From Actinomycetospora chiangmaiensis DSM 45062 (GTDB lineage Bacteria > Actinomycetota > Actinomycetes > Mycobacteriales > Pseudonocardiaceae), in NCBI RefSeq assembly GCF_000379625.1, contig NZ_KB903243.1:248105-312104 (forward strand): a stretch of DNA of 64,000 nt. The letters are read 5' to 3'. The notes beneath the pieces were generated by a model. The model did no database searches, had not been told where the DNA came from, and worked only from the letters and a program-made list of their open reading frames with translations. The position numbers and the translations under genes were made by a program. Below are positions 1 to 64,000 of the stretch, piece by piece. How positions within the stretch are numbered: the stretch's first letter is position 1; each line of letters opens with the position of its first letter.

Positions 1-1124
<1,124 letters not shown>

Positions 1125-1268
1125 CGAATGCATCCCTCTCACGCGTGCTCGTGCGGGAGGGAGGGTCGGCACCGGTCCGACGGGACGGGGACGGTCGGTC
1201 CCCGCTCCGGGTCCTGCGTCACCCCGAGGCGAACTCCCGCGGGTGTTGGGGCGTCGTACGCTGCGCGA

Positions 1269-1274
1269 ACCGTA
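1269..1274 (-). promoter_or_regulatory. Possible -10 box for citrate synthase
   Basis: TACGGT on the minus strand matches the actinobacterial TANNNT -10 pattern and lies about 145 nt upstream of the citrate synthase start. No convincing -35 was seen. It is the best candidate in the 198-nt gap, which otherwise holds only a hairpin. Confidence 0.25.
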
Positions 1275-1295
1275 GCGCCCGCGCGCCGATCACCG

Positions 1296-1314
1296 CAGCA
1301 CGGGAATCGTGCTG
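1296..1314 (-). terminator. Hairpin after the PfkB kinase gene
   Basis: CAGCACG and CGTGCTG form a perfect 7-bp stem with a 5-nt loop, 18 nt beyond the kinase stop codon. There is no T-run, as is common for terminators in very GC-rich actinobacteria. It would separate the sugar operon from citrate synthase. Confidence 0.45.
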
Positions 1315-1331
1315 GGTGGCAGTGGAAAAGG

Positions 1332-2273
1332 TCACGCCCCGTTCGTCCGGGTCGAGTTCCGCTCCGCTGCGTCTCCCGCCACCTCGGCCCGGGTCGGCGG
1401 CTCCGCGCCCGCGCGCGAGCAGGTCCAGCCCGCCACGCGGGCCGCGAACTCCAGGGCCGCGCGCCAGTCGTGGGCGTCCATCCCGCCGATCGCCGCCCGG
1501 TCGAGCAGGCCGTGGTCGTGCAGGTGGGCCAGCAGCGCGGCGTGGACCGAGTCCCCCGCGCCGATCGTGTCCACCACGGGCCGGGAGGTGTCGGCGGGCA
1601 CCTCGACCACCCCCGTCGTCGTGAACGCCCGGAGCCCTTCGGCGCCACGGGTGACCACGACCGCGCCCGCCCCCGCTTCGAGCAGGTCCGCCGGTTCGCG
1701 GCCCCACCAGGCGGCGTCCTCGTCGGAGAGCTTGACCAGGCCGGCGACGGCCGCGATCGCGTCCAGCCGGGCCCGGACGGCCGCCGCGTCGCCGACGAGG
1801 GCCGGGCGGATGTTCGGGTCGAGGCTGACGAGGACTCCCTGCGCCGCGGCCCGGCGCGCGAGCTCGGTGTACATCGAGGCCCCCGGCTCCAGCAGCAGCG
1901 AGAGGGTCCCGACGGCGAGCGCGGACGCCCGGAGATCGCCGGGATCGGCGACGAGCCGGTCGGCGGTGCCCTCGACGTGGAAGGCGTACCGGGCGTGCCC
2001 GGCCCCGTCCACCGTCACGACGGCGAGCGTGGTCGGCTCCTCGCCGCGCTGGACGAGGTCGAGGTCGACGTGCGAGTCCCGCAGCCGCGCGAGCAGCGCG
2101 TCGCCGAACGCGTCGGTGGACAGCCGCGTCAGCATCGCGGTCGGGACCTCGAGCCGGCCGAGCCCGACCGCGACGTTGTACGGCCCACCCCCGAGCCGCG
2201 GGGCGAGCGGGGCCAACGGCCCCTGCTCGACCGGCACGAGGTCGACGAGGGCCTCCCCTCCGGACACGATCAC
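1332..2273 (-). CDS. PfkB-family carbohydrate kinase (fructokinase-like)
   Basis: 313 aa, cytosolic ATP-dependent sugar kinase of the ribokinase/PfkB family. The N-terminal substrate motif GGGPYNVAVGLGRL (residues about 32-45) and the C-terminal signature DTIGAGDSVHAALL, with the catalytic Asp in GAGD, are both intact. Fructokinase is the nearest guess; the sugar cannot be read from sequence. The GTG start overlaps the TGA of the upstream aldose-epimerase gene (GTGA), so the pair is translationally coupled and probably handles one sugar. The last codons (AGDAAERNSTRTNGA) lie inside a copy of the dispersed 28-bp repeat, so the native C-terminus was probably altered by that element. Confidence 0.85.
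   Translation of the reverse strand: MIVSGGEALVDLVPVEQGPLAPLAPRLGGGPYNVAVGLGRLEVPTAMLTRLSTDAFGDALLARLRDSHVDLDLVQRGEEPTTLAVVTVDGAGHARYAFHVEGTADRLVADPGDLRASALAVGTLSLLLEPGASMYTELARRAAAQGVLVSLDPNIRPALVGDAAAVRARLDAIAAVAGLVKLSDEDAAWWGREPADLLEAGAGAVVVTRGAEGLRAFTTTGVVEVPADTSRPVVDTIGAGDSVHAALLAHLHDHGLLDRAAIGGMDAHDWRAALEFAARVAGWTCSRAGAEPPTRAEVAGDAAERNSTRTNGA
1350..1377 (-). repeat. Dispersed 28-bp repeat, copy B
   Basis: Minus-strand copy of the repeat also found at 10706-10733 (25 of 28 identical), 31770-31797 and, shortened, at 13445-13467. It overlaps the 3' end of the PfkB kinase gene and encodes part of its C-terminus. Confidence 0.6.
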
Positions 2274-3157
2274 CGGACGGCCTCCAGTCCCCAGCGGACG
2301 GTCCACGAGGCGCCGGGCTGGAGGACGACGAGGTCGGTCCCCGAGTTCAGCGCGTCCGGCGGACAGGTCATCGGCTCGACGGCGACGGCCTTGCCCTCGC
2401 GCCCGAACGGGCTGCCCGGGGTGAAGGCCTGCACCCACCCGACGTTGCGGTCGCCCCAGAGCCGGGTGCCGGTGCCGTCGGGCGCGACGAGCTCGGCGAG
2501 CACGCCGGCGACGCCGGGGCGGACCCCGAAGCAGGTGTCGAGCTCGAGGCCGGCGACCTCGCGGGGCCGGGTCAGCGACTCCTCGTCGCTCGGCTCGCGG
2601 GCCGGCCCGACGGGGATCTGCCGCTCGTCGACGTCGAGGACCGACGCGGTGGGGACCCGCAGCGTGCAGTCGCCGCTCGGGTGGTCGCCCACGCGCAGGT
2701 ACGGGTGCGTCCCGACGCCCGCCGGGACCGCGCCGTCGCCGGTGTTCGTGAGGACGTGGGAGACGGTGAGCCCGATCGGCGCCACCACGTAGGTGGTCAC
2801 CACGTGGAGCGGCTGCGGCCAGCCGTGGTCGGCGGGCACGTCGATCTCGAGGGTGACGGTGTCGTCGGTGTGCTCGACGACCGTCCACGGGCGCTTGCGG
2901 ACGAGGCCGTGGATGGCGTTGCCGTGCGCGGGCTCGGTGACGTCGAGCTCGTGGGTGGTCCCGGCCCACTCGAACCGGGCCCCCGCGGTGCGGTTCGGCC
3001 ACGGGATGAGCACGCAGCCGGCGCCCATCGGCGGGTCGCCGTCGTAGGTCTCGACGTGGTGCGCGCCGTCGACGGTGAACGCGCGCAGCCCGGCCCCGAC
3101 ACCGGTGATGACCGCGTGCGCACCGCCCGCGCGGATCTCGAACTCGCTCCCCGCCAT
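2270..3157 (-). CDS. Aldose 1-epimerase (galactose mutarotase-like)
   Basis: About 295 aa. Interconverts alpha- and beta-anomers of free hexoses in the cytosol, feeding the coupled kinase. The fold is recognisable from IPWPNRTAGARFEW near residue 50 (Asn-Arg substrate contact), HGNAIHGLVR with the catalytic His region, and GTHPYLRVGD around residue 165. Glu in the AVEPMTCPPDALNSG stretch near residue 260 is the likely general base. An in-frame GTG at 3178 would add 7 residues, but the ATG at 3157 gives the first residue of the conserved region and was preferred. It overlaps the kinase by 4 nt. Confidence 0.82.
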   Translation of the reverse strand: MAGSEFEIRAGGAHAVITGVGAGLRAFTVDGAHHVETYDGDPPMGAGCVLIPWPNRTAGARFEWAGTTHELDVTEPAHGNAIHGLVRKRPWTVVEHTDDTVTLEIDVPADHGWPQPLHVVTTYVVAPIGLTVSHVLTNTGDGAVPAGVGTHPYLRVGDHPSGDCTLRVPTASVLDVDERQIPVGPAREPSDEESLTRPREVAGLELDTCFGVRPGVAGVLAELVAPDGTGTRLWGDRNVGWVQAFTPGSPFGREGKAVAVEPMTCPPDALNSGTDLVVLQPGASWTVRWGLEAVR

Positions 3158-3293
3158 GGCGGCACCGTAGTGGTTCACCGGGCCGGTCGGGACGACGCGC
3201 GCAACCGGTTGCTCCCCGGGCTGCGTTCCCGGACCCCCGCAACCGGCGCCGCGTCCTGCTCGGGCGGGCGGACCCGCCGTCGGGAAGCCGCCG

Positions 3294-5072
3294 TCACGCC
3301 GCCGTGAGCTCGGCGTACCGGCCGCGCTCGGAGACGAGATCGGTGTGGGTGCCGGACTCGACGACGCGGCCGTGGTCGAGCACCGCGATGCGGTCGGCGT
3401 CCTGCACCGTCGAGAGCCGGTGGGCGATCGTCAGCGTCGTCCGGCCCGCGGCCAGCGCGTCGAACGCCTCCTGGACGGCGCGTTCGGTGGCGGTGTCGAG
3501 CGCCGAGGTGGCCTCGTCGAGCACCAGGATCCGCGGATTGCGCAGCAGAGTGCGGGCGATCGCGAGGCGCTGGCGCTCCCCGCCGGAGAAGCGGTGTCCG
3601 CGCGGGCCGACGACGGTCCCGTAGCCCTCGGGGAGCGACTCGATCACGTGGTGGACCTGCGCGGCCCGGGTCGCGGCGAGGATCTCCGCGTCGGTCGCGT
3701 CGGGCTTGGCGTAGCGCAGGTTGTCCATCACGGTCGCGTGCAGCAGGTAGGTCTCCTGGCTGACGACGCCGACGATCGCGGCGAGGTCGTCGAGGCGCAG
3801 GTCCCGCAGGTCGACGCCGTCGATCGTGACGCGTCCGGCGTCCGGGTCGTGCAGCCGCGCGACCAGCGAGCCGAGCGTCGACTTGCCCGAACCGGTCTCC
3901 CCCACGAGCGCCATGGTGGTCCCGGCGGGGACGTCGAGGGAGACGTCGTCCAGCGCCGGACGATCGGCGCCGGGGTAGGTGAACGTGACGTGCTCGAGCC
4001 GGAGGTCACCGCGCGGCGCCGGCAGGTCCACCGGGTGCTCGGGCTCCTCCACCTCGATCACCGTGTCCTGGTACTCGAAGATGCGGGCGAACAGCGCGAG
4101 CGAGGCCGACACCGACACCCCGACGTCGAGCAGCGAGGACAGCGGCCGGAACACGCCGGCCTGCAGCGAGGTGAAGGCGACGAGCGTGCCGATGGACAGC
4201 GCCCCGGCGGTCCAGGGCAGCCCCGCGCCGAGGTAGATCAGGGCGGGGATGGCGGCGAAGACGATCGACATCGTGGCCATGACCCAGCGGCCCGCGAGCT
4301 GGGACCGCAGCTCCAGGTCGGTGAGGCGCAGCGAGGAGTCGGTAAAGCGGGTGACGAGCGCGTCGCCGGTGCCGAGGGTGCGCGAGAGGCGGACGCCGTC
4401 GATCGACAGGCCCTCCTCGATGGTGACGTTGAGGTCGGCCAGCTCCCGCTGACGTTGGGCGGTGATGGTGCGCCGCAGCCGGGCGACGCGCCGCGAGAGC
4501 AGCACGGCCGGGGGCAGCACCAGCAGCGTCACGAGGGAGAGCTGCCAGGACAGGGCGACCATCGCGACGGCGGAGGCGATCACCGTCGTCAGGTTGGCCG
4601 CGACGGAGGTGGCGGTGGAGGTGACGACGGACTGCATGCCGCCGATGTCGTTGGTGATCCGCGACTGCACCTCGCCGGTGCGGGTGCGGGTGAAGAAGCC
4701 GAGCGAGAGCCGCTGCAGGTGGGAGAACACGTCGGTGCGCAGGGTGTGCATCACGCGCTGACCGATCTTCGTGGAGATCCAGGTCTGGATGACGCCGAAC
4801 GCGGCGGTCACGGCGGCGACCACGACCATCCCGACGACGAGCCACACCAGCAGGCGCAGGTCGCGCTGCGGCAGCGCGACGTCGATGACCTCGCGCAGCA
4901 GGAAGGGCTGGGCCAGCCCGACGACCGACGACGCGACGATCACGGCGACGACGACGGCGAGGGACCAGCGGTAGGGGGCGAACAGCCGGGCGATCCGGCG
5001 CAGCGAGACCTGCTTGGCCTGCTCGCGGTCGCGACGACGCTGTTCGGCGGAGACGTCGATGGGGCGGGGCAA
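3294..5072 (-). CDS. ABC exporter, fused permease and ATPase
   Basis: 592 aa half-transporter of the multidrug/lipid exporter type (MsbA/LmrA-like) that works as a dimer in the membrane. Residues about 25-315 form the six-helix ABC_membrane domain; residues 345-590 form the ATPase with Walker A GETGSGKST, signature FSGGERQRLAIA, Walker B ILVLDEATSALD and H-loop TIAHRLST, all intact. The start codon is TTG (leader MPRPIDV), fixed by GGAGG six nt upstream. It is divergent from a MarR-family gene, with a palindromic operator between them that overlaps a TAACCT -10 box. This suggests MarR-controlled efflux. The substrate is unknown. Confidence 0.9.
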   Translation of the reverse strand: MPRPIDVSAEQRRRDREQAKQVSLRRIARLFAPYRWSLAVVVAVIVASSVVGLAQPFLLREVIDVALPQRDLRLLVWLVVGMVVVAAVTAAFGVIQTWISTKIGQRVMHTLRTDVFSHLQRLSLGFFTRTRTGEVQSRITNDIGGMQSVVTSTATSVAANLTTVIASAVAMVALSWQLSLVTLLVLPPAVLLSRRVARLRRTITAQRQRELADLNVTIEEGLSIDGVRLSRTLGTGDALVTRFTDSSLRLTDLELRSQLAGRWVMATMSIVFAAIPALIYLGAGLPWTAGALSIGTLVAFTSLQAGVFRPLSSLLDVGVSVSASLALFARIFEYQDTVIEVEEPEHPVDLPAPRGDLRLEHVTFTYPGADRPALDDVSLDVPAGTTMALVGETGSGKSTLGSLVARLHDPDAGRVTIDGVDLRDLRLDDLAAIVGVVSQETYLLHATVMDNLRYAKPDATDAEILAATRAAQVHHVIESLPEGYGTVVGPRGHRFSGGERQRLAIARTLLRNPRILVLDEATSALDTATERAVQEAFDALAAGRTTLTIAHRLSTVQDADRIAVLDHGRVVESGTHTDLVSERGRYAELTAA

Positions 5073-5105
5073 GAAGCGCCTCCAGGGTCGATGGGATTTG
5101 CTGAG

Positions 5106-5126
5106 GTTACCTCATGATGAGGCTAC
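5106..5126. promoter_or_regulatory. Palindromic operator between exporter and MarR gene
   Basis: CCTCAT and ATGAGG form a perfect 6-bp inverted repeat around a central G at 5116, with matching GT/AC ends (5106-5107 and 5125-5126). The minus-strand TAACCT (5104-5109), a likely -10 box for the exporter, overlaps the left arm. The size and position fit a MarR dimer site. Confidence 0.6.
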
Positions 5127-5141
5127 AACAGCGATTCCCGC

Positions 5142-5147
5142 TAGAGT
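5142..5147 (+). promoter_or_regulatory. -10 box of leaderless MarR gene
   Basis: TAGAGT lies 6 nt before the GTG start of the MarR gene, and no ribosome-binding site is present. This is the spacing expected for a leaderless transcript. Confidence 0.5.
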
Positions 5148-5153
5148 GTTCCC

Positions 5154-5603
5154 GTGGAGGACGACGAACCCACGTCGGTCAGCGACCTGTTCTGGGCGGT
5201 CGCACGCCGGCTGCGCCACACCTCCCGCGAGACCCTCGCGCCGTGGGACGTGAACCCGTCGCAGCTGCGCGCCCTCGGCGTGCTGATGCGCCACGGGTCC
5301 GCCCGTCCGGGTGCACTCGCCAAGCACCTCGGGATCGCGCCCCGGAGCGCCACCGAGGTGGTCGACGCCCTGGAGGAGCGCGGCCTCGTGCACCGGGAGA
5401 CCGATCCCGACGACCGCCGGGCCACGCTCGTCGTCGTCACGGAGCAGGGGCGGGAACTGGGGAAGGCGGTGCGCCAGGCCCGCGCCGCCGAGGCCGACCG
5501 GGTGTTCGCCGGGCTCGGCGACGACGACCGCGCGGAGCTGGAACGCCTGCTCCGCCAGGTGCTGGCGCAGGTGAGCACTCTTCCGCGTCAGGACACGGAT
5601 TAG
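5154..5603 (+). CDS. MarR-family transcriptional regulator
   Basis: 149 aa winged-helix repressor, cytosolic DNA-binding dimer. Helix-turn-helix around GALAKHLGIAPRSATEVVDAL (about residues 55-75) is followed by the conserved wing motif TDPDDRRATLVVVTEQG (80-97); the helices at both ends form the dimer interface. It is divergent from an ABC exporter with a palindromic site between them, so the exporter and itself are the obvious targets. The GTG start sits 6 nt after TAGAGT without a Shine-Dalgarno, so translation is probably leaderless. It converges on the next gene with a 3-nt gap. The inducing ligand is unknown. Confidence 0.88.
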   Translation: MEDDEPTSVSDLFWAVARRLRHTSRETLAPWDVNPSQLRALGVLMRHGSARPGALAKHLGIAPRSATEVVDALEERGLVHRETDPDDRRATLVVVTEQGRELGKAVRQARAAEADRVFAGLGDDDRAELERLLRQVLAQVSTLPRQDTD

Positions 5604-5606
5604 TGC

Positions 5607-6869
5607 TCACGGGGCGGAGCCACCCGGCACCGGCAGCCGACCGTCCACGGTGAACTCGGCGTCGTCGCGTTCGGCGAGGACGGAGCCGTCCCGGTCGTCG
5701 AACCGCTCGCCGAGGGCCTCGAAGTCGTCCGGGTCGGGGTCGTCGGTGGCGCCGTCGTGCGTGACGACGATCCGCGCCTCGGCCCCGCGACGGACGATCG
5801 TGACGTGACAGGTCGTGGCCTCCGCGTGCCGCGCCGCGTGCCCGACCGCGACGCGCAGGAGCGCGGCGAACAGGGTCCCGACCTCCTCGGGCAGGACCAC
5901 GTCCTCGCCGAGGACCGAGAGCTCCACCCCGGCGGCGTCGAGCTCGGCGCGCGCGGAGCCGAGGCCGACCGCCAGCGCGGACCGGTCGGGCGGGTCGGCC
6001 ACCGGGTCCTCCGCCGCCGGTTCGCCGGGCACCGGCTCCCGCACGGGCTCCGGCGCCACCTCCGGGGCCTCGGGCTCCGGCGACCCGGGCTCCGGCGACC
6101 CGGGCTCCGGCGACCCGGGCTCCGGCGACCCGGACTCCGGTGTCCCGGACTCCGGTGTCCCGGACTCCGGCGTCCCGTCTCCCTCCTCCGACGCGGCGTC
6201 CCCCGTCGGCGCCGCCTCCTCCGGTGAGGCGTCGTCCTCCCCCGGTCCGTCCCCAGCCGGCGCGTCCCGCTCCGACGCGTCCGTCCCGGGCGCGTCCGTA
6301 CTAGGCGCGTCCGTACTAGGCGCGTCCGTACTAGGCGCGTCCTCGAGGGCGTCCGCCACCGGGGGTTCGACGGTCACGACCGGCACGGGGACGGTCGTGA
6401 TCGCCCACAGCCGCGTCAGACCCGACACCACGAGACCGGTCACGAGCGTGCCGATCGCCGAGGTGATCACCGCGAGCGGGGGCGCCCCCGCGACCGCCAC
6501 GATCACCCCGACCGACACGACCACCACCGCGAGACCGGCGAGCCCCGCCCGCGGCGGCAGCAGGATCACGAGGCTGCCGGCCAGGAAGCCCGCGAAGCCG
6601 ATCCAGGCCACACCGACGGCGACGACGGGGACGTAGAGCAGGCAGGCGAGCGCGAGCAGCGCGACGGCGGTGCCCTCGCGGGAGCGCTGCCGCCCCGGCC
6701 GGCTGACGTAGCCGAGTTGGACACCGAGCACGGCGAGCGCCAGCACCAGGCCCAGAAGGGCCCCGACGACGTTCAGCCCGGGCGCGACGGCGGCATAGGC
6801 GAGGAGCCCGTAGCCACCGAGGACGGTGCCGACGAGCGCGGTGACGGAGCGGTCGGTCGGGGTCGTCAC
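5607..6869 (-). CDS. Membrane protein with acidic repeats and an ATPase-like C-terminus
   Basis: 420 aa. Residues about 8-150 carry five hydrophobic helices. They are followed by a disordered Pro/Glu/Ser/Asp-rich segment (about 165-270) made of 5-residue repeats (SPEPG, TPESG, APSTD) and then a globular domain (280-415). This last part resembles the HATPase fold of a histidine kinase reduced to its outline (LFAALLRVAVGHAARHAEA..., then RIVVTHDG), but no H-box or clear G-box is visible. It is therefore probably a sensor-like protein without kinase activity; this is a guess. GTG start 7 nt after TACCCT suggests leaderless transcription. It lies 25 nt behind an MFS gene on the same strand. Confidence 0.65.
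   Translation of the reverse strand: MTTPTDRSVTALVGTVLGGYGLLAYAAVAPGLNVVGALLGLVLALAVLGVQLGYVSRPGRQRSREGTAVALLALACLLYVPVVAVGVAWIGFAGFLAGSLVILLPPRAGLAGLAVVVVSVGVIVAVAGAPPLAVITSAIGTLVTGLVVSGLTRLWAITTVPVPVVTVEPPVADALEDAPSTDAPSTDAPSTDAPGTDASERDAPAGDGPGEDDASPEEAAPTGDAASEEGDGTPESGTPESGTPESGSPEPGSPEPGSPEPGSPEPEAPEVAPEPVREPVPGEPAAEDPVADPPDRSALAVGLGSARAELDAAGVELSVLGEDVVLPEEVGTLFAALLRVAVGHAARHAEATTCHVTIVRRGAEARIVVTHDGATDDPDPDDFEALGERFDDRDGSVLAERDDAEFTVDGRLPVPGGSAP
6072..6176. repeat. 15-bp tandem repeats, seven units
   Basis: Four units of GGGCTCCGGCGACCC followed by three of GGACTCCGG(T/C)GTCCC. They encode the SPEPG/TPESG repeats of the minus-strand membrane protein and stay in frame. The two unit types point to two separate amplification events. 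Confidence 0.8.
6299..6341. repeat. 15-bp tandem repeats, three units
   Basis: TACTAGGCGCGTCCG repeated almost three times. It encodes APSTD units on the minus strand using CCT and AGT codons, which are rare in this genome, so the units are recent copies of a single event. Confidence 0.75.
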
Positions 6870-6894
6870 CCGGCGGAGGGTACGGCCCCGACGG

Positions 6895-8199
6895 CTACGC
6901 CTGGCTCGCCGGAGCGTCCTGGGTCGCGCCCGCGGTCGGGGCCCGGTAGCGCCAGAACGCGGGGAAGGCGAGGACCACCGCGAGCATCCCGACGACGACG
7001 GCCGCGCCACCCAGCGCGGTCGCGGCGCCGGTCCCGATGGCGTCGGCGGCCCAGCCGTGCCACAGGTCGGCCACCCGCGGTCCGCCCGCCACGACCACCA
7101 CGAACACGCCCTGCATGCGGCCGCGCATCTCGTCGGTCGCGACGGTCTGCAGCATCGTCGAGCGGAAGACCGAGCTCACGAGGTCCGCGGCACCGGCGGC
7201 CGCGAGGAGCAGCACGGCGAGCCACAGGATGGACGTGAGCCCCGCCAGCGCGACGCCGACCCCCCACAGGCTCACCGCGATCGTCACCGCGACGCCCTGG
7301 CGGGCGATGCCGTGCAGCCGCCCGGAGAGCAGCCCACCCAGGGCCGCGCCGCCGGCGATCGACGCGGAGAGCAGCCCGTACGCGGGCCCAGCGCCGTAGG
7401 TCTCCACCGCGGCCTGCGGGAACACCGCACGCGGCATCCCGAAGCCCATGGCGACGAGGTCCGCGAGGAAGCTGACCAGCAGGACCTTCGACATCGCCGC
7501 GTATCGGAAGCCGTCGACGACCGACCGGAGCCCGGCGCTCGTCCGGATCGCGTGCACCACCCCGCGGAGACCGCCCTCGGCGTCCGCGGCGACCGGCAGC
7601 CGCGGGAGCCGGTAGGCCGCCCAGATCGACACGGTGAGGCAGATCGTGTCGACGAGGTAGAGCGCCCCGACGTCGACGAAGGCCAGCGCCACACCGCCGA
7701 CCAGCGGGCCGGCGAAGGCGCCGAGCTGCTGCACGGTGAACCACAGCGTGTTGGCCGCCGGCAGCTGGTCGAGCGGCAGGATGCGCGGCAGGACGGCCGA
7801 CCGGGTCGGCTGGTTCACGGCGAGGCACGCGGTCTGCACCGCGAAGATGACCAGGACCGTCCACGGCCCGCCGAGGTGCGTGAGGGCGCTGACGCCGAGC
7901 AGCGCGGAGGTCACGGCGATCCCGACGCCGGAGACGACGAGCAGCATCCGCCGGTCGACCGCGTCGGCGATCGCGCCGCCCCACAGCCCGAACACCACGA
8001 GCGGGACCAGCCCGAACAGCCCGGTCAGGCCCACCCACGCCGACGAACCCGTCATCTCGTAGAGCTGGAACGGCACCGCGACCACGGTCAGCTGGGCCCC
8101 GACCACGGTGACCACACCCGCCGTCCAGAGCCGGCGGAAGGCGGGGGTCTTCAGCGGGGTCGTGTCGGCCAGGAGGCCGCGCCGAGGTCGTTCGCTCAC
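6895..8199 (-). CDS. MFS transporter (EntS-like family)
   Basis: 434 aa integral membrane transporter with 12 predicted helices, about residues 20-420. The loop 2-3 motif GGAIADAVDRR (residues 75-85) and the NQPTRSAVLPRILP stretch near 130 are typical of the MFS_3 group, which includes siderophore and drug exporters. The substrate is unknown. The GTG start has TAGGAT six nt upstream, so the message may be leaderless; an AGGA could also serve as a ribosome-binding site. The next gene on the strand, the repeat-bearing membrane protein, follows after 25 nt and is probably in the same transcript. Confidence 0.85.
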   Translation of the reverse strand: MSERPRRGLLADTTPLKTPAFRRLWTAGVVTVVGAQLTVVAVPFQLYEMTGSSAWVGLTGLFGLVPLVVFGLWGGAIADAVDRRMLLVVSGVGIAVTSALLGVSALTHLGGPWTVLVIFAVQTACLAVNQPTRSAVLPRILPLDQLPAANTLWFTVQQLGAFAGPLVGGVALAFVDVGALYLVDTICLTVSIWAAYRLPRLPVAADAEGGLRGVVHAIRTSAGLRSVVDGFRYAAMSKVLLVSFLADLVAMGFGMPRAVFPQAAVETYGAGPAYGLLSASIAGGAALGGLLSGRLHGIARQGVAVTIAVSLWGVGVALAGLTSILWLAVLLLAAAGAADLVSSVFRSTMLQTVATDEMRGRMQGVFVVVVAGGPRVADLWHGWAADAIGTGAATALGGAAVVVGMLAVVLAFPAFWRYRAPTAGATQDAPASQA

Positions 8200-8205
8200 C
8201 GAACG

Positions 8206-8211
8206 ATCCTA
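8206..8211 (-). promoter_or_regulatory. -10 box 6 nt before the MFS start
   Basis: TAGGAT on the minus strand, 6 nt from the GTG start of the MFS gene. It fits the leaderless pattern seen at many starts in this window. Confidence 0.4.
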
Positions 8212-8229
8212 AGCACGGATCCCCCGGGG

Positions 8230-8772
8230 TCAGGGGGCGAGCCCCGCCACGATGCACGGATCGGACACCCGGCCCGTCCCCGCTGCGCGATCTCGTCGGT
8301 GCCTGACCGTTCGGGGCGCGGACGTCGACGTCCTCGTGCACGTGGTCCGGTCCGACCCCGTCGTCGTGGGCGACGTCCGCCGGCCCGACGGGTGGACGGT
8401 GCACCGCAGCGCCCTCGCCCGGGTCGCCGACGGGACCGAGCGCCTCGCGGACGAGTTCGCGCGGACGGTCAACGAGTGCTCGCGCCTGCTCGGGACTCGC
8501 CCCCGTGACCACGAGCCGCACCTCGACCGGTGCGCCCGCCTGGGCCGCGGCGTCCAGCTCGGCTCCTCACACAGCGCGCCCCACGCGACGGGGGACAGCA
8601 CCGCTGCCGCGAGGTCGTAGGCCGCGTCCGCGAGGTCCGGGATCGACGCGGTCCGCGCGACGTGGACCAGGAGGCGTTCGACCTCGGCCGTCGGACGCCC
8701 GTCCGTGGCGAAGGCCCGGAGCGTCGACCCGACGATCACCGATCGGGCCTCGTCGAACACCAGTTCGTCCAT
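8230..8772 (-). CDS. Hypothetical protein, coding signal only in the N-terminal third
   Basis: The open frame encodes 180 aa. Residues 1-70 (from MDELVFDEARSVIVG to about ALCEEP) have normal amino-acid composition and codon positions. From about 8567 downward the frame becomes Arg/Ser/Thr/Pro-rich and reads as the antisense of a plus-strand gene. A one-base shift near 8567 would create a TGA, so a short gene may have lost its stop. No family was recognised. The N-terminal helices look like a small soluble protein. Treat the C-terminal half as probably spurious. Confidence 0.4.
   Translation of the reverse strand: MDELVFDEARSVIVGSTLRAFATDGRPTAEVERLLVHVARTASIPDLADAAYDLAAAVLSPVAWGALCEEPSWTPRPRRAHRSRCGSWSRGRVPSRREHSLTVRANSSARRSVPSATRARALRCTVHPSGRRTSPTTTGSDRTTCTRTSTSAPRTVRHRRDRAAGTGRVSDPCIVAGLAP
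8252..8620 (+). CDS. Hypothetical protein overlapping an antisense frame
   Basis: 122 aa, not recognised. From about 8310 to 8560 nearly every codon ends in G or C while second positions stay mixed, which is the pattern of real genes here. The protein reads VDVLVHVVRSDPVVVGDVRR, then a helix GTERLADEFARTVNECSRLL. The first 20 codons are less typical, so the true start may be a downstream GTG such as 8338. It is divergent from the MFS gene and antisense to the C-terminal part of the minus-strand frame 8230-8772; only one of the two can be fully correct. Confidence 0.45.
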   Translation: MHGSDTRPVPAARSRRCLTVRGADVDVLVHVVRSDPVVVGDVRRPDGWTVHRSALARVADGTERLADEFARTVNECSRLLGTRPRDHEPHLDRCARLGRGVQLGSSHSAPHATGDSTAAARS

Positions 8773-8802
8773 GTCCCGGAGGCTAGCGGCGACCCCCGAC
8801 AG

Positions 8803-9450
8803 TCACGGCGCCAGACGCTCGACCACCCAGTCGCCGCGGGCGGGGTTGAACCGGAACCGCAGCCGGTCGTGGAGCCGGGAGGTGCGGCCCTGCCAGAACT
8901 CGACGTGGGTCGGGAGCAGGCGCCAGCCGCCCCAGTGCGGCGGGGGCGGGACCTCCTCGCCCTCGAAGCGGGCCTCGACCGTCGCGTACATGTCCTCGAG
9001 CGCCTGCCGGTCGCGCACGGTGGCCGACTGCGGCGACGCCCACGCGCCGAGCTGCGAGGTGCGGGGCCGACCACGCCAGTACTCCGCGGTCTCCTCCTTG
9101 CCCAGGAGCTCCACCGACCCGATCACCGTGGCCTGCCGCTGCAGCGCGTACCAGGGGAAGGTCACCGAGGCCTGCCGCGTCTGCCGCAGCTGGTGGGACT
9201 TCTCCGAGGTGTAGTTGGTGAAGAAGGTGACCCCGCGGGCGTCGACGTCCTTCGCGAGCACCGTCCGGCTGGTCACCCGGTACTCGTCGTCGACGGTGGC
9301 CAGCACCATCGCGTTCGGGTCCGGCAGCCCGGCGTCGCGGGCCTGGCCGAGCCACGTCGTGAGCTGCTCGTGCCACGTCGGCGCGAGATCGTTCACCTCG
9401 AGTTCGCCGGCGCGGTAGTCGACACGCAGGTCCGCGATCGGTGCGTTCAC
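8803..9450 (-). CDS. pdxH: Pyridoxamine/pyridoxine 5'-phosphate oxidase
   Basis: 215 aa cytosolic FMN enzyme that oxidises PNP or PMP to pyridoxal 5'-phosphate. The FMN-binding segment RTVLAKDVDARGVTFFTNY (about residues 60-78) and SEKSHQLRQTRQASVTF, and the C-terminal PdxH dimer signature around WGGWRLLPTHVEFWQGRTSR with RLHDRLRF, are complete; length is normal. The GTG at 9450 lies 6 nt after TACCGT and has no ribosome-binding site. It is divergent from serC, whose product needs PLP, so cofactor supply and a PLP enzyme share one 128-nt control region. Confidence 0.93.
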   Translation of the reverse strand: MNAPIADLRVDYRAGELEVNDLAPTWHEQLTTWLGQARDAGLPDPNAMVLATVDDEYRVTSRTVLAKDVDARGVTFFTNYTSEKSHQLRQTRQASVTFPWYALQRQATVIGSVELLGKEETAEYWRGRPRTSQLGAWASPQSATVRDRQALEDMYATVEARFEGEEVPPPPHWGGWRLLPTHVEFWQGRTSRLHDRLRFRFNPARGDWVVERLAP

Positions 9451-9456
9451 GCGGCC

Positions 9457-9462
9457 ACGGTA
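9457..9462 (-). promoter_or_regulatory. -10 box of leaderless pdxH
   Basis: TACCGT on the minus strand, 6 nt upstream of the pdxH GTG, with no Shine-Dalgarno between them. Confidence 0.45.
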
Positions 9463-9494
9463 GGCAGCACCGGCGGCCGGCGGGAACCCCGTGA

Positions 9495-10705
<1,211 letters not shown>

Positions 10706-10706
<1 letters not shown>

Positions 10707-10733
10707 GGAGACGGAGCGCAGCGGAGCTCGACC
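10706..10733 (+). repeat. Dispersed 28-bp repeat, copy A
   Basis: Starts on the last base of the serC stop codon. It shares 26 of 28 bases with copy C (31770-31797) and 25 of 28 with copy B (1350-1377). The core is AGCGGAGCTCGACC. Confidence 0.65.
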
Positions 10734-10829
10734 CGACCAGGGCGAGTCGGTCGGCGCGCCTCCCTCGACCGGGGCAGGCGCTCGCCTAGCGTCGTCGGTG
10801 GACTTGCAGGGCTACCGGGGAGGCCGACC

Positions 10830-11798
10830 ATGCGCGAGCTCCGGGTCGTGGGCCTGGGCGACGACACGTCGACGGTGATCCTCGAGGACCCCATCCGCCA
10901 CGAGCGGTTCACCATCCCCTCCGACGAGCGGCTCCGGGCCGCCGCGCGGGGCGACGTCCGTCGGCTGGGACAGATGGAGATCGAGACGACGTCCCCGCTG
11001 CGGCCGCGCGACATCCAGGCGCGCATCCGCAGCGGCGAGTCGGTCGCCGACGTGGCGTCGGGGGCCGGGGTGCCGGCGGCGCACGTCGAGCGGTTCGCCT
11101 ACCCGGTGCTGCTCGAGCGCGCCCGGGTCGCCGAGATCGCGCGGCGGGGGCACCACGTGCCGGCGGACGGCCCGGCCGACCCGCGCACGCTCGGGGAGAT
11201 GATCGGCACGGTGCTCTCGGGGCGCGGCCAGGACGCCTCGGACGCGACCTGGGACGCCTGGAAGGGGGAGGACGGACGCTGGGTGGTGGCCATGTCGTGG
11301 CGCACCGGGCACTCCGACCACCTCGCCCACTGGACCTACACGCCGGGTGCCTCCGGCGGGGCGGTGCTGCCGAGCGACGAGTCGGCGCGCGACGTCATGG
11401 GACTCGCCCCCGCGCCGGGACCGCGGCGCGCGGACGGCACCGCCGCGCGACCCGTCGTCGGGAACAGCGGGGCGCAGGCGGCGCTGCCGGAGGAGCCGGC
11501 CGAGCCGGCGCACGAGGAGGAGTCGGCGGTCGCGGTCGGCGGCGGTCCGGCCCCGCGGCCCTCCGCCCGGGCGCAGGCGGGGCCCCGGGGCCGCGGCTCG
11601 CGGGGCGTGCCCGATCAGCGCTCCCCCGAGCGACCCCGCCAGGCGCGGCCGCGCGACGCCTCACGCACCGACCCGGGCCGCGACGACGGCGGTGGGGGCG
11701 GCGGGGCGGGTGGGCCGTCGAAGGGCCGCCAGAAGTCGCACCCGATCGTCCCGTCCTGGGAGGACGTGCTGCTCGGGGTCCGCTCACCCCGCGGCTGA
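10830..11798 (+). CDS. sepH: Septation protein SepH
   Basis: 322 aa cytosolic cell-division factor of actinobacteria that promotes FtsZ assembly (known from Streptomyces and mycobacteria). The conserved N-terminal DUF3071 region runs from residue 1 to about 190 and contains a helix-turn-helix-like stretch RSGESVADVASGAGVPAAHV (about 70-90). A low-complexity Arg/Pro/Gly linker follows. The conserved C-terminal motif KSHPIVPSWEDVLLGVRS is present. ATG start with GGGGAGG seven nt upstream. It lies downstream of serC as in mycobacteria, and its end overlaps the convergent DUF2537 gene by 15 nt. Confidence 0.92.
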   Translation: MRELRVVGLGDDTSTVILEDPIRHERFTIPSDERLRAAARGDVRRLGQMEIETTSPLRPRDIQARIRSGESVADVASGAGVPAAHVERFAYPVLLERARVAEIARRGHHVPADGPADPRTLGEMIGTVLSGRGQDASDATWDAWKGEDGRWVVAMSWRTGHSDHLAHWTYTPGASGGAVLPSDESARDVMGLAPAPGPRRADGTAARPVVGNSGAQAALPEEPAEPAHEEESAVAVGGGPAPRPSARAQAGPRGRGSRGVPDQRSPERPRQARPRDASRTDPGRDDGGGGGGAGGPSKGRQKSHPIVPSWEDVLLGVRSPRG

Positions 11799-12452
11799 CG
11801 CCGCGACCAGCAGGGGCACCACCGCGAGCCCCATCCCGGTGAACGCCCCCCACACCGCCCACCGCCAGGTGGGGACGGTGCGGTTGAGCCACAGCGCGGG
11901 CACGAGGCCCGCGACGACCACGAGATCGATCAGGACGCCGAACCACCCCAGCCCGGCGACCAACGGCAGCGCGAGCGTGAGGTTCGCCGCCAGCACGAGG
12001 CCCGCCACGATCGCCGCGAGGGTCAGCCCGGTCGCCCACGGGGTGGGCTCGGTGAAGACGGTCGAGACGGTGCCGGGCGCGCGCCGGCCCCGCCGCCGGG
12101 TCGGGAGCGGCACTGCTGGCACGCGCGGCGCGGTCGTCACCGCCCGCAGCGGGATGCGCAGCCCGGTGACGGGGTCGCGGTAGTCCACGGGGCGCCGCAG
12201 CACGACCGACACGCGCGCCGCGAGGTGCCGCCCGGTCCGGCTCACCCGGACCCCCTCGGTCGACCGCGGCCCGGTGCCCGACCGCTCCCACGCATCGGCG
12301 GCCCGCGCCCAGTCGTCGAGCTCGGCGACGACCTCGGCCGGCAGGTCCGCGCCCGGCGCGTAGTGGCCCCAGCCCTCGTCGACGGCCCCGCCCACGGGGT
12401 GGCCGCCGACCAGGGCGCGCCCGCGACGGGCCCCGACCTCCAGCACCGTCAC
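11784..12452 (-). CDS. DUF2537 membrane protein
   Basis: 222 aa. The N-terminal 130 residues are soluble (V-x-RTGRHLAARVSVVLRR region), and three to four hydrophobic helices follow between about 135 and 220. This is the DUF2537 family, whose member also neighbours sepH and a SpoU methyltransferase in mycobacteria; no function is known. The GTG start has GGGGA at a suitable distance. It lies 28 nt downstream of the methyltransferase gene on the same strand, so the two are likely co-transcribed. Confidence 0.8.
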   Translation of the reverse strand: MTVLEVGARRGRALVGGHPVGGAVDEGWGHYAPGADLPAEVVAELDDWARAADAWERSGTGPRSTEGVRVSRTGRHLAARVSVVLRRPVDYRDPVTGLRIPLRAVTTAPRVPAVPLPTRRRGRRAPGTVSTVFTEPTPWATGLTLAAIVAGLVLAANLTLALPLVAGLGWFGVLIDLVVVAGLVPALWLNRTVPTWRWAVWGAFTGMGLAVVPLLVAASAAG

Positions 12453-12480
12453 CGGGTCCCCGTCGCTGCGCTCGCCCGGA

Positions 12481-13299
12481 TCACGCCACGACCGCGCTGC
12501 CGACGGCGTGGAAGGCGACCGCCCCCGCCGTCGCGACGTTGAGGGAGTCGACGCCGGGCACCATCGGGATCCGCACCCGGTGGTCGGCGAGGGCGAGGGC
12601 CTCGTCGGACAGCCCCGGCCCCTCGGCGCCGAGCAGCAGGGCGACGCGCTCCCGGTCGGCGAGCCCGCCGGGTGGGACGTCCCCGGCGGGCGTGAGCGCG
12701 CCCAGGACGAAGCCGTGGGCGCGCAGCGCCGCCGTCAGCTCCGGCCAGGTCCCCGCCACGAACGGCACCCGCAGCACGTGACCCATCGAGACGCGGACGC
12801 TGCGCCGGTAGAGCGGGTCCGCGCAGCCCGGGGCGAGCAGCACCGCGTCGACCCCCAGCGCCGCGGCGTTGCGGAACAGCGAACCGAGGTTCTCGTGGTC
12901 GTTGACACCCTCCAGCACGGCGACCCGCGTCGCGGCGGCGAGCAGGGCGTCCAGGTCGGGGGCCGGGGCACGGTCGGCGCTGGCCAGGACACCGCGGTTG
13001 AGGTGGAACCCGACGACGTGGGCCATGGTGTCGGCGTCGGCGACGAAGGCCGTGACGTCGAGCGGGTCGAGCTCGGGGGCCAGCTCCTCGATGCGGCGGG
13101 GCACGCCGAGCAGGGCCCGCGGCGGGTACGGCGAGGCGAGCAGACGGCGCACCACGACGGTGCCCTCGGCCAGCACCAGGCCCCGTCCCCCGGGCCGGTC
13201 GGGGCGGCGGTCGGCGCGCGAGAGGTCGCGGAAGTCGTCGAGCAGGGGCGCGGGTGTGTCGGGGTCCCCCGCTCCGTCGAGCTCCACGATCCGTGCCAC
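12481..13299 (-). CDS. SpoU-family RNA 2'-O-methyltransferase
   Basis: 272 aa SPOUT-class enzyme that transfers methyl from SAM to a ribose 2'-OH in rRNA or tRNA. An N-terminal substrate-binding domain (residues 1-105) precedes the trefoil knot with the three SpoU motifs: NDHENLGSLFRNAAALG (about 120-136), LLGAEGPGLS (about 222) and IPMVPGVDSLNVATAGAVA (about 240). The catalytic Arg (in LFRN) and the motif 3 Asn are present. The exact RNA target is unknown. GTG start at 13299 has AACGAT six nt upstream; longer frames lose coding character. Confidence 0.85.
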   Translation of the reverse strand: MARIVELDGAGDPDTPAPLLDDFRDLSRADRRPDRPGGRGLVLAEGTVVVRRLLASPYPPRALLGVPRRIEELAPELDPLDVTAFVADADTMAHVVGFHLNRGVLASADRAPAPDLDALLAAATRVAVLEGVNDHENLGSLFRNAAALGVDAVLLAPGCADPLYRRSVRVSMGHVLRVPFVAGTWPELTAALRAHGFVLGALTPAGDVPPGGLADRERVALLLGAEGPGLSDEALALADHRVRIPMVPGVDSLNVATAGAVAFHAVGSAVVA

Positions 13300-13444
13300 G
13301 CCCGCATCGTTCCAGACCTGATCTCCGGTGGCGGGAACCCTCGGGTGTGCCGCCCGGGGGCACGGGGCATGCGGGTGGGTGGGGCACGGCGCGCGGCGCT
13401 CGGCCCTGACGGCACGGTCCGCGGCTGACAGGATGGGGTGGGCC

Positions 13445-13467
13445 GGGAGGCGCAGCGGGACTCGACC
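13445..13467 (+). repeat. Dispersed repeat, shortened copy D
   Basis: Matches the 28-bp repeat (copies A-C) after a 5-bp internal deletion, with two further mismatches. It lies in the gap between the SpoU and bifunctional nuclease genes, near the nuclease promoter region. Confidence 0.4.
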
Positions 13468-13507
13468 GAGGACCGCAGAGCGCCCCCCGGATACGGGAGG
13501 CGACAAC

Positions 13508-14056
13508 GTGAGCGAGATGCGGGTGGTCGGCGTCCTCGCCGTCGACGACGCGGCGCAGCAGACGGCGTCGGACGCCAACCGGCATCCGGTGGTGCTCCTG
13601 CAGGAGACGACGGGCAAGCGGTGCCTGCAGATCTGGATCGGCCTGGCGGAGGCCGAGGCGATCGCCCTCGAGCAGCAGGGCCGGTTGCCGGAACGGCCGC
13701 TGACGCACGTCCTGATCGCCGACGTCGTGTCGGCGCTCGGGCGCACCCTCGAGCGGATCGAGATCACCGAGGTGCGCGGCGGCACGTTCTACGCCGACCT
13801 GGTCTTCGACCGCGGTCTCCGGGTCTCCGCCCGCCCCAGCGACTCCATCGCGATCGCCCTGCACGTCGACGTCCCGATCCACGCCACGGAGGCGGTGCTC
13901 GTCGAGGCCGGCGTGCTGGTCGACGACGACGAGTCGGACGCCGCGGCGGGCGAGGAGGGCGACGGCGGGTCCGGGGTGCCGGACGAGGAGGAGGTCGACC
14001 GCTTCCGGGCCTTCCTGGACAACGTCTCCCCGGAGGACTTCGGTCGCGGTTCGTGA
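13508..14056 (+). CDS. Bifunctional nuclease family protein (DUF151)
   Basis: 182 aa cytosolic protein. Residues about 3-135 form the DUF151 domain (KRCLQIWIGLAEAEAIALEQQ, later RPSDSIAIALHVDVPI), which in characterised relatives carries DNase/RNase activity. A short acidic tail with an EEEVDRFRAFLDNVSPEDF helix follows. GTG start at 13508 has GGGAGG with 7-nt spacing; an internal ATG at 13517 is a weaker choice. It is transcribed divergently from the SpoU gene. The physiological substrate is unknown. Confidence 0.85.
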   Translation: MSEMRVVGVLAVDDAAQQTASDANRHPVVLLQETTGKRCLQIWIGLAEAEAIALEQQGRLPERPLTHVLIADVVSALGRTLERIEITEVRGGTFYADLVFDRGLRVSARPSDSIAIALHVDVPIHATEAVLVEAGVLVDDDESDAAAGEEGDGGSGVPDEEEVDRFRAFLDNVSPEDFGRGS

Positions 14057-14172
14057 CGGTCCCGAGGTCGGCCCCGACGCGACGGACTGCTCACACCCGA
14101 TGCATCGCCTGCTGCGACCACCGCATCTGCATGTGCGCCGAGCGGACGCGAGTTATGGCGTATCTCCGCTGA
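14053..14172 (+). CDS. Possible Cys-rich short ORF (putative leader)
   Basis: A GTG that overlaps the TGA of the DUF151 gene opens a 39-codon frame with five Cys within 12 residues (RCIACCDHRICMC, codons at 14101-14136). It stops 252 nt before a GCS2-type ligase gene. Poly-Cys short ORFs act as cysteine sensors upstream of sulfur genes in mycobacteria; by analogy this could be one, but codon use is ordinary and chance is not excluded. No ribosome-binding site was seen, so translation would rely on coupling. Confidence 0.25.
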   Translation: MTVPRSAPTRRTAHTRCIACCDHRICMCAERTRVMAYLR

Positions 14173-14424
14173 ACGGACGCTATGACGAGGCGAACGGTGG
14201 TCGCCCCTGGTGCGTGACACCCGGCTGTGTCACCGTGATCCGGGTCGTCGGGGGAGAAGAGCACCGTCCGACCCTGCCGGACTCCGCGGGCAGGGACGGG
14301 CCGAGAGAGGGAGCCGGGCACTGATGGGGCCGACCGCCGTACCGACCGTCCCGGCGCACTCCCGTACCCGTCTCGGCAGCCCACCGCGGTGCCGTCCCTC
14401 GGCGGGAGGCGGGATCCGACTCTG
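14057..14424. other. 368-nt gap before the GCS2 ligase
   Basis: Holds the possible Cys-rich ORF, an inverted repeat GTGACA/TGTCAC (14213-14232), and two related segments around GCGGACGC...TATGGCG (14140-14160) and AACGGACGC...TATGACG (14172-14188). No conserved RNA structure or other gene was recognised. Confidence 0.4.
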
Positions 14425-15909
14425 ATGGGTCGGGTCGTCTCACGTACCGCCCTGTCCGACCGCGACGAGTACCGCAGCAAGGTCCACCGCTGCCTCGACG
14501 CCCTGCGCCGCATGGTCGCCGAGGGCCGCTTCGCCGCCGACGAGCTGCGCACCGGTGTCGAGCTCGAGCTGGCCCTGGTCGACGACGGCATGCGCCCGGC
14601 GATGCTCAACCACGCGGTGCTCGACCGGTCGGCCTCCGACCTGCTGACCACCGAGCTGGGCCGCTGGAACCTCGAGATCAACCTGCCGCCCCGGACGCTG
14701 CCGGGGACCTCGGCCTGCGACCTCGAGGACGACGTCGTCGCCTCCATCGGGTGCGCCCGCCGCTCGGCGGCCGTCGTCGGGGCCACCCCGGTGACGATCG
14801 GCATCCTCCCGACGCTGCGTCCCGAGCACCTCGACTCCGACCAGCTCACCGACGATCCGCGCTACGACCTGCTCAACCGGCAGATGGTCGGCGCCCGCGG
14901 CGAGCCCTTCCACCTCGACATCGCCGCCCCCCGCAGCGGCGATCCCGAGCACCTCGTCCTCGACGTCGACTCGATCGCCCCCGAGGCGGCGTGCACCTCG
15001 CTGCAGCTGCACCTGCAGCTCACCCCGGAGACCTTCCCGGCGCACTGGAACGCCGCACAGGCGATCGCCGGCGTGCAGGTCGCCCTGGCGGCCAACTCCC
15101 CGTTCCTGCTGGGGCACCGGCTGTGGGCCGAGACCCGGGTGCCGCTGTTCGAGCAGTCGGTGGACGTGCGTCCGGTGGAGCTGCGCAACCAGGGGGTGCG
15201 GCCGCGGGTGTGGTTCGGCGACCGCTGGGCCTCCTCGGTGACCACCCTGTTCGAGGAGAACGTCCGCTACTTCCCCGCCCTGCTGCCCCTGGTCGACGAC
15301 GAGGACCCCCTCGCCGTGCTCGACGACGGGTGCGCCCCGCAGCTCCACGAGCTGCGGCTGCACTCCGGCACGGTGTGGCGCTGGAACCGGCCGGTCTACG
15401 ACGTCGCCGACGGGGTGGCCCACCTGCGCCTCGAGAACCGGGTCCTCCCCGCGGGGCCGACGGCCGTCGACGCCGTCGCCAACGCCCTGTTCTTCTACGG
15501 CCTGGTCCGGGCGCTCGTGGCGAGCGAGCACCCGCCGTGGACGGCGATGACGTTCGCCGCGGCGCACGAGAACTTCGTCGCGGGCGCGCAGCACGGCCTG
15601 GACGCGGAGCTGTTCTGGCCGGGTGCGGGCACGGTGCCGGTCGACCGGCTCGTGCTCGACACGCTGCTGCCGCTCGCCCGGTCCGGACTCGTGGCGTGGG
15701 ACGTCGACCCGGCGGTCGCCGACCGCTACCTCGCCGTCATCGAGGCCCGCTGCCGCACGGGGTGCACGGGTGCCTCCTGGCAGACCTCGATGGTCCACGC
15801 GCTGGAGAAGGACGGCTGCTCCCGGCCGACCGCGATGGAGCGGATGCTCGAGCGCTACGTGTCGAACATGTCCGAGAACATCCCGGTCCACGCCTGGCCG
15901 CTGATGTAG
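14425..15909 (+). CDS. Glutamate-cysteine ligase family (GCS2) protein
   Basis: 494 aa cytosolic ATP-dependent carboxylate-amine ligase family (GCS2, EgtA/YbdK-like). Typical elements are TGVELELALVDDG (about residues 45-57), a Glu cluster binding Mg-ATP, NLEINLPPRTL (about 84), ACTSLQLHLQL (about 190) and RLENRVLPAGPTAVD (about 340), where Arg and Glu line the active site. Members make gamma-glutamyl or other amide bonds; the true substrates here are unknown, and EgtA-like ergothioneine synthesis is only one option. The ATG at 14425 is preferred because conserved sequence begins there. It converges on an MFS gene with a 10-nt gap. Confidence 0.8.
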   Translation: MGRVVSRTALSDRDEYRSKVHRCLDALRRMVAEGRFAADELRTGVELELALVDDGMRPAMLNHAVLDRSASDLLTTELGRWNLEINLPPRTLPGTSACDLEDDVVASIGCARRSAAVVGATPVTIGILPTLRPEHLDSDQLTDDPRYDLLNRQMVGARGEPFHLDIAAPRSGDPEHLVLDVDSIAPEAACTSLQLHLQLTPETFPAHWNAAQAIAGVQVALAANSPFLLGHRLWAETRVPLFEQSVDVRPVELRNQGVRPRVWFGDRWASSVTTLFEENVRYFPALLPLVDDEDPLAVLDDGCAPQLHELRLHSGTVWRWNRPVYDVADGVAHLRLENRVLPAGPTAVDAVANALFFYGLVRALVASEHPPWTAMTFAAAHENFVAGAQHGLDAELFWPGAGTVPVDRLVLDTLLPLARSGLVAWDVDPAVADRYLAVIEARCRTGCTGASWQTSMVHALEKDGCSRPTAMERMLERYVSNMSENIPVHAWPLM

Positions 15910-15919
15910 CGCGCGTCCC

Positions 15920-17161
15920 TCAGGCGGGCGCCGCCACCGTCCGGGCGCGGCGGGCCTGCCAGGCCACCACGCCCGCGGCGACGACGACGGTGGCCATGGT
16001 GAGCACGCCGCCCACCACCAGCGGGGCGCGCCCACCCCAGGCGTCGGCCATCCAGCCCAGCACCGGGCCCCCGAGCGGAGTGCCGCCGAGCAGGACCAGC
16101 ACGTAGAGGCCCATCACCCGCCCGCGCATCGACTCCGAGACGCCGAGCTGCACGGCCGCGTTGGCCGCCGTCGTGAAGACCAACTGGCCGAGGCCGGTCG
16201 GGACCAGGAGCAGGGCGGTCAGCGCGTAGGTGGGCATGACCCCGGTGAACAGCTCGGCCACGCCGAAGAAGAGGCCGGCGACGAGCACCGTGCGGATGCG
16301 CGGCCGGCCGACCCGTCGCGCGGCCACGAAGGTGCCGAGCAGGCAGCCGACGGCGAGCGCGGAGGTCAGCAGGCCGTAGGACTCGGCCCCCCGGTCGAAC
16401 ACGAGCCGCGCGGTGATCGCGAGGGTCATGAAGAAGTTGATGCCGAAGGTCGACACGAAGAAGACCACGGTCAGCAGCAGCATCAGGTCGGGACGCCGCC
16501 GGACCTCGCGCAGTCCGTCCCGGATCGCACCCTTCGCCCGGCCGACGCGCTCGTAGGCGAACATCTCGGCAGGCCGCATGAGGGCCAGGCCGGTGAGGAC
16601 CGCCGCGAAGGTCGCGAAGTTGACGAGGAACACCCAGCCGGTGCCCACCGCCGCGATCATGAGGCCCGCGATGGCCGGGCCGACGATCCGCGCGGTGTTG
16701 AACGTCATCGAGTTCAGCGCGACCGCGTTCTGCAGCGACCCCGGGCCCACCATCTCGCCCGCGAAGGACTGCCGCACCGGGGCGTCGACCGCCGAGAAGC
16801 AGCCGTTGAGGAAGCACAGGAGGTAGACGATGCCGAGCGTCGCCGTGCCGGTGACGTCGAGCACGCCCAGGACGAGCGCACAGAGGCCCATGCCGACCTG
16901 CAGCCCCATCAGCACCCGGCGCTTGTCGTACCGGTCGGCGACGGCGCCGCCGGCGAGGGAGAGCAGCAGGGTGGGCCCGAACTGCAGGGCCGCGGCGACC
17001 CCGAGCGCGACCGGGCTGCCGCCGGAGAGGTTGAGGACGAGCCAGTCCTGCGCGACCCGCTGCATCCAGGTCCCGACGAGCGAGACCACCTGGCCGGAGG
17101 CGAAGAGCCGGTAGTTGCGGATGCGCAGCGACGCGAACATGGTCGCCGACTCCGCCGTCAC
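15920..17161 (-). CDS. MFS transporter (EntS-like family)
   Basis: 413 aa, 12 predicted helices. GGAVADRYDKRRVLM (about residues 68-82) is the loop 2-3 motif, and DAPVRQSFAGEMVGP near 135 is typical of the MFS_3 exporters. It resembles the other MFS gene in this window (6895-8199) in length and motifs, so the two are probably paralogues. Substrate unknown. The GTG start lies 8 nt after TAGGCT, compatible with a leaderless transcript; an ATG eight codons in is an alternative. It is preceded 47 nt upstream by dodecin on the same strand. Confidence 0.85.
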   Translation of the reverse strand: MTAESATMFASLRIRNYRLFASGQVVSLVGTWMQRVAQDWLVLNLSGGSPVALGVAAALQFGPTLLLSLAGGAVADRYDKRRVLMGLQVGMGLCALVLGVLDVTGTATLGIVYLLCFLNGCFSAVDAPVRQSFAGEMVGPGSLQNAVALNSMTFNTARIVGPAIAGLMIAAVGTGWVFLVNFATFAAVLTGLALMRPAEMFAYERVGRAKGAIRDGLREVRRRPDLMLLLTVVFFVSTFGINFFMTLAITARLVFDRGAESYGLLTSALAVGCLLGTFVAARRVGRPRIRTVLVAGLFFGVAELFTGVMPTYALTALLLVPTGLGQLVFTTAANAAVQLGVSESMRGRVMGLYVLVLLGGTPLGGPVLGWMADAWGGRAPLVVGGVLTMATVVVAAGVVAWQARRARTVAAPA

Positions 17162-17208
17162 GATTCTTGAGCCTACCTAACGACTTCGCCTCCGGTCGGT
17201 GAGAAGGA

Positions 17209-17424
17209 CTACTTGGTGTCCTCCAGCGCGAACCCGACCTTGATGGTGACCTGGAAGTGCGCGACGTCGCCGTCCTGCACGTGCCCGCGGATCTCGCTGA
17301 CCTCGAACCAGCCGATCTCGCGCAGCGTCTGCGACGCCCGCTTGATCGCGCCCTTGATCGCGTCGTCGACGCTGACCTCGGAGGTGCCGACGATCTCGGT
17401 CTTGGAGTAGATGTTGTCCGCCAC
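17209..17424 (-). CDS. Dodecin-family flavin-binding protein
   Basis: 71 aa. Dodecins form hollow cytosolic dodecamers that store FMN or riboflavin-type compounds, protecting against photo-damage. The sequence shows the compact beta-alpha-beta-beta pattern IYSKTEIVGTSEVSVDDAI, then TLREIGWFEVSEIRGHVQDG with the conserved Trp that stacks on flavin, and FQVTIKVGFALE at the end. Length is exactly typical. The GTG start has AAGGAG five nt upstream. Confidence 0.92.
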   Translation of the reverse strand: MADNIYSKTEIVGTSEVSVDDAIKGAIKRASQTLREIGWFEVSEIRGHVQDGDVAHFQVTIKVGFALEDTK

Positions 17425-17610
17425 GGGGCTCCTTCGTCCGACGGGGTGACTGCCGGGTCACGGGAGGTTCCGTGCCCGCCTGGTGAACCCGTACCCGTTC
17501 TCGTCCGGACACCCACGTGACGCGCACCCGGGCGCGGGACCACGCACGGCGGACACACCGCCCACCGGGGATGCTGTCGCCGGCGACACGCGAACGACGT
17601 GGAGGACACC

Positions 17611-19083
17611 GTGACGGGCCCAGGAGCCCCGCAGTTCGACGGCGGGTCGACGACGACCCCCGAGACGTCGCGGGTGACGGGTGGCGACACCTCCGACGAG
17701 GACCCCACCCCGGGCCGTCCGGGCGGGGTGCGCACCGCGCCCGAGCCCGCCTACGGGTTCCCCCGCCCGCTGTTCCGGACGCTCGCCCGGATCCCGGTCC
17801 CCCCGCCGTTCCACCCGAGGACCTGGCGCAGCCCGTTGCGCGGGACGTGGCTCACGTCGGTGTTCGGCGCGGTCCTGCTCATCGGGCTGCCGATCGTCAT
17901 CCTCACCGGGCTGATGTCCTACATCGCCTACGGCCCGCAGTTCGGCCAGGCGATCCCCGGCGACGTCGGCGGCCTGCACCTGCCGTTCTTCGACTGGCCT
18001 GCCGGCCCGTCGTGGTTCTACCGGCTCACCCAGGGCCTGCACGTGGTCGGCGGGATGGTCCTCACCCCGATCGTGCTGGCCAAGCTGTGGTCGGTGGTGC
18101 CCAAGCTCTTCGCCTGGCCGCCGGTGACGAGCCTCGCCCAGCTGCTCGAGCGCATCTCGCTGCTCGCGCTGGTCGGCGGCATCCTCTTCGAGTTCGTCAC
18201 CGGCCTGATGAACTCCCAGTACGACTACTCCTGGGGCTTCGGCTTCTACCCCGCCCACTACTACGGGGCCTGGGTCTTCATCGCGGGCTTCGTCTCGCAC
18301 GTGATCATCAAGCTCCCGACGATGCTGCGGGCGCTGCGGTCGGGCCCGCACGGCACGGGCGCGTTCGCACGCTGGCTGCACGACTCGCCGGCGCAGACCG
18401 AGCCGGAGCCGATGGACTCCCACGGCCTCGCCCCGCTCGACCCGAACCGGCCGACGCTCTCGCGCCGCGGCCTGCTCGGGCTCGTCGGCGGCGGGAGCGT
18501 GCTGGTCGGGGTGTTCTCCATCGGACAGACCTGGGACACGTTGCGGCCGCTGGCCCTGCTCTCCCCGCGCGGCCAGTCCTACGGGGACGGGCCGAACGAC
18601 TTCCAGATCAACCGCACCCTCGCGGGCTCCGGCGTGAACCCGGCGGCCCTCGGCGACGGGTGGCGGCTGCGCCTCACCGGCGGGTCGAGCGAGGTGTCGC
18701 TCTCCCGCGCCGACCTGGCGCGGATGCCCCAGCACACCGCCGTCCTGCCGATCGCGTGCGTCGAGGGCTGGTCGACGACGCGGACGTGGTCCGGCGTGCG
18801 GTTGCGCGACCTCGCCGCCCTCGCGGGCGTCCCGGACCCCGACAACGCGTTCGTGCAGTCCGTCGAGACCGCGGGCGCGTTCGCGCGGGCGACCCTCCAG
18901 GGGAACCAGGTGCTCGCCGAGGACGCACTGCTCGCGCTCCGCGTCGGGGACGACGACGGGGGCCCGATGGCGGACCTCTCCGACGACCACGGCTACCCGG
19001 CGCGCGTGATCGTCCCGGCGCTGCCCGGGGTGCACAACACCAAGTGGGTGGCCTCGATCGACTTCCGCCGGAGGCGGACATGA
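17611..19083 (+). CDS. Membrane-bound molybdopterin oxidoreductase fused to cytochrome b-type domain
   Basis: 490 aa. Residues 1-75 are Pro-rich and cytosolic; about 75-265 contain four to five helices with several His (TQGLHVVGG, GFVSHVIIK, HYYGAWVFIAGF), consistent with a di-haem b-type anchor. A TAT-like RRGLLGLVGGG follows near 285. Residues about 330-490 are a sulfite-oxidase-type Moco domain with the Mo-ligand Cys in PIACVEGWS and the HGYPARVIVP motif. It probably transfers electrons between a quinone pool and an extracytoplasmic substrate. The substrate is unknown; sulfite or methionine sulfoxide are options by family. GGAGG at 17601-17605 fixes the GTG at 17611 rather than 17599. Confidence 0.85.
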   Translation: MTGPGAPQFDGGSTTTPETSRVTGGDTSDEDPTPGRPGGVRTAPEPAYGFPRPLFRTLARIPVPPPFHPRTWRSPLRGTWLTSVFGAVLLIGLPIVILTGLMSYIAYGPQFGQAIPGDVGGLHLPFFDWPAGPSWFYRLTQGLHVVGGMVLTPIVLAKLWSVVPKLFAWPPVTSLAQLLERISLLALVGGILFEFVTGLMNSQYDYSWGFGFYPAHYYGAWVFIAGFVSHVIIKLPTMLRALRSGPHGTGAFARWLHDSPAQTEPEPMDSHGLAPLDPNRPTLSRRGLLGLVGGGSVLVGVFSIGQTWDTLRPLALLSPRGQSYGDGPNDFQINRTLAGSGVNPAALGDGWRLRLTGGSSEVSLSRADLARMPQHTAVLPIACVEGWSTTRTWSGVRLRDLAALAGVPDPDNAFVQSVETAGAFARATLQGNQVLAEDALLALRVGDDDGGPMADLSDDHGYPARVIVPALPGVHNTKWVASIDFRRRRT

Positions 19084-19601
19084 AGCTCGAGCAGGCGGAA
19101 GGCATGACGCTCTGGCGGCGCCTGTACGGCGCGAACCCGCTGCACCTGCTCGCCGTGATCGGCTGCTTCGCGCTGTCGGGCTACGTGGTGTCGATGCTGT
19201 GGGACGACCCCACGTGGCCGGCGCTGCTGATCTGGTTCGTCGGCGCGGTGATCGGCCACGACCTGATCCTCTACCCGCTCTACGCGCTGGCCGACCAGCC
19301 GACGGTCCTCGCGCGCTGGGCGCGGCGGCGGTACGTGCGGGACCGGCCGGTGCTCGTGCCGGCGATCAACCACCTGCGGGCGCCGGTGCTCGGCTCGGCC
19401 GTCCTCGGTCTGATCTACCTGCCGACGATCACGCGCCACGGTGAGGACGCGTTCCGGTTCACCGCCGGTCTGGACATGGCCGGCATCTACCGGCACTGGC
19501 TGCTGATCACCGCCGGGCTCTTCCTGGGCAGCGCCGTGATCTACGCGATCCGGCTGGGCCGGGCCGCCCGACGGACGACCCGGCCCACGGATCAGGCCTG
19601 A
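19080..19601 (+). CDS. Small membrane protein coupled to the Moco oxidoreductase
   Basis: 173 aa with four predicted helices (about residues 20-38, 47-68, 103-118 and 138-158) and a basic C-terminal tail. The ATG overlaps the TGA of the oxidoreductase gene (ATGA), so the two are translationally coupled and probably form one complex. No family recognised with certainty; the His/Asp in GAVIGHDLILYPLY lies in a helix and could be functional. Its end overlaps the convergent sfnG gene by 10 nt. Confidence 0.75.
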   Translation: MKLEQAEGMTLWRRLYGANPLHLLAVIGCFALSGYVVSMLWDDPTWPALLIWFVGAVIGHDLILYPLYALADQPTVLARWARRRYVRDRPVLVPAINHLRAPVLGSAVLGLIYLPTITRHGEDAFRFTAGLDMAGIYRHWLLITAGLFLGSAVIYAIRLGRAARRTTRPTDQA

Positions 19602-20713
19602 GCGGCGAGCGGGCGCTCGGCCAGCTCGGCCTCCTTCTCGCGGATGATCGGCAGGACCTTCTGCCCGAACAGCTCGATCTCCTCCTTGACGTGGAGGAAG
19701 CAGAGCAGGTTCAGGTCCACGCCGAGCTTCTTGTACTCGATGATCCGGTCGGCGACCTGCTCGGCGGTGCCGATGAGCTGGGTCTTGAACCCGTCGTTGT
19801 ACTGGACGAGGTCCTCGAACGACGACTCCGCCCACATGCCCTTGCCGTCGGAGGCCGACCTGCCGGCCTGCTGGACGGCCTGGCGGAAGCCCTCGACCTG
19901 CTCGACGTTCGCCTTGTCGACGATCTCGCGCAGGGTGTCGCGGGCCTCCTTCTCGGTGTCCCGGACGATCATGAAGCCGTTGAGCCCGAAGCCGACCGAG
20001 CGGCCCGCGTCGGCGGCCGAGGCGTTGACGTCGTTCAGCTGCTCGACGACGCCGTCGAAGTCCTTGCCGTTGGAGAAGTACCAGTCCGACACCCGGCCGG
20101 CCATCGCGCGGGCGGCGCTGGAGTTCCCGCCCTGGAAGATCTCCGGGTGCGGGCGCTCGGGGGTGTTGAGCGGCTTCGGCTTCAGCGAGTAGTCGTGGAA
20201 GCGGTAGAAGTCGCCCTTGAACTCGAAGTTGTCCTGCTCCCAGATGCCGGCGAGGCAGGCGATGAACTCCTCGGTGCGGCGGTAGCGCTCGTCGTGCTCG
20301 AGCCACGGCTCGCCGAAGGCGGTGAACTCGCCCTTGAACCAGCCGGAGACGACGTTGGTGGCGAACCGGCCGTTCGTCAGGTGGTCGGCGGTGGCGCCGA
20401 AGTTGGCGAACACGCCGGGGTGCCACATGCCGGGGTGCACGGCGGCCATGACCTTGAGCCGCTCGGTGGCCATCATCAGCGCGAGCGACAGCGAGGTCGA
20501 CTCGTGCTGGTACTCGGCGGAGTAGCTGGCCATGTACCGGACCTGGGAGAGCGCGTACTCGAAGCCGTTGTTCTCGGCCGCGATCGCGGTCTCGCGGTTG
20601 TAGTCCCAGTTCCAGTCGGTGCGCTGCTCGATACCGCTGGTGACGAGGCCCCCGGAGACGTTGGGGACCCAGTAGGCGAACTTCAGGGGGGCGGTCGGGG
20701 TGCCGACGGACAC
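19592..20713 (-). CDS. sfnG: FMNH2-dependent dimethylsulfone monooxygenase
   Basis: 373 aa luciferase-like TIM-barrel monooxygenase that cleaves dimethylsulfone to methanesulfinate in sulfur scavenging. KFAYWVPNVSGGLVTS at the start, GRFATNVVSGWFKGEF (about 110-125), the PEIFQGGNSSAAR segment near 195 and the FLHVKEEIELFG end match SfnG rather than general alkanesulfonate enzymes. It requires a flavin reductase that is not in the window. The GTG start follows GAGGAGG by 6 nt. That ribosome-binding site is perfectly complementary to a segment of a leader peptide 75 nt upstream, so translation is probably controlled by cysteine supply. Confidence 0.9.
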   Translation of the reverse strand: MSVGTPTAPLKFAYWVPNVSGGLVTSGIEQRTDWNWDYNRETAIAAENNGFEYALSQVRYMASYSAEYQHESTSLSLALMMATERLKVMAAVHPGMWHPGVFANFGATADHLTNGRFATNVVSGWFKGEFTAFGEPWLEHDERYRRTEEFIACLAGIWEQDNFEFKGDFYRFHDYSLKPKPLNTPERPHPEIFQGGNSSAARAMAGRVSDWYFSNGKDFDGVVEQLNDVNASAADAGRSVGFGLNGFMIVRDTEKEARDTLREIVDKANVEQVEGFRQAVQQAGRSASDGKGMWAESSFEDLVQYNDGFKTQLIGTAEQVADRIIEYKKLGVDLNLLCFLHVKEEIELFGQKVLPIIREKEAELAERPLAAQA

Positions 20714-20717
20714 GGAT

Positions 20718-20727
20718 GGCCTCCTCG
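20718..20727 (-). promoter_or_regulatory. sfnG ribosome-binding site, complementary to leader
   Basis: CGAGGAGGCC on the minus strand contains the Shine-Dalgarno of sfnG. It is a perfect 10-nt complement of GGCCTCCTCG inside the leader peptide ORF (20803-20812), so it can be hidden in a long-range stem. Confidence 0.6.
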
Positions 20728-20779
20728 AGGCGTACGGGAATGCCCGGAAACAGCGGGCGAGGAAGGGGCGCGGACCGGA

Positions 20780-20860
20780 TCAGGCGCGACACGCCTGGGC
20801 CGCGAGGAGGCCGTAGTCGACGTGGCGACGCCGCGTCAGTGGCACTCCAGCGTTACCCAT
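20780..20860 (-). CDS. Cysteine-containing leader peptide upstream of sfnG
   Basis: 26 aa short ORF ending RRRHVDYGLLAAQACRA. The RRHVD motif followed by a Cys near the C-terminus is the hallmark of a family of putative leader peptides found ahead of sulfur-metabolism genes in actinobacteria. The ATG at 20860 lies 8 nt after AACGGT with a perfect TTGACA 17 nt further up, so it is probably translated leaderlessly. Codons Gly17 to Ala20 carry the anti-Shine-Dalgarno segment; Cys24 (20789-20791) lies in the loop of a hairpin formed by the last codons. A ribosome waiting for Cys-tRNA would cover most of the anti-Shine-Dalgarno and free sfnG translation. Confidence 0.75.
   Translation of the reverse strand: MGNAGVPLTRRRHVDYGLLAAQACRA
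20781..20797 (-). promoter_or_regulatory. Hairpin over the leader's Cys codon
   Basis: CAGGCG-TGTCG-CGCCTG, a perfect 6-bp stem whose loop holds the only Cys codon of the leader peptide and whose end overlaps the stop codon. It may slow the ribosome or act as a mutually exclusive structure with the anti-Shine-Dalgarno pairing. Confidence 0.5.
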
Positions 20861-20868
20861 CGGACACA

Positions 20869-20897
20869 ACCGTTGCGGCCGTTCGTCCCACTGTCAA
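20869..20897 (-). promoter_or_regulatory. Promoter of the sfnG leader
   Basis: Minus-strand TTGACA at 20892-20897 and AACGGT at 20869-20874, separated by exactly 17 nt. The predicted start of transcription coincides with the leader ATG at 20860. Confidence 0.6.
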
Positions 20898-20920
20898 CCG
20901 GACGCCGACCGGCTCACACC

Positions 20921-22357
20921 TCAGCTGCCCAGGGCCGCACGAATCGGACCGACGGCGAAGTACGCGACGAAGGCGAGGGCCACGACCCACATGAGCGGGT
21001 GCAGCGTGCGGGCCCGGCCGGTCGCGGCGTGCAGCACCACCCAGCTGATGAACCCGACGCCGATGCCGTTGGCGATGGAGTAGGTGAACGGCATGACGAC
21101 GATCGTGAGGAAGACCGGGAGCGCGACCCGGAACTCGTCCCACTCGATGTCGCGGACCCCGCCCATCATCAGCGCACCCACGACGACGAGGGCCGGCGCG
21201 GCCGCCTCGACCGGCACCACCTCGTAGAGCGGGGTGAAGAACATGGCGGCCAGGAACAGCACGCCGGTGACGACGTTGGCGAGACCCGTCCGGGCACCGC
21301 TCGCGATCCCGGACGCCGACTCGACGAAGACGGTGTTCGAGCTCGACGACGCGGCGCCACCGGCCACGGCCCCCGCACCCTCGACGACGAGGGCGCGCCC
21401 GATGTTCGGCAGCTGCCCCTTCTCGTCGAGCAGGTCCGCCTGCCGGCCGAGGCCGGTCATCGTGCCCATCGCGTCGAAGAAGTTGGCGAGCACCAGCGTG
21501 AACACGAGCAGGGTGACCGCGATGACCGGGAGCCGGGTGAAGGCGCCGAGGGAGACGTCGCCGACCAGCGAGAGGTCGGGGAGGCCCACCACCGACGACG
21601 GGAGGCCCGGGTAGCCCAGGTTCCAGCCCTTGGGGTTGGTGCCGTTGGACGGGCCGACGTGCACGATCGCCTCGACGACGATCGCGAGGACCGTCGTGGC
21701 GACGACCCCGATGAGGATCCCCGCCTTCGTGCCGCGGGCGACCAGCACCGCCGTCAGGAGCAGGCCCACGCAGAACACGGCGGTCGGCCAGCTCGCGATG
21801 GATCCCTCGATGCCGAGGCCGACCGGGACCGTCGTGTTGGCGGCGTCGGGGATGCGGCGGACGAACCCGGCGTCGACGAGACCGATGAGCGCGATGAACG
21901 CGCCGATACCGGCCGCGATGGCGATCTTGAGGGCGTCGGGGATCGCGGCGAAGACCGCCGTGCGGAACCCCGTCAGCCCGAGGATCACGATGATGACGCC
22001 CTCGATGACGACGAGGCCCATCGCCTCGGGCCACGTCATCTGCGGGGCGATCGTCACCGCGACGAGCGTGTTAATGCCGAGCCCCGTCGCCAGCGCGAAC
22101 GGGAAGTTCGCGACGAGCCCGAAGAGGATCGTCATGACCCCGGCGACCAGGGCGGTGACCGCCGCGACCTGCGGCACGGACAGCGTCGCGCCCAGCACGT
22201 CGCGCTTCGCGCTCGGTGCGGCCGGGTCGAGACTGCCGAGGATCAGCGGGTTGAGGACCACGATGTAGGCCATCGTCACGAAGGTGACGAGACCACCACG
22301 GACCTCGGCCCCGACCGAGGATCGGCGCTCACGCAGGTGGAAGAGTCGCTCGAGCAC
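20921..22357 (-). CDS. NCS2-family purine permease (AzgA-like)
   Basis: 478 aa membrane symporter of the nucleobase:cation symporter-2 type, AzgA branch (guanine/hypoxanthine/adenine). Residues 18-30 GGLVTFVTMAYIV and the following NPLILGS are diagnostic for this branch; about 13-14 helices follow, with the substrate segment around GIGAFIALIGLVDAG and EGAGAVAGGAASSSSNT. The usual start GTG (22366) would lie inside a TAGGGT -10 box, so the GTG at 22357, seven nt after that box and giving VLERLFHLRERRS, is chosen as a leaderless start. Divergent from the DUF2530 gene. Confidence 0.85.
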   Translation of the reverse strand: MLERLFHLRERRSSVGAEVRGGLVTFVTMAYIVVLNPLILGSLDPAAPSAKRDVLGATLSVPQVAAVTALVAGVMTILFGLVANFPFALATGLGINTLVAVTIAPQMTWPEAMGLVVIEGVIIVILGLTGFRTAVFAAIPDALKIAIAAGIGAFIALIGLVDAGFVRRIPDAANTTVPVGLGIEGSIASWPTAVFCVGLLLTAVLVARGTKAGILIGVVATTVLAIVVEAIVHVGPSNGTNPKGWNLGYPGLPSSVVGLPDLSLVGDVSLGAFTRLPVIAVTLLVFTLVLANFFDAMGTMTGLGRQADLLDEKGQLPNIGRALVVEGAGAVAGGAASSSSNTVFVESASGIASGARTGLANVVTGVLFLAAMFFTPLYEVVPVEAAAPALVVVGALMMGGVRDIEWDEFRVALPVFLTIVVMPFTYSIANGIGVGFISWVVLHAATGRARTLHPLMWVVALAFVAYFAVGPIRAALGS

Positions 22358-22364
22358 GGGCGGC

Positions 22365-22370
22365 ACCCTA
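22365..22370 (-). promoter_or_regulatory. -10 box of leaderless NCS2 gene
   Basis: TAGGGT on the minus strand, 7 nt before the GTG at 22357. A twin TAGGGT serves the divergent gene at 22391-22396. Confidence 0.5.
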
Positions 22371-22390
22371 ACGTCCGCCGCAATCCGCCG

Positions 22391-22396
22391 TAGGGT
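22391..22396 (+). promoter_or_regulatory. -10 box of leaderless DUF2530 gene
   Basis: TAGGGT followed by 6 nt and the GTG start at 22403; no ribosome-binding site. Confidence 0.5.
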
Positions 22397-22402
22397 GCGT
22401 GT

Positions 22403-22645
22403 GTGGACGAACCGGACTGGCAGCCGCCGCCGCTCCCCCGGCGTCTCACCGACCCGGTCCCGCCGGTGCTCGTGGGCGTCGCGGTGTGGGTCGTCGCGCT
22501 GATCGTGCTGGCCGTGGTCGGTGGATCCGGGCCGTGGCTGTGGGCCTGCGTCGTCGGGATCGCGCTCGGCGGAGTCGGCCTCGGCGTGCTCGGGCTGACG
22601 CGGCGGGCCAACGCCCGCGGGTCGAAGGGCGCCCAGAAGCTGTAG
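22403..22645 (+). CDS. DUF2530 small membrane protein
   Basis: 80 aa with a Pro-rich start (PPPLPRRLTDPVPPVLVG) and two hydrophobic helices, about residues 20-40 and 45-65, then a basic end RRANARGSKGAQKL. This matches DUF2530, an actinobacterial family without known function. The GTG start is leaderless by position of TAGGGT. It is short but has the codon pattern of a real gene, and converges on the DUF1501 gene with 25 nt between them. Confidence 0.82.
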   Translation: MDEPDWQPPPLPRRLTDPVPPVLVGVAVWVVALIVLAVVGGSGPWLWACVVGIALGGVGLGVLGLTRRANARGSKGAQKL

Positions 22646-22670
22646 CGTCCCCGCGGGTGAGGGCGCGGAG

Positions 22671-23933
22671 TCAGGTCGCGAGCAGCCCCGCCACCGGGGT
22701 GCGACCCGCCCCGAGCACGGGCGCGGGGTCGGCCCCCAGCACGCCGCCGAGCACCGTCGCGTAGACGTCGCGGAAGTCGGTCGAGGCCCGGAGGTCCCCC
22801 GCGTCGAGGTCGGTGAGGCTCGGCTGTTCCCCGTGGAGGCCCCCGACGACGGGGGCGCCGAGCAGGAACACCGGGTTGGCCGTGCCGTGGTCGGTGCCCT
22901 GGCTGGCGTTGGCGAGCACCCGGCGGCCGAACTCGGAGTACACCATCGTCACCACCTGCCGCCCCGCGTCCGTGGTGCCGAGCCGCTGCACGAACGGCGT
23001 GAGCGCCGCGTCGAGCTCGGTGAGCAGCCGCTGCTGGGTCCCACGCTCGTCGGCGTGGGTGTCGAACCCGCCCAGGGACACCGAGTACACCCGGGTGGGC
23101 ACCCGCGCCTCGACGAGCGCGGCGACCGTCCGGAGCTGGTCGGCGAGCTGCGATCGTCCCCCACCCGCGGCGGCGGCCCCGGCGTCGTTGCCGGCGGCGG
23201 CCCGCGACCGTGAGGACGCGAGCGTCGGGCCGAGCACCTGCTCCACCTGCGCGAGGTCCCGGCCCGAGCGGGCGACGCGCGCACGCAGCGCGTCGTCGCC
23301 CGGGTCGACGCCGGCCAGGGCGCGGAACGCCGCGCCCGCGGAGCCCGTGGGCAGCGACAGCCCGGCCGCGGGCAGCGTCGAGGCCGCGGTGGACGCGCCG
23401 GTGAGCAGCGGCGGCAGCACCGAGTCCAGGGAGACGGCCCGCAGCGGGTCCTCCCCCGTCCCGTCGAGCCAGCGTCCGAGCCAGCCCGCGCCGGTCGGCG
23501 AGGTCGGGGACGCGGTCTGCCAGATGGCCATCGACCGGAAGTGGCTGTGGTCGGGCCCGGGGTAGCCGACGCCCCGCACGATCGCGACGTGCCCGTCGTC
23601 GAACAGGCCCTTCGTCCCGGCGAGACCGGGGTTGAGCCCGAGCCCCTGCCCGACGTCGAGCACCTCGGACGGCTGGTAGGCGAGCTCGTGGCGCTGCGCC
23701 TGGTAGGTGTCGTCGGAGGCGGGCACCACGGTGTTGAGGCCGTCGTTGCCGCCGTAGAGGGTGACGACGACGAGGACCCCCTGCCCGGGCGCCAACGGGG
23801 TGTGGGTCGCCCCGTCGAGCAGCGTCGACCAGGGCACCTGGGTCGCACCCGCCGTGAGGCCGACGGCGGCGGCCGCGACCCCGGACCACGTCAGGAACCG
23901 ACGTCGGGTGACGTCGGGGAGGCGGTTGCTCAT
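22671..23933 (-). CDS. DUF1501 secreted protein (sulfatase-like)
   Basis: 420 aa exported protein. The N-terminus RRRFLTWSGVAAAAVG carries a twin-arginine (TAT) signal followed by a hydrophobic core and an AGA-type cleavage region. The DUF1501 domain follows, with GGNDGLN (about residue 57), DHSHFRSMAIWQTA (about 128), GGFDTHADE (about 290) and EFGRRVLANASQGTDHG (about 345); the metal-binding His/Asp pattern resembles alkaline phosphatase/sulfatase folds. The pair DUF1800-DUF1501 is widespread but its substrate is not known. The ATG overlaps the TGA of the DUF1800 gene (ATGA). Confidence 0.85.
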   Translation of the reverse strand: MSNRLPDVTRRRFLTWSGVAAAAVGLTAGATQVPWSTLLDGATHTPLAPGQGVLVVVTLYGGNDGLNTVVPASDDTYQAQRHELAYQPSEVLDVGQGLGLNPGLAGTKGLFDDGHVAIVRGVGYPGPDHSHFRSMAIWQTASPTSPTGAGWLGRWLDGTGEDPLRAVSLDSVLPPLLTGASTAASTLPAAGLSLPTGSAGAAFRALAGVDPGDDALRARVARSGRDLAQVEQVLGPTLASSRSRAAAGNDAGAAAAGGGRSQLADQLRTVAALVEARVPTRVYSVSLGGFDTHADERGTQQRLLTELDAALTPFVQRLGTTDAGRQVVTMVYSEFGRRVLANASQGTDHGTANPVFLLGAPVVGGLHGEQPSLTDLDAGDLRASTDFRDVYATVLGGVLGADPAPVLGAGRTPVAGLLAT

Positions 23934-25255
23934 GTGCTGATCACGTACTCCGGGGTGAGGGCGGCGACGGCGAGGACGGTGCGGGCGTCGGGGCCGCCGG
24001 CCACGTCGCGCAGGGCGTCGGTGCTGCGCGGCCCGAAGGCGTCGATCCCGAGGACCTGCCGCGCCCAGTCGATGCGGGCGTTGGGCCCGGCCGGGCCGGG
24101 CGGGACGGTGGCGTGGGCGACGACCGCCTGGGCCAGGGCCAGGCGGTCCAGCTGCGCGGACGGCGTGAGCCAGGCCGTGCCGGCAGGCCACCCGCCCACG
24201 CTCGGCGGCCGGAACGGGACCTGCCCGAGGGCCTCCAGGTGCTGGTGCACCGGATCGCCCTGACGGCCCCGGCCCCGCGGCGGGGTGGTCACGGTGCTCG
24301 GCGACGCACCGACGGCGCGCATGAGCCCGACCGCCCACTCGACGGGTTGCTTGACCAGGGTGGTCGCGCTGTCGTGGAACGGCGCGGAGACGGCGATGGC
24401 CCGCAGGAGCGCCCGCAGGTCCCGGCCCGGCCCGTAGGCGTCCGTCAGCGAACCGAGCACGGCCGGCGACGGCGGGGTGGTGGAGATCAGGCGGGACCAC
24501 ATCCGCCCCACCACGAAGGCGGCGGACTCCGGCCGGGCGACCACGAGGTCGACGAACCCCGGGGCGTCGAACGCCGCGGTCCGCCCGAGGATCGTCTTGG
24601 TGCCCGTGTCCTGCCGGCGCGGGACGAGCCGGGCCGACCCCGGGTCGACGTCGACGGTCCAGCCGGTCAGCGCCCGGGCGGCCTCACGGACGTCGGTCTC
24701 GGTGTAGTGCCCGACACCGAGCGCGAACAGCTCCATGAACTCGCGGGCCAGGTTCTCGTTCGGGGCCCCGACGCGGTTGGTGCGGCCGTCGAGCCAGACG
24801 AGCATGGCGGGGTCGACGACCATCGCCTGCGCGAGGGTCCGGAAGTCCCCGGTGCCCAGGCGTCGCAGGGTGTCGTTCTGGGCGAGGAGCAGCGCAGGCT
24901 GGTCGACCTTCTGCGCGCTGGTCGCGAAGTGGCCGTGCCAGAACCAGGTGAGCCGCTCCGGGAGCGGCGCCGCGGTGGCCCACATCCGCTCGAGCCACCA
25001 GCGGGTCAGCGCGTCCTGGCCCTGGCTCCGCTGCTGCTGCGCGGCCTGCCGTTCCGGGGTCCCGGGCTTCCCCCGGTCCACGATCGGGGCCAGCACGGGC
25101 GGGGGCGGTCCCGGGTCGGCAGGCGTCGCGAGCAGGGCGTCGAGCGTGGCCTCGAACCCCTGCCCGACGGCGGCGGAGAGGTCGCCCGGACGCGGCCCGA
25201 GCCCGAGGCGGTCCAGCAGCCGCCGCGTGGCGACGGCATCGGCGAGGACGGTCAC
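23930..25255 (-). CDS. DUF1800 family protein
   Basis: 441 aa. Belongs to the DUF1800 family, almost always encoded before a DUF1501 protein, as here with a 4-nt overlap. Conserved features: RRLLDRLGLGPRPGDL near the start, LTWFWHGHFATSAQKV (about 110-125), GAPNENLAREFMELFALGVGHYTE (about 170-193), and LTGWTVD. No clear signal peptide is visible, so it may leave the cell with its TAT-exported partner or act inside. The GTG at 25255 is fixed by GGAGGAGG upstream. Function unknown. Confidence 0.83.
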   Translation of the reverse strand: MTVLADAVATRRLLDRLGLGPRPGDLSAAVGQGFEATLDALLATPADPGPPPPVLAPIVDRGKPGTPERQAAQQQRSQGQDALTRWWLERMWATAAPLPERLTWFWHGHFATSAQKVDQPALLLAQNDTLRRLGTGDFRTLAQAMVVDPAMLVWLDGRTNRVGAPNENLAREFMELFALGVGHYTETDVREAARALTGWTVDVDPGSARLVPRRQDTGTKTILGRTAAFDAPGFVDLVVARPESAAFVVGRMWSRLISTTPPSPAVLGSLTDAYGPGRDLRALLRAIAVSAPFHDSATTLVKQPVEWAVGLMRAVGASPSTVTTPPRGRGRQGDPVHQHLEALGQVPFRPPSVGGWPAGTAWLTPSAQLDRLALAQAVVAHATVPPGPAGPNARIDWARQVLGIDAFGPRSTDALRDVAGGPDARTVLAVAALTPEYVIST

Positions 25256-25278
25256 GTCGGGAACCCTCCTCCGGCCGG

Positions 25279-25309
25279 GCCGGCGCACCCCAGGATCGGG
25301 TGCGCCGGC
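25279..25309 (-). terminator. Strong hairpin between the secreted-protein and DUF1800 genes
   Basis: GCCGGCGCACCC and GGGTGCGCCGGC form a perfect 12-bp stem with a 7-nt loop. It lies 32 nt after the stop of the minus-strand secreted-protein gene and just ahead of the DUF1800 ribosome-binding site, so it can end or attenuate transcription. No T-run. Confidence 0.6.
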
Positions 25310-25340
25310 TCAGCCGGTCTTCAGGAACGGCCGACGGGGA

Positions 25341-25820
25341 TCAGTTCGTCGGGGCAGGAGCGGCCGGGGCAGGAGCGGCCGGGGCAGGAGCGGCCGGGGC
25401 AGGAGCGGCCGGGGCGGGACCCTGGTCGCGGACGCGGAGCGCCTGCAGCCCGGTCGGCTCCTTCGCCGCCGCCACGAACACGCGGTCCCCGGTCTGCACC
25501 TGCGCCGGCGTCGCGGCCTGCTTCTCCTTGTGGACCTTCGCCTTCGGGGCGAACGAGTACGTGGCCGTGAACCCGTCCCTGCTGCGCACGGTGAACGTCG
25601 TGCCGGTCACCGCGGTCACGGTACCCCGCTGGTAGTCGATGGTGCGGTGGGCCTTCCCGGGCCCCGTGAACTCCCCGTGCTCCCCCGGGTGCTTCACGTG
25701 GTGCGCGCCCGCGACGACGGCCGTGGTCTCGCCCGGGCTCGCGAGCGCCACCCCGGCGCCCACGCCGCACAGGGCGAGGGCGCTGACGCCGATGACGAGG
25801 GGCCTGGTCAGACGGTGCAT
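25341..25820 (-). CDS. Small secreted protein with Pro/Ala tail
   Basis: 159 aa. Signal peptide at residues 1-28 (LTRPLVIGVSALALCGVGAG, cleavage near ALAS). A single globular part with beta-strand pattern GTVTAVTGTTFTVRSRDGF...GDRVFVAA resembles DUF5666-type beta-barrels. The last 20 residues are APAPAA repeats from four 15-bp tandem units. The ATG has GGAGG five nt upstream. It lies directly after the promoter gap of the two-component system, so the regulator encoded at 27204-27878 might control it; this is inference. Confidence 0.75.
   Translation of the reverse strand: MHRLTRPLVIGVSALALCGVGAGVALASPGETTAVVAGAHHVKHPGEHGEFTGPGKAHRTIDYQRGTVTAVTGTTFTVRSRDGFTATYSFAPKAKVHKEKQAATPAQVQTGDRVFVAAAKEPTGLQALRVRDQGPAPAAPAPAAPAPAAPAPAAPAPTN
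25351..25410. repeat. Four 15-bp tandem repeats (Pro/Ala codons)
   Basis: GGGGCAGGAGCGGCC four times in perfect tandem. It encodes the C-terminal PA-rich tail on the minus strand and is expected to vary in copy number by slippage. Confidence 0.85.
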
Positions 25821-25923
25821 GGGAACCTCCGGCTCTCGGTGTCCGGCGGTGTGCCGGACACCCACGACCCTCGGTGCGCCGGCTGAGGGACGACTGAGAA
25901 CACCGGGACGCGGCCCGGCGGCT

Positions 25924-27207
25924 TCAGGAGACGCTCAGCGGCAGCGTCAGGACGAACAGGACCCCGGGGCCGTCGTCGTCGGGGGCGGCGCACACGAGGT
26001 CGCCGCCGTGGGCCCGGGCGGCCTCCCGGGCGATCGCGAGCCCGAGCCCGGCGCCGCCGCTCTGCCCGCCCCGGGCCTCGTCGAGGCGCACCATCCGCTC
26101 GAACACCCGCTCGCGCTCCTCGACCGGCACCCCCGGGCCCTCGTCGCGTACCGCGATCCGCCCCGGCCGGACCGTGACGTGCACCGACCCGCCGCCGTGG
26201 CGCCGGGCGTTGACGAGCAGGTTGGAGAGGGCCTGCCCGACGAGTTCGACGTCGACCGCGGCGGGCACGGGCCCGGCCGCGTCCAGCACCACGGGATCGT
26301 CGGGATGGCGGACCGCGTCCCGGTCGACCTCGGCGCGCACCAGGTCGACGAGGTCCACCTCCTCGCGCTCCGGGCTCAGCCCGGCGTCGTAGCGGGCGAG
26401 GGTGAGCAGGTCGTCGACGATGCGTCCGGCCCGCCGGGCGTCGCGCACCAGGAGCAGGGCCAGCCGCTCCCGGGCCTCGGGGTCGAGGTCGGGCGCGGTG
26501 CCCGCCTCGGCGGTGGCGGCGATCCCCGCGAGCGGGGTGCGGAGCTCGTGGGCGGCGTCGGCGACGAAGCGGCGGGTGCTCGCCTCCGACGCGCGGGCCG
26601 CCGCCTCGGCCCCCTCGAGCGCGTCGAGCATCTCGTCGAAGGCGGCGGCCGCCCGGCCGAGCTCGGTGTCGCGGCGCTCCGGGTCGAGGCGTCGGCCCCG
26701 TCGCCCGCCGGCGATGGAGCGCGCGAGGGAGGTCATGGCGTCGAGCGGGGCCAGGGCGAGCCGCGTCGTGAGCAGCAACGCGCCCACGGCGACGACGATC
26801 GCGGCCGCCCCGACGAACAGCAGGATCCGGCGCAGCCGGCTCTCCGCCGCGCCCTCGAGCGCCGGTTCGGCGACGAGCGTGACGGTGTCGCCGCCGGGGA
26901 GCCGCCGGGTCACCGACCGACGGGCCGGCTCCACCACGCGGCCGGCGAGGACCTGCCCGGTCGGCCCGCGGACCACCACCGCCACGCCGCCCCCGACCTC
27001 CGTGCGACGCACGACCTGGTCCGGCGACAGTCCCTGGTCGGCGAGCTGCTCGGCCTGCAGGGCCCGGCCGTTGAGCGTCGTCTGCGCCTCGGAGCGCGAC
27101 TGCGCCGCGAACACGACGTCGGAGACCACCGCCACCACCACGACGACGGCCGCGACCACGGCCACCGAGGTGAGCGTGACGCGTCGCCGCAGGGACCCGG
27201 GTCTCAC
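25924..27207 (-). CDS. Sensor histidine kinase (EnvZ/OmpR class)
   Basis: 427 aa membrane sensor. Helices at about residues 10-30 and 135-155 flank a periplasmic-side sensor domain (30-135); HAMP follows (155-205). Kinase motifs are complete: H-box FVADAAHELRTPLAGIA (about 225-240), N-box NLLVNARRHGGG (about 335), G1 VRDEGPGVP, G2 GAGLGLAIA. The GTG start overlaps the TGA of the response regulator gene, so regulator and kinase are co-translated. It is likely to phosphorylate the adjacent regulator. The signal is unknown. Confidence 0.92.
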   Translation of the reverse strand: MRPGSLRRRVTLTSVAVVAAVVVVVAVVSDVVFAAQSRSEAQTTLNGRALQAEQLADQGLSPDQVVRRTEVGGGVAVVVRGPTGQVLAGRVVEPARRSVTRRLPGGDTVTLVAEPALEGAAESRLRRILLFVGAAAIVVAVGALLLTTRLALAPLDAMTSLARSIAGGRRGRRLDPERRDTELGRAAAAFDEMLDALEGAEAAARASEASTRRFVADAAHELRTPLAGIAATAEAGTAPDLDPEARERLALLLVRDARRAGRIVDDLLTLARYDAGLSPEREEVDLVDLVRAEVDRDAVRHPDDPVVLDAAGPVPAAVDVELVGQALSNLLVNARRHGGGSVHVTVRPGRIAVRDEGPGVPVEERERVFERMVRLDEARGGQSGGAGLGLAIAREAARAHGGDLVCAAPDDDGPGVLFVLTLPLSVS

Positions 27208-27878
27208 GTGCCCGGCCCGTCGTCGCGCACCACGTAGCCCTGGCCGCGGACGGTGTGGATGAGCCGCGGCTCGCCGAGCTTGCGCCGCAGGGCGCTGACG
27301 TGGACCTCGACGACGTTGAGGTCGTACTCCTCCCAGCCCCACACCGCGGCGAGGAGCTGGGACTTCGAGCGCACCCGGCCGCGGTGGGCGACGAGGTCGT
27401 GCAGCAGGCGGAGCTCGGTCGCGGTCACGGGGACGGCCACCCCGGCGCGCGTGACGAGCCCGGCGTCGGGATCGACGACGAGGTCGGCGATCGTCGCCGC
27501 GTCGCCCACCCCGCCGCTGCGGCGCAGCAACGCCTCCACCCGCGCGAGCAGCTCGGCGAGCGCGAACGGCTTGACGAGGTAGTCGTCGGCCCCGGCGCGC
27601 AGGCCCCGGACCCGCTCGGCCACCCCGCTGCGGGCGGTCAGCAGGATCACCGCCGCGCTCGTCGCGCGGACCGCGGGCAGCAGGGCGTACCCGTCGCGCC
27701 CGGGCAGCATGACGTCGAGGACGACGACGTCGGGGACGAACTCACCGAGGTCGGTCTCCAGGCGGGCGCCGTCCGCGCGGGCGAGCACGTCGTGGCCGAC
27801 GCCGGTGAGGGCCGCCGTCACCGAGGCGAGGATGGGTTCGGAGTCCTCCACGACGAGGACGCGGGCGGGGCGCTCCAC
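27204..27878 (-). CDS. OmpR-family response regulator
   Basis: 224 aa. Receiver domain with acidic residues in VVEDSEPIL, phospho-acceptor Asp in DVVVLDVMLPGRDGY (about residue 51), and Lys in DYLVKPF; C-terminal winged helix (about 125-220) ending LIHTVRGQGYVV, the OmpR/PhoB signature. Activated by the kinase gene that overlaps it by 4 nt. GTG start at 27878 lies 6 nt after CACACT and has no Shine-Dalgarno, so it may be leaderless. The genes before it are on the same strand. Confidence 0.92.
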   Translation of the reverse strand: MERPARVLVVEDSEPILASVTAALTGVGHDVLARADGARLETDLGEFVPDVVVLDVMLPGRDGYALLPAVRATSAAVILLTARSGVAERVRGLRAGADDYLVKPFALAELLARVEALLRRSGGVGDAATIADLVVDPDAGLVTRAGVAVPVTATELRLLHDLVAHRGRVRSKSQLLAAVWGWEEYDLNVVEVHVSALRRKLGEPRLIHTVRGQGYVVRDDGPGT

Positions 27879-27918
27879 GCGGAGAGTGTGCCGCCCGCGG
27901 CTGTGGGGCCGCTGAGGA

Positions 27919-30768
27919 TCACGCGAGCAGGGCGCGCACCGGGTCGTCGGTGTGCACGGTGCCGTCCGCCACCCAGACCGTCGGGAAGATCTCGCGGGTG
28001 TCGCCGGCGACGGTGACGGCCACCCGGAGCCGCTCGTGCACCACGACCTCGCCCACCGGCAGCTCCCGGCCCGCGGCGGCCGCCCACACCGCGGCGGCGG
28101 TGAGCGCCGACCAGTCGGTGACGACCCCCGGCGACCGGACCTCGCCGTGCACCGTCTCCGAGGCGACCGGGAGGTCGAGCAGGTCCGCGAGCGGCACGGC
28201 GAACCGGGCCGCGACCGGGACGACGCAGCTCGGCACGAACGCCGCCAGCAGCCACGGCCGGTCCAGGACGACGGGCACCGGGCCGTGGACGGGGTCGGCG
28301 ACGACCACGCTGCCGTCGGCCGCCCGCAGCCGGTCCGGCGGGTCGACGTCCGCGACGTCGACGCGGCGGGACGCCACGGCCTCGCCGAGCGCGTCGTACG
28401 CCGCGAGGGCGGCGGCGACCGGCACGGTGCGCGCCGGGTCGGCCAGGCGGGCGAGCAGGTCCTCGGCGGCATCCGCACCGCTGACCCGCAGCTCGGTCCG
28501 GACCCCGACCGCCGTCAGGAACCCGGCGTCGAGGTCGGTGGGGGCCGGGTCGTAGAGCGCCACGAGCTCCGGCCGGCGCGCACCCGGCAGTCGCCACGAG
28601 CCCGGCCGGCGGCCCGCGAGCCGGCCGTGCCGGGCCAGCCACCAGGCGGTGTAGGGCACGGGCTCGCCCGGCAGCCGGACGAGCGCGGCGCGCACGTCAC
28701 GGTCGGCGGCCAGGAGGGGCCACGCGGCGGACCAGTCGGCGACGAGGTCGAGGTCGCGCACCGCGACGAGCGTGCTCGGCGGGCCGGGCGGCTCGCCGTC
28801 GTCCCCGCCGCGCCGGGGCTCGGGGTCGACCTCCTCGGCCCACCACGTCTCCTCGTCGTCGAGGTCGTGGTCGGGGCCGACCGGGGCGTCGTCGCGCAGC
28901 ACCGCGAAACCGTCGAGGACGCCCGCGGCGACCAGGGCGTCCCGCGGGTGCTCGGCCGCCGCGCGGTCGGCCAGGACCCCGATCGGCGTGTCGTCGCCGA
29001 GCACCGCGCGCAGCGCCCCGTCGGGCAGGACGAGCTCGTCGGCGCGCCGGTACCCGCCGTCGCGCTCGGGCAGCGCGAGCGCGCCGGAGCCGGCCGCACC
29101 CGGCGTCGTGACGGAGAGGACGAGGCGGGCCAGCGGCTCGACGTCGAGCCCGGCCTCGGCGTCGTCGAGCGACCGCTCCACGGCCTCGCGGACCTCCGGC
29201 TCGTCGAGCAGCGCCGGTCCGTCGGCCGGGCGGGCGCCGAGCAGCTCGAGCAGCGGGTGCACGGCGTCGGGGTGGACGAGCCGCAGCTCCAGGCCCCGCA
29301 GGTCCAACGTCGCGACGTCCGCCCCGGGCAGGAGACAGCCCCGCGGCCCGAGGACGAGTCGGCCGTCGACCAGCGGGACGGGCAGGGCCGCGAGCTCGGC
29401 GCGGTCGAGACCCTGGACCCCGGCGAGCGCCGCGTAGAGGGCGTGCCACCACGACGGCGGCCGGCGCAGCCCCGCGAGGCGGTCGGCGAGGGCGGCGGGG
29501 TCGAGGCGGGTGACGCCGAGGTCACCGAGGGCGGCGGTCCACGATTCCGAACTCAGGCCGTCGAGGGCGTCGGCGAGCGCCGCGACGAGGTCGGGAGCCG
29601 GGTCGGTCAGCGCGAGCGCGCGGGACGGCACGACGTCGGGTCCGGCCGCGCCGGGGAGCCACGCGGTCCCGCGCAACGCGGCGAGGACGCCCTCGCGCAG
29701 GACGGCGTCCACCTCGGAGGCGGGCAGGCCGGGGGCCGGGACGAGGGCGACGCGCCGGTCGGGCGGGAGGCGGCGGACGAGGTCGGGGTAGCGCTCCGCG
29801 GCGGCCGCGAGGACGTGGTCGGTGACGCGGCCGCGGCGCACCCGGCGCCGGTCGGCGTCGAGCGGCACGGTGACGACGAGGCGGGCGGGGAGCGTCGTCG
29901 ACTCCGCGGTGGCGGTGGGAGCGTGGAGGGTGTCGGGAGTGGTGGCGGGGTGGACCCAGCGGCCGTCCCACGTGGTGCGCCCGCGGTCCTCGACGGCGAG
30001 CGCGGTCCCGGCCCGTACCGGCGCGGGCAGCTCCCCGCCCATCGGCAGCGTGGTCCACGTCGTGTCGCCGACCCGCACCCGGCCGTCGCCCACGTCGACG
30101 CGCTCGACCGTGGTGCCCGCCACCTCCACGGCGGCGAGCCACGGGAGGGCGAGCAGCAGGTCGGGGGCCTCGTCACGGGCCCGGCCGAGCACGTCGAGGG
30201 CGGGGTCGCGCAGCGGGAGCCGGACCTCGGTGGTGAACGCCGGGTCGAGGTCCTCCTCGACGGGCCACGGCAGGCGCAGGACCGGGACGCCGTCGGGCCC
30301 CCGGCGGCGGGCCTCGCCGGCGAGCGCACCACCCGCCGTCGTGACCGCCGCGTAGGTGCGGGCCCGGTCGAAGGCGACGCCGGACCGGCCGATCACCCGG
30401 GGCGCGTCGGTCAGCTCGAGGACGGCGCTGAAGCCGACCCCGAAGCGGCCGACGGTGCCGTCGTCGCGCTTCGCCGACGCCCGCAGCGAGGCGAGCGCCG
30501 CGACCCCGTCGGCGTCGAGCGGGGCGCCGGTGTTGGCGACCCGCAGCTCGTCGTCGTGCCGGGTGACCCGCAACCGTGCGGGCCGGCCCGCCGCGGCCCC
30601 CGCGTCGGCCGCGTTCTGGGCGAGCTCGACGAACCAGCGGCCGCGGTAGCCGCCGCGGACGAGGTCCTCCTCGGCGTTCGCGTCCTCGCGGAAGCGCGCG
30701 GGCGAGGCGGTCCAGGCGTCGAGGACCGCGCGCCGCAACGCCGCCGTGCCGAACGGGTCCCCCGACAC
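27919..30768 (-). CDS. Sacsin/Hsp90-like ATPase domain protein
   Basis: 949 aa cytosolic protein. Residues about 20-180 form a GHKL (Hsp90/sacsin) ATPase: WFVELAQNAADAG holds the Glu/Asn pair for Mg-ATP, DELRVANTGAPLDADGVAAL the Asp-Gly loop, and KRDDGTVGRFGVGFSAVLEL the glycine-rich lid. The remaining 750 residues have no recognised domain, are leucine/valine rich and show repeating ALP/WLA segments like sacsin-type scaffolds. Relatives are annotated only as sacsin N-terminal ATPase-like proteins. A chaperone role is inferred. GTG start preceded by GGGGAG. It is followed 40 nt later by the response regulator and preceded 13 nt by DUF3027. Confidence 0.82.
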   Translation of the reverse strand: MSGDPFGTAALRRAVLDAWTASPARFREDANAEEDLVRGGYRGRWFVELAQNAADAGAAAGRPARLRVTRHDDELRVANTGAPLDADGVAALASLRASAKRDDGTVGRFGVGFSAVLELTDAPRVIGRSGVAFDRARTYAAVTTAGGALAGEARRRGPDGVPVLRLPWPVEEDLDPAFTTEVRLPLRDPALDVLGRARDEAPDLLLALPWLAAVEVAGTTVERVDVGDGRVRVGDTTWTTLPMGGELPAPVRAGTALAVEDRGRTTWDGRWVHPATTPDTLHAPTATAESTTLPARLVVTVPLDADRRRVRRGRVTDHVLAAAAERYPDLVRRLPPDRRVALVPAPGLPASEVDAVLREGVLAALRGTAWLPGAAGPDVVPSRALALTDPAPDLVAALADALDGLSSESWTAALGDLGVTRLDPAALADRLAGLRRPPSWWHALYAALAGVQGLDRAELAALPVPLVDGRLVLGPRGCLLPGADVATLDLRGLELRLVHPDAVHPLLELLGARPADGPALLDEPEVREAVERSLDDAEAGLDVEPLARLVLSVTTPGAAGSGALALPERDGGYRRADELVLPDGALRAVLGDDTPIGVLADRAAAEHPRDALVAAGVLDGFAVLRDDAPVGPDHDLDDEETWWAEEVDPEPRRGGDDGEPPGPPSTLVAVRDLDLVADWSAAWPLLAADRDVRAALVRLPGEPVPYTAWWLARHGRLAGRRPGSWRLPGARRPELVALYDPAPTDLDAGFLTAVGVRTELRVSGADAAEDLLARLADPARTVPVAAALAAYDALGEAVASRRVDVADVDPPDRLRAADGSVVVADPVHGPVPVVLDRPWLLAAFVPSCVVPVAARFAVPLADLLDLPVASETVHGEVRSPGVVTDWSALTAAAVWAAAAGRELPVGEVVVHERLRVAVTVAGDTREIFPTVWVADGTVHTDDPVRALLA

Positions 30769-30781
30769 CGTCTCCCCGACG

Positions 30782-31552
30782 TCAGTCGTTCACGGGCACG
30801 GGGTCCATCTCGACCCCGTCGTCGTAGACCAGCTCCGCCACCATGACGACCGAGCCGGTGTCCACCTGCAGCTCCGAGTGCCCGCCGCAGCCGTACTCCG
30901 CGTGCACCACGTGCCCGTCGGCCGGGACGTTGCCGTTGCCGCAGACGCCGAACGCGCCGCGCAGCGACCCGCCGAGCGTGAGGTAGAAGCCGCACGTGCC
31001 GCAGTGCGCCGAGGCCGCCCGGGCCATCTCCGCGCCCGGTCCGAAGTCGCCGCCGGTCCAGCGCTCGGCGGCGTCGAACCGACCCTCCGGGCTCATCACG
31101 CGGGGGCGTCCGAAGCCGAGCTCGTCGGCGACCGCGCGGATCTCGTCGGCCCCGGGCTCGTCGTCGTCGAGGGCGGCGTGGGCCGGGACGAGGCGCTCGT
31201 CGTCCTCGTCGACCGGCAGCAGGTCGCCGGGGGCGAGGTCCTCGGCGCGCACCCGCTCGTTCCACGGGATCCACTCCGGCGCGACGACCGCGCCCGTGCC
31301 GGGCAGCAGCGCGACCTCGCCGAGCGTCACCTCCTCGAGTCCCATCACGGTGACCGCCCAGGTCCAGCCGCGGTAGCCGGGCTTGGCGGCGGCGAAGTAG
31401 TGGGTGGCGGCGGTGTCGTCCTCGCGGACGACCTCGAGATGGTCGCCGACCTGCGAGGCCTCGCCGTCGGCCGCGTCGACGGCTGCGGCGCGTGCGAGGT
31501 CGACGGCGTCGGCGAGGTGCTGCGGCGTGGTGGGCTCGGCGAGGTCCTGCAC
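30782..31552 (-). CDS. DUF3027 family protein
   Basis: 256 aa cytosolic actinobacterial protein of unknown function. N-terminal region with ATHYFAAAKPGYRGWTWAVTV (about 48-68) and PEWIPWNERVR (about 92); the C-terminal region contains a Cys cluster SAHCGTCGFY...GVCGNG...EYGCGG that looks like a zinc-binding site. The GTG start lies 7 nt after CACAAT, a near-perfect -10 for leaderless transcription. It is likely the first gene of a unit running into the sacsin-like gene 13 nt downstream. Divergent from the cyclotransferase-like lipoprotein. Confidence 0.82.
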   Translation of the reverse strand: MQDLAEPTTPQHLADAVDLARAAAVDAADGEASQVGDHLEVVREDDTAATHYFAAAKPGYRGWTWAVTVMGLEEVTLGEVALLPGTGAVVAPEWIPWNERVRAEDLAPGDLLPVDEDDERLVPAHAALDDDEPGADEIRAVADELGFGRPRVMSPEGRFDAAERWTGGDFGPGAEMARAASAHCGTCGFYLTLGGSLRGAFGVCGNGNVPADGHVVHAEYGCGGHSELQVDTGSVVMVAELVYDDGVEMDPVPVND

Positions 31553-31559
31553 TCGTCCG

Positions 31560-31565
31560 ATTGTG
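31560..31565 (-). promoter_or_regulatory. -10 box of leaderless DUF3027 gene
   Basis: CACAAT on the minus strand, 7 nt upstream of the GTG at 31552; probably drives the DUF3027-sacsin unit. Confidence 0.45.
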
Positions 31566-31605
31566 CCTGACCCGACCGGAGCACCCGGCGTGGGAGTCTG
31601 CCCCG

Positions 31606-32409
31606 GTGCGGTGGCTCCTCGCGCTGGTCCTCGTCCTGGCCGGCTGCTCGGCGTCGGTCCCGGCCTCGGTCCCGGCCTCGGGGCAGCCCGTGACGCGGCT
31701 GACGGTGCAGGTGCTCGGGACGGTGCCGCACGACCCGGCCGCCTTCACCGAGGGCCTCGAGCTCGGCCCAGGAGACGAAGCGCAGCGGAGCTCGACCGGA
31801 GGCGCAGCGTCGCTGTGGGAGGGCACCGGGCTGGAGGGACGGTCCCAGCTGCGCGAGACGGACCCGACGACGGGAGCGGTCCGCCGGGCGGTCGACCTCC
31901 CGCCCGACCAGTTCGGCGAGGGCATCACGGTGACCCCGACCGGGATCTGGCAGCTGACGTGGAAGAACGGCATCGCCTACCGGCGTGACCCCGCCACCCT
32001 CGCGGTGCTGCAGACCTTCCCGCTGGACCGCGAGGGGTGGGGTATGTGCCACACCGGCGCCGACCTCGTCACCTCGGACGGTTCGCCGACGCTCGTCTTC
32101 CGCGATCCGGTGACGTTCGCGCCGCGCCGGACCGTGGACACCGGGGTGCAGCAGCTCAACGAGCTAGAGTGCACCCCCACCACGATCTGGGCGAACGTGT
32201 GGCAGACCGACGACATCGTCGGGATCGACCCGTCGTCGGGACGGGTGACGACCGTGGTGGACGCGGCGGCGCTGCGGCCGGCGGAGACCCGGGGCGACCC
32301 CGACGCCGTGCTCAACGGGATCGCGGCGATCCCCGGGACGGACGAGTTCCTGCTGGCCGGCAAGCGTTGGCCCGTGACGTACCGGGTCAGGCTCGTCCCG
32401 GCGGCCTGA
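31606..32409 (+). CDS. Glutaminyl-peptide cyclotransferase-like lipoprotein
   Basis: 267 aa. Lipobox LVLAGCSAS near residue 14 anchors it outside the membrane. The five-blade propeller of plant/bacterial type glutamine cyclotransferases follows: TEGLELG near 50, EGTGLEGRSQLREID-type segment, WQLTWKNGIAYRRD (about 127), GWGMCHTG (about 147), LNELECTPTTIWANVWQTDDIV (about 185). It would cyclise N-terminal Gln of exported peptides to pyroglutamate. A dispersed 28-bp repeat sits in frame between TEGLELG and LWEGTGL and adds about 15 residues (PGDEAQRSSTGGAAS) that relatives lack. Its end overlaps the convergent dehydrogenase by 23 nt. Confidence 0.82.
   Translation: MRWLLALVLVLAGCSASVPASVPASGQPVTRLTVQVLGTVPHDPAAFTEGLELGPGDEAQRSSTGGAASLWEGTGLEGRSQLRETDPTTGAVRRAVDLPPDQFGEGITVTPTGIWQLTWKNGIAYRRDPATLAVLQTFPLDREGWGMCHTGADLVTSDGSPTLVFRDPVTFAPRRTVDTGVQQLNELECTPTTIWANVWQTDDIVGIDPSSGRVTTVVDAAALRPAETRGDPDAVLNGIAAIPGTDEFLLAGKRWPVTYRVRLVPAA
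31770..31797 (+). repeat. Dispersed 28-bp repeat, copy C, inside a gene
   Basis: 26 of 28 bases match copy A (10706-10733). It interrupts the conserved first blade of the cyclotransferase-like lipoprotein without breaking the frame, encoding GDEAQRSS. Confidence 0.65.
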
Positions 32410-35230
32410 TCTCCGCCACGGAGGACCGGTCACCCGGCGACGCCACCTCGTCGAGCAGCTCCAGGACGTGGCGGTAGGTCTGCCCGGTCGCCTTCGAGAT
32501 GCCCATCTCGCAGGTGCGGTTGCAGCTCGCGTAGAGCTCCGTCGGGTGCGCGCGGACCTCGGCGGCCTGCTCGGCCGTGGCGCCCTCGGTGAGCTCGGGG
32601 TGCAGCATCCCGCGGTCGCCCGCGTAGCCGCAGCAGCCCCAGGCCTTCGGGACCACCACCTCGTCGGCGACCGCCTCGGCGAGCAGCCGCAGGTCGTCGC
32701 CGATGCCGAGGTGGGTCGTCGAACAGGTGGGATGCAGCGTCAGCGACGCGGCCCTGGTCGTGACGGCGAGCTTCGGCAGGATCTCCCGGGCGGTGTAGGC
32801 GACGGCGTCCACGACGTGCAGCGACGCCACGCGGGGATCGTCGGGCAGGAGCTTCGCCATCCCCTCCAGCCCGTGGGTGCAGGACGCCGCGTCCACGACG
32901 ACGGGAAGGCGTCCGCCCTGGGTGGAGCCCCACAGCCCGTCGGCGACCCTCGCGGCCATCGCCCGGCTGCCCTGTGTGAAGCCCTTCGACTCCCACGGCA
33001 CGCCGCAGCACATCTGCCCGATGCCCTCGGGGACGGCGACCACGACGCCGGCGCGCTCCGCGAGCCGCAGGAAGGCGTGCGCGGACCCGTCGCCCGTTTC
33101 CGGGGCGAACACCTGGTGCAGGCACGTCGGGAAGAACACGACGTCGGGGTTCGACGGGTACACCGGCTCGGGGCGCGTGTCGCCGCCGGGCGGGACCTCG
33201 GTGGAGTACAGCGGGACGAGGTCGGTCGGCAGCACCTTCCGGGCGGCCGCGGACGCCGCCGCGGTCAGCCCCGGCACCGTCGCCGCGACCCTGAGGGCGA
33301 CGCGGGCGGTGCCGGAGACGCCCTGCCAGTGCTTCGCGACGGCCGCGCCGGCCTGCTGGGCGCGTTCGGAGTGCCGCTCGGAGCGCAGCCGCTTCATCAG
33401 GTCGCCGGTGTTGATCCGCACGGGGCACGCGGTGGCGCACATGCCGTCGGCGGCGCAGGTGTCGACGGCGTCGTAGGCGTAGTCGGCCTCGATCTCCGCC
33501 GCGAGCGCCGGGTCCTTCGCGGCCGCGCGGCGCAGGACGATCCGCTGGCGCGGCGTCGTCGTGACCCGTCGGGACGGGCACACCGGCTCGCAGTAGCCGC
33601 ACTCGACGCAGGCGTCGACCTCGTGGTCCACGGTGGGCACGGTCTTGAGGTCGGTGAGGTGGGCGTCGGCCTTGTCGGACAGGATGATGCCGGGGTTGAG
33701 CAGCCCGGTCGGGTCGGCGAGGCGCTTCACCTCCTGCATCACGCCGTACAGCTCGTCGCCGTACTGCCGGCGGACGAACGGCGTCATGATCCGGCCGGTG
33801 CCGTGCTCGGCCTTGAGCGTGCCGTCCTGGGCGAGCACGAGGTCGACCATCTCGTCGGTGAAGACGCGGTAGCGCTCCAGCTCGCGGGGGTCGTCGAAGC
33901 GCTCGTTGACCAGGAAGTGGACGTTGCCGTCCTTGGCGTGCCCGAAGATCACCGAGCCCTCGTAGCCGTGCCGGTCGAACAGCTCGGTCAGGCCGTCGCA
34001 GGTCGAGGGAAGGGTCCGCACCGGCACCGAGATGTCCTCGAGCAGCGCCGTGGTCCCGCTCGGGCGCGCCGCGGCGACCGCCGTGTAGAGCCCCTTGCGC
34101 AGCGCCCACAACGAGGCCCGGGCGGTGGGCTCGCGGGTCAGGCCGGCGTCGCGGGTCAGCGGCAGACCGGCGAGCACGGGCTCGGCGTCGGCCTGGACGC
34201 CGTCGAGCTCCTCGGCGGTGGCGGTCTGGAACTCGACGAGGAGGCCCGCGTGCCCGTCGACCTGCAGGTCCTTGACGCTCGACGGCGCCCGCGGGTCGGA
34301 CTGCGCGACGACGAGCGCCCGGGCGTCGAGCAGCTCGAGCGTCTTCGCCCCGGCGTCGAGCAGGGCGGGCAGCGCGTCGGTGGCGTCGCTCGTGTTCGCG
34401 AAGACCAGCATCGAGGTCGCCGCGTGCGGGAGGATCGGCAACGTCTCGAGCACCACGTCGGCGACGAACCCGAGCGTCCCCTCGGAGCCGACGAGCAGGT
34501 GGGCGAGGACGTCGATCGGCCGGGAGAAGTCCAGGAACGAGTTCAGCCCGTAGCCCATCGTGTTCTTCATCGAGAACAGGTGCCGCAGGCGCTCGACGGA
34601 GTGCGCGTTGCCCGTCACCCGCGCCCGCAGCCGGTCGAGCCCGGCGTAGAGCTCCGGCTCGCGGAGGCGCAGCTCGTCGTCGGCGTCGGGGCGGCCGGTG
34701 TCGATGATCGTGCCGCTGGCGAGCACGAAGGTCAGGCTGCGCAGCGTCGAGTACGTGTTGAACTCGGTGCCGCAGCTCATCCCCGACGAGTTGTTCGCGA
34801 CGACCCCGCCGACGGTGCAGGCGACGCTCGACGCCGGGTCGGGCCCGATCTTGCGGCCGTGCGGCGCGAGCCGGGCGTTGACCTCGTTGACGGTGAGCCC
34901 CGGCTGCAGCCGTACCGCGCGCCCGTCGTCGAGCACCTCGAAGCCGCGGAAGTGCCGGCGGGTGTCCACGAGCACGCCGTCGGAGACGCTCTGCCCGGAC
35001 AGCGAGGTGCCGCCGGAGCGGAAGGTCAGCGACAACCGGTCCCGTACGCCGAGCTGCAGCAGCTTCGCGATCTCGGCCGCGCTGCCCGGCACGACCACGG
35101 CCTGCGGGTGCAGCAGGTAGTGGCTCGCGTCGTTGGCGTGCGCGGCGAGGTCGATCGGGCGGTGCTTGACCCGCTCCGGGTCGGCGATGACCCCGCGGAG
35201 CGACTCGACGAGCGTGGTGGTGGCCGTCAC
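32387..35230 (-). CDS. FAD-linked oxidase fused to Fe-S/CCG domains (D-2-hydroxyacid dehydrogenase type)
   Basis: 947 aa. Residues about 25-245 form the PCMH FAD domain (FRSGGTSLSGQSVSDG, GPDPASSVACTVGGVVANNSSG), 270-520 the FAD-oxidase C domain ending LLNPG, 535-620 two 4Fe-4S motifs (CVECGYCEPVCP and CAADGMCATACP) and 690-930 two CCG domains (CCGVPWES, CCGYAGD) as in GlcF/heterodisulfide reductase. It is a single-chain fusion of GlcD- and GlcF-like parts and likely oxidises D-lactate or a similar hydroxyacid, passing electrons to the quinone pool. GTG start fixed by AAGGTGG. Convergent overlap of 23 nt with the upstream lipoprotein. Confidence 0.88.
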   Translation of the reverse strand: MTATTTLVESLRGVIADPERVKHRPIDLAAHANDASHYLLHPQAVVVPGSAAEIAKLLQLGVRDRLSLTFRSGGTSLSGQSVSDGVLVDTRRHFRGFEVLDDGRAVRLQPGLTVNEVNARLAPHGRKIGPDPASSVACTVGGVVANNSSGMSCGTEFNTYSTLRSLTFVLASGTIIDTGRPDADDELRLREPELYAGLDRLRARVTGNAHSVERLRHLFSMKNTMGYGLNSFLDFSRPIDVLAHLLVGSEGTLGFVADVVLETLPILPHAATSMLVFANTSDATDALPALLDAGAKTLELLDARALVVAQSDPRAPSSVKDLQVDGHAGLLVEFQTATAEELDGVQADAEPVLAGLPLTRDAGLTREPTARASLWALRKGLYTAVAAARPSGTTALLEDISVPVRTLPSTCDGLTELFDRHGYEGSVIFGHAKDGNVHFLVNERFDDPRELERYRVFTDEMVDLVLAQDGTLKAEHGTGRIMTPFVRRQYGDELYGVMQEVKRLADPTGLLNPGIILSDKADAHLTDLKTVPTVDHEVDACVECGYCEPVCPSRRVTTTPRQRIVLRRAAAKDPALAAEIEADYAYDAVDTCAADGMCATACPVRINTGDLMKRLRSERHSERAQQAGAAVAKHWQGVSGTARVALRVAATVPGLTAAASAAARKVLPTDLVPLYSTEVPPGGDTRPEPVYPSNPDVVFFPTCLHQVFAPETGDGSAHAFLRLAERAGVVVAVPEGIGQMCCGVPWESKGFTQGSRAMAARVADGLWGSTQGGRLPVVVDAASCTHGLEGMAKLLPDDPRVASLHVVDAVAYTAREILPKLAVTTRAASLTLHPTCSTTHLGIGDDLRLLAEAVADEVVVPKAWGCCGYAGDRGMLHPELTEGATAEQAAEVRAHPTELYASCNRTCEMGISKATGQTYRHVLELLDEVASPGDRSSVAEIRPPGRA

Positions 35231-35290
35231 GTCGTCCACCTTCGCACGTCCGGGAGGGCGCGATCGGCCCGCTCGCACGCATAGATGCGT

Positions 35291-35928
35291 TCAGCGCGTC
35301 AGGTACCGCACGACCGCGAGGACCCGGCGGTGGTCGTCCGCGTGGTCGGTGAGGCCCAGCGCCTCGTAGATCCCCGAGACGTGCGCGACGACGGCCTTCT
35401 CGGTGATCCCGAGCCGCCGCGCGATCGCGGCGTTGCTGCGCCCCTCGGCGACCAGGCCCAGCACCTCGCGGCGGCGCACCGAGAGCCGTTCGACGCCGTC
35501 GTCGCGCCGGGCGAGCATGGCGGTGACGACCTCCGGGTCCAGGGCCACGTCCCCGTCGCCCACGCGGCGCAGGTCGCGGACGAAGTTCCCGACGTCGGCG
35601 ACCCGCTGCTTGAGCAGGTACCCCACGCCCCGCGGGCGGGCGCCGAGCAGCTCCAGGGCGTACTGCCCGTGCACGTGCTGGGACAGCACGACGAGCCCGA
35701 CGTCGGGCCGCACGGCCCGGACCCGGAGCGCGGCCCGCAGCCCGTGTCGGTGCCGTCGGGGGGCATGCGGATGTCGGTGAGGACGAGGTCGGGGGCGAGC
35801 CGCAGCGCGCTGTCGACCACGGCCGGGGCGTCGGCGACGGCCGCGACGACGTCGAACCCCTCGCGGCGCAGCACCAGGGACAGCCCCTCGCGCAGGAGCG
35901 CCTCGTCCTCCCCGATCACGACCCGCAC
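35291..35928 (-). pseudogene. NarL/FixJ response regulator, frameshifted
   Basis: The GTG at 35928 opens a receiver domain (RVVIGEDEALLREGLSLVL, phospho-Asp in PDLVLTDIRMPP) that runs correctly to about 35741. There the frame breaks: the normal continuation LRAALRVRAVRPDVGLVVLS and the LuxR-type helix-turn-helix (LSVRRREVLGLVAEGRSNAAI) lie in another frame ending at 35291. The total length, 638 nt, is one short of a multiple of three. A single base is missing in the run ACGGGCTGCGG near 35738-35745. This is either a real mutation or a base-calling error; all domains are otherwise intact. The upstream kinase overlaps it by 13 nt. Confidence 0.8.
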
Positions 35929-37619
35929 GGGAGCTCCGCCACCAGGGTGGTCCCCCGCCCGCCGGGGCTGTCCACCGTGAACCGGCCGCCGAGCGCCTCC
36001 ACCCGGTCCCGCAGCCCGCGCAGCCCGGTGCCGCCGGCCGCGGCGGCCCCGCCGCACCCGTCGTCGTGCACGGCGACGCGGAGCGTCCCGCCCGCGCGGT
36101 GCAGCCCGATCTCGAGCACCGCCGCCCCCGCGTGCTTGACCGTGTTCGCGATGGCCTCGGCGACGACGTGGAAGGCGGTGCCCTCGACCGACGGCGGCAG
36201 GCGCGCCCCGTCGGTGTCGTCGGAGACCGAGAGCGAGGCGCGCAGCACCGTGCGGGCGAGCATCTCCTCCACGGCCGCACCCAGTCCCCGCTCGATGAGC
36301 AGGGCGGGCATGACCCCGGCGACGATGAGGCGGACCTCGGCGGCGACCTCGTCGACGTCCCGCCGGAAGGCCTCGAGGTCGGCCTCCGCCGCCCGCGCCG
36401 TGCCCGCCCGCAGGGCGAGCAGGACGAGCCGGCTCTGCAGGCGGTCGTGCAGGTCGCGGGCGAGGCGGCGCCGTTCGCGGTCCCCCGCTTCCACCAGCCG
36501 TGTGCGTGACTCCCGCAGCTGCTCCTGCTCGGCGAGCAGCCGGGCGGTCAGCCGTTCCCGGTCCACCGCGATCGCCACCACGCGACCCGCGGCCCGGACC
36601 GTGTCGGGGTCGGGCTGCAGGGACGGGTCGTGCACGATCGCGCCGACCGGTCGGCCCGCCAGTTCGATCGGGACGAGCTCCCGGGCGTCGGGGACCGCGA
36701 TGGGACGCCCCGCGCCGTCCACCCAGGCACCGCCCGCGTCCGGGAACACCACCCGCAGCGACGGGTCCCCCAGCACGCGGGCGAGGGCGGGCCCGACCTC
36801 GCCGCGGCGACGCTCGGTGCTGCCCAACCACACCCCGAGCTCCTCGATCGCCACGGTCCGGGCGAAGCCGCCGAGTGCGACCCCGGTGGCGAACGCGACC
36901 GGCACGCCGGCCAGGGCGGACACCTGGAACCAGTCGACGATCCGGGGGTCCACCGCCGTCACGCGGTAGAGGTTGCCGGCGACCACCACGGCGACGACGG
37001 CGCCGCCGCCGTAGAGGTAGAGCGGCGCGAGGACGGTGCGGTCGGCGGCCGGCGCGGCCCGCAGCCGCCGCGCCAGCAGGAACGCCGTCCCGAGGATCAC
37101 GACGAACGCGCAGGTGGCGTTGACCGCCCGGCCGGCGAACAGGAGGTCCGGGCGGTCGGCGACCGCGAACGGCGACGCGGGCGAGAACAACCAGACCGGA
37201 GCCTGCAGCACGACGGTGGTGACGTACCCGCCGGCGACGAGGGCCCGCGGACCCGGCTCGCGTAACCGGCCCGAGGGGAAGGACAGCAGGACGTGCAGCA
37301 GGATCGCCACCGGCACGGTCGCGATCACGATGCCGAGGCCCACCAGGACGGGGACCGGGGTCGCCGCCAGCGCACAGAGCAGCCACACCCCGCCGCCCGC
37401 GCTCAGCAGCGGCCCGATCCGGCTCCCCGGACGTCGGGACCACGCCACCAGCCCGGCCCCGAGGTAGATCCACGCCGTGAGCACGTAGGAGAGGCCCGAC
37501 GCCGCGTCCGGCCACGGCGCCGGCAGGATCAACAGCGCCACCACGATGCCGCCGACCAGCCCGAACGCGCCGATCTGCCCCAGCGCCGAGGTCGGCGCGC
37601 TGCCGACCGGTGTCCGCAC
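35916..37619 (-). CDS. NarL-type sensor histidine kinase
   Basis: 567 aa membrane kinase. About eight to nine hydrophobic helices occupy residues 15-260, followed by a GAF-like segment (270-345), the HisKA_3 dimerisation domain with DRERRRLARDLHDRLQSRLV (about 385-404) and the phospho-acceptor His, and an HATPase domain (EAIANTVKHAGA near 475; DDGCGG; GTGLRGLRDR). It should phosphorylate the adjacent regulator, whose gene is frameshifted, so the pair may be non-functional in this strain. GTG start lies 6 nt after CAACCT, and longer in-frame extensions show no coding pattern. Confidence 0.88.
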   Translation of the reverse strand: MRTPVGSAPTSALGQIGAFGLVGGIVVALLILPAPWPDAASGLSYVLTAWIYLGAGLVAWSRRPGSRIGPLLSAGGGVWLLCALAATPVPVLVGLGIVIATVPVAILLHVLLSFPSGRLREPGPRALVAGGYVTTVVLQAPVWLFSPASPFAVADRPDLLFAGRAVNATCAFVVILGTAFLLARRLRAAPAADRTVLAPLYLYGGGAVVAVVVAGNLYRVTAVDPRIVDWFQVSALAGVPVAFATGVALGGFARTVAIEELGVWLGSTERRRGEVGPALARVLGDPSLRVVFPDAGGAWVDGAGRPIAVPDARELVPIELAGRPVGAIVHDPSLQPDPDTVRAAGRVVAIAVDRERLTARLLAEQEQLRESRTRLVEAGDRERRRLARDLHDRLQSRLVLLALRAGTARAAEADLEAFRRDVDEVAAEVRLIVAGVMPALLIERGLGAAVEEMLARTVLRASLSVSDDTDGARLPPSVEGTAFHVVAEAIANTVKHAGAAVLEIGLHRAGGTLRVAVHDDGCGGAAAAGGTGLRGLRDRVEALGGRFTVDSPGGRGTTLVAELPCGS

Positions 37620-37775
37620 CGCCGAAGGTTGACAGACCGTGGTTCTCCCGGTCCACGCCGACGGGACCCAGGTCCCCTCCCGATCGGGGGCCGGAGTCCC
37701 TCGTCCGATCCCGCCGGCGGCGTCCCGCGACGCCGGATCCGACCCGCCCACACCGGACACCCACGTCCGGACGGG

Positions 37776-37781
37776 CACGAT
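37776..37781 (+). promoter_or_regulatory. -10 box of the sugar dehydrogenase gene
   Basis: CACGAT, 6 nt before the GTG at 37788, without a ribosome-binding site; leaderless pattern. Confidence 0.4.
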
Positions 37782-37787
37782 CCGCCC

Positions 37788-38996
37788 GTGCGTGTCGCTC
37801 CCCTGCTGACCTCCGTCGCGCTCGCGGCGGTCCTGCTCACCGCCTGCTCCGCTGCGCGGGCCCCGACGTCGTCCGGGGCGGACCCGACCTCGACGGACGC
37901 GCGTGCCGCCGCCGCGCCGCCCTCCGGCGCGCTGCGGGTCGAGCGGGTCGCGGCGGGGCTGGACAAGCCCTGGGACGTGACCTGGGTGCGGGGCCGCATG
38001 CTCGTCACCGAGCGCGCGGGCGCCCTCGCCACCGTCGCCGACGGCCGCGTGCGGCCCGTCCGCGCCGACCTGACGAGCGTGTACGCCCGCGGCGAGGGCG
38101 GGCTCATGGGCCTGGCCGCGTACCCCGACGACTCCGGCCGGTTCGTGACCTGCCAGACCCACCAGGAGGGCGGCCGGCCCGTCGACGTCCGGGTGGTCGC
38201 GTGGCAGCTCTCCGCCGACGGGGCGAGCGCGACCCGCACGGACGACCCGCTGGTCGGGGGCCTGCCGCTCAACCCGTCCGGGCGGCACTCCGGCTGCCGG
38301 CCCACCTTCGGCCCCGACGGGGCGCTGTGGATCGGGACCGGCGACACCGCCCGCGCCACGATCCCGCAGGACCGCACCGCGCTCGGCGGGAAGGTGCTGC
38401 GCGTCGACCCCGTGACCGGCGGCCCGGCGGCCGGCAACCCGTTCGCGTCGTCGGGCAGCGCCGCCGAGCGCCTCGTCTCGGGCTACGGGCACCGCAACGT
38501 GCAGGCGGTCGCGTTCCAGCCGGGCACCGGCACCGGGTGGAGCGTCGAGCACGGCCCCGACGTCGACGACGAGGTCAACGTCGTGGTCCCGGGCGGCAAC
38601 TACGGCTGGGACCCGGCCCGCGGCGGTGAGACCCCCGGCGGGTACGACGAGGGCGTCCCGATGACCGACCTGCGGCGCCACCCCGACGCGGTCCCGGCGG
38701 CGTGGAGCTCGGGCGACCCGACGATCGCCACGAGCGGCGGCACCTTCGTCTCCGGCCCGGCGTGGGGCGACCTCGACGGGGTCCTCGCGGTGACCGCGCA
38801 GAAGGGTGAGAAGCTGCTCATCATGCGTCCCGGAACCGGTGCCGACGCGCAGCGCATCGTGTCGGTCTCGACCCCGCCGGAGCTCGACGGCGAGTTCGGC
38901 CGGCTGCGCGGTGCGCGCGTCGGTCCCGACGGTGCGCTCTACCTGACCACCGACAACGGGAACGACGACGTGGTCCTGCGCGTCACCCGAGGGTGA
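37788..38996 (+). CDS. PQQ-dependent sugar dehydrogenase-like lipoprotein
   Basis: 402 aa. Lipobox LLTACSAA (about residues 17-24) predicts an outer-face lipoprotein. The six-blade propeller of soluble glucose/aldose sugar dehydrogenases (GSDH) follows: DKPWDVTWVRGRMLVTERAG (about 62-81), GGLMGLAAYPDD, GRHSGCRPTFGPDGALWIGTGD (about 162-183), GYGHRNVQAVAF (about 226) and EHGPDVDDEVNVVVPGGNYGW. The catalytic His and the Arg of the RNVQ motif are in place. It would oxidise aldose sugars with PQQ; PQQ genes are not in the window. GTG start, leaderless by position of CACGAT. It overlaps the next gene by 4 nt (GTGA). Confidence 0.85.
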   Translation: MRVAPLLTSVALAAVLLTACSAARAPTSSGADPTSTDARAAAAPPSGALRVERVAAGLDKPWDVTWVRGRMLVTERAGALATVADGRVRPVRADLTSVYARGEGGLMGLAAYPDDSGRFVTCQTHQEGGRPVDVRVVAWQLSADGASATRTDDPLVGGLPLNPSGRHSGCRPTFGPDGALWIGTGDTARATIPQDRTALGGKVLRVDPVTGGPAAGNPFASSGSAAERLVSGYGHRNVQAVAFQPGTGTGWSVEHGPDVDDEVNVVVPGGNYGWDPARGGETPGGYDEGVPMTDLRRHPDAVPAAWSSGDPTIATSGGTFVSGPAWGDLDGVLAVTAQKGEKLLIMRPGTGADAQRIVSVSTPPELDGEFGRLRGARVGPDGALYLTTDNGNDDVVLRVTRG

Positions 38997-40225
38997 CCCG
39001 GCCCGCCTGGTGGGAGGAGGGGCCCGGCCCGGACGGCGGGCGCCCCGGTCCCTCCCGTCCGCCGGGCGGTCGTCCCCCCGTTCCCGACGGCGGGTCGGCG
39101 CGGCCCGCCGGGCCCCGCCCGGCTCCGACCGCGCGCTACGACGGGCCGCCCGGCTGGAACGTGCCACCCGGGCCGCCGGTCCCGCCACGCGGCGGGCCGG
39201 CTCCCGCGCCGCGTCGCCGGCCGCCCTCCCGGTGGCGGGCACCCGGCGCCGAGGCGGTCGTCGCCGCGGTGGTGGTGGCGGGCCTCGTCGGCGTGGTGCT
39301 CTTCCCGGAGGCGCTGGGGCTCGACGAGCGCTCCCCCTTCGTGCAGGTCGTCGCCTTCCGCCCGCAGCTGACGACGATCGCGTTCGTCCTCGCGCTGCTC
39401 GCGGCGTTCGGCGCCTGGCGGCGGGCGGCCGCCGGCACCCTCGTGGTCGCGCTCGCGGTGGGCCTCGTGAGCGGGATCGGCGCCGCGGACGTCGTGCGCC
39501 GCACCGCCGGGTCGGCCACGGTGGCCGGGACCTCCGGCGGGCTCGTCGTGCTGGCGCTCAACACCTACACCGGCCTGGCCGACGCCGACGACCTCGCCGC
39601 CCTCGTCCAGGCGCGCGACCCCGACCTCATCTCGCTGCCCGAGGCCCGCGGTGACCTGCGTCGACGCCTCGAGTCGCGGCTCGACGAGGGGCAGGGCGGC
39701 TCGGGGTACCGCGCCTACTCGGCCGACGACGCCGACGACGCCTCCGGGATGACCGTCTTCGTCCGGTCCTCCCTGGGCCGCCCGACCGTCGTCCAGGACC
39801 GCGAGGGGACCTACCCGGCGATCGTGGTGGACCTGCCGCGGTCCGCGCCCGGCGTGGCGGCCGGCCTGCGGTTCGTGGCGGACCACCCCCGGTCGCCGAA
39901 GCCCGGCGACACCAACGGCTGGGTCCGCGACGTCGGGCGCCTCGCGCAGTGGTGCGACGCCGGCCGGCCCACCGTCATCGCGGGTGACATGAACGCGACG
40001 GCGGACCACGCCCACTTCCGGTCGTCCACGGCGAACTGCACCGACGTCGCCGCGGCGACCGGGGACGGCGTCACCGGCACCTGGCCGTCGTGGGTCCCCG
40101 CGTTCCTCGGCGCCCAGATCGACCACGTGCTGGTCACCGGCGGGCCCCGGCCCCTCGGGTTCGAGATCACCCCGGTCGGCGGCACCGACCACCGGGCGGT
40201 CCTGGCCCGCATCGGGCCGGGCTGA
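38993..40225 (+). CDS. Membrane-anchored endonuclease/exonuclease/phosphatase family protein
   Basis: 410 aa. Residues 1-82 are Pro/Arg/Gly-rich and cytosolic; three helices lie at about 83-100, 118-135 and 143-162; the EEP phosphohydrolase domain occupies 180-410 outside the membrane. Motifs: LALNTYTG, LISLPEARGD, TYPAIVVDLP, AGDMNATADHAHFR (metal-binding Asp/Asn) and GTDHRAVL, with the catalytic Asp-His pair; they match the family of DNases and phospholipid/inositol phosphatases. Substrate unknown. The GTG overlaps the TGA of the sugar dehydrogenase. Confidence 0.85.
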   Translation: MTRPAWWEEGPGPDGGRPGPSRPPGGRPPVPDGGSARPAGPRPAPTARYDGPPGWNVPPGPPVPPRGGPAPAPRRRPPSRWRAPGAEAVVAAVVVAGLVGVVLFPEALGLDERSPFVQVVAFRPQLTTIAFVLALLAAFGAWRRAAAGTLVVALAVGLVSGIGAADVVRRTAGSATVAGTSGGLVVLALNTYTGLADADDLAALVQARDPDLISLPEARGDLRRRLESRLDEGQGGSGYRAYSADDADDASGMTVFVRSSLGRPTVVQDREGTYPAIVVDLPRSAPGVAAGLRFVADHPRSPKPGDTNGWVRDVGRLAQWCDAGRPTVIAGDMNATADHAHFRSSTANCTDVAAATGDGVTGTWPSWVPAFLGAQIDHVLVTGGPRPLGFEITPVGGTDHRAVLARIGPG

Positions 40226-40234
40226 GCCCGCCGG

Positions 40235-40816
40235 TCAGCGCACGCGCTGCGCGGCGTGCGTCGGCCGGAGCGACCCGAGGGCGCCCGGATCGCGCGGCGC
40301 GGGGACGACCGGCGTCGACGCGGCCGGCGCACCCGCACCCGCGCGCGGCTGGCGGGGCAGCCGGGGCGGCAGCTCGGGCTCCTGCACCCGGCGGGCGCTC
40401 TCCCGCACCGCGTCACGCGCGCCGGCCCGGGTGTGGGCCAGCAGGTCGTGCATCGCGGCGGCCATCGGCCGCGGCAGCCGCGAGGACGCGGCGACGCGGG
40501 CCAACGGCTCGAGTCCCGGCCCCGCGTCACGCAGCAGGGCCGCGACCTGCGCCTCGTCCCGTGGGGGCGTCGCGACGATGCGACGGCCGAGCGCCGTCTG
40601 CCACGTGCGGACCCGCTCGCTGAAGGCCGCCGAGAGGCGCTCCAGCAGCCGCGCCTCGACGTAGGTGCCCATGCGGCCGTCGATGGGTGGGAGGGCCTCG
40701 AGGCCACGGTCGTCGCCGCGGCGGAAGTCGTCGATCCACCCCACCCAGCTCGCGTACCCGCCGCGCGGGTCCGCGCCGGCCCCGCCCGGTCGTCCGGCGT
40801 CTCGTCCGGCGTTCAT
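40235..40816 (-). CDS. Hypothetical protein
   Basis: 193 aa, soluble, mainly helical. SWVGWIDDFRRGDDRGLEAL (about 25-44) is followed by two long amphipathic helices and an Arg/Pro/Ala-rich C-terminal 60 residues. No family recognised. The ATG at 40816 is fixed by GAGGAGAG. Its last codons face the end of the EEP gene (9 nt apart). Confidence 0.65.
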   Translation of the reverse strand: MNAGRDAGRPGGAGADPRGGYASWVGWIDDFRRGDDRGLEALPPIDGRMGTYVEARLLERLSAAFSERVRTWQTALGRRIVATPPRDEAQVAALLRDAGPGLEPLARVAASSRLPRPMAAAMHDLLAHTRAGARDAVRESARRVQEPELPPRLPRQPRAGAGAPAASTPVVPAPRDPGALGSLRPTHAAQRVR

Positions 40817-40995
40817 GCCGCTCTCCTCGCGCCGGATGGCCGGCTTCGCTGGATGTCTCACGAGGGGCCGGAGCCGCTCTCGTGTCCCGGTCGTCGTCGG
40901 GTAGGCCGAATCCGTTTCCCTACGGACGGGTAACGCGGTCGATATCGCCTGTTCGGCGGATGTTCGTCACCCACCGGCGCACCGAGGGGTCCGGG

Positions 40996-41030
40996 CACGC
41001 GGACGGCGGAGTGGGCACGCCGTCCGCGTG
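40996..41030 (-). terminator. Terminator hairpin after the RDD gene
   Basis: CACGCGGACGGC and GCCGTCCGCGTG, a perfect 12-bp stem with an 11-nt loop, 8 nt past the RDD stop codon. No T-run; typical of GC-rich actinobacteria. Confidence 0.65.
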
Positions 41031-41038
41031 GCCAGGGC

Positions 41039-41926
41039 TCAGACCTTCACGACCAGCGTGTGCGCCACCATGTCGCCGAGGCGCTGCTTGCGCTGCGAGG
41101 TCGCCATGATGACGAGCCCGACGATGCCCGCGAAGGCCCCGTCGACGACGAGGAGCACCCACCGCAGGGCGCACTCGCCCAGCGTCGGCACGCCGCCGTC
41201 GGCCTCCCGGACGATGCGGAGGCCGAGCCATCCCATGCCGGGCGTCTGACCGTCGTGCGTCGAGGGCCACCACGCGTAGATGCCGAACGACCCGCCGAGG
41301 GCGACGACCCACACGACGAGGTTCACGAGCAGGGTGAGGACACCGAACCCGCCGTCGACCGCGGCCGCGAGGAACCCGCCGACGAGCGCGATGACGATCA
41401 GCGGGACGGCGAGGCACAGCGCGTCGAGCAGGTACTGGCCGACGCGGAGCCCGACGACCTCGACCGAACCCGGCGCCCCGGGCGGGACACCCTGCCCCGT
41501 CGGCGCGCCGTACCCGGCCGACTGCTGCTGGCCGGCCTGACCCGGCTGGCCGTACCCGGGCGCGCCGTACCCCTGCCCGTACGCCTGCTGGCCGTAGCCC
41601 TGCTGGCCGGAGGTCTGCTGGCCGTAGGTCTGCTGGCCGTAGCCCTGCTGGCCGTACGCCTGCTGCGCGGAGGCCGACGGGGCGTACCCCTGGCCGCCGG
41701 GGGCGCCGTAGCCGGGGGCGGGCGCGCCGTACCCCTGCTGGGGCGCGCCGTAGCTCGGCTGGGTGTATCCACCCGAGGACGGCGCACCGTGAGCGGGTTG
41801 GCCACCGGTCCCCGGACCGGTCGCCGACGCCGACTGCGCCGAGTAGTCGGCGGACGAGCCGTGGCCCGCCCCTCCACCCTGTCCGTCCGTCGACCCCGGG
41901 CCGTACGGAGCACTGTCTCCACTCAT
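41039..41926 (-). CDS. RDD-family membrane protein with YGQQ-rich N-terminus
   Basis: 295 aa. Residues 1-150 are low-complexity Gly/Tyr/Gln ([20 protein letters not shown] type) and cytosolic. The RDD domain follows, with helices near 165-185 and 190-225 and the R/D/D signatures [12 protein letters not shown] and [16 protein letters not shown], then [15 protein letters not shown] and a [14 protein letters not shown] end. RDD proteins of this type are proposed ion/proton exchangers; function here unknown. ATG start without a strong ribosome-binding site. The repeat region resembles eukaryotic phase-separating tracts in composition. Confidence 0.82.
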
Positions 41927-42184
41927 GCGCGGGATGATGCCAGCGGAGCGTGACGGCAGGGAGAGGTTTGTTCGGATCGTAGTCCGACCGCCACCCGTTC
42001 GGCCGCAGGCCGCCATCACTGAAGGGGTCGGAGCGGAGGTCCACCCCATTGCCTCGCGAGGCTACCCCGAGCGGAGCATGACACCGACCCCCGGTCGGGC
42101 GTTGAGTGGTCGATGGATGGACACCCCTCGGGCCGGGCGGTCAGACTGCGCCCCGGCACCCGGTACGCGGAGGGAGGCACACCC

Positions 42185-42745
42185 GTGCACCCGTCCGTGT
42201 CGCGCGCGCACCCGGTGGTGGCCCATCCGGCCTCCCGGGTCCCCGTGGCCCTCCCCCACCCGCGCGGCTCCACCGACGCGGACGACGCCGACGGTGCCGA
42301 TGCCCCGGGCTGCATCGGCCCGGCGTGGATCGTCCGGGAGGTCACCCACGTGCCCGGGATCCTCCGCCTCGCGCACGGCCGGCTGAGCTTCCTGTCGAGC
42401 CGGGGCGTGGTCTTCGACGAGGCCCTGGACACTCCGGAACTCGAGGTCGGGCTGCCGTGGCGCGGCCGCGGCGGCATCCGGGTCACCGTCGGCGGCGAGT
42501 GCCTACGGGTCCACGTCGTGCGGCCGCCGGGGGCGGTGGAGCCGGGGGCCGCGTTCGTGGACGCGGTCGCCGACGCCTCCGGGCTGCCCGTCACGCGTGG
42601 CGACCTCGAGGCGGCCGCCGTGTGGCGGGCCCTGCTCGTCAGGGCGCGGGATCCCGAGGAGGCGCGGGTTCCCCGCCGTCGGGCGCCGGGACGACGTGGA
42701 GGCCGAGTTCGGCGAGGACCCGCAGCGCCCACGCCGTCGTCATGA
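42185..42745 (+). CDS. Hypothetical protein (PH/GRAM-like segment)
   Basis: 186 aa, unknown. Residues about 45-140 show a beta-rich pattern (AWIVREVTHVPGILRLAHGR, SFLSSRGVVFDEALD, RGGIRVTVGG) reminiscent of PH-like folds; no family was confirmed. The GTG at 42185 follows GGAGGGAGG by 7 nt. Its last 36 codons overlap the convergent gene 42639-43079 by 107 nt and look non-native (RRRAPGRRGGRVRRG), so the gene may originally have ended earlier. Confidence 0.6.
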   Translation: MHPSVSRAHPVVAHPASRVPVALPHPRGSTDADDADGADAPGCIGPAWIVREVTHVPGILRLAHGRLSFLSSRGVVFDEALDTPELEVGLPWRGRGGIRVTVGGECLRVHVVRPPGAVEPGAAFVDAVADASGLPVTRGDLEAAAVWRALLVRARDPEEARVPRRRAPGRRGGRVRRGPAAPTPSS

Positions 42746-43079
42746 TCGCGTCGGCGACCTCCGCCGCCTGTTCCTGACCGCAGAACCCGGCCGTCCAGGC
42801 CACGTGCCGCGCGGCGTCCGCGAGCTCGGCCGTGAGGTCGGCGACGGTGGCGAGGACCCGGTGCGGGTCGGTCGAGGGGATCGACGCGTCCCCGCCGCAC
42901 GCCACCGCCAGGACCTCGAGGCCCCGGACGAGCTGCGCCACGGCGACGGGGTCGGGTCGGGCCGGGTCGGTCGCCGACCGGTCGCGCGAGGCGCAGCGCG
43001 CGTCGGCGACTGCCGCGAGCGCGAGGGCCGGCAGTCCGCGCCACGCCGGGAGCTGTCCTCCCGCGCTCCACCCGTCCAT
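42639..43079 (-). CDS. Hypothetical helical protein
   Basis: 146 aa, not recognised. LPALALAAVADARCASRD and DPVAVAQLVRGLEVLAVACGGD form helices in a row, and VLATVADLTAELADAARHVAW and AIMTTAWALRVLAELGLHV follow; this four-helix pattern has evenly spaced Cys and could be a small soluble bundle. ATG start 8 nt after GGGAG. It overlaps the preceding plus-strand gene at its end. Confidence 0.6.
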   Translation of the reverse strand: MDGWSAGGQLPAWRGLPALALAAVADARCASRDRSATDPARPDPVAVAQLVRGLEVLAVACGGDASIPSTDPHRVLATVADLTAELADAARHVAWTAGFCGQEQAAEVADAIMTTAWALRVLAELGLHVVPAPDGGEPAPPRDPAP

Positions 43080-43230
43080 CGGCGCCACTCCCTGGTCGGC
43101 CCGGCCGCGACGACTGCGCGGTCCTGCGGGGCGTCCCGGTCATCGCCGCGAGGGCGCCGGACGTTGCACCCTGTGGCCGGGACGACCGCCGACACCGACA
43201 CACTCACTCGATCGGCGTAGCGCGGGCCAC

Positions 43231-44175
43231 TCAGGAGCGTTCGGGCACCAGCTCGTCGGCGGTGCTGCGACGGGCCGGGGTCCCGGCCTCCTGCGGTGCC
43301 CGCTGGGCCGGGGCGGGCGGCGCGACGGGCGTCTGGCGCGGCGCCGGGCCGGCCGGGGCACCGGGAGCAGCGCCCGGCCCCACGGCACCGGGGCCGGGAG
43401 CACCGGGTCCCTGAGCGCCGGGCCGCGGGCCACCGGGGCCGGGAGCACCGGGGCCGGGGGCACCGGGCCTGGGGGCCCCGGGCCGGGGAGGACCGGGGAC
43501 GGCACCGGGATGGGCCGCCCCCGGGGGGAACGGACGGGGCGGGAGCGGCCGCGGCGGGGGCGGCGGCACGAGCAGGTCGAGGAACACCCGGAGCGACTCG
43601 TCGATGGCCCGGGTCGCGGCCTCGTGCGCCTCGGGGCCGCCCGACACCGGGTCCGGCACCGCGTCCTCGTCCGCCGAGACGGCGGGGACGGTGCCCCGGG
43701 CCCCGCGGGCGAGCGCGACGAGGGCGTGCGCGCGACGGACCGGGTGGCGCGGCAGCGCGGCGACGTCGGCCGGGTCGGCCGCCCGCAGCAGCCGCGCGAA
43801 CTCCCGCAGCGTGAACGTCGTCGGGAGGGCCTTCGGGACGTCGCCGAGCACCGTCGACCGGTGCTCGCGGGTCATGGTCAGCACGAGGTCGGCGAGCAGG
43901 ACGTCACGGTCGGGCAGCTGGCGGGCCGCGAAGGCGGCGACGTCCGGGTGGTCGCGCCGCGTGGTGAGCTGCGCGCGGGAGTCGTCGTGCATGCCGTGCC
44001 CCCGCACCGCGGAGGTCCCGGCGCTGTGCACCGCGAACGCCCGCGCCCACGGCCCGAGCCGGGCGCCCAGCAGGAAGCGGGTGTGGAACTGCGCGAACGG
44101 CGACCGGCAGATGTTGCCGGTGCACACGAACAGCATCCGGAAGACCTCCGGCGACCCGTCCGTGCCCGCACTCAT
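43231..44175 (-). CDS. Low-molecular-weight protein tyrosine phosphatase with Pro/Gly tail
   Basis: 314 aa. Residues about 14-195 are an LMW-PTP domain: P-loop VCTGNICRSPF (nucleophilic Cys and Arg), and the general-acid Asp in AVPDPVSGG near 180. It dephosphorylates Tyr or low-mass phosphates in the cytosol. After about 200 residues comes a tail of about 115 residues rich in Pro, Gly and Ala (PGAPGPGAPGPGGPRPGA), which ordinary enzymes of about 160 residues lack; it may be a flexible linker or binding surface. ATG start 6 nt after GACGAT. A downstream gene on the same strand is 73 nt away. Confidence 0.82.
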   Translation of the reverse strand: MSAGTDGSPEVFRMLFVCTGNICRSPFAQFHTRFLLGARLGPWARAFAVHSAGTSAVRGHGMHDDSRAQLTTRRDHPDVAAFAARQLPDRDVLLADLVLTMTREHRSTVLGDVPKALPTTFTLREFARLLRAADPADVAALPRHPVRRAHALVALARGARGTVPAVSADEDAVPDPVSGGPEAHEAATRAIDESLRVFLDLLVPPPPPRPLPPRPFPPGAAHPGAVPGPPRPGAPRPGAPGPGAPGPGGPRPGAQGPGAPGPGAVGPGAAPGAPAGPAPRQTPVAPPAPAQRAPQEAGTPARRSTADELVPERS

Positions 44176-44248
44176 GCGGCGATCGTCCCAGGCCGCTGAC
44201 CCGAACGCGAGTCCACCGCGCGGGGTCACGCCGCACCTGCCGCCCGGG

Positions 44249-44773
44249 TCATCGCCGGGCGCGCTGGAAGAGCTCGAGCTCGGCGACCACGACGACCACC
44301 TGCAGCGTCGTCGTGAGCGGGGCGAGGGCCGCGGCGGGACCGGGCCGCTCCTCGGCGTCGAGCCGGGCGAGCAGCGTCGCCGCGCGCTCCTGGAGGCCGC
44401 GGGCGGCGTCCGAGGTGCCGCGGAGCACGGCGACGTCGATCTCCTCGGTCGCGGACCACCCGGCGTCCGGGACTCCGCCCGCGACGAGCTCGGCGATCCG
44501 GCAGAGCACCCGGTGGATCGGATCGTCGTCCCCGGCGGCCTCGACGGCGTCGAGCGCCTCGGTGAGACCGTCGACCTCGGCGAGCAGTTCCTCGGACGGG
44601 GCGTCCTCCGCCGTGGCCATCGTCGGCGGCGCCACGACACCCGCGGCGCTGCGCGGCGCCGGGATGGCGACGGTCGGCGGTTCCAGGCGGGCGCGGGCCT
44701 CCCGGACGCACGCGACGAGGCCGACCCCGGATGCCTCGGTGTCGGGCCGGCGGGTGACCACGGTGCCGGTCAA
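44249..44773 (-). CDS. Hypothetical protein, TTG start
   Basis: 174 aa. Alternating helices (ELLAEVDGLTEALDAVEAAG, IHRVLCRIAELVAGGV, GLQERAATLLARLDAEERPG) followed by a hydrophobic strand LQVVVVVAELELFQ; no signal peptide or known domain. The TTG at 44773 is fixed by AAGGAG five nt before; the nearest GTG lies too far from it. Codon statistics support translation. The phosphatase gene lies 73 nt downstream on the same strand. Confidence 0.6.
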   Translation of the reverse strand: MTGTVVTRRPDTEASGVGLVACVREARARLEPPTVAIPAPRSAAGVVAPPTMATAEDAPSEELLAEVDGLTEALDAVEAAGDDDPIHRVLCRIAELVAGGVPDAGWSATEEIDVAVLRGTSDAARGLQERAATLLARLDAEERPGPAAALAPLTTTLQVVVVVAELELFQRARR

Positions 44774-44965
44774 CGACGCTCCTTCTCGACGGGGTGGTGG
44801 GCACGGACGGGCCGCGCCCGACCGGGCGGGCGCGACGCCGCGCCCGGCCTACCGGTCCGACCGAGAGTAATCGCCCGACGTGGCGTCGCCAGCGACGAGG
44901 CAGAGCAACAGCCTCGCCCACCTGGAGCAGTGTCGACCGGAGAGAAGGCGGTGCGGCCCCCGGGA

Positions 44966-45562
44966 TCAGCGCCGGACGGGGCTGCGGACCCCGGCGGGCG
45001 GCGACGCCGGCGCCGGTCGCGGCGCGGCCGGTCGCGGCGGCGAGGCGGCGCCGCGGGCCGCGGGCACGAGGCCCTCGGACGCCGCGTGCGCCCCGCGTCC
45101 GACGGGTCCGACGGGTCCGCCCTGCGGCGGCACGGCGCCGGCCGGCGCGTGCGGCGGCATCGGCACGGGTCCGTGACCCGGCACCACGGCGGGTGCGGCG
45201 GCCCGGGTGCGCGCGGCGGCCCGGGCCCGGCGGGCGCGGCGCGACTCCGAGACGGTGCCCGCGCCGGTGCGGTTGATGAGCGCGCGGCGGGTCTGCGCCG
45301 TCGTCGGACCGCGGAGCCGGCTCGCCACCATCGCGATCACGAAGGCGAGGCCGTTCACGGTCCCGAGGGTCAGCATGCCGACCTCGAGGACCTGCTCTGA
45401 GGTGACCTGGTCGCCCGGGTCCATCTTCCCGAGCTGCCCGCCGTAGGGCTGCGGCGTCGGCGGCGCGTCCTGCGCGCTCGCCACGCCCGCGAACCCGAGA
45501 CCCGCCAGCACGAGCACGACCGTCGCCAGGAGCACGCGGCGCGCCCAGTCACGACCCGACAT
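44966..45562 (-). CDS. Hypothetical membrane/exported protein
   Basis: 198 aa. Signal-like segment (RRVLLATVVLVLAGLGF, cleavage near AQD at about residue 30), a second hydrophobic helix (MLTLGTVNGLAFVIAMVAS, 62-81), then an Arg/Ala/Pro-rich basic tail to the end. Two helices with a long basic cytosolic tail suggest a small membrane protein; no family recognised. ATG start at 45562. Confidence 0.65.
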   Translation of the reverse strand: MSGRDWARRVLLATVVLVLAGLGFAGVASAQDAPPTPQPYGGQLGKMDPGDQVTSEQVLEVGMLTLGTVNGLAFVIAMVASRLRGPTTAQTRRALINRTGAGTVSESRRARRARAAARTRAAAPAVVPGHGPVPMPPHAPAGAVPPQGGPVGPVGRGAHAASEGLVPAARGAASPPRPAAPRPAPASPPAGVRSPVRR

Positions 45563-45719
45563 CCGTGTCCACCCTCTCCCCGAACTGTTCTGCCCGGGGA
45601 TCGCTGCGCGGGGTGCCGACCGTTACCGGATCACGACCTTTTCGCGCTGTCGGAGGCCGGTTCGAGACCGTGCCGTGATCAGGTTCGGACATCGGAGGCG
45701 CAACCGTGCCCGGAAACGA

Positions 45720-45758
45720 CACCGGGCACCGCCGGCCGGTGGCCGACGGTGCCCGGTG
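45720..45758 (-). terminator. Terminator hairpin after the AtpF-like gene
   Basis: CACCGGGCACCG and CGGTGCCCGGTG form a perfect 12-bp stem with a 15-nt loop, 9 nt past the stop codon of the minus-strand gene. Confidence 0.75.
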
Positions 45759-45767
45759 GGGCGACGC

Positions 45768-46274
45768 TCAGGCGCGCTGCGCCAGGTAGGAGTCCACGGT
45801 GTCGCGGTACTCGTCCTCGCCGACCCGACGGCCGAGGATGCGGCCCGCGAGCTCCCGCGAGAGCCGCGCGATGTCGGGCTGCAGGTCCGTGCGGAGCCGC
45901 GAACGCTCCTCGTCGAGCTCGCCGCGGCCTTCCGCGACGAGCTGCGCGGCCTCGTCGCGGGCCTCGGCGAGGACCTCCTCGGAGTGGCGACGCCCCTCCT
46001 CGCGGGCGGCGTCGCGGATGCGGGCGGCCTCCTCGCGGGCCTGGCCGATGCGGGTGCGGTACTCCTGGTCGGCGCGGCGGGCCTCGGCGCGGGCCTGCTC
46101 GGCGCGCTCGAAGGTGCCGTCGATGCGGTCGTGCCGCTCCGAGTACACCGCGTCGAGCCTCGGCAGCAGCGCCTTGCTGAGCACGAAGTACAGGATCGCG
46201 AACACCACGAGGCCCACGACGATCTCGTGGGGGATGGCAGTGAGCACGAAGTAGCTGCCGCTCGCCAGGACCAT
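45768..46274 (-). CDS. ATP synthase subunit b-like protein, stand-alone
   Basis: 168 aa. An N-terminal helix (GLVVFAILYFVLSKALLPR, about 14-32) is followed by a long continuous coiled coil (ERAEQARAEARRADQEYRTR..., residues 50-140) and the LSRELAGRILGRRV segment, all typical of F0 subunit b. But no other atp gene is near, and the end lacks the usual longer delta-binding tail. It may pair with another b copy, or have been recruited as a membrane scaffold. ATG start with GAGGGG five nt upstream; a strong hairpin ends it. Function inferred only from architecture. Confidence 0.8.
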   Translation of the reverse strand: MVLASGSYFVLTAIPHEIVVGLVVFAILYFVLSKALLPRLDAVYSERHDRIDGTFERAEQARAEARRADQEYRTRIGQAREEAARIRDAAREEGRRHSEEVLAEARDEAAQLVAEGRGELDEERSRLRTDLQPDIARLSRELAGRILGRRVGEDEYRDTVDSYLAQRA

Positions 46275-46403
46275 GGGACCCCTCTGCCGTCTTCCGTCGT
46301 CGTCCGGACGGCGGAACACGCCGGTCCGGGTGATGACAGTCTGTCGGATCCACGAGCGGGTGGCGACCCCGGGGTGTCGCGATCACCCGGATTCGCCGGT
46401 CAC

Positions 46404-46409
46404 TAGGGT
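46404..46409 (+). promoter_or_regulatory. Candidate -10 of the universal stress gene
   Basis: TAGGGT 44 nt upstream of the USP start; a ribosome-binding site AGGAG lies in between. No strong -35 recognised. A GACAG/CTGTC inverted repeat sits at 46334-46344. Confidence 0.35.
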
Positions 46410-46453
46410 GACGCCCCTGGACCACCGCGCTGACCAGGAGAGGCTGGGCGCAC

Positions 46454-46912
46454 ATGGGTGACTACAAGGTCGTGACCGTCGGGACGGACGGCTCGTCGTC
46501 CGCGCGGAAGGCCGTCGTCCGCGCGGCCGAGGTGGCCGCCGACTCCGGCGCCCGTCTGATGATCATCTGCGCCTACGAGACCCGCGACGCGTCGTCGAAC
46601 CGCAGCCAGGCCGAGGCGGAGCGCGCCCTCGGCGACGAGGCCTACAAGATCATCGGCGCGAGCCCCGCCGAGGAGACGCTGCGCAGCGCGCGGGACGAGG
46701 CCATCGGGGCCGGGGCGACCAACGTCGACACCGTCGCGGTGCAGGGCGACCCGACCGACGCCATCGTCGAGAAGTCCGAGCTCTACAAGGCCGACCTCGT
46801 CGTGGTCGGCAACAAGGGGCTCGCGAGCTTCGCCGGCCGCTTCCTCGGGTCGGTGCCGCAGGCCGTGTCCCGCAAGTCCCGCACCGACGTCCTCATCGTC
46901 CATACCGTCTGA
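46454..46912 (+). CDS. Universal stress protein
   Basis: 152 aa single UspA domain: GTDGSSSARKAVVRAAEVA near the start, ending with the nucleotide-binding loop VVGNKGLASFAGRFLGSVPQAV (about 118-139), so it belongs to the ATP-binding group. Likely a cytosolic stress/hypoxia response factor. The ATG has AGGAGAGG about nine nt upstream. Its 3' end seems to have seeded the tandem repeats that follow. Confidence 0.92.
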   Translation: MGDYKVVTVGTDGSSSARKAVVRAAEVAADSGARLMIICAYETRDASSNRSQAEAERALGDEAYKIIGASPAEETLRSARDEAIGAGATNVDTVAVQGDPTDAIVEKSELYKADLVVVGNKGLASFAGRFLGSVPQAVSRKSRTDVLIVHTV

Positions 46913-46982
46913 GCCGTCCACACGGTCCGAGCCGTCCACACGGTCCGGGTCGTCCACGCCGTCCGAGTCGTCCGCACGGTCC
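46911..46982. repeat. Four 18-bp tandem repeats after the USP gene
   Basis: GAGCCGTCCACACGGTCC twice, then two diverged units. The last 18 nt of the USP reading frame (46893-46910) resemble a fifth unit, so the array probably arose by duplication of the gene end. Each unit can form a small CCGT/ACGG hairpin. Confidence 0.8.
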
Positions 46983-46984
46983 GA

Positions 46985-47012
46985 CGGCCCGCGGGCCGCT
47001 CACCGGGTGAGC
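46985..47012. terminator. Bidirectional hairpins between USP and a convergent gene
   Basis: A perfect 14-nt palindrome CGGCCCGCGGGCCG (46985-46998) is followed by GCTCACC/GGTGAGC (46998-47012), which includes the stop of the minus-strand gene. They would end transcription from both sides. Confidence 0.5.
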
Positions 47013-47737
47013 GGCACCGCGCAGGCCGGGGCGTCGGGGTGCACGCCGACCAGCCGTGCGAGCGGCACCGACGTGAGTTCGCAGGCCAGCGCGTGCTCGA
47101 GGCAGCGCCGGACGGCGCGGTCGCGCGGCCTGGCCCGGGCCTCGGCGAGCCGCCGGGCGAGGCGCTCCGACCCGGTGAGCAGCGGGGTGATGCTGAGGCG
47201 GGCCCGGCCGAGGTCGGTCCGGCAGCGGCCCGCGACCGAGTCCCCCTCCCCGACGACGCGGACGTCGCAGTCCAGGTCGCCCGCCGGGTCCGCGTCGACC
47301 GCGGCCCGGAACACCGCGTTGGTCACGCGGTCCGCCGGGGCGGCGACGAGCTGCTCGAGCAGGGTCCGGCCTCCCCGGGCGCCCAGGACCTCGTCGAGGT
47401 GCCGCACGTCGAAGGTGAGCCGGCGCAGCCGGAAGTCGCCCGGCGCGGCGACCGCGAGCAGCTCCTCCACGGTGTCCGGGCAGGGGGCGCCGGGGCGGGC
47501 GGTCAGGTGCACCGAGGCGACGGCGGGGCCGCGGTCGTTGCGCGGGTCGATACCGCGCACCGACACCTCGGGGGCGTGGTCCTCCCCCTCGGCGCCACAT
47601 CCGTGCTGCAGGAACTCGACCCCGGCGAGGACGTCCGGCCCGGGGACGCGCCGGGGCGCGGGGATCCGCGGGAGGGAGTCGTCCGACGCGCCCGAGCCGA
47701 AGCGGCGGGGTGCGAGGACGGCGAGGGGGTTGCGCAT
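47000..47737 (-). CDS. Hypothetical protein
   Basis: 245 aa, soluble. Beta-rich middle (PAVASVHLTARPGAPCPDTV, GDFRLRRLTFDVRHLDEVLG) and a mostly helical end rich in Arg and Ala; no signal or known domain. A longer frame from 47797 has low GC at third positions, so translation is assumed to start at the ATG at 47737 (or the GTG at 47743, which has AAGGG near). Unknown function. Confidence 0.6.
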   Translation of the reverse strand: MRNPLAVLAPRRFGSGASDDSLPRIPAPRRVPGPDVLAGVEFLQHGCGAEGEDHAPEVSVRGIDPRNDRGPAVASVHLTARPGAPCPDTVEELLAVAAPGDFRLRRLTFDVRHLDEVLGARGGRTLLEQLVAAPADRVTNAVFRAAVDADPAGDLDCDVRVVGEGDSVAGRCRTDLGRARLSITPLLTGSERLARRLAEARARPRDRAVRRCLEHALACELTSVPLARLVGVHPDAPACAVPLTR

Positions 47738-47806
47738 GATCACCGGACCCTTGACGTGAGCAGGATCACCCCAGTGTGCCAGAGTGACGCTGCTCATGTG
47801 GATCGG

Positions 47807-48214
47807 TCACGCGACCGGATCGGTGGTCCGCCCGTCCAGGTTCTTCTTCAGCTGCGCCAGGGTGTCCGCGAGCCCGGCGTCGATGCCCGGCCCGTCGGCC
47901 TTCTCGGTGTGGAGCGTGACGGTGACCGACGACGCGGTGTCGCCGACGGAGCGCACGAACAGCTCACCGTGGTAGCCGCTCGGGCGGTCGGCGCCCCAGC
48001 GCAGCGCCCGGGAGCCGGGGTCGCTGTGCATCCAGGCCTCCCCCTCGTAGCGCTCGCCCTCCACGACGGCGACGACGTGGACCGAGTCGCCCTCCGTCGC
48101 GCGGGCCGACTCCAGCCCCGAGAAGTACTCCGGGAGGTGGGTCACGTCGGCGAGGTAGGCGAACGCGGTCTCCGGGTCGGTCTCGAGGTGGGCGGTGTGC
48201 TCGTAGTCGGCCAT
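47807..48214 (-). CDS. SRPBCC (START-like) protein
   Basis: 135 aa. Typical SRPBCC pattern: YEHTAHLETDPETAFAYLADVTHLPEYFSGL, then DSVHVVAVVEGERYEGEAWM and SVTVTLHTEKADGPGID...LKKNLDG. The family binds hydrophobic ligands in a deep cavity; no ligand can be assigned. A lipoprotein gene precedes it by 8 nt on the same strand, so they are likely one operon. Confidence 0.8.
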   Translation of the reverse strand: MADYEHTAHLETDPETAFAYLADVTHLPEYFSGLESARATEGDSVHVVAVVEGERYEGEAWMHSDPGSRALRWGADRPSGYHGELFVRSVGDTASSVTVTLHTEKADGPGIDAGLADTLAQLKKNLDGRTTDPVA

Positions 48215-48222
48215 CCCCGCGG

Positions 48223-49506
48223 CTACCCGGTGGCCGGGGTCACCACCACTCCGCCCAGCAGCCCCGATCCGGTCCCCACCCCGAGATAGGCGTCCACGAC
48301 GACGGGTGCCGCGCCGGGTGCCGGGTTCCGGTCCCGTCCGGTACGGGCGTCGACCACCACCGGGCCGTTCACCGTCGTCCCGTACACCGCGCCGTGCCAC
48401 GCGGTGGTGACGGCGGGGGCGACGCGGCCGGCCGCCGGCAGCGACCACAGCACCGCCCCGGTGGGCGCGTCGAGGGCGAAGGTCCGGTTCGACCCGGAGC
48501 ACACCGCGGTCGCCGCCTCGTCCCATGTGCACTCCGGCGGCGCGGTGGCCGTGCCGAGGTCGACGGCGTTGCGGCTGCCGCCCTCGGCGTCGTAGACGGT
48601 GAGGAACGCCCGCGCCGAGGTCGCGCGGCGTCCCGCGACGGTGACCGTCGACGGCCCGGCCCGGTGCACGGACAGGGCGGTGGATCCGTCGTCGGAGGAC
48701 CAGCGGCGGGCCCCGGTCAGCACGTCGAGACCGACCACCGACGACGGCGAGTAGCCCGTGCCGCCGCCCGGGGGCACCGCCGCTCCCACGACGACGGGCG
48801 CCCCGACCGGCGTCGTGCCCGCGACCGGCGTCCCGTCGGGGGCGCGCCCGTCGAGCACGGCACCGGCGAGCACCCCGTCGGCCACCCACAGCACGCGGCG
48901 GGCGTCGAGGTCGACCGCGACGCTGCTCCGGTGGGTCCCGGTCGACGCCGTGACCACCGCGACGCGCCGGCCGTCCCCGGCCGCGGCGACCCCGACGACG
49001 GCGGTCCGCACCGACCGCGGCGCCTCGCTCCACGGCAGCGGGGCCCCGACCGTCCACGCGAGCGTCGGGTTGGGTCCGCCCGCCTGGCTGCGGGGGACGG
49101 CGAGCAGCTCGAGGGCGAGGCCGGGCGGGGTGGTCCCGGACCCGGGCACCGTCGTGGCCGCGCCGGCCACGACGAGGCCGGCCGACGGCACGGGGCGCGG
49201 GGCGCCGTCCACCCAGCGGTCCGGCGGCAGCGGCACGGCGACGGTGGCGCCGGTGGAGTCGGCGCGCGACAACCCGCCGGAGTCCGCGAACCAGACCGTG
49301 GTGCCGTCGAGCGCGACGGGCAGCTCGGGGCGCGCGCCGTAGGAGCCGGTGAGGCTGCTGGACGTGCCCCGCAGGAGGGTGCCCGACGAGGGGCCGAACG
49401 CCGTCGGCGGGTCGAAGGCGGGTGGCGGCGCGGCTGGCGCGCCGCCCGAGCAGGCCGCCAGGAGCGTCGTCAGCACCCCGACGAGCAGGACCCCGACTCG
49501 GCGCAC
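48223..49506 (-). CDS. PQQ-like beta-propeller lipoprotein
   Basis: 427 aa. Lipobox LLAACSGG near residue 16; a Pro-rich spacer and then repeated beta-blades with PQQ-like motifs (VAVDLDARRVLWVADGV, VVGLDVLTGARRWSSDDG, FALDAPTGAVLWSLPAAG). A Cys pair (ECTWDEAATAVCS) may be oxidised outside. Structural analogues include BamB-like and quinoprotein propellers, but no catalytic residues are clear, so it may be a scaffold or binding protein. GTG start 6 nt after CACGCT, leaderless by position. Followed by an SRPBCC gene. Confidence 0.78.
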   Translation of the reverse strand: MRRVGVLLVGVLTTLLAACSGGAPAAPPPAFDPPTAFGPSSGTLLRGTSSSLTGSYGARPELPVALDGTTVWFADSGGLSRADSTGATVAVPLPPDRWVDGAPRPVPSAGLVVAGAATTVPGSGTTPPGLALELLAVPRSQAGGPNPTLAWTVGAPLPWSEAPRSVRTAVVGVAAAGDGRRVAVVTASTGTHRSSVAVDLDARRVLWVADGVLAGAVLDGRAPDGTPVAGTTPVGAPVVVGAAVPPGGGTGYSPSSVVGLDVLTGARRWSSDDGSTALSVHRAGPSTVTVAGRRATSARAFLTVYDAEGGSRNAVDLGTATAPPECTWDEAATAVCSGSNRTFALDAPTGAVLWSLPAAGRVAPAVTTAWHGAVYGTTVNGPVVVDARTGRDRNPAPGAAPVVVDAYLGVGTGSGLLGGVVVTPATG

Positions 49507-49549
49507 GCGACCAGCGTGGCAGCCGCCGCGGGTGCCCGGACGAGGAGGG

Positions 49550-49774
49550 TCAGCCCTCGACGATCTCCGACCGGCGGGCGGCCTGATCCAGCGACGGGCG
49601 GGGCTCGATGACCGGGAGCGGGCCGGTGGCCTGGGCCAGGCGCCGCTGGGCGCGCTGGATGCGGGCCGCCAACTCGGCGTCCTCGCGGGCGCGGACCCGG
49701 AGCTCCTTGCGCTCGGCACGGGACAGGCGGGGGACCTTCCCCGTCGAACCGTCCCTACGACCCCACAGCCCCAT
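49550..49774 (-). CDS. Small basic protein
   Basis: 74 aa, charged throughout: RLSRAERKELRVRAREDAEL and ARIQRAQRRLAQATG form an amphipathic helix; no known family. ATG start 49774 has AGAGGCAGG upstream, suitable for translation. It lies 43 nt downstream of the propeller lipoprotein's gene start on the other side and is probably monocistronic. Confidence 0.55.
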   Translation of the reverse strand: MGLWGRRDGSTGKVPRLSRAERKELRVRAREDAELAARIQRAQRRLAQATGPLPVIEPRPSLDQAARRSEIVEG

Positions 49775-49971
49775 CTCGGCCTGCCTCTCACGCGTCCGAC
49801 CTGGCCAGGCCCGCTCCCCGCAGCACGGCCGACGGACATTCTCCGCCCGCCACAGCGGGTCGGCGCCGTGAACCACCCCATCGTGTCGCAACCGTGACGT
49901 GATCCGGACGTCACCGAACGGCGACCTCCGAGGGGAACCGGACGGACGGAACGGCGCGGGACACCCTTCCC

Positions 49972-51441
49972 TCAGGGTCGCATGAGCGCCGCGGCGCGCT
50001 CCCCGAGCATCAGCGCCGTCGCCGCCGGACCGCGCCGCGGGACGACCGGCACCACCGACGCGTCGACGACCCGCAGCCCCTCGACGCCGTGCACGCGGAA
50101 CTCCGGGTCGACGACGGCGGCCGGGTCGTCGGGCGCGCCGAGGGCGGCGCTCCCGCACAGGTGCGAGGACGTGGTGAGCGAGCCCGCGATCCAGGCGTCC
50201 AGCTCGGCGTCGGACCGGGGCCGTCGGGTCGCGAGCCCGCTCGCGGCGAGCAGGTCGTCGGCGAAGCGGACCACCGCCCGCATCCGGGCGCGGTCGAGCG
50301 CCGAGGCCAGGTAGTGGTGCTCGAGGCGGGGGGACCGGGAGGGGTCGGCGTCGACGAGGACGGACGACCCCCGGCTCTCCGGCTGCTGCAGCGCGCACAT
50401 GAGGTGGCGCGGACCGCCCGGGGAGAACGGCCGGCAGAACAGCAGCACCTCGAGGTCGCCCGCCGGGTCCGCGGGGAGGGCGGGGTCGAGCGCACCCGCG
50501 TCGAGGTGCACCAGGGCCTGGGTGGACACGGCCTCGGGGTGCAGCGACTCGTCGTGGGGGAAGCCGAGGAACACCGACGGGTGGTCGCTCCAGCCGTGCC
50601 CGACGCCGGGCCGGTCCACGAGGACCTCGACGCCCGCCGCGCGCAGCTCGTCGGCCCGCCCGATGCCGGAGAGCGCGAGCAGCTGCGGTGACTTGACCGC
50701 CCCCGCGGCGAGCACGGTCTCCGCGGCCTCGACGCGCTCCCCGGCGGCGGTGACGACGCCGACCGCCCGCCCGCGCTCCACGAGCACCCGCGCGACCGGG
50801 GTGTCCCCGCGCACCGTGAGGTTCTCCCGGTCCAGCGCCGGGAGCACGTAGGCCATCGCCGCGTTGACCCGCACGCCGTGCACCGCGTTGGCCGGGACGA
50901 GCCCGACGCCGGGCGCTCCCCCGGCGTTCTTGTCCGGCTCCGCGGGCACCCCGAGCGACGCGGCGCCGCGCACCACGCGCTGCGTCAGCCCGGCGAGCAG
51001 CTCGTCGGCGGGCCGCTCGACCGGGACGGGCCCGTCGTGGCCGTGGGCGGGGCCGTCGAAGTCGTGGTCGTCCTCGCCCCGCACGTAGGCGGCGAGGGCG
51101 TCGGCCCAGCGCCAGCCGTACCAGCCGTCGACGTCCGCCCGGGTGGCCCGGACGTGGTTGGCGCCGTTGATGGCCGACGACCCGCCCAGGAGGCGGCCCC
51201 GCGCCGTCGTCGCGCGCCGCCCCGCGGCGAGCTCGGTGGGGAAGGCCCAGTTCAGGGCGTGGTCGTCCGCCGCGCCGCCGAGGGAGGCGACGTCGCGGAC
51301 CTCGGGCGGGAACGACGCGGCGTCGGGGAAGGCGGGACCGGCCTCGAGCAGCAGGACCCGCCGTCGGGGGTCCTCGGAGAGCCGCCCGGCCAGCGCGCAG
51401 CCGGCCGAGCCACCCCCCACGATCAGTATGTCCCAGGCCAC
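49972..51441 (-). CDS. GMC-family FAD oxidoreductase
   Basis: 489 aa flavoprotein. The N-terminal GxGxxG FAD motif DILIVGGGSAGCALAGRL is followed by LLLEAGP and RGRLLGGSSAINGANHVR, the GMC signature 1; signature 2 region KSPQLLALSGIG is near 245. The catalytic His lies in SSHLCGSAALG, and the C-terminal Asn-position is replaced in PRRGPAATALMLGERAAA. Members oxidise alcohols, choline or sugars; the substrate here is unknown. GTG start 6 nt after CACGAT, or with GAGAG as ribosome-binding site; 4 nt after the LCP stop, so co-transcribed. Confidence 0.88.
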   Translation of the reverse strand: MAWDILIVGGGSAGCALAGRLSEDPRRRVLLLEAGPAFPDAASFPPEVRDVASLGGAADDHALNWAFPTELAAGRRATTARGRLLGGSSAINGANHVRATRADVDGWYGWRWADALAAYVRGEDDHDFDGPAHGHDGPVPVERPADELLAGLTQRVVRGAASLGVPAEPDKNAGGAPGVGLVPANAVHGVRVNAAMAYVLPALDRENLTVRGDTPVARVLVERGRAVGVVTAAGERVEAAETVLAAGAVKSPQLLALSGIGRADELRAAGVEVLVDRPGVGHGWSDHPSVFLGFPHDESLHPEAVSTQALVHLDAGALDPALPADPAGDLEVLLFCRPFSPGGPRHLMCALQQPESRGSSVLVDADPSRSPRLEHHYLASALDRARMRAVVRFADDLLAASGLATRRPRSDAELDAWIAGSLTTSSHLCGSAALGAPDDPAAVVDPEFRVHGVEGLRVVDASVVPVVPRRGPAATALMLGERAAALMRP

Positions 51442-51445
51442 GCTC

Positions 51446-52516
51446 TCATCGTGGGGTCTGGGAGAGCCGCGCGCTCGGTCGTGCGGCCGCCCACTGCGTC
51501 ACCTGGTCGTTGTTCACCGCGAACCAGAGGTCGTCGCCGGCCTGCCGGTCGAGGTAGACGACCGACTGCGGGCCCTCCATGCCGGTGCCGGTGGTGGGCA
51601 CGGTGAGGAACTCGATGTTCGCCGGGCGCAGGTCGCGCAGCCCGAACACGAGCTCGGCGAGCCCGGTGTTCGACAGCGAGTCGTCCACGCCGACGTGCCG
51701 GGTCACGGAGTCGACGAGCTGGTAGGCGCGGGTCGGGCTGGAGAGCGTGCCCGCCGAGAGCGACTGCGAGATGAGGGCACGCAGGGCGTTCTGCTGGCGG
51801 CGCACCCGGTCGAAGTCGCCGCCCGGGAGCTCCTTGCGCTGCCGGACGTACGCGAGCGCCTGGGCCCCGTCGAGGTGCTGCGGCCCGGCGGGCACCGTGA
51901 TGCCACCGAAGTCGGTGGTCTGGCCGACGTTGACGTCGATGCCGCCCGCGGCGTCGGTCATCTGCTGGAACCCGGCGAAGTCGATGACCGCGAAGTGGTC
52001 GACGCGGACCCGCGTGAGCTGCTCGACGGTGGTGATGAGCAGCGACGGGCCGCCGAAGGAGTACGCGGCGTTGATCTTGTTCTTCCCGTAGCCCGGGACG
52101 TCGACCCACGAGTCGCGCGGGATGGACACGACGCTCGCGCTGCGGCCGTCGTCGGCGACCGTCGCGAGCATGATGACGTCGCTGCGCTGGGCGCCGAAGA
52201 CGAAGTCGGGCGCGGTGGCGTCGCGCCCGGTGGTGGGGTCGGGCGAGCGGGAGTCGGTGCCGACGAGCAGGAACGTCTGGCCCGCCTTCCCACCGGGTCG
52301 CGACGACGGGTCGATGTTGGCGAAGACCGACGGGTACCGGCCGACCTGGTCGCCGAGGCGGTTCGTCACGAGCACGATCCCGGCGGCGGCCAGCAGCACG
52401 AGGACGAGCACCCCGACGAGGACGTAGACCAGGGCCCGCAGGCCACGGCGGCGCCGCGCACCCGGCGTCTCCGGCGGCTCCGGTTCCCCGGTACGGAGCA
52501 GTGCGTCGACGCTCAT
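51446..52516 (-). CDS. LytR-CpsA-Psr (LCP) cell-wall glycopolymer ligase
   Basis: 356 aa membrane protein with one helix (LVYVLVGVLVLVLLAAAGIV, about 29-48) and an extracytoplasmic LCP domain: LLVGTDSRS (about 84), RSDVIMLATVADD, VVSIPRDSWVDVPGYG, KINAAYSFGG, and YVRQRKELPGGDFDRVRRQQ (about 225-245). LCP enzymes attach arabinogalactan or teichoic polymers to peptidoglycan in actinobacteria. ATG with GAGGG five nt upstream. The GMC gene follows directly. Confidence 0.9.
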   Translation of the reverse strand: MSVDALLRTGEPEPPETPGARRRRGLRALVYVLVGVLVLVLLAAAGIVLVTNRLGDQVGRYPSVFANIDPSSRPGGKAGQTFLLVGTDSRSPDPTTGRDATAPDFVFGAQRSDVIMLATVADDGRSASVVSIPRDSWVDVPGYGKNKINAAYSFGGPSLLITTVEQLTRVRVDHFAVIDFAGFQQMTDAAGGIDVNVGQTTDFGGITVPAGPQHLDGAQALAYVRQRKELPGGDFDRVRRQQNALRALISQSLSAGTLSSPTRAYQLVDSVTRHVGVDDSLSNTGLAELVFGLRDLRPANIEFLTVPTTGTGMEGPQSVVYLDRQAGDDLWFAVNNDQVTQWAAARPSARLSQTPR

Positions 52517-52725
52517 GTCATCCCTCGTGTCCTCGTCCCCCCGAGCGGCCCGGCGTCACCGGGTCGTGTGAACGCTGTCGGGCGCCCGGCGGCAGACGTT
52601 ACTCCGCGTAGCCCGTTCGGCCCAGTGCCACTCGCACGTTCCGTGGCGATCACTCCCCGGTGCACGCTCGTCGCTCCCCGTCGACCGTCGATCGCCGCCG
52701 GTTCGTCCGGTCTGCGAGGACCTCG

Positions 52726-52731
52726 TAACCT
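52726..52731 (+). promoter_or_regulatory. -10 box of a leaderless short gene
   Basis: TAACCT, 7 nt before the GTG at 52739. Confidence 0.45.
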
Positions 52732-52738
52732 CCTCGGC

Positions 52739-52897
52739 GTGAGCGCTCCCGAACGCCCCGAGGCCCCTGACGTCGACGTGCTGACCCGGGTCCTCGACGG
52801 CCTGCGCTCGCTCCCGGAGCAGACGCGCCGCCTCCCCGCCGACGACACCGCGCCCGCCCCCGAGGCCACGCCGGTGCCGCTCCCCCGGCGCCGCTGA
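52739..52897 (+). CDS. Short hypothetical protein
   Basis: 52 aa: a helix DVDVLTRVLDGLRSLPEQTR followed by an acidic Pro/Ala-rich end and a basic tip. No family known. A TAACCT -10 box 7 nt before the GTG makes it a leaderless candidate; codon use is normal. Divergent from the LCP gene with a 222-nt gap. Confidence 0.55.
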   Translation: MSAPERPEAPDVDVLTRVLDGLRSLPEQTRRLPADDTAPAPEATPVPLPRRR

Positions 52898-53027
52898 GAT
52901 CCCTCGCCCGTCGATGTCAGCGGTGGCACACGACTGACGTCCGACCTCAGCGGTGGGCCACGGCTCGCACCCGGTGGCGCCCACCGACGCGCGCGGGGAC
53001 AGTGGGACGCGGTGAGAGGAGGGCGTC

Positions 53028-53387
53028 ATGACCGTCCCCGACCCGTCCCGCCCCACGTCGGGCATGGACCCCATGCCGACCCGGCGGCCCCGACCGCCGT
53101 TCCCCGGCGACCTGCCGCCGCACGAGCTCCCGGACGACATCCCCGACCCCACGGCCCCCGGCCGCCCGGCCGACCCCACCCGTCGTCGGGAACGCGCCTT
53201 CGTCGGCGTGGGGAAGGACGACCGCCGCCGCCACGTGGTCGACGTGATCCTCGGGGAGGCGGGCGACCCGACCGGGCTGCGGGCCCGGTGCGGCGCGCCG
53301 GTCGAGCAGGTGGTGCCGGGGCTGCTGGCCGATCAGGCCGACTGCCCCGACTGCCTCACAGGGTCTTCGGTGCCTTCGCCGTACTGA
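53028..53387 (+). CDS. Hypothetical protein with Cys pair
   Basis: 119 aa. Pro-rich N-terminus (PRPPFPGDLPPHELPDDIPD) and a C-terminal region LRARCGAPVEQVVPGLLADQ followed by DCPDCL; the C...CPxC pattern suggests a small zinc site. Function unknown. ATG start with GAGGAGGG upstream. It converges on the K+ channel gene and overlaps its end by 32 nt. Confidence 0.65.
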   Translation: MTVPDPSRPTSGMDPMPTRRPRPPFPGDLPPHELPDDIPDPTAPGRPADPTRRRERAFVGVGKDDRRRHVVDVILGEAGDPTGLRARCGAPVEQVVPGLLADQADCPDCLTGSSVPSPY

Positions 53388-54441
53388 CGCGCTTCACGAA
53401 CAGCAGGCGGTCGCCGCGCTCGAGGGCGTCGACCTCCGGCGAGTCGATCTGGTGGACCTCGTTGCCGCGCACCACACCGAGCACGATGTCGCGCAGGTGA
53501 CGGGGCGACCCGCCGAGCTCCGACGGCTCGACGTCGCGCTCGGAGAGGCTCATCCCGGCGTCCGGGGTGAGCAGATCCTCGACGACCGCGACGACGTTCG
53601 GGTTCGTCGTCGCCACGCCGAGCAGTCGACCGGCCGTCTCCGCGGACACCACCACCGAGTCGGCGCCGGACTGCCGGAGCAGGTGGACGTTCTCGGTCTC
53701 GCGCACGGCGGCGGTGATCGTGATGCGGGGCGCGAGCTCGCGGGCCGTGAGGGTGACGAGCACGGCGGTGTCGTCGCGGTTGGTGGCGACGACGAGCGAG
53801 GCGGCGTGCGGCAGCCCGGCGGTGCGCAGGACCGACGACTGCGTCGCGTCGCCGCGCACGGTCACCAGCCCCATGGCGGAGGCGGCGTCGAGCCGGCCCC
53901 GGTCGGTGTCGACGACGACGATGCGGTCGGGCCGGGCGTCGTCGCCGAGCAGCGTGTCGACCGCCGCCTTCCCCTTGGTGCCGAAGCCGACGACGACCAC
54001 GTGATCGCGCACGCGGGACCTCCAACGACGGATGCGGAACGCCTGGCGGGAGCGCTCGGTGAGCAGTTCCACGGTGGTACCGACCAGGACGATGAGGAAC
54101 AGGACGCGCAGCGGCGTGATGGCGAGGATCGTCCACAGGCGCGCCGAGTCGGAGACCGGGGCGATGTCGCCGTAGCCGGTCGTGGAGAGCGAGACCGTGG
54201 CGTAGTAGAAGGCGTCGATCAGCCCGATCGGCCCGTCGGTGTTGTGGTCGACGTAGCCGTCGCGCTGCACGTAGACGATGAGCGCCGCCGCCGCGAGCGC
54301 CCCGATCGCGAGCGCGAGCCGGCGCACGAGCGCGACGAGCGGGCCGACGCCGCGATCGGGCATGACGACCACCGCCGCCGTGCCGCTCTCGCGGGCGGAC
54401 GCGCCCCGACGCACCGTCCGGGCGCCCTCGCTCCGATCCAC
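53356..54441 (-). CDS. Potassium channel with RCK (TrkA) domains
   Basis: 361 aa. Helix at about 37-55, pore region with selectivity filter STTGYGDIAPV (about 82-92), second helix 100-122, then a cytosolic RCK with the nucleotide-binding VVVVGFGTKGKAAVDTL (about 145-162), ending in a TrkA-C-like domain (SERDVEPSELGG). A two-helix K+ channel gated by NAD(H) or Ca2+ is likely. The GTG at 54441 is 6 nt after TACGCT and lacks a ribosome-binding site, so it is a leaderless candidate; upstream frame is not coding. Its end overlaps the convergent small gene. Confidence 0.9.
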   Translation of the reverse strand: MDRSEGARTVRRGASARESGTAAVVVMPDRGVGPLVALVRRLALAIGALAAAALIVYVQRDGYVDHNTDGPIGLIDAFYYATVSLSTTGYGDIAPVSDSARLWTILAITPLRVLFLIVLVGTTVELLTERSRQAFRIRRWRSRVRDHVVVVGFGTKGKAAVDTLLGDDARPDRIVVVDTDRGRLDAASAMGLVTVRGDATQSSVLRTAGLPHAASLVVATNRDDTAVLVTLTARELAPRITITAAVRETENVHLLRQSGADSVVVSAETAGRLLGVATTNPNVVAVVEDLLTPDAGMSLSERDVEPSELGGSPRHLRDIVLGVVRGNEVHQIDSPEVDALERGDRLLFVKRVSTAKAPKTL

Positions 54442-54447
54442 GGCGCG

Positions 54448-54453
54448 AGCGTA
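54448..54453 (-). promoter_or_regulatory. -10 box of leaderless channel gene
   Basis: TACGCT on the minus strand, 6 nt before the GTG at 54441. Confidence 0.45.
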
Positions 54454-54641
54454 GCCATGATCACTCCTGCCGCCGACGCGGACCGTCCGTTGCCACGATC
54501 GAGTGAATCGGACCCGTCTGCTGTCAGAGAGCGACCCCCAGCGGGTCACTCCTGGTGACGAGGCCAGGAAAGACACCCGTCCGGGATCCGGGGGGTCACT
54601 CCATCCAGTCACTGGCCGTAGTACGAGAGGAGCTGTGAGTC

Positions 54642-54944
54642 ATGGGCGACCGGTTCGCGAGCCACCCCTGCACCGACCTGGAGCGGTCCCTCCGCCCGGT
54701 CACCGGGGAGGACGCCGCCGAGGGTCCGGACTGGGTCGAGGCGCTCGCCGCCCTCGACGACTGCGACGGCTACATCGTCCTCATGGTCGATCCGGAGACC
54801 GGCGAGGTCGACGCGCACGGTCCCTACGGCGGCCCGGACGCCACGGTGGCCGCGGAGTCCCTGCGCGCCTCGCTGGACGCCGAGGGGCTGTACGACGTGT
54901 CGATCCGCATCGTGCGGCTGCACCTCCCGCGTGGCGCCGCCTGA
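54642..54944 (+). CDS. Hypothetical protein
   Basis: 100 aa. ALAALDDCDGYIVLMVDPETG and EVDAHGPYGGPDATVAAESL form a beta-alpha fold, followed by LYDVSIRIVRLHLP; cytosolic, no family recognised. ATG start after GAGAGGAG. A 200-nt region upstream contains two exact GGTCACTCC copies 50 bp apart. It converges on the DUF11 gene: the stops abut (TGATCA). Confidence 0.65.
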   Translation: MGDRFASHPCTDLERSLRPVTGEDAAEGPDWVEALAALDDCDGYIVLMVDPETGEVDAHGPYGGPDATVAAESLRASLDAEGLYDVSIRIVRLHLPRGAA

Positions 54945-57900
54945 TCAGCGCCCGTCGGAGGGCGTGACCGCCGCGAACCGCTCGGTCCGTGCCGAGCCGG
55001 CGTCCACCGCGTCGACCGCCCGCGCCACGGCCGCCGCTTCCCGACGACGGGCGCGGGCCGCCCGCAGCAGGCCCCGGACGGCGAGCAGGAGCGCCAGGAC
55101 GGCCGCGACGATCGCGGGGACCGGCGTGCCCGTGAGCAGCGCGCCGAGGAAGGCGGCGGGTCCGGCGAGGAAGGCCGCCGGTCCGCCCGGCGCACCCGCG
55201 CCCGCGGGTCCGGCCACCGCCACCGGGTCCCCCACGGGCAGCGACAGCGTCGCCACCCGGTCGGCCGGCGTCGGGTCGGCGGTCGGCGACCCGGCGACGG
55301 CGCGCACCGCGAAGGCGTCGGCCGCACGCGTCGGGACGTCCACGACGATCGTCGCCGCGACCGTGCCGCCGGGCCCGAGGTCGGTCGCGGGGCAGTCGAC
55401 CCGCGCCCCCGTCGCGCCGCAGCGGCCGCGGTTGGACAGCACCGAGACCACCGACGAGCCGGCCGGCAGGGTCGTCGTGAGCGTGGCTCCGACGCTCTGC
55501 GACGGCCCGGTGTTCACCGCGGAGGTCCGCAGCGCCACCCGGGTCCCGGGCACCACGGTGCCGTAGGGCGTCGTGAGCGGGTCGGCCTCGACCCGGGCCT
55601 GCAGGTCGGTGGCGGCCGCCACCGGGGCGGCGAGCTCGGCGGCCGCGGCGCCCGGAGTCGGGTCGACCGCCATCGACGACGCCGCGGCGGTGACCGGGAC
55701 GGCCCCGACGGGGAGATCCGCGGCCACCGCGACGCTCACCAGCGCCTCCACCGTCACCCCGACGGGCAGGTCGCCCACCGGACAGACCGCGCGGGAGACG
55801 GTGACCATGCAGGGCGCGCCCGCCACCGTCGCCCCGACGACGGTGAGTCCCCGCGGGAGGGCGTCGAGGTCGACGACCGCCGCCGGCGCCACCGAGGGGC
55901 CCACGTTGGTGGTGCGGACCCGGAAGGTCGAGGGGGGCCCGCCGGCGGCGACGGGACCGGGCTCGACGCGGTCGAGCACGGTGCGCAGGTCGGCGACCGC
56001 GCGGACCGGCGTCGAGGTGGTCGCGGTGGCGTTCGAGTCGCTCGGGTCCACGAGGGCGGCGGGCCGGGCGGTCGCGGTGCCGGTGACCGTGCCCGTCGGC
56101 GCCTCGGGTGCCACGGCGAGCGGGAGCGTGACGACCCGCGCGCTGCCGGGCGCGAGGTCGCCCACCGGGCAGGAGACCGCGCCCGGGACGGCCGTGCAGC
56201 CGGCGGGGAGGTCGACGGGCGCGAGGCCCGGACCCGGGGTGTCCGTCACGACCACGCCGGGCGCGACCGCCGGTCCCGCGTTGCTCACGGTGAGGACGTG
56301 GGTGGTGCGGGTCCCCGCGACCACGGCGCCCCCGGCGGCCCCGGGGGCGGCGGCCGCGATCACGCTGAGGTCGGCACCCCGGGTGTCGCCGACCGCGGCG
56401 ACGGCGGTGTCGTTGGCCGGCTGCGGGTCACCGGTCGCCCCGGCCGCGCCGCCGGCCCCCGCCGCGGGCACCACGCGGGCCCGGACCGGCTCCGGGGTGA
56501 CGAGCAGGCCCGGCGCGATCCCGGTCTCGACGGTGGCCGAGGAGGCCCCGCCGACCGGGAGCGCCGGCACCGGGCAGCTCACCTGCCGCCCCACGACCAC
56601 GCACCCGGCGCTGACCGGCCCGATGGTGAGGCCGTCCGGGATGATCGCCTGCAGCACGGCCGGGGACCCGACCGACGGCCCCCCGTTGCGGACGGTCGCG
56701 GTGTAGGCCGCCGTCGTCGGGCCCAGGCCGCCGCCGCTGCGCGCGGTGGCGATCGAGACCGCGAGGTCGGCCTGGCGCGCGACCGTCGTCGTGGCCGGGA
56801 CCGCCGGGGCCGCGGGGACCGGCGGCGCGGCGGCCGTGCCGGTCGCGCCGGGCGTCGCGCTCGTGACCTTCGGGGTCATGGTCAGGCGCCCGGTCGGTGC
56901 GTCGGCGGGCACCGTCGCCATCACCCGGACCCGGGTGCTCGCGCCGGCCGGCACCGTGCCCAGCGCGCACCGGCGGGTCGCGCCGCCGCCGCACTCCCCG
57001 GCGCTCGCGGCCACGTCGACCGGCGTCATCCCCACGATGCCCGGGTCCAGGTCCACGTCGCGCGCGTCGGACGGTCCGCGGTTGGTGACGACGACGGAGT
57101 ACGCCGTCGGGGCGCCCGCGGCGAGCGCGGGAGCCACCGCGCCGGCGACGTCGAGGGCGGCCTGCGCCGTGACCGGCGTGCGGGTGACGGCGGCGTCGTC
57201 GGCCGGGCGCGGGTCCGGGGTGCGGGTGACGGCCGCGGACGAGACGAGGAGGTCGGGGGCGTCGAACGACGGCGCCAGCGCGGCCACCACGGCGACGGGG
57301 GCGCTCGCACCGACCGCGAGCGGCGCGGCGAGGGCGCAGTCGACCTGCCCGCCGACCGCCTGGCAGGTGCCGCCGGTGACGGTCCCGGAGACGAAGGACG
57401 CCCCGGGCGGGAGCACCGTGGTGACGACGGTGTCCTCGGCCGGCGACGGCCCGCGGTTGGTCACGGTGCCGCCGACGGTCACCCGGGTCCCGGCCACGAC
57501 GGGCCCGGCGGGCGGGGTCGCGGCGACGACGAGGTCGGCGGAGCGTTCCGCCTGGTCGGTCGTGGCGGCCGTGTCGTCGGCGGGGGTGGGGTCGGGGAGG
57601 TCGGAGGACACGTCGACGGTCGCCCGGGTGTTCCCGCCGCCCGCCCCACCCGGGACGCGCGCGATCACCGTGACCTGCCACGACCCGCCTGGCGCCAGCC
57701 CCGGCCCGGTGCAGGCGAGCCGGGTGCGCTCGTCCGCGCAGGTCACGCCGTCGTCGCCCCGCGCCGTGAGGATCGTCGCCCCCGCGGGGAGGGTCAGCGC
57801 GAGCATCGTGCGCCCGGTGGTGGCCGGCCCCTGCGAGGCGACCTTCCCGACGTAGGTGATCGGGGCGCCGTCGCCCGGTGCCGTCGGGGTCGAGCGCACG

Positions 57901-58127
57901 CTCGCCGTCAGGTCGGCCGCACCCCCCGGGGCGGGCGTGGCCGCGGGCGCCGGGGAGGAGGTCGATGTCGCGGCGAGGGCGAGGGCCGTCCCCGGGATCA
58001 CGACCAGGGCCGCGACCGCCGCGATCGCGACGGCGCCCCCGGGACGGGCCGGAGCACCCGGACGGCGGGTCCACCCGAACCGGCCGGGCCGTTCCTGCCG
58101 GCCCCACCGCTCACCCAACCCGCGCAC
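54945..58127 (-). CDS. Surface protein with seven DUF11 repeats and C-terminal anchor
   Basis: 1060 aa. Signal peptide with a basic start and hydrophobic AVAIAAVAALVVIPGTALAL at about 32-51. From about 70 to 985 come seven repeats of roughly 130 residues, each beginning ADL(x)V and containing TNRGPS-type loops, the DUF11 fold of bacterial adhesin-like proteins. Each repeat carries one Cys pair about 10-12 residues apart, so seven disulfides are predicted. A final helix (TPVPAIVAAVLALLLAVRGLL) and a basic tail (RAARARRREAA) anchor it in the membrane. GTG start after GAGGAG. It is divergent from the TasA-like/signal-peptidase genes. Confidence 0.85.
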   Translation of the reverse strand: MRGLGERWGRQERPGRFGWTRRPGAPARPGGAVAIAAVAALVVIPGTALALAATSTSSPAPAATPAPGGAADLTASVRSTPTAPGDGAPITYVGKVASQGPATTGRTMLALTLPAGATILTARGDDGVTCADERTRLACTGPGLAPGGSWQVTVIARVPGGAGGGNTRATVDVSSDLPDPTPADDTAATTDQAERSADLVVAATPPAGPVVAGTRVTVGGTVTNRGPSPAEDTVVTTVLPPGASFVSGTVTGGTCQAVGGQVDCALAAPLAVGASAPVAVVAALAPSFDAPDLLVSSAAVTRTPDPRPADDAAVTRTPVTAQAALDVAGAVAPALAAGAPTAYSVVVTNRGPSDARDVDLDPGIVGMTPVDVAASAGECGGGATRRCALGTVPAGASTRVRVMATVPADAPTGRLTMTPKVTSATPGATGTAAAPPVPAAPAVPATTTVARQADLAVSIATARSGGGLGPTTAAYTATVRNGGPSVGSPAVLQAIIPDGLTIGPVSAGCVVVGRQVSCPVPALPVGGASSATVETGIAPGLLVTPEPVRARVVPAAGAGGAAGATGDPQPANDTAVAAVGDTRGADLSVIAAAAPGAAGGAVVAGTRTTHVLTVSNAGPAVAPGVVVTDTPGPGLAPVDLPAGCTAVPGAVSCPVGDLAPGSARVVTLPLAVAPEAPTGTVTGTATARPAALVDPSDSNATATTSTPVRAVADLRTVLDRVEPGPVAAGGPPSTFRVRTTNVGPSVAPAAVVDLDALPRGLTVVGATVAGAPCMVTVSRAVCPVGDLPVGVTVEALVSVAVAADLPVGAVPVTAAASSMAVDPTPGAAAAELAAPVAAATDLQARVEADPLTTPYGTVVPGTRVALRTSAVNTGPSQSVGATLTTTLPAGSSVVSVLSNRGRCGATGARVDCPATDLGPGGTVAATIVVDVPTRAADAFAVRAVAGSPTADPTPADRVATLSLPVGDPVAVAGPAGAGAPGGPAAFLAGPAAFLGALLTGTPVPAIVAAVLALLLAVRGLLRAARARRREAAAVARAVDAVDAGSARTERFAAVTPSDGR

Positions 58128-58496
58128 GCGACTCCTCTCCCCGACCGACGATCGATCGTCGTCCTCCCTCGGATCAATCGGCTCCCGCCCGGGCCGGAGG
58201 AGAGGGACACGTCCGGGTGAGTTCCGCTCGCGCGCGTGCTGCGGGAGTGCCGCGCCGCCGATACGTCAGCTCGTCCGCGGGCGCGACCCGACGGACTCCC
58301 GTGGGTGTCGACCGTTCGTCGCCGCGGATGCGGACGCCCGTCCCGGATCGCCCATTGGAGTGGATTGGGCTAAATGGTCCGGTGCAATACACCGATCGCA
58401 GTAACGACCACGACGGCGCGTTGCCTTGACCCGCCGCCGCATCCACCCCGGGACCACCCAGAACGACGAGGTCCCGTTCTCTCCGAGAGGCAACAC
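58128..58496. promoter_or_regulatory. 369-nt divergent promoter region of the surface island
   Basis: Separates the DUF11 gene from the TasA-like gene. An AT-richer stretch at 58350-58410 (near GTGGATTGGGCTAAATGG) stands out from the surrounding GC and probably holds the promoters; TTGGGC (about 58365) with TACACC 17 nt later is a possible pair. No known RNA element was recognised. Confidence 0.4.
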
Positions 58497-59177
58497 GTGT
58501 CGGACAACTCCGCGAACGAGTCGAAGAGGCAGCGTCGCTTCATCCAGCTCATCGTCGCCGCCGGTCTCATCGGCGCGGTGGTCCTGGCCCTGGCGATGAC
58601 CAACACGCTGTCGGCGTTCGTCGCCACCATCACCAACTCGCAGAACACCGCGGCCACCGGCACGGTGGTCCTGCAGGAGTCCGGGTCCTCGGGCACCACG
58701 GTGTGCAACAGCACCGACAGCACCGGCGGCATCAACTCGAACTCGTCGACGTGCACGTCGTTCAACAAGTACGGCGGGAGCACGACGCTCGTGCCGTCGA
58801 ACGCCACGGGGACCACCAACAACTCCGTGACCACGGTGAACTTCCGGAACACCGGGACCGCCGCGGCGACGACGTTCACGATGGCCTTCGGCGCCTGCAC
58901 CCAGAGCAACAACGGCACGACGAACAACGGGTCGGCGACCGACTACTGCTCGAAGCTCCACGTGAAGGTGACGAGCGGCGCCACCACCGTGCAGGCCGAC
59001 ACCGTCGCGTCCACGCTCGCGAACACCACCGTGAACCTGCCGGCATCCCTGGTCCCGGCCGTCGCGAGCGGGTCGACCGTGCCGTTCACCTTCACCGTCT
59101 ACCTGGACAGCTCGGCCGGCAACACCTACCAGGCGCTGTCCGGCTCCCAGCCGATCACCTGGACGCTCTCGTCCTGA
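58497..59177 (+). CDS. TasA/camelysin-like surface protein
   Basis: 226 aa. After a basic N-terminus (SKRQRRFIQ) comes a hydrophobic core (LIVAAGLIGAVVLALAM, about 18-34) and the segment LSAFVATITNSQNTAATGTV, which aligns with the SipW cleavage and start of TasA-type fibre proteins (AF-polar-TGTV-L). The remaining 175 residues are rich in Thr, Ser, Asn and Gly, with four Cys. It is therefore an exported fibre or sheath protein, probably processed by the next gene's SipW-like peptidase. GTG start with GAGAGG six nt upstream. A hairpin lies between it and the peptidase. Confidence 0.7.
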   Translation: MSDNSANESKRQRRFIQLIVAAGLIGAVVLALAMTNTLSAFVATITNSQNTAATGTVVLQESGSSGTTVCNSTDSTGGINSNSSTCTSFNKYGGSTTLVPSNATGTTNNSVTTVNFRNTGTAAATTFTMAFGACTQSNNGTTNNGSATDYCSKLHVKVTSGATTVQADTVASTLANTTVNLPASLVPAVASGSTVPFTFTVYLDSSAGNTYQALSGSQPITWTLSS

Positions 59178-59187
59178 CGTCACGGGC

Positions 59188-59211
59188 TCCCGCGGCCGTC
59201 CGGCCGCGGGA
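59188..59211 (+). terminator. Hairpin between TasA-like and peptidase genes
   Basis: TCCCGCGGCC and GGCCGCGGGA, a perfect 10-bp stem with a 4-nt loop, 10 nt after the TasA-like stop. It may partially stop transcription, favouring the fibre protein over the peptidase. Confidence 0.5.
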
Positions 59212-59272
59212 CCCGGGACCGGACGACCCCTCGAGATCCCGACCGACACCGACACCGATCCGGAGCATGACG

Positions 59273-61039
59273 GTGGACCAGGCTCAGGAACGGCGCGGGC
59301 GGCGCACGCGGCGCCGGCTGTCCGCACTCCTCACGGCCCTCGCCGGGGTCGCACTCCTCGCGGCGATGATCACGATCGCGCTCTGGTACCGCGACGGGGG
59401 TCGCTACCAGGTGGTCGCGACCCCGTCGATGGGCACGTTCGCCCCCGTCGGCACGTTGGTGCTGACCGAGCCGGCCGCGGCGTACCGGCTGGGCGACGTC
59501 ATCACCTACCAGCCCCCGGTCCCGCAGCCGCAGGACACCAAGACGCACCGCATCGTCCGGATCGAGCCCGGGCCGGACGGTCCCCTCTACATCGCCCGCG
59601 GCGACATCAACGGGGCCGAGGACCCGTGGAAGATCCCGCAGCGATCCGTCGTCGGGAAGGTCGTGTTCGCGGCCCACGGCGTGGGGTGGCTGCTGCGCGC
59701 GACCCCGCTGCTCGCCCTCGGCGGGGCGGTGGTGTGGTGGGGCACGAAGCTCCTGGCGACGCGCTTCTGGCGGGTCCCGCTGCGGGTCCTCGGCTTCTCG
59801 TTGCTGCTGGTCACCACCACCCTGGTGCTCAAGCCCTTCGTCGCCACCATCACGCGGAGCGTCACCGCGGACGCGGCCGGCACGCACATCACGGTCATCT
59901 CCACCGGGATGCTGCCGATCCGGGTCACGGCGATGACGGGGGGCTTCGTCGACCTCGCCTCGGGCGAGATCCAGACCCTGACGACGATCCCGCCCCCGGG
60001 GGCCCGGGGCGCGCCGCTGACGAGCGGGGTCCACATGCCGTGGTGGCTCTGGCTGACGATGATGGGGCTCTGGATGCTCCCGATGGTCTACGGCCTCGTC
60101 GCCGCGGTGCGCCGGCCTCTACCCGACGCCCCGCCGGACGGCGGCGAGGGTCCGGAGGGGCGCGGGCCGGGCCCCGGCGTGATGGCGGCGGCGCCCGCGG
60201 TCGTGCTCGTGTCGGCCCTGCTCCTGTCCCTCGTCGCCCGCCCGACCCAGGCCGGGTACACCGCGACGGTCGCCAACAGCACGAACACGGCGGCGAGCGC
60301 GGCCTACTTCACCTGCGGCGGCGCGTTCCCCGGCGTCGCGGGCGCGCCGAACACGTACTTCGTCTGGCCGCTGGACGACGCGGCCGTCGTGACGCTCTCG
60401 ACCGCCCGCGACGCGTCGGGCAACGCGCGCACCGGCACCTACGTGAACGGCTTCACGTCCACGACCACACCCTGTTCGCGCGACACCCCGAACCGGGCGG
60501 TGACCCTCGCGCCCACCGCCACCCTGCCGTCGTACGTCGCCACGACGGCGCTCACGGCCGTCGCCAGCCGGAACGTCTTCTCGGAGGCGGTCTGGTTCCG
60601 GACCAGCACCACCACCGGCGGTCGCCTCATCGGCTGGGGCAACCTCCGGACCGGCCCCTCGACGACCTACGACCGGCATGTCTACATGACCGACGGCGGG
60701 CAGATCGTCTTCGGCGTCTACCCGAACAACACCGTCCGCACCGTCGTCAGCCCGGCCGCGTACAACGACGGCCGATGGCACCTCGCCGTTGCCGTCCTCT
60801 CCCCGGCGGGGGCGGCCCTCTACCTCGACGGCGCCCAGGTCGCCGGGGACGCCACGATCACCAGCGCCGAGGGCGGCACCACGAACACCGGCTTCTGGCG
60901 GGTGGGCTGGGACTCGACCGGCGGCTGGACCTCGTCGCCGACCACCAGCTACTGGACCGGCAGCCTCGGGTACGCGGCGGTGTACACCGTGGCGCTCAGC
61001 GCCGCGCAGGTCCGGCAGCTCTACGTCGCCGGCGTCTGA
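59273..61039 (+). CDS. ER-type (SipW-like) signal peptidase I fused to a LamG-type lectin domain
   Basis: 588 aa. A basic start, helix (about 18-38), then the S26 peptidase with nucleophile Ser in ATPSMGTF (about 52) and, in place of Lys, a His in KTHRIV (about 92), the ER/archaeal Ser-His type also found in SipW; box GDINGAEDP follows. Three further helices (about 140-290) lead to a second hydrophobic segment ending ARPTQA (about 327), a likely cleavage site, after which GYTATVANSTNTAASAAYF resembles SipW substrates. Residues about 345-588 are a LamG/concanavalin-like domain. The GTG at 59273 has GGAG seven nt upstream; an ATG two codons earlier is too close. It may process the TasA-like protein and itself. 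Confidence 0.8.
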   Translation: MDQAQERRGRRTRRRLSALLTALAGVALLAAMITIALWYRDGGRYQVVATPSMGTFAPVGTLVLTEPAAAYRLGDVITYQPPVPQPQDTKTHRIVRIEPGPDGPLYIARGDINGAEDPWKIPQRSVVGKVVFAAHGVGWLLRATPLLALGGAVVWWGTKLLATRFWRVPLRVLGFSLLLVTTTLVLKPFVATITRSVTADAAGTHITVISTGMLPIRVTAMTGGFVDLASGEIQTLTTIPPPGARGAPLTSGVHMPWWLWLTMMGLWMLPMVYGLVAAVRRPLPDAPPDGGEGPEGRGPGPGVMAAAPAVVLVSALLLSLVARPTQAGYTATVANSTNTAASAAYFTCGGAFPGVAGAPNTYFVWPLDDAAVVTLSTARDASGNARTGTYVNGFTSTTTPCSRDTPNRAVTLAPTATLPSYVATTALTAVASRNVFSEAVWFRTSTTTGGRLIGWGNLRTGPSTTYDRHVYMTDGGQIVFGVYPNNTVRTVVSPAAYNDGRWHLAVAVLSPAGAALYLDGAQVAGDATITSAEGGTTNTGFWRVGWDSTGGWTSSPTTSYWTGSLGYAAVYTVALSAAQVRQLYVAGV

Positions 61040-61121
61040 CCGGCCCCGACGACACGCCGCGCGTCCGGGTGACGTCGGCGTCCGGCGAAACGTTGCGGGC
61101 GCCGCGGACGACGTGCCGGGC

Positions 61122-61274
61122 ATGGTTGGTGACCACGATTCCTTCCGGCTCCCGACGCAGGTCGTCCGGGAGACCGCGGGCGAGCAGCGGCTCGAGGCCG
61201 CCGCGCGCGTCCGGCACCTCGTCGCGGCCCTGGTGCCGGTGCAGCGCCCGACGGGTCTCCCCCGCGCGCGATAG
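61122..61274 (+). CDS. Short hypothetical protein
   Basis: 50 aa: a helix RLEAAARVRHLVAALVPVQ preceded by VVRETAGEQ. Codon statistics match real genes, but no ribosome-binding site or family was found. The surrounding 61040-61447 gap otherwise shows no feature; a minus-strand segment at 61290-61400 (DESVFYRAGWRR) might be a gene remnant. Confidence 0.4.
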   Translation: MVGDHDSFRLPTQVVRETAGEQRLEAAARVRHLVAALVPVQRPTGLPRAR

Positions 61275-61447
61275 CCCGGCCCCGGTCGGTCGGGCCCGGT
61301 GAGATCGGCCATGTCGACCGACCGGCGGAACTCGCGCAGCCACGCCGCCGCGGGGCTTCCCCGCCGCCATCCCGCCCGGTAGAACACCGATTCGTCGACG
61401 ACCCGTGTGGGTGTCGGCCCGGTGGACCAGGGGCGGAGGCGGCTGCG

Positions 61448-63283
61448 ATGACCGCGACGGGACGGTGGCGCGCGTGGAGCGCGGGTCCCGACGACGGATC
61501 CCTCCCGCGGCTGCGCGACCTCGACCTCGCCGCCCTCGGCGTGCACGCCCCGGTCCCGGACCGGCCCGTCGAGCGCGACGCCGACCACCGCATCGAGGCC
61601 GCCGTCGGCGGGGACGCCCCCGTGGTCGTCGTGGCCGCCCCGCGGCTGTCCGGGGGCACGCTCGCGCTCGCCCGCGCGGCGCGGCTGCTCCTCGGCGACC
61701 ACCACGTCGTGCGTCCCGACCCGGCCGGACTCGGCGGCTCCGCCCCGCTCTCCGGTCCCGCGGACCCGGCGCTCGTCGACGCCCTGCGCCGGCGGCCCGA
61801 CGACGGACTGGTGATCTGGCTCGACGGGATCGGTCCGGCCCTGCTCGCCGCCCTGCTCACGGCCCGCCCCCCGGAGGGCGCGCGGGTGCTCGCCACGGTG
61901 GACGACGCGCTGCTCCACCCCGACGTCACCCCGGCGACCCCCGGCCCCGGCGTGGTGCTCCTCCGGCTCGGCGCGGAACTCAGCCGCGCGGAGTCCGACC
62001 GGGCCGGCGCCCGCACGCTCGGCGCAGCGGTCGACCTCGGACCCGCCCGGGACCTCCTGCTGGGCCGCGCCGACGCCGCGTCGTGGCTGCCCCGCCCCTC
62101 GCGCCGCGCCGTGGCGCCCGCCCGCGCCGCCGTGCTGCGCGCGGCCGTGGACTGGACCCGCCTCGGCGTCGCCCACGCCCTCCCGACGCCGCTGCTCGCC
62201 CGCCTCGCCCTCGCCTACGCCCGGGAGATGCCCGGCGAGCCGCCGGCGGTGGACGACCTGACGCGGGCGGTGGAGGACCTGGTCGCGGCGACGGCGGGCG
62301 GCCGGGGAGGCGGCCCGGCCCGGCCACTGCGCCGGCTGCGGCTGCCCGACGGGGTGCACCACGTGCCCGACCCGCTGCTCACGGTCGCGGCCGACCGTCT
62401 CGGCCGCGACGGCTGGGAGCCCCCGGAGCGCCTCCGCGAGGTGGTGGGCGACCTGCTGGCCGCGCCCGTGGACCGGGCGGACCGCCGCACGGTGGGCGTC
62501 CTCGCCGCCGTCCGGGGCTTCGACGACCTCGCCGCCGCCCTGCTCCGGCCGCCCCCCGCCCCGGACGGCCCGACCGGGCTCACCCCGGCGCAGTGCTACC
62601 GGCTCGGGGTCGCCTCCCTGCAGGCCGGGCGGGCCGCGGAGGCCCGCCGCTGGTTCGCCGCCGTGCTCACCGCGACCCCCGACGACGGGTCGGTCCGCGA
62701 GCTGCGGGCGCGCGCGGCCTTCTGGTTGGGTCTCGACCGCGACGCCGACCCCGGCGACCGACGTCGACACCTCGAACTCGTGGTGCGCGACGGCCCGGCC
62801 CGGGACGCCTCGGACGCCGGGCTCCTGCTCGCGGGCCTGGAGCGCGACGCCGGACGCTTCGACGCGCAGCGGGGCTGCCTGCGCGCGGCCGTCACCGCGG
62901 CGCGGACGGCCGGCGACGCCGGGCGGGAGGCCGAGGCGACGCTCGACCTGGCCCACCTCGACCGGCACAGCGGCCGCTCCGACGCGGCCCGGACGGGCTA
63001 CGACCGGGTCCTCGCCCTGGTCGGCCCGGACGAGCCCGCGGGCCTCGCCGCGGGGCGCGGACTCCACGAGCTGGACGACGCGGCCGCCGCCGACGACGGA
63101 CCAGCGCCCGCCCGCTTCGTGCCCGAGCCCCTGCCCGCGCAACGCGGCGGACCCGGTCGGACGCCGCTGCCCCGTCGTGGCGGGGACGACGTCGAGGAGC
63201 TCGACGACGTGGCCGACCGGGACGCGGCGGACGGCGGTCCGGTCGACCGGCCCACGGTGCCGCGCCGGTCGTCCCCGCGCTGA
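61448..63283 (+). CDS. Hypothetical protein with degenerate P-loop and TPR-like region
   Basis: 611 aa cytosolic protein. A Walker-like region (VVVVAAPRLSGGTLALARAA) lacks the Lys of a true P-loop, and LVIWLDGIGPAL resembles Walker B; the fold may be a STAND-type NTPase that lost activity. Residues about 380-540 form TPR-like helical repeats (YRLGVASLQAGRAAEARRWF and following). An acidic disordered tail ends the protein. ATG start after GGAGG. Unknown role; such scaffolds often assemble complexes. It lies downstream of the surface genes on the same strand but 400 nt away. Confidence 0.65.
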   Translation: MTATGRWRAWSAGPDDGSLPRLRDLDLAALGVHAPVPDRPVERDADHRIEAAVGGDAPVVVVAAPRLSGGTLALARAARLLLGDHHVVRPDPAGLGGSAPLSGPADPALVDALRRRPDDGLVIWLDGIGPALLAALLTARPPEGARVLATVDDALLHPDVTPATPGPGVVLLRLGAELSRAESDRAGARTLGAAVDLGPARDLLLGRADAASWLPRPSRRAVAPARAAVLRAAVDWTRLGVAHALPTPLLARLALAYAREMPGEPPAVDDLTRAVEDLVAATAGGRGGGPARPLRRLRLPDGVHHVPDPLLTVAADRLGRDGWEPPERLREVVGDLLAAPVDRADRRTVGVLAAVRGFDDLAAALLRPPPAPDGPTGLTPAQCYRLGVASLQAGRAAEARRWFAAVLTATPDDGSVRELRARAAFWLGLDRDADPGDRRRHLELVVRDGPARDASDAGLLLAGLERDAGRFDAQRGCLRAAVTAARTAGDAGREAEATLDLAHLDRHSGRSDAARTGYDRVLALVGPDEPAGLAAGRGLHELDDAAAADDGPAPARFVPEPLPAQRGGPGRTPLPRRGGDDVEELDDVADRDAADGGPVDRPTVPRRSSPR

Positions 63284-63293
63284 GGTCCCGCCC

Positions 63294-63310
63294 CGGCCGT
63301 CAGGCGGCCG
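63294..63310. terminator. Short hairpin between convergent genes
   Basis: CGGCCG-TCAGG-CGGCCG, a perfect 6-bp stem over the stop region of the minus-strand gene, could end transcription from both sides. Confidence 0.35.
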
Positions 63311-63824
63311 GCGCGACGACGGTCGGCGCCTGCCGCGGCGCCGGGACCCCCACGACGGTGGGCTGACCGGCGAGGGCGGGCAGCGGCGCGAAGACCGAGC
63401 CGCCGAAGAGTCCCTGCCCGGTGCCGGCGGTGGCGAGCATCGTGTCCTCGGTGCGCCGGGGCAGGGCGGTGACGTCCGCGCCGCCGGCGGCCATCTCGTC
63501 GAGCACCCGCTGCGGCCAGGAGCGCGCGGAGCCGCCCGCCACCGGGACCCCGTGGCGGGCGCCGAGGCACCGGGCGCGCAGCGCGGCGAAGGCGTCGGCG
63601 GGCAGCGTGGTGCGGGCTGCGTCCAGGAAGGCCGACCCGAGGTGGTCGTGCAGGACCGCGACGTTGTGCGCGGTCGCCGGGAACCCGGCCCGGGCGAGCA
63701 GCGTGGGGGCGTACCCCGGCGAGAGCCGCGGCGCGAGCTGCTCGACGCCCGCCCCGGCCCGCAGCACGACCGCGAACCCGACCAGCACGACGACGGCGAC
63801 GACACCGACCCCGATGATCCCCAT
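63300..63824 (-). CDS. Membrane-anchored hypothetical protein
   Basis: 174 aa. One N-terminal helix (IIGVGVVAVVVLVGFAVVL) anchors a mainly alpha-helical extracytoplasmic domain (VAVLHDHLGSAFLDAARTTL, FAALRARCLGAR). A Pro/Val-rich end closes it. No known family. ATG with GAGGGGG upstream. It converges on the TPR-like gene. The 175 nt to the right edge contain no further gene. Confidence 0.65.
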   Translation of the reverse strand: MGIIGVGVVAVVVLVGFAVVLRAGAGVEQLAPRLSPGYAPTLLARAGFPATAHNVAVLHDHLGSAFLDAARTTLPADAFAALRARCLGARHGVPVAGGSARSWPQRVLDEMAAGGADVTALPRRTEDTMLATAGTGQGLFGGSVFAPLPALAGQPTVVGVPAPRQAPTVVAPAA

Positions 63825-64000
63825 GACCCCAACCCCCTCGGCCGACCGGCGGGCCCCGATACCGCCACGCCCTGTGACGGAAGCGTCGTCCGAAGAGACG
63901 TCGTCGTTACGAGATCGCGACCGCGATCCCCCGTCCGGCCCACGTCATCACCCCGAGGTGAGGGATCTTTCCGATTCGTCCGTGATCGGATCGTGATCGG

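Follow-up and report, generated by a model that had tools for sequence, protein, structure and literature searches.

A conserved leader peptide with an invariant UGU cysteine codon upstream of sfnG in Actinomycetospora: a probable cysteine-sensing attenuator acting mainly on translation

Ribosomes stalled at the polycysteine open reading frames (ORFs) of mycobacteria are said, with Canestrari et al. 2020 as the source, to free a masked ribosome-binding site. According to the available passages of a review (PMC9031893), leaderless ORFs with contiguous Cys codons could regulate downstream translation in M. smegmatis through attenuation, the speed of elongation being dependent on cysteine, and Cys-dependent leaderless leader ORFs regulating downstream translation in mycobacteria are also treated in the available part of PMC9094748 (see PMC4633059). 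Actinobacterial leader ORFs with Cys codons and without obvious terminators were described upstream of cys genes by Seliverstov et al. 2005 (PMC1262725). The leader table for S. lividans in the available part of PMC8079986 contains no cysteine leader among its entries, and the available part of PMC13236596 has no bearing on the sfnG leader question. Among protein families, the NCBIfam entry NF042934 (cis_reg_atten, 'putative leader peptide') comprises short ORFs in which a Cys stands eight residues beyond an RRxVD-type motif, and one member above the cut-off (L284) is followed by a protein starting MPVPPGSDPLRFAYW, which looks like SfnG.

The locus described here is located in a stretch of 64,000 nucleotides from Actinomycetospora chiangmaiensis DSM 45062 (the window), where a leader ORF of this kind is placed 66 nt upstream of sfnG. 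The relevant features, by position in the window, are:

19592..20713, minus strand: sfnG, dimethylsulfone monooxygenase, start GTG (TIGR04021, 599.8 bits versus a cut-off of 382.95)
20718..20727, minus strand: sfnG ribosome-binding site CGAGGAGGCC, of which CGAGGAGG is invariant at 17/17 genus loci
20758..20765, minus strand: second anti-Shine-Dalgarno (anti-SD) segment CTTCCTCG in the spacer, modelled to pair with the SD when a ribosome is on Cys24
20780..20860, minus strand: leader peptide ORF of 26 codons plus TGA, MGNAGVPLTRRRHVDYGLLAAQACRA, read from the sequence
20781..20797, minus strand: 6-bp hairpin CAGGCG-TGTCG-CGCCTG, whose loop holds the Cys codon
20789..20791, minus strand: Cys24 codon TGT, the sole Cys codon of the window leader
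20791..20796, minus strand: a second segment of the leader, AGGCGT, whose complement lies at 20733-20728, immediately upstream of the SD
20803..20812, minus strand: anti-SD GGCCTCCTCG, leader codons 17-20, exact reverse complement of CGAGGAGGCC
20816..20830, minus strand: RRHVD motif, codons 11-15, exactly eight codons ahead of the Cys codon, read from the sequence
20869..20874, minus strand: -10-like AACGGT, matching weakly, with 8 nt between it and the leader ATG
20892..20897, minus strand: -35 element TTGACA, with a 17-nt spacer to AACGGT

Like the mycobacterial polycysteine short ORFs, the window leader carries its Cys codon in a probably leaderless ORF upstream of a sulfur gene. In contrast to their contiguous Cys run, it has one Cys codon, and its target is sfnG; the leaders of Seliverstov et al. 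2005 likewise represent Cys codon runs, with no sfnG case and the mechanism left open in the passages available. As far as these passages show, the class of mechanism is known, and the additions are the sfnG target and the single Cys codon. An earlier reading of this DNA from its sequence alone had considered the mechanism new, which does not agree with the similar Cys-dependent leaderless regulation reported for mycobacteria in the available parts of PMC9031893 and PMC9094748. Compared with NF042934, the window leader lacks the R-V pair after the motif and scores 15.3 bits (E 0.012; 13.5 bits in the scan of its own genome), below the curated cut-off of 27 bits. It shares the RRxVD-type motif, the Cys eight residues later and the position upstream of a sulfur gene, and is, given its score, best named a diverged positional ortholog of the NF042934 'putative leader peptide'.

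The sequence-only reading had correctly recognized, on the minus strand, the 26-codon ORF with RRHVD and one Cys codon. The letters and spacing of the exact TTGACA-17-AACGGT promoter it proposed are likewise present, and TTGACA is found 36-38 nt ahead of the leader start codon at 17/17 genus loci, but the -10 element is weak and a consensus promoter scan detected no promoter. The conserved spacing suggests a transcription start at or next to the leader ATG, and the proposed Cys-codon leader ORF of sfnG is supported as conserved and probably leaderless. No intrinsic terminator was detected between leader and sfnG in the window, and terminator-like spacers occurred at 0/17 genus loci and 1/67 elsewhere; a classical transcription attenuator was rejected, since no hairpin followed by a U run precedes sfnG. 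An Rfam element was likewise discarded, as positions 20500-21100 yielded no match at gathering score, with lin-4 (17.5 bits versus 40) as the one sub-threshold hit.

Overall, 18 Actinomycetospora genomes were searched, and the leader precedes sfnG in all 17 that bear this gene. An RRHVD-type leader was found at 35 of 59 other sfnG loci of the same family, the remaining 24 having none within 400 nt, and at 67 of 68 further sfnG loci. The latter represent the best 80 of 583 confirmed loci minus 12 Actinomycetospora records, i.e., 67 Streptomyces loci and one Pseudonocardia record, with L184 devoid of a leader and L142 of an assigned start. Leader ORF and promoter both go beyond what chance would give. 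NF042934 was detected above its cut-off in 45/60 genomes of the class versus 0/14 controls, so the leader family is common in actinomycetes, yet its annotation says only 'putative'. Within the genome of A. chiangmaiensis, the RRHVD pattern has 47 matches, and about six of the 46 outside the sfnG leader resemble leaders with Cys. Eight of the ten genes downstream of leader-like ORFs in this genome belong to sulfur metabolism or scavenging kinds (APS kinase, nitrite/sulfite reductase domains, rhodanese and five luciferase-like monooxygenases); the other two encode an NMT1-like binding protein and an acyl-CoA dehydrogenase-type domain.

The Cys of RRHVD-X8-Cys is encoded by TGT in 119/119 sfnG leaders, counted irrespective of kinship (17/17 genus, 35/35 family and 67/67 further loci, the last from the best 80 of 583). 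Elsewhere downstream of the motif, Cys in the sfnG leaders is encoded by 61 TGC versus 23 TGT, and the sfnG reading frames checked contain 35 TGC versus 0 TGT. Circularity was avoided by a search of 60 class genomes, including that of A. chiangmaiensis, with the NF042934 profile, which sees only the peptide: 100 loci among the matches listed, again irrespective of kinship, comprise 95 TGT, 2 TGC and 3 without Cys at this position. These loci consist of 30 first-read, 60 further over-cut-off and ten own-genome loci (six of them below the cut-off), leaving out at least two over-cut-off matches; 14 of the 100 failed the first peptide pattern and were checked separately (11 TGT, 3 without Cys), and the codon table covers 86 leaders from 42 genomes and 25 family labels. 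A Cys seven residues before the fixed one is encoded by 36 TGC versus 2 TGT in the profile-set leaders, and the genes downstream of these leaders contain 90 TGC versus 10 TGT. Since Arg and Asp of the RRHVD-type motif vary among synonymous codons across the 86 leaders and the Cys codon is nearly always TGT, the motif is conserved at the level of the peptide and the Cys at that of the codon. A nucleotide motif 'UGUC', suspected from the sfnG set, failed when more leaders were considered, as A or T can also begin the codon after TGT. An invariant UGU in these leaders was not recognized in any paper listed by searches of an open-access library (most subscription journals being outside this scope), where the string RRHVD is confined to two unrelated articles; the fixed UGU codon looks new.

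The leader is best explained, with a probability of about 0.6, as a cysteine-sensing leader-peptide attenuator of sfnG that acts mainly on translation. Transcription would begin at or beside the leader ATG, and a ribosome would translate the leader from the 5' end of the mRNA. With ample Cys-tRNA, this ribosome would pass the single Cys codon and leave, whereupon leader and spacer RNA would fold over the ribosome-binding site of sfnG. When cysteine is short, it would wait at UGU and cover the 3' part of the leader, rendering the SD of sfnG more accessible, and the sulfone monooxygenase would be made mainly under sulfur need. Of these steps, stalling, cysteine response and SD release are inferences. 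If true, sulfone scavenging would share its mode of post-transcriptional control with cysteine biosynthesis.

By computation, leader, spacing and UGU are conserved, and the leaders match their own SD better than by chance across the family. Across the family, there is modest statistical support for a leader RNA that hides the SD of the gene behind it as long as no ribosome is waiting at the Cys codon. Upon full folding of 42 representative loci, which has to be read with the unreliability of fold predictions for very GC-rich RNA in mind, mean SD accessibility was lower with the own leader (0.149) than with foreign ones (0.195; P = 0.002), and in masking its SD the leader of the window ranked first of 42. 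Among 100 sets of synonymous recodings of these leaders, 1 gave an accessibility this low, and 9 of 100 recodings of the window leader alone masked its SD equally well. Matching of leader and SD was borderline across 19 sfnG clusters (P = 0.047). A downstream start was assignable for 72 of the 86 profile-search leaders, and 67, preceding many gene types, were left after removal of near-duplicates. Their Cys-codon segment pairs better with the own SD than with the SDs of other loci (duplex P = 0.001; run length P = 0.02; control with reversed SD P = 0.56), weakening to P = 0.026 upon removal of the three strongest loci. SD-leader pairing peaks -5 to +5 nt around the first base of the Cys codon (own 0.24, foreign 0.12). 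Co-adaptation of leader and SD in the genus (overall P = 0.003; within clades P = 0.13) exists only between two sub-clades. The swap, recoding and permutation tests across the family are in favour of the general form of the SD-masking leader originally proposed. The specific anti-SD on which that proposal was built is not supported as an evolved, conserved element.

This anti-SD, the 10-nt complement between 20812-20803 and 20727-20718, is perfect in the window, and the naked predicted fold displays the claimed pairing, the SD being fully paired with codons 17-20. At the genus level, it is perfect at only 3/17 loci. Nor does it exceed chance: when the peptide is held constant and codons are drawn at random from local usage, a complement of this length appears in 20% of recodings, CTC being the most frequent Leu codon of four window genes in which codons were counted. 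The site reads CTCCTCG at 5/17 genus loci and CTGCTCG, AAGCTCG, CTCCGTG, CGTCTCG or CTGTGCT at the others. In the genus alignment, 72.9% of anti-SD:SD cells are paired versus 35-56% when slid, and none of the ten pairs changed on both sides. The sequence-only reading had itself named lack of conservation or covariation among relatives as the outcome that speaks against it; without compensatory change across the genus and with a within-clade permutation P = 0.13, codons 17-20 were therefore abandoned as an evolved conserved element. The Cys-codon hairpin is present in the window as described, but intact at only 2/17 genus loci, and was rejected as a conserved element. The core AGGC:GCCT of the second leader segment displays no variation at the 8/8 loci of the window's sub-clade.

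The waiting ribosome was modelled with a footprint of 14 nt on either side of the first P-site base and, as control, a ribosome twelve codons upstream. It covers 6/10 anti-SD bases, near the approximately seven that had been claimed. In this model, a ribosome waiting at Cys24 hardly frees the window SD: accessibility rose only from 0.00 to 0.07, because the SD is then taken up by the spacer anti-SD CTTCCTCG (20765-20758; pairing probability 0.55). Gains of more than 0.1 over the control were obtained at 6/17 genus, 3/21 family and 8/16 Streptomyces-set loci, and the reverse effect, with the control freeing the SD more, at 0/17, 4/21 and 0/16, respectively. The gain was 0.1 or less at 11/17 genus loci, and the 21 family representatives had no net gain (3 up, 4 down).

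These results bear on the possibility that the window anti-SD arose by chance from its Leu codons and the richness of the SD in G, with the leader acting by simple translational coupling or being decayed. The frequency of the complement among recodings, its perfect form at 3/17 loci and the SD left masked by the modelled ribosome agree with such an origin, which we nevertheless consider unlikely: leader, promoter element and UGU codon are kept at 17/17 loci, and none of the 42 leaders ranks above that of the window in masking its SD.

The exact pairing partner of the SD differs between lineages. SD masking by the leader would be clearest in Streptomyces, where the leader codons GCC TCC TGT TGC contain CTCCTGTTGC, which holds the Cys codon and is the reverse complement of GCAACAGGAG at the sfnG SD. 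Paired stretches of 10 nt or longer that include the Cys codon are present at 28/66 loci of the Streptomyces set (from the best 80 of 583), and at another 15/66 the best pairing lies one codon upstream in a different register. Where the leader reads TGT CG (L144, L180), the SD is CGACAGGAG, a compensatory change; with TGT TGC in L182 and L194, the SD GCGACAGGAG forms a G-U pair; L146, L196, L203 and L209 (TGT CGC) keep GCAACAGGAG, resulting in a mismatch. Two genomes of the window's order possess poly-Cys leaders (L210, L212) which share the motif of the window leader and TGT at the same place, and their SD is GCAACAGGAG, as in many Streptomyces sfnG genes.

Further RNA structures were noted among the loci. 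A conserved GC-rich spacer hairpin, suspected by eye, is not put forward, as it was not recovered in the RNAalifold consensus and the fold z-scores of the spacers give no uniform picture (+0.45 for the window, -1.24 on average across 46 loci). The LTRRRHVD codons (leader codons 8-15; window 20838-20818) form a predicted hairpin in the consensus of 17/17 genus loci, of the type TGACG-C-GCC-NNN-GGC-A-CGTCG, in which one C-G pair is replaced by G-C in 3 loci via two synonymous Arg third bases. Two alternative anti-SDs occur upstream of sfnG at L101, L105 and L109: TCCTGTCGCG, a leader stretch spanning the Cys codon, matches CGCGACAGGA at the SD, and in the naked predicted fold the SD pairs with the spacer, by inspection with CTCCT just after the leader stop.

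Pairing accounts only in part for the conservation of UGU. At 19/66 Streptomyces-set loci (from the best 80 of 583), the best register places neither A nor G opposite the third base of UGU; the retention of UGU there points to decoding rather than pairing. The preferred, though unproven, explanation of the fixed UGU is that this codon is decoded slowly by wobble and that the peptide within the exit tunnel contributes. Tentatively, the exit-tunnel motif and a mandatory slow UGU, instead of the preferred UGC, may constitute a single-codon cysteine sensor, the same codon being able to join the SD-pairing leader RNA as in CTCCTGTTGC/GCAACAGGAG of Streptomyces. A fixed UGU at a fixed distance from a peptide motif provides a sharp, testable hypothesis for single-codon cysteine reporting, as well as a simple signature for locating sulfur-limitation genes.

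A more peptide-centred mechanism would have the RRHVD-type motif, 9-13 residues behind the Cys in the exit tunnel, slow UGU decoding such that one codon suffices and SD masking is secondary. R(-13) and D(-9) are present in 86/86 leaders and R(-6) in 85/86, at fixed spacing and across 25 family labels. The codons of R(-13) (CGC 26, CGG 32, CGT 10, CGA 15, AGG 3) vary freely among synonyms, which places the constraint on the peptide, and the Cys codon stands out as codon-fixed among the positions tabulated. The peptide conservation is, however, inflated by selection of the leaders by a peptide profile and then a peptide pattern, and R(-6) and V(-5) are mostly replaced in Actinomycetospora (YGLLAAQAC, HGKLATTLC); nascent-chain stalling as the main mechanism is considered quite unlikely. 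Very unlikely is attenuation by Rho, in which transcription past the leader would end wherever the RNA is untranslated and neither a stalled ribosome nor coupled translation shields it: a weak guess published for mycobacterial cys leaders (in the available passages of PMC1262725), spacers pyrimidine-rich by eye and their mean fold z-score of -1.24 speak for it, but the genus spacers (55-82 nt) are short for Rho and poorly conserved, and the match of leaders to their own SD would be left unexplained.

Beyond sfnG, contig C30 of the A. chiangmaiensis genome harbours a sulfur island at about 146-202 kb with approximately ten leader-like ORFs (L081-L087, L240, L242, L244-L249), which stand before luciferase-like monooxygenases, APS kinase, an NMT1-like binding protein and a sulfite reductase-type gene. 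Three leader-like ORFs (L244, L294, L247) are devoid of the Cys; two of them stop exactly at the expected Cys codon (..CSAT*, ..CSAI*) and one has Ser instead, possibly representing decayed or differently used leaders.
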